Positions 1-8,975 of a stretch of 8,975 nt of DNA are shown in pieces. Made by a program: the position numbers and the translations under genes. The notes beneath the pieces are model-generated. The model was given only the letters and a program-made list of their open reading frames with translations, searched no databases and had not been told where the DNA came from. How positions within the stretch are numbered: position 1 is the stretch's first letter; each line of letters opens with the position of its first letter. This DNA comes from Clostridia bacterium (GTDB lineage Bacteria > UBA6262 > WVXT01 > JAUXBS01): assembly GCA_030618495.1 (NCBI GenBank), contig JAUXDE010000073.1, positions 1 to 8,975 of the forward strand, given 5' to 3'.

Positions 1-243
1 CTAACATATCTTTACATATGCTGGAAGTATTTTGCTTCAGCGTCAAGGAACGAAGAGTGAGAATACTGTACGTATGTGAACGATGAGTGACGCCGACGAT
101 GGACAAAAAACGACAGCCCTTCGGGAAGGGCATCATTTGGACGTATTCTGCGTCTTTCCTTCTCACCATATTCTCGATATGCTTTCGTCGTCCTTCCTTG
201 AATCCGTCTCAAAACCTGCCCTTCATATGTCAAGATATACTAG
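1..243. repeat. Near-palindromic MITE-like element (left boundary at window edge)
   Basis: The stretch is built as one large imperfect inverted repeat. Bases 1-20 (CTAACATATCTTTACATATG) match the reverse complement of 224-243 (CTAGTATATCTTGACATATG) at 17 of 20 positions. Further in, CAAGGAA at 44-50 mirrors TTCCTTG at 194-200, and TTTTG at 30-34 mirrors CAAAA at 210-214. The middle is a perfect 6-bp hairpin, GCCCTT-CGGG-AAGGGC (116-131). All these pairs share a centre near 122-123.5, so they belong to one symmetrical structure. The arms between the anchors are only loosely similar, which suggests an old copy. No convincing protein is encoded; the one long minus-strand frame (12-233) begins with TTG inside the terminal repeat and is probably incidental. 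A non-autonomous transposable element or a large structured RNA/DNA repeat both fit. Because the left end touches the window edge, its true boundary and any target duplication cannot be seen. Confidence 0.55.
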
Positions 244-316
244 AAGCACCACACCCCTGCCAGAAAACGTAAAAGTTTAAGCCGTTAAAGAGCTTAAGGA
301 TTACGCTAATCTTCAT
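230..316 (-). other. Short 28-codon reading frame after riboswitch 2, ending inside the repeat
   Basis: An ATG at 316-314, 31 bases after the aptamer P1 stem, opens a 28-codon frame beginning MKISVILKLFNGLNFYVFWQ and stopping at TGA 232-230, within the right terminal repeat of the palindromic element. The codons overlap the small hairpin at 299-311 and the weak terminator at 271-297. No good ribosome-binding site is correctly spaced: AAGG directly abuts the ATG. I do not recognise the peptide. It could be a leader peptide, the start of a gene cut off by the element, or chance. Chance is the most likely. Confidence 0.15.
271..297 (-). terminator. Weak terminator-like hairpin downstream of riboswitch 2
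   Basis: On the minus strand TTAAGC (297-292) can pair with GCTTAA (282-277) across a 9-base loop, followed after A-C by four T (274-271). The stem is only 6 bp and AT-rich and the T tract is short, so efficiency would be modest. Its position 50-75 bases after the aptamer is right for an expression platform of the cobalamin riboswitch. Confidence 0.3.
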
Positions 317-346
317 CCTTTTTCATCCGAAAAGCATGACAGTATC

Positions 347-495
347 TTTTACGGGCAGGTTTTCTGACTTCCGGATCGTCCTACTCCCAAAGCCTTCCCA
401 TCACCAGTTGGCGACAGTGACTATTCTCAGGTTTCGTCCCCGGTTACAGCGGCGGGACCGTGGTCGATTATAACGACCTTCCCTAACCCGTAAAA
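347..495 (-). promoter_or_regulatory. Cobalamin riboswitch 2 (full-size class I architecture)
   Basis: The minus strand contains the conserved blocks of a cobalamin (AdoCbl-type) riboswitch in the right order: a purine-rich start with GGGAAGG, the CCGCCGCTGTAACCGG segment (456-441), GGGGACGAAACC, the GTCACTG box (421-415), a second GGGAAGG (399-393), and the B12 box AAGTCAGAAAACCTGCCC (370-353). The P1 stem is a perfect 9 bp: TTTTACGGG (495-487) with CCCGTAAAA (355-347). It starts 5 bases after the cobS stop codon on the same strand, so it regulates a gene beyond the left edge. A small hairpin at 311-299 shows AGCG (307-304), which can pair with CGCT (451-448) of the presumed L5 loop, a possible L5-L13 kissing contact. 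The family assignment is firm; the expression platform is inferred. Confidence 0.93.
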
Positions 496-500
496 CAAAG

Positions 501-1238
501 TTATACTACAAAAGCTATTAATGCTATCAATACTATTACTTCAATGATTTCACCGGTTGCGCCGATAGTGTCACCCGTTATTCCTCCAAGTTTCTTTTTG
601 AAGAAATGAGTTATCAGGAACACAGCCGTGAAAACAATCAGGCATATAACAATTCCCTGGAAGGATTTCAGAATAAATGCAAGAGCCAGTGTAAATACGG
701 TCGCTATTGATAATTCTTTGATTCCTGTATTATCTATATATGACTTACCCGTTCCGTCCTCCCTTGCGTATTTTGAGATGCTTGCCGATATGACCATGGC
801 CCACCTGCCAAGCATTGGCGCCAGCATAAGAGCCGGCAAGGCATTTGCGGCGATTATTTCCTTTATTAACATGTATTTAAGCAGCATAAGGCAAATGAGG
901 CCGGTTGTGCCCATTACGCCCAACCTGCTGTCTTTCATTATATTAAGGGCGTCTTCCCTGCTTTTACCGGCATAAAGGCCGTCGCAGGTATCGGCAAAAC
1001 CGTCAAGATGCAGACAACCCGTCATCAATGCCAGTAGTATTAACAGTAATGCGCTTGTTACGGTAACAGGCAGGACTTTGGGCATGTACAAACCAGCAGT
1101 GTAGAGTACGGTTCCTATAAGCAAACCTACGGCAGGAAACCATATCATTGAACCGGCTTTATCCCTGTCGCTTACCTCCCCCCTTATTCTTACAGGCAAT
1201 ACCGTTAGAAACTGCAATGCCAGCAGTATTCTTTTCAT
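501..1238 (-). CDS. cobS: Adenosylcobinamide-GDP ribazoletransferase (cobalamin synthase)
   Basis: CobS is the membrane enzyme that joins adenosylcobinamide-GDP to alpha-ribazole or its 5'-phosphate, giving adenosylcobalamin (phosphate) and GMP. The 245-aa length is normal for the family. The N-terminus has the typical ALQFLTVLPV pattern (residues 7-16) and the acidic conserved motif GCLHLDGFADTCDGL spans 74-88, with H77, D79, D83 and D86. It is followed by the conserved ALNIMKDSRLGVMG (97-110). Several long hydrophobic segments fit a polytopic membrane protein. The ATG overlaps the cobT stop codon by four bases (ATGA), with GGAG upstream inside cobT, so translation is probably coupled. It is the last gene of the btuFCD-cobCUTS cluster; a second riboswitch begins 5 bases after its stop codon. 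Identification by motif is firm. Confidence 0.96.
   Translation of the reverse strand: MKRILLALQFLTVLPVRIRGEVSDRDKAGSMIWFPAVGLLIGTVLYTAGLYMPKVLPVTVTSALLLILLALMTGCLHLDGFADTCDGLYAGKSREDALNIMKDSRLGVMGTTGLICLMLLKYMLIKEIIAANALPALMLAPMLGRWAMVISASISKYAREDGTGKSYIDNTGIKELSIATVFTLALAFILKSFQGIVICLIVFTAVFLITHFFKKKLGGITGDTIGATGEIIEVIVLIALIAFVV
503..530 (-). promoter_or_regulatory. Candidate promoter for riboswitch 2, inside the end of cobS
   Basis: A TTGATA (530-525) and a TAGTAT (508-503) separated by 16 bases lie in the last codons of cobS. Transcription from them would begin near 496, exactly where the riboswitch P1 stem begins. That fit is the main support; the boxes deviate from consensus and the region is AT-rich coding sequence, so chance is possible. 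Confidence 0.35.
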
Positions 1239-2296
1239 TCACTCTTCTCCGATACTCCCGCATCCCCGAAGGTTGCCATTTCATTAAGGATTTTTATTCC
1301 TGCGTCTATTATGCTTATCCCAAGAGCGGCGCCTGTGCCTTCTCCCAATCTCAGCCCAAGGTCAAGAACAGGTTTTAGCCCCAGTTTATCAAGCAGTATC
1401 TTATGGCCGATTTCCACTGAGCAATGAGCGGCTATCATATAGTCCTTTGTCTTTGGTTCCAGCCCTGCGGCTATCAAAGCGCCTGCCCCTGAAATAAAAC
1501 CGTCAATAACAACAGGTATTTTAAGCAAAGCCGCCCCGAGTATGACTCCCGCTATACCGCCGATTTCAAAACCGCCGATTTTAGCAAGGATATCTATAGG
1601 GTCATTCCTGTCGGGCTTGTTGATTTCTATGGCTTTCCTGATTACTTCTATCTTGTTTTTCAATGCCTTGTCATCTATCCCCGTTCCCCGTCCTGTTACC
1701 GGTTCAATGTCAGAATCGCACATGACGGCTGTAATCGCGCTGCTGGGGGTTGTATTGCCTATCCCCATGTCCCCGGTACCGACAATACCGCAATTCCTGT
1801 CTCTGACAAGTCCTTCCACCACGCTGATTCCCGCTTCTATGGACTTAATTGCCTGTTCCCCGGTCATGGCGGGGCCCTTTGCCATGTTCTGCGTTCCGGG
1901 AGCTATCTTCTTTAAAATCAGCCCGGGATGCTTATCCATTTCTGAAGCCACGCCCATATCAACAACTACCACTTCCGCCCCGGCGTGTTTTGAAAGCACG
2001 TTTATTCCTGCTCCGCCGTTAAGGAAGTTCATGACCATCTGCGGCGTCACTTCGCTTGGATAGGCGCTAATGCCTTCTGCTGTTACACCGTGGTCGCCGG
2101 CCATTGTTACTATGAACCTGTTTTTAAGCTCAGGTTTACTACTGCCTGTAATCCCGGCAACTTTTTTTGTGAGTTCCTCAAGCCGGCCGAGGCTTCCCCG
2201 TGGCTTGGTAAGGTTATCCAGTAATTTCTGGGTTTCCTCCATGACTTCTGCATCCGGCTTCGCAATATTCTTAATAACGTTCTTTATTTTTTCCAA
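1235..2296 (-). CDS. cobT: Nicotinate-nucleotide-dimethylbenzimidazole phosphoribosyltransferase
   Basis: CobT transfers phosphoribose from nicotinate mononucleotide to 5,6-dimethylbenzimidazole (or another lower base), making alpha-ribazole 5'-phosphate for the nucleotide loop of cobalamin. At 353 aa it has the usual family length. Visible family blocks are KPRGSLGRLE (31-40), AGDHGVTAEGISAYPSEVTP (66-85), GTGDMGIGNTTPSSA (173-187), TGRGTG (201-206) and RLGEGTGA (316-323). E319 aligns with the catalytic glutamate known as Glu317 in the Salmonella enzyme. The start is TTG at 2296-2294: a GAGG sits 6 bases upstream and no in-frame ATG lies close by. The gene begins 12 bases after cobU and its stop codon overlaps the cobS start. 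The short tail after ILNEMATFG is not conserved in kind. Lower-base preference cannot be read from the sequence. Confidence 0.96.
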   Translation of the reverse strand: MEKIKNVIKNIAKPDAEVMEETQKLLDNLTKPRGSLGRLEELTKKVAGITGSSKPELKNRFIVTMAGDHGVTAEGISAYPSEVTPQMVMNFLNGGAGINVLSKHAGAEVVVVDMGVASEMDKHPGLILKKIAPGTQNMAKGPAMTGEQAIKSIEAGISVVEGLVRDRNCGIVGTGDMGIGNTTPSSAITAVMCDSDIEPVTGRGTGIDDKALKNKIEVIRKAIEINKPDRNDPIDILAKIGGFEIGGIAGVILGAALLKIPVVIDGFISGAGALIAAGLEPKTKDYMIAAHCSVEIGHKILLDKLGLKPVLDLGLRLGEGTGAALGISIIDAGIKILNEMATFGDAGVSEKSE

Positions 2297-2308
2297 TTTG
2301 TTCCTCTT

Positions 2309-2827
2309 TTATCCTTTTATTTTCATGGGTATACCGCAGGTAAGCAGCCAGACTTCTTCAGCCTGGTTTGCCATTCGTTGGTTGATTCTTCCGGCAATAT
2401 CCCTGAATTCCCTGCCAAGCTTTGAATCCGGAACAATGCCCGAACCAACTTCGTTTGTAACCGCTATCAAGTGCAGGTTTGAGTCCCTTACGGTTATAAA
2501 AAGTTTTTCAATATCCTTTAATATGGTTTCTTCATTATTACCTTTAACAAGATGATTTGAGATATACAGCGTAAGGCAGTCAAGTATTGCCGTGTCCGCT
2601 GAATCAGCCGCTCGTTTAACCGCAACAGCTATATCAAGAGGCTCTTCAATAGTTATCCATTCAGCCGGCCTGTCAGCCCGGTGTTTATCTATGCGTTGTT
2701 TCATCTCATCGTCAAGCGGCTGGCAGGTTGCAATGAAAACGACTTTAGCCTGCTTCCCGGCAAGTTCAACTGCGTGAGAGCTCTTGCCGCTCCTGGTCCC
2801 GCCTGTGATAATGGTTAACTTTCCCAT
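2309..2827 (-). CDS. cobU: Adenosylcobinamide kinase / adenosylcobinamide-phosphate guanylyltransferase
   Basis: CobU phosphorylates adenosylcobinamide and then transfers GMP from GTP to it, giving the AdoCbi-GDP used by CobS. The 172-aa length is typical. Near the N-terminus is the P-loop GGTRSGKS (residues 9-16). H49 in KHRADRPAEW is in the right place for the histidine that carries the GMP intermediate (His46 in the Salmonella enzyme). EEP at 61-63 and the later DCLTLYISN and ITNEVGSGIVP-like segments (here AVTNEVGSGIVPDSKLGREF) are also characteristic; the latter precedes the conserved RDIAGRINQ segment. The ATG starts one base after the cobC stop codon, with a weak GGAG 12 bases upstream, so translation probably depends on the upstream gene. 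No separate cobP or cobY type enzyme is needed with this gene present. Confidence 0.96.
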   Translation of the reverse strand: MGKLTIITGGTRSGKSSHAVELAGKQAKVVFIATCQPLDDEMKQRIDKHRADRPAEWITIEEPLDIAVAVKRAADSADTAILDCLTLYISNHLVKGNNEETILKDIEKLFITVRDSNLHLIAVTNEVGSGIVPDSKLGREFRDIAGRINQRMANQAEEVWLLTCGIPMKIKG

Positions 2828-2828
2828 T

Positions 2829-3428
2829 CTATTTCTTTTCTCCGGGGCTTATTATACGGGCTATACCGCCTTTATTGTTTATATGGATTTCCGTTGCCGT
2901 AGCATGAGGCGGTATCATGTCCCATAGTTTATCGAAACCGTGATTTTTCAGGGTACACAGTATAATGGCAATAGGCCCCCCGTGAGTTGTTATTGCTATA
3001 GTTTCACCTTTGCATTTAACCATGATGGAAGCAAACGCTTCAAGTACCCGTTTTGACATGTCTTGCAGGCTTTCCCCGCCTGGCGGATGCACTTCGGTAG
3101 CGTTGTTAAACCATTTTTCCGCTATATCCCCGTAATCCACCGAGATTTCATTAAAAGTTTTTCCTTCCCATTCCCCGAAGTTCATTTCCCGCATTCCTTT
3201 TGCTTCTATTATTTCCATCCCGGGAAACACAATCCCGGCCGTTTGGGTAGCGCGTTTAAATACGCTGGAGTATACTGAGTGTACTTTGATGCCTTTAAAG
3301 TCATGTTTTAGTAACTCCGCCTGTTTCCTGCCGTTTTCATTGATTGGTTCATCAATAGTCCCGCAGTACCTGTTCTGTTCATTGTAATCGGTGATGCCAT
3401 GCCTTATTAGATATATTATTGTATTCAT
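2829..3428 (-). CDS. cobC: Histidine phosphatase, probable alpha-ribazole phosphatase
   Basis: This is a phosphoglycerate-mutase-like histidine phosphatase of 199 aa. The phospho-acceptor motif is RHG at residues 9-11 (H10), and the second catalytic histidine is H149 in THGGP. Other family positions include the FKRATQTA segment and the REMNFGEWEG segment with its catalytic acidic residue. By its place between btuD and cobU it most likely removes the 5'-phosphate from alpha-ribazole phosphate or cobalamin phosphate (CobC role); this superfamily has many substrates, so the role rests on context. The start is uncertain: ATG at 3428 is preferred, but a TTG directly before it (3431-3429) has a better-spaced AGGAAG. 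The gap to btuD is about 20 bases and it ends one base before cobU. Confidence 0.9.
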   Translation of the reverse strand: MNTIIYLIRHGITDYNEQNRYCGTIDEPINENGRKQAELLKHDFKGIKVHSVYSSVFKRATQTAGIVFPGMEIIEAKGMREMNFGEWEGKTFNEISVDYGDIAEKWFNNATEVHPPGGESLQDMSKRVLEAFASIMVKCKGETIAITTHGGPIAIILCTLKNHGFDKLWDMIPPHATATEIHINNKGGIARIISPGEKK

Positions 3429-3450
3429 CAAGTTATCTGCTTCCTTCCTT

Positions 3451-4242
3451 TTACTTATTACCGCCGGGGATTATTATAACTCCCGGCAGGCCGGTTTTAT
3501 TATCCCTGCTGATTTGAACATCAGTGCCGTATACTTCCCTGATATTATTCTCCGTTATGAGTTCCTGCGGACTGCCTTTCATATATATTTTTCCGTTGTT
3601 TAAGAATAGGAGTTCCTCACAGTACAGCGCAGCCAGGTTAATATCGTGCATTACCGTTATTATTGTCAGGTTATTATCCCTGTTAAGCTTCCTTATCAGG
3701 TCAAGAATTACCTTCTGATGGCTTATATCAAGATGCGAAGTGGGCTCGTCTAACAGCAGTATATCCGGTTCCTGCGCAAGAGCCCTGGCGATAATAACCC
3801 GTTGTTTTTCTCCTGAAGACAGGTCGTTTATATCCCTTGCTTTAAACTTCAGGGTATCGGTGAGTTTCATTGCTTCTTCCACTTTCCTGTAATCTTCATT
3901 TCCTTCCCAGGAGAAGCGGTTTATATACGGTGTTCTGCCCATCAGCACTATGTCCCGGCAGGTAAACGAGAAGTTCACAACTGTTTCTTCGGGCACGAAA
4001 GCAATGCGCCTTGCTGTTTCCCTGCGTTTCATTTCGCAGATGGGCCTGCCGTCAAGCAGAACTTCCCCGGTATCCGGTTTAATAGACCTGCTAATGACCT
4101 TAAGCAAAGTTGATTTCCCTGCGCCGTTTGGGCCGATGACGCCTAAAAAGCCGCCCATACTCACGCTAAAACTCACGCCTTCAAGGACGTTTGAACCATT
4201 GTACCTGTGACTGACATTATTAATTCTGAGTGTTTCTTTCAT
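3451..4242 (-). CDS. btuD: Corrinoid ABC transporter, ATP-binding subunit
   Basis: This is the ATPase of a type II (BtuCD/FecCDE-like) importer, 263 aa. Visible parts in order are the Walker A GPNGAGKS (37-44), a Q-loop region VPEET (83-87), the ABC signature LSSGEKQR (141-148), the Walker B segment ILLLDEP (161-167), the D-loop SHLD (169-172) and the switch histidine H199 in VMHD. At the Q-loop the usual glutamine is a glutamate (E85, codon GAA), which is unusual and could be real divergence. The ATG shares one base with the TAA of the permease gene (TAATG). Sequence alone cannot tell a B12 importer from a siderophore or haem importer, but the cobalamin riboswitch upstream and cob genes downstream make corrinoids the likely substrate. 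Confidence 0.92.
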   Translation of the reverse strand: MKETLRINNVSHRYNGSNVLEGVSFSVSMGGFLGVIGPNGAGKSTLLKVISRSIKPDTGEVLLDGRPICEMKRRETARRIAFVPEETVVNFSFTCRDIVLMGRTPYINRFSWEGNEDYRKVEEAMKLTDTLKFKARDINDLSSGEKQRVIIARALAQEPDILLLDEPTSHLDISHQKVILDLIRKLNRDNNLTIITVMHDINLAALYCEELLFLNNGKIYMKGSPQELITENNIREVYGTDVQISRDNKTGLPGVIIIPGGNK

Positions 4243-5225
4243 TAATCCTTTACTCCTGAAACCCGCTTGCCCTTCCTTAAAAGGTATATGAAGAACGGCG
4301 CCCCGAAAAGCGCTGTTACAACTCCCACGGGTATCTCCAGCGGCGCGACGACAGTCCTGGCTATAGTATCAGCGGCTATCAGGACTATCGCCCCCACAAG
4401 GGCTGATGACGGTATGAGTATCCTGTGATCGGGGCCGGTTATCATACGTACTATATGCGGCACTATAAGGCCGATGAAACCAATCATGCCTGATACAGAA
4501 ACGACAGCTCCTACTATCAGGGATGATATAATGAACAGGAACTTCTTGGTTTTTTCTGTTTCAATACCTAACTGGCCCGCTGTTTCCTCTCCCATACTCA
4601 TTACGTTAAGGTCCCTGGCAAAGAACATTACCGTTACAATACCGGAAACTACCAGCGTACCGACAATCTTTATCAGTGAGAAATTGTTCTCGGTAAGGTT
4701 GCCCATTATCCAGAATATTATATCGTGTGTTTCCCGCCTGCTGAGAGACATCGCCAGCATTATCAGGGCGGACAGGAATGAACTGACAATAATACCTGCC
4801 AGCAAAAGAGTCTGTATTGAAGTCCTGCCCTTGGCTCCCGCTATGTTGTAAACAAGTATTATTGATAACAGGGCAAAAAGAAATGAAAAAAGCGGCAGGT
4901 CAAAGAAGAACATGTTGATTCTTAACATTATAGCTATTATAGCTCCCAGCGCGGCTCCCGAGGATGTCCCCAGGATATATGGGTCTGCAAGCGGGTTCCG
5001 CAAAAGCCCCTGGAATATCGCCCCCGCAACCGCAAGTCCGGAGCCCACGATAATACACAGGAATACACGCGGCAGTCTTATGTCGTAGATTATTGTCCTG
5101 TAGTAATCCTGCCACTGCGTAAAGGGGGATATTTTCACGGTTCCTATGAAAACGCTTATATATGCCGCAAGGGCAAGGATTATCATCAGAACGGCAATAC
5201 TTAAAATCCAGTTACTTCTTTTCAT
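4242..5225 (-). CDS. btuC: Corrinoid ABC transporter, permease subunit
   Basis: This is a FecCD-family permease, the membrane channel of the corrinoid importer. From the ATG at 5225 it has 327 aa, essentially the length of E. coli BtuC. Family signatures are RLPR (50-53), GLLRNPLADPYILGTSSGA (73-91) and GFIGLIVPHIVR (249-260), near the coupling region that contacts the ATPase. About ten hydrophobic segments are visible. A longer frame reaches back to a TTG at 5261, but the ATG at 5225 is better: AGAGG lies 4-8 bases upstream and the extra 12 residues are hydrophilic sequence inside btuF. With this start the gene overlaps btuF by 14 bases and btuD by one. The presumed assembly is two BtuC with two BtuD, fed by the BtuF lipoprotein. 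Confidence 0.93.
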   Translation of the reverse strand: MKRSNWILSIAVLMIILALAAYISVFIGTVKISPFTQWQDYYRTIIYDIRLPRVFLCIIVGSGLAVAGAIFQGLLRNPLADPYILGTSSGAALGAIIAIMLRINMFFFDLPLFSFLFALLSIILVYNIAGAKGRTSIQTLLLAGIIVSSFLSALIMLAMSLSRRETHDIIFWIMGNLTENNFSLIKIVGTLVVSGIVTVMFFARDLNVMSMGEETAGQLGIETEKTKKFLFIISSLIVGAVVSVSGMIGFIGLIVPHIVRMITGPDHRILIPSSALVGAIVLIAADTIARTVVAPLEIPVGVVTALFGAPFFIYLLRKGKRVSGVKD

Positions 5226-6069
5226 AGCACCTCTCAAACACTGCCTCAAGTCCGTCAACAAGCCTCGGAGACGACCTTACAAGGATATCGGGGTTTATAT
5301 CGTCGTATACCCTGTTGTTCCTGACTGCGTTGGTGTCCATCAGGTTGTGTTCCTCAAGAAATTTATCCCTGCTTATGTAGCTTGTAAGTATTATTACATC
5401 AGGGTTCTTCTGGATAACGTATTCTTCGCTTATCTGGCAGAATGCCCTCGGCAGGTTGACGGCCATATTCTCCCCTGCAATTGATATGATTTCATTGATA
5501 AACGAGCCATTACTTGCAGTCATGAGGGGTTTTGAATTAATTTCAATGAATATCCTGGCCTTCCTGCCGACCGCTTTAACTTTATTTTCAATAGTCCTTA
5601 CGCGTTCCTGCATTGATTTAACCAGTTCTTCAGCTTCCCTGCTTTTTTTTGTGATTTCTCCCATATACCTAATGGTACTATACAGTTCAGCTATATTATT
5701 GGGGTTAACTTCATATACCGTTAAATTAAGAGCTTTCAACTTCTTCATGATACTTGACTGTTCATATCCGGCGCCAAATATAATATCAGGTTTCAAGGAA
5801 ATTATCTTCTCCAGGTTGGGATTGCTGAAATCCCCCACTTTTTCTTTTGAAAGCGCCTGTACGGGATAATTACAGTAGGTGGTAACGCCGACAATTTCAT
5901 TATCAAGTCCCAAAGCGAATAAAATCTCGGTATTCGCGGGTGTAATGGATACAATCCTCTGGGCGGAAGTTGAAACAGAAATTTCTTCCTGTGATTGGCA
6001 CCCGGTAAATGACAGGATTAAAACCGTAAGGATATACCACATATTCCTTGTATTATTATTTATTTTCAT
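5212..6069 (-). CDS. btuF: Corrinoid-binding lipoprotein of the ABC importer
   Basis: This is a class III (BtuF/FhuD-like) substrate-binding protein. From the ATG at 6069 it has 285 aa. A short basic N-terminus and hydrophobic stretch (residues 10-22) end in SFTGC, giving a lipoprotein cysteine at C24, so the mature protein should be tethered to the outer face of the cytoplasmic membrane. The two-lobe fold is shown by RIVSITPANTEILFALG (38-54), GDFSNPNLEKIISLKPDIIFG and the C-terminal PRLVDGLEAVF. The frame stays open to a TTG at 6099, but that codon lies in the loop of the riboswitch terminator and cannot be the start. ATG 6069 has GTGGA five bases upstream; ATG 6042 is a possible alternative. 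It is the first gene under cobalamin riboswitch 1. Confidence 0.92.
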   Translation of the reverse strand: MKINNNTRNMWYILTVLILSFTGCQSQEEISVSTSAQRIVSITPANTEILFALGLDNEIVGVTTYCNYPVQALSKEKVGDFSNPNLEKIISLKPDIIFGAGYEQSSIMKKLKALNLTVYEVNPNNIAELYSTIRYMGEITKKSREAEELVKSMQERVRTIENKVKAVGRKARIFIEINSKPLMTASNGSFINEIISIAGENMAVNLPRAFCQISEEYVIQKNPDVIILTSYISRDKFLEEHNLMDTNAVRNNRVYDDINPDILVRSSPRLVDGLEAVFERCYEKK

Positions 6070-6079
6070 TATTTTCCAC

Positions 6080-6107
6080 AAAAAAAACCCAACCTTCAAC
6101 GGTTGGG
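6080..6107 (-). terminator. Intrinsic terminator of cobalamin riboswitch 1
   Basis: On the minus strand CCCAACC (6107-6101) pairs perfectly with GGTTGGG (6094-6088) across the loop GTTGAA, followed at once by eight T (6087-6080). It lies after the aptamer and 11 bases before the btuF ATG, so it is the probable off-switch when corrinoid is bound. I could not identify an obvious antiterminator strand that pairs with CCCAACC. Confidence 0.92.
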
Positions 6108-6131
6108 CGCGGCCTTATAGTTTCAGCCGGT

Positions 6132-6234
6132 CTTCCCGCGAAGGTTATATCAATAAACAGGTTCTCGGACTTCCTTGTTTCAGGTTACCGTTGCGGGGCA
6201 GTGGCCGAATTTCACAGCCTTCCCCTGCTTATTG
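6132..6234 (-). promoter_or_regulatory. Cobalamin riboswitch 1 (compact form) controlling btuF
   Basis: The minus strand carries GGGGAAGGC, a CTGTGAAATTCGG segment, GCCACTGCCCCGCAACGGTAA-type core (6205-6185) and AAGTCCGAGAACCTG, a variant B12 box. The P1 stem is 11 bp with one G-U: CAATAAGCAGG (6234-6224) with CCTGTTTATTG (6161-6151). The aptamer is only about 84 nt, without the long insertion and separate GTCACTG/GGGAAGG module seen in the second riboswitch, so it resembles the compact class. After P1 comes a hairpin CTTC-GCGG-GAAG (6143-6132) whose GCGGG (6139-6135) is complementary to CCCGC (6197-6193) of the presumed L5, the classic L5-L13 kissing contact. A strong terminator follows. 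Confidence 0.9.
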
Positions 6235-6248
6235 GTGTCTTTAATGAT

Positions 6249-6277
6249 ATATTACAAACTTAAATGCCTTATGTCAA
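6249..6277 (-). promoter_or_regulatory. Sigma70-type promoter of the btu-cob operon
   Basis: TTGACA (6277-6272, perfect consensus) is followed after exactly 17 bases by TAATAT (6254-6249). Transcription would start near 6242, 8 bases before the riboswitch P1 stem. The -35 box begins 6 bases after the stop codon of the PHP gene, with no terminator in between. Confidence 0.85.
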
Positions 6278-6282
6278 GTATT

Positions 6283-7122
6283 TTAGGTTTTGTTGACTTC
6301 CTTCAGCCTGGTTACAACCTCGTACGGGACTTTATTGGTTCCCATGACACCTGTTCCATTATCAACGGAATAATGAAAATCAGACCCCCCGGTAACGATT
6401 AAATCAAGGTCATTTGCCCACTGGAGATATTTCTTAACATGCATGGAATTGTGCCTGTTGGCATAAACCTCGATACCCTTAAGTCCGTATCCCACCAGTT
6501 CCTTAACGATTTTGATATCGTCAGCGCCGTAGAATGGATGAGCAAGAACAGGGATTGCCCCTATATCCAGCATCATCTTAACCGCCTTCTCGGGCTTAAG
6601 CTTTTTCTTGGGAAAATAAGCCGGCTTGCCGTAGGCGAGATATTTATCGAAACATTCCCTTATACTGCCGGCAAATCCCTCGCTGACGATTAGCCTGGCT
6701 ATATGCATCCTGCCGATTGCAGCGTGCCCGGCATTTTTCATTATCTCTTTTTCATCAAGTAATACTTTCAATCCGGCAAGTTTCTTTATTATCTTTGAAG
6801 CTCTTTCAACACGCAGCTTCCTGAACAGTTCCAGTTCCTCCTGGAAATCATTATCATCGAAGTTGCCGTAATAACCTAGTATGTGCACTTCTCCATCGGC
6901 AGAATCACTGGTTTCACAACTGATTTCAATACCGGGTATTATTTCAATACCGGTTTTTTTGCCTTCGTCAACAGCCTCCTTTATTCCGCCGGTCATATCA
7001 TGATCAGTTATGGCAATGGCGGCAAGTTTGATTTTATGCGCCATCCTGACGACTTCGGCGGGGCTGTAGCTCCCATCGGAGTAATTAGTATGGATATGAA
7101 GGTCAACGAACTTTTCAGTCAT
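6283..7122 (-). CDS. PHP-domain phosphoesterase
   Basis: This 279-aa protein is a stand-alone PHP-domain metal-dependent phosphoesterase of the YciV/RNase AM (nucleoside 3',5'-bisphosphate phosphatase) type. The metal-binding residues expected for a PHP trinuclear site are all visible: H9 and H11 (DLHIHTNYSDG), D16, D40 and H41 (TDHD), E66 (PGIEISCE), H80 (EVHILGY), H195 (LAHP), D248 and H250 (GGSDFH). GRMHIARLIV (137-146) is typical of the insert domain in this subfamily. It probably hydrolyses phosphate monoesters or short RNA ends in the cytoplasm; the exact substrate is not readable. The ATG overlaps the stop codon of the 38-aa gene by four bases, tying it translationally to an amino-acid transporter, an association I cannot explain functionally. 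Metal-dependent phosphatase activity seems intact. Confidence 0.88.
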   Translation of the reverse strand: MTEKFVDLHIHTNYSDGSYSPAEVVRMAHKIKLAAIAITDHDMTGGIKEAVDEGKKTGIEIIPGIEISCETSDSADGEVHILGYYGNFDDNDFQEELELFRKLRVERASKIIKKLAGLKVLLDEKEIMKNAGHAAIGRMHIARLIVSEGFAGSIRECFDKYLAYGKPAYFPKKKLKPEKAVKMMLDIGAIPVLAHPFYGADDIKIVKELVGYGLKGIEVYANRHNSMHVKKYLQWANDLDLIVTGGSDFHYSVDNGTGVMGTNKVPYEVVTRLKEVNKT

Positions 7123-7235
7123 TTTTTATCCCCGGATTTATTATCCTTGAAAAACACGTTATAAAGACAGAATACCAGAAGCGACAGAATAACAGTCCAG
7201 GATATAGACATGAACAGCCACCCAAACTTATTCAT
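7119..7235 (-). CDS. 38-aa single-span membrane protein, probable accessory subunit of the NSS transporter
   Basis: A small gene of 38 codons sits between the transporter and the PHP gene. It starts at ATG 7235-7233, overlapping the transporter stop by four bases (ATGA), with a strong AGGAGG (7248-7243) seven bases upstream, the best ribosome-binding site in this operon. Its stop overlaps the PHP ATG in the same way. The peptide has a short start MNKFGW, one hydrophobic helix of about 23 residues (6-29, WLFMSISWTVILSLLVFCLY then NVFF) and a charged tail KDNKSGDKK, predicting an N-out or N-in single-span protein. Small subunits of this kind accompany some NSS transporters, as MetS does MetP in Corynebacterium; similarity to MetS itself is not evident. 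Spacing, RBS and hydrophobicity make it very likely to be real; function is by context. Confidence 0.85.
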   Translation of the reverse strand: MNKFGWLFMSISWTVILSLLVFCLYNVFFKDNKSGDKK

Positions 7236-8794
7236 CCATTAACCTCCTTTGCCTTCCTGCGCCATGCATGCCTTACCATTAAACACAGTGTTATGAACAA
7301 CACGAGCAAAACTATTCTTGTAAACAATATATACCAGAAGTTCTCCGCGGGTACATTCTTCATTAATAATGCCGGAACGCCGCTCTGGACAACCCAGAAG
7401 CCAAGTATAAGAAGAAGAAAAACAGGGGTAATGAATTTAATAATGAACTTATATACCTTAGGGACCCTCATGTCGGAGCCTACATGCATTTCATCCCAGA
7501 TTTTATCAATCCCGAATATCCACCCGGCCATTATTGCCTCTATGGTTGCAAAAAGCACCAGGCAGAATGTCCCTCCCCAGAAATCAAGTTCGTCAAGTAC
7601 CCCCTTGCCGAGCAGAAGGATTGGAGCCTGGCAGAGAACAAACGTTATGACACCCAGTATAGTTGCCGCCCGCCTCTTGGTGACGTTGAACTCATCCTCC
7701 ATGAATGAGACCACCGGCTGGGCAAGCGAAACGCTTGAGGTTATGCCCGCCATAAACAGCAATATATACCACAAAAAAGCAAACACCCCGCCCATATGAA
7801 TCCTCTGGAATATCAACGGCATCGTAACGAAACCTAAATTAAAGGAACCGCTGTTGGCAATGTTTATTATCTCCGTAGGCCCGAAGAAAATAAATGCCGC
7901 AGGTATTATTATACTGCCCCCGATTATGATTTCAGCAAATTCATTCGTCGTGGCTGAAGTAAGCCCCGAGAGCACCACATCGTGTTTTCTCGAAAGATAA
8001 CTCGCATAAGTCATGACGATGCCTATGCCCGCGGACAACGAAAAGAATATCTGGCCTGCAGCGGCAAGCCATACCTTTGAATTCTTAAGAACGGCGAAGT
8101 CCGGGTTCCACAGGAAACCAAGCCCGTTAACCAGGTTCCATGATGGTTTTGAAATATCCGGGGTACCTAAGGTCAACACCCTTATGGCAAGGATAACGCC
8201 GCAGAACAGCAGTATGGGAACCGTCCAGTTACATAACTTCTCAATCCCCTTCTTGATTCCATAGTAAATAACAGAAATATTAAGCGCAAAGGTTATTAAA
8301 AAGAAAGTATAAGCCCATCCTATTCCGCCGAAATACTGGTTGGATTCAAGTCCCTGGTACCCTGACAGGAAAGACTGCATGGCGCCCTGGGTAGTTATGC
8401 CCTTGTAGCGTCCGATAAGCGAAAAGAAGGCATAGCCCAGAAGCCATGATTCAATATACGTATAGTAAATGAATATGATTATAGGGCCAAAAATACCTAC
8501 AACACCGAAGTACTTTATGAACCTGTTCTTTTTACACATGGAATGAAATATACCGGGAGCGGTCCCGTGCCCGAATCCCCCCCCGTACCTGCCTAAGGTC
8601 CATTCCACCCACATGAGGGGCAGGCCAAGGAATAAAAACGATATGAAATAAGGTATCATGAACGCCCCGCCGCCGTTCTGTGCCGCCTGGACAGGAAACC
8701 TTAAAAAATTACCCAATCCTATTGCAGACCCCGCAACGGCAAGGATGATGCCTGTTTTTGTGCCCCATTTTTCCCTGGTTTTTTTCTGTGCCAT
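7232..8794 (-). CDS. LeuT-like sodium-coupled amino-acid transporter (NSS/SLC6 family)
   Basis: This 520-aa protein of about 12 membrane spans is closely LeuT-like in pattern. TM1 reads GSAIGLGNFLRFP (22-34) with N29 at the Na1 site. Expected binding-site positions by comparison with LeuT are I107 and Y111 (LeuT V104, Y108), F251, S252, S254 and I257 (F253, T254, S256, F259), and T352, S353 and L357 (T354, S355, I359). S23 replaces LeuT N21. N284 and E288 match LeuT N286 and E290; the glutamate takes the place of chloride, so transport should be sodium-dependent and chloride-independent. The pocket fits a neutral, probably hydrophobic amino acid, but the substrate is not certain. The start ATG has AGGAA upstream. 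No clear terminator separates it from the tRNA gene 37 bases before it. It heads the three-gene unit with the small protein and PHP gene. Confidence 0.95.
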   Translation of the reverse strand: MAQKKTREKWGTKTGIILAVAGSAIGLGNFLRFPVQAAQNGGGAFMIPYFISFLFLGLPLMWVEWTLGRYGGGFGHGTAPGIFHSMCKKNRFIKYFGVVGIFGPIIIFIYYTYIESWLLGYAFFSLIGRYKGITTQGAMQSFLSGYQGLESNQYFGGIGWAYTFFLITFALNISVIYYGIKKGIEKLCNWTVPILLFCGVILAIRVLTLGTPDISKPSWNLVNGLGFLWNPDFAVLKNSKVWLAAAGQIFFSLSAGIGIVMTYASYLSRKHDVVLSGLTSATTNEFAEIIIGGSIIIPAAFIFFGPTEIINIANSGSFNLGFVTMPLIFQRIHMGGVFAFLWYILLFMAGITSSVSLAQPVVSFMEDEFNVTKRRAATILGVITFVLCQAPILLLGKGVLDELDFWGGTFCLVLFATIEAIMAGWIFGIDKIWDEMHVGSDMRVPKVYKFIIKFITPVFLLLILGFWVVQSGVPALLMKNVPAENFWYILFTRIVLLVLFITLCLMVRHAWRRKAKEVNG

Positions 8795-8831
8795 GTAAGT
8801 TCCTGGAATTATAAGAATATATAAATGAAAA

Positions 8832-8906
8832 TGGAGCGGGCGAAGGGAGTCGAACCCTCGACATCCAGCTTGGGAAGCTGACGTTCTACCACTGAACTAC
8901 GCCCGC
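8832..8906 (-). tRNA. tRNA-Gly (anticodon CCC)
   Basis: The minus strand folds as a full cloverleaf: acceptor GCGGGCG/CGCCCGC, D arm GTTC-AGTGGTA-GAAC, anticodon arm TCAGC-TTCCCAA-GCTGG, and T arm GAGGG-TTCGACT-CCCTT. The anticodon at loop positions 34-36 is CCC, reading GGG glycine codons. The discriminator base is T (8835) and the CCA end is encoded (8834-8832). Confidence 0.97.
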
Positions 8907-8907
8907 G

Positions 8908-8975
8908 TCACGACGATTTGTTAGATGCCTTCTTCTGGACTTGTCCCAAATTGTGCCATTTATGTGCCACTTTTT
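8908..8975 (-). CDS. C-terminal tail of an unidentified gene (possible integrase), cut by the window edge
   Basis: A minus-strand frame open from the right edge gives 21 codons, KVAHKWHNLGQVQKKASNKS and a final S, then TGA at 8910-8908, one base before the 5' end of tRNA-Gly. The tail is basic and resembles the loose C-termini of tyrosine recombinases, which often sit beside tRNA genes, but 21 residues are too few to assign a family. The two other minus-strand frames are less attractive: one hits a stop within five codons, the other is Arg-rich and would run into the tRNA. It may also be non-coding. Confidence 0.35.
   Translation of the reverse strand, partial: KVAHKWHNLGQVQKKASNKSS

Follow-up and report, generated by a model that had tools for sequence, protein, structure and literature searches.

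The window, the whole 8,975-bp stretch of DNA analysed here, is the start of contig C107 in a 1.69-Mb draft genome of a Clostridia bacterium (G000). Its first 254 bases are a single clipped copy of a non-coding, near-palindromic repeat family of 265 bp, and a cobalamin riboswitch follows (Table 1). The element sits between this riboswitch, which runs from 506 to 337, and the minus-strand gene expected past the contig edge, and it probably occupies the 5′ leader of a B12-controlled transcript, downstream of the riboswitch. Farther along, an AdoCbl-II riboswitch at 6151–6234 on the minus strand lies upstream of a run of minus-strand genes, which begins with a periplasmic binding protein, an ABC permease-like ORF and an ATPase, a probable system for the uptake of B12 or corrinoids, and continues with a phosphatase-like ORF, cobU, a cobT-type gene and cobS.

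Table 1. Positions of the element copy, its symmetric parts and the neighbouring riboswitch in the window (a point in the strand column, no strand assigned).
Feature	Position	Strand	Remarks
Element copy, probable MITE	1..254	.	Aligns with intact copies along its whole length except for the clipped 5′ end
Left terminal inverted repeat, inner part CTAACATATCTTTACATATG	1..20	+	17/20 identical to the reverse complement of 224-243
Internal arm CAAGGAA	44..50	+	Exact mirror of TTCCTTG at 194-200
Central hairpin GCCCTT-CGGG-AAGGGC	116..131	.	6-bp stem, CGGG loop, centre at 123.5
Internal arm TTCCTTG	194..200	-	Partner of 44-50
Right terminal inverted repeat	224..254	-	Inner part 224-243, variable triplet 244-246 (CTT on the minus strand), outer part GTGTGGTG 247-254
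Cobalamin riboswitch	337..506	-	RF00174, 95.6 bits

The terminal match reported in the preliminary description, in which bases 1–20 agree with the reverse complement of 224–243 at 17 positions, is confirmed and was reached by none of 20,000 shuffles, the best of which gave 14, and the mirrored internal arms proved to be exact. The central hairpin likewise exists, but its centre lies at 123.5 and not at 122. The idea that the entire 243 bp folds on itself holds to the extent that mirror identity across 1–243 amounts to 44%, compared with 25 ± 4% in shuffles; the interior of the element is, however, only partly self-complementary. The predicted DNA fold of window bases 1–254 has a z-score of -3.3, and the RNA fold of an intact sister copy one of -7.7. 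What had to be revised were the limits of the element, placed at 1 and 243, and the repeat length of 20 bp. The symmetry continues to base 254 (AAGCACCACAC), 11 bp past base 243, the left side is cut by the contig edge, past which the first 11 bp (GTGTRGTGNNN) are lost, and the intact copies display a terminal repeat of 31 bp. Continuation of the symmetry past base 243, named beforehand as a sign against a discrete element, is thus literally present, its cause being the clipping at the contig edge together with a right end misjudged by 11 bp. The pattern GTGTRGTGNNNCTAACATANCTT matches the window at 254–232 with 2 mismatches, and the right border has CC where TA normally stands outside the element.

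A BLAST search of the host genome with window bases 1–243, proposed earlier as a check for several copies sharing the same terminal repeats, returned 39 matches, six of which are nearly full length with 83–96% identity and lie on other contigs. Nearly all matches reaching the right end break off at position 238 of the query, the point at which the window copy diverges from the others. With up to 3 mismatches allowed, the genome contains 58 occurrences of the terminal motif and 0 of the reversed control, and the copy number is approximate, as many copies are truncated or located at contig ends. Intact copies measure 265 bp, or 269 bp with both TA dinucleotides, and have the same ends at unrelated loci. 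The full copies read TA-GTGTRGTGNNNCTAACATA...TATGTTAGNNNCACYACAC-TA with their 31-bp inverted repeats, and the flanks of other copies place the true ends of the element at TA-GTGTRGTGNNNCTAACATATCTT...AAGATATGTTAGNNNCACYACAC-TA. Of 56 ends, 35 are immediately bordered by TA, for which the background is 6.8%; these borders are read from occupied sites, the orthologous flanks (approximately 70–78% identical) being too diverged for a base-by-base comparison with an empty site, and the TA could belong to the repeat instead of being a target duplication. The ORFs of the element match no Pfam family, in agreement with the earlier remark that no recognisable protein lies inside, and an Rfam search with the element gave no family even at E ≤ 1. 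Flanks were joined for 13 copies, with genes starting or ending at the insertion point in most, and the element is located mostly between genes.

Several copies (L012, L013, L015, L018 and L028) carry an internal segment of the CTTCGCTCAGGATC / AAGCTCAGGATCTG type in place of a part of the interior; either these copies form a subfamily, or the segment is a further small repeat. Copies of the family are also interrupted by a second palindromic repeat, whose ends read TACTCTGTCTCATAAATT (L023:1080-1350, L009:60-110 and L094:1-110), and a third with ends GTGTCTTATTAAACAAC is apparently inserted at a TA within a copy (L017:801-1333 and L022:1-240).

Besides G000, the genus was represented by one genome, the Clostridia MAG CSMAG_2805 (G001), which is 76% complete. 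The flanks of twelve copies were joined, and eleven of these, whole or in part, were searched in G001 for the empty sites that the preliminary description had expected in relatives. Eight insertion sites have orthologs there at approximately 70–78% identity, and all eight are without the element, although at three of them (C73, C1 and C116) only one flank aligns well, so that absence means that side together with no element match nearby. The window flank at 255–2300, searched in the same 76% complete genome for the empty site of the window copy itself, found no match, a result that is uninformative at this level of completeness. G001 carries copies of its own at other places. The family is missing from another 58 genomes, of which four belong to the same order and the others are more distant, and plasmid, phage and viral collections searched for the element or its ends yielded nothing; among the genomes searched, the family is thus found in G000 and G001 only. 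Some contigs of the two genomes are nearly identical, as the comparisons of L018 with L108 and of L013 with L106 show: C105 of G000 and C208 of G001 share 99.96% over 2.3 kb, and C163 of G000 and C47 of G001 share 99.8% over 1.5 kb, compared with 70–78% for other orthologs. Such pairs are either cross-binned contigs or a very recent transfer, and the independent presence of the family in G001 therefore rests on other contigs, for example the copy-bearing C178, which is not cross-binned because elsewhere it is only 71% identical to its G000 ortholog.

Taken together, the family consists of many dispersed copies with common ends, TA at most of these ends, species-specific insertion, a mostly intergenic location and no protein domain. 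These properties, the eight element-free sites and the lack of an Rfam family support the earlier reading of the element as a MITE, and the best explanation, with a probability of about 0.88, is a non-autonomous, TA-ended MITE of approximately 265 bp, whose mobility was most likely supplied in trans by a transposase resembling those of Tc1/mariner/IS630 elements, an enzyme either lost since or absent from the assembly. Such an enzyme would bind the 31-bp terminal repeats, excise the element, insert it at TA and duplicate the TA, and the long inverted arms would make the copies prone to deletion. The transposase family is deduced from the TA borders alone. The full-length transposon sharing these ends, suggested earlier as a further check, did not emerge from the draft assembly, which breaks at repeats: each end that was read led to the common short interior, to a truncated copy or to the edge of a contig, and none belonged to an element that carries a transposase gene. 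For the descriptive class of MITEs an autonomous partner is looked for but is not a requirement. A search of G000 for DDE_3 (PF13358, IS630-type) gave no match, which in a draft assembly is not decisive, and one for DDE_Tnp_1 in G000 and G001 gave nothing; the family is not classed here among the IS630/Tc1/mariner-mobilised elements.

The same sequence features have to be weighed against two other origins. The very stable fold of the intact copy, the pairs maintained through two-sided changes at 6 positions and the intergenic location of the copies, one of them in a riboswitch leader, would also be expected of a structured regulatory RNA or another conserved functional repeat that is kept for its fold and not spread by transposition. 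This appears highly improbable, because positional conservation is lacking, the element being missing from every orthologous site recovered in the sister species; the sharp borders set by the terminal repeats and TA, the many truncated copies, the overall unfavourable covariation term of RNAalifold (+2.32) and the absence of an Rfam match also argue against it. Marginally more improbable still is that a Y1 tyrosine transposase (RAYT) mobilises the element as a palindrome of the REP/REPIN or IS200/IS605 kind. In favour are its palindromic form, its mainly intergenic location and a single Y1_Tnp gene in G000 (C61:1466-1789, L205), in an IS200/RAYT-like open frame of 219 aa, but the terminal motif, sought beside this gene, was not found, and a 265-bp unit with 31-bp inverted ends and TA borders differs from the stem-loops of REP/REPIN sequences, which measure 20–40 bp and are tagged by GTAG or CGTC (PMC3733652).

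Approximately 20 solo TA-GTGTRGTGNNNC-TA motifs are present in G000, followed by unrelated DNA and no element, and nearly all are of one length, with 12 nt between the TAs. Six solo sites were aligned to G001; in the best-resolved comparison, that of L100 with L180 at a gene end, the G001 site is without the motif, and at the other five the motif was not seen, with a poor alignment around the site. An old regulatory motif was rejected as their origin, given that none occurs in the four same-order genomes, controls gave 0 in G000 and the motif is absent from the one clear orthologous site. The solo motifs are most plausibly remnants left by lost copies, and they might have arisen by deletion between short repeats (ACTA or CTA) present in both ends or as a scar of excision by the transposase. 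In the commonest subtype each end contains ACTA, and a deletion running from one of these repeats to the other gives exactly the 16-bp relic; products of 21 bp (C10:2467) and 22 bp (L115), predicted from neighbouring short repeats, were each seen once, and two predicted longer-repeat products (27 bp) were not seen. True excision footprints of a Tc1/mariner-like enzyme that cuts approximately 12 nt inside the 5′ ends, which would be compatible with the MITE reading, are the less likely origin. The number of solos and their nearly uniform length speak for such footprints, and excision of Stowaway/mariner elements is known to leave the TSD plus a short end sequence (PMC4561436), but the mapped cleavage sites of known IS630/mariner members lie 2–3 nt inside, 2 nt in ISY100 (PMC2170065), and slippage between the ACTA direct repeats yields the same 16-bp product, with the predicted 21- and 22-bp products also occurring.

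The two ends of a copy tend to be alike. In 8 of 13 copies the left and right ends carry the same variable triplet (TTA/TTA, CTT/CTT, TCT/TCT, AAT/AAT and TTT/TTT), where shuffling predicts 2.2 (permutation p=0.00016), and other end columns change in pairs, such as AU:7/UA:3 and GC:4/AU:3. Relatedness among copies contributes to the triplet match, as subfamilies share ends, yet the ends of one copy still clearly co-vary. This pattern would follow either from copying between the arms of the palindrome or from a requirement that the two ends match, and hairpin or template-switch correction between the arms, or selection on the paired ends, may keep the ends of a copy alike. Insertion into a pre-existing palindrome that already bore the variable triplet was rejected, as no such palindrome was seen without an insertion. 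A combined scheme, in which a TA-targeting element leaves a uniform 12-nt end piece upon excision and its two ends are kept identical by arm-to-arm copying, is improbable; if true, it would imply either a life cycle based on the palindrome or a cleavage geometry that differs from those of the IS630/mariner enzymes known.

Bacterial MITEs with 5′-TA-3′ termini, a TSD and no protein have been described before (Delihas 2007, PMC2229807), and the present family resembles the Correia/NEMIS, RUP and ERIC types in being short and non-coding, with inverted ends, 5′-TA-3′ termini, a mostly intergenic location and a strong transcript hairpin (PMC2229807). Its sequence is unrelated to theirs, as judged by inspection rather than alignment, it is longer (265 bp compared with 100–200 bp) with longer inverted ends of 31 bp, and, unlike them, it turned up in one genus only in these searches; RUP is linked with IS630-Spn1, whereas no partner IS was found here. 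With IS630/Tc1/mariner elements, such as ISY100, and Stowaway MITEs the family shares the TA borders and relics composed of TA, an end sequence and TA, but no IS630-type transposase was found in the G000 draft, and the relics keep 12 nt of the end where the mapped cleavage sites predict 2–3 nt (PMC2170065). To the REP/REPIN sequences with RAYT it is similar as a set of dispersed intergenic palindromes, and differs from them in size, terminal structure and TA borders, with the lone Y1 gene lacking these ends. The family is previously undescribed, while the kind of mobile DNA is ordinary, a bacterial MITE of the TA-ended type, and it gives a bacterial lineage with little sampling a new MITE family. 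With its solo scars and matched ends, it lends itself to the study of how a palindromic element decays and keeps its symmetry when no transposase is resident.

In the window, a mobile palindrome of the family lies in what is probably the leader of a gene with a cobalamin riboswitch and could change how that gene is controlled, and the hairpin, a predicted fold, may alter RNA stability in transcribed copies. Element bases 206–221 are complementary to riboswitch bases 353–368 at 14 of 16 positions, possibly by chance.
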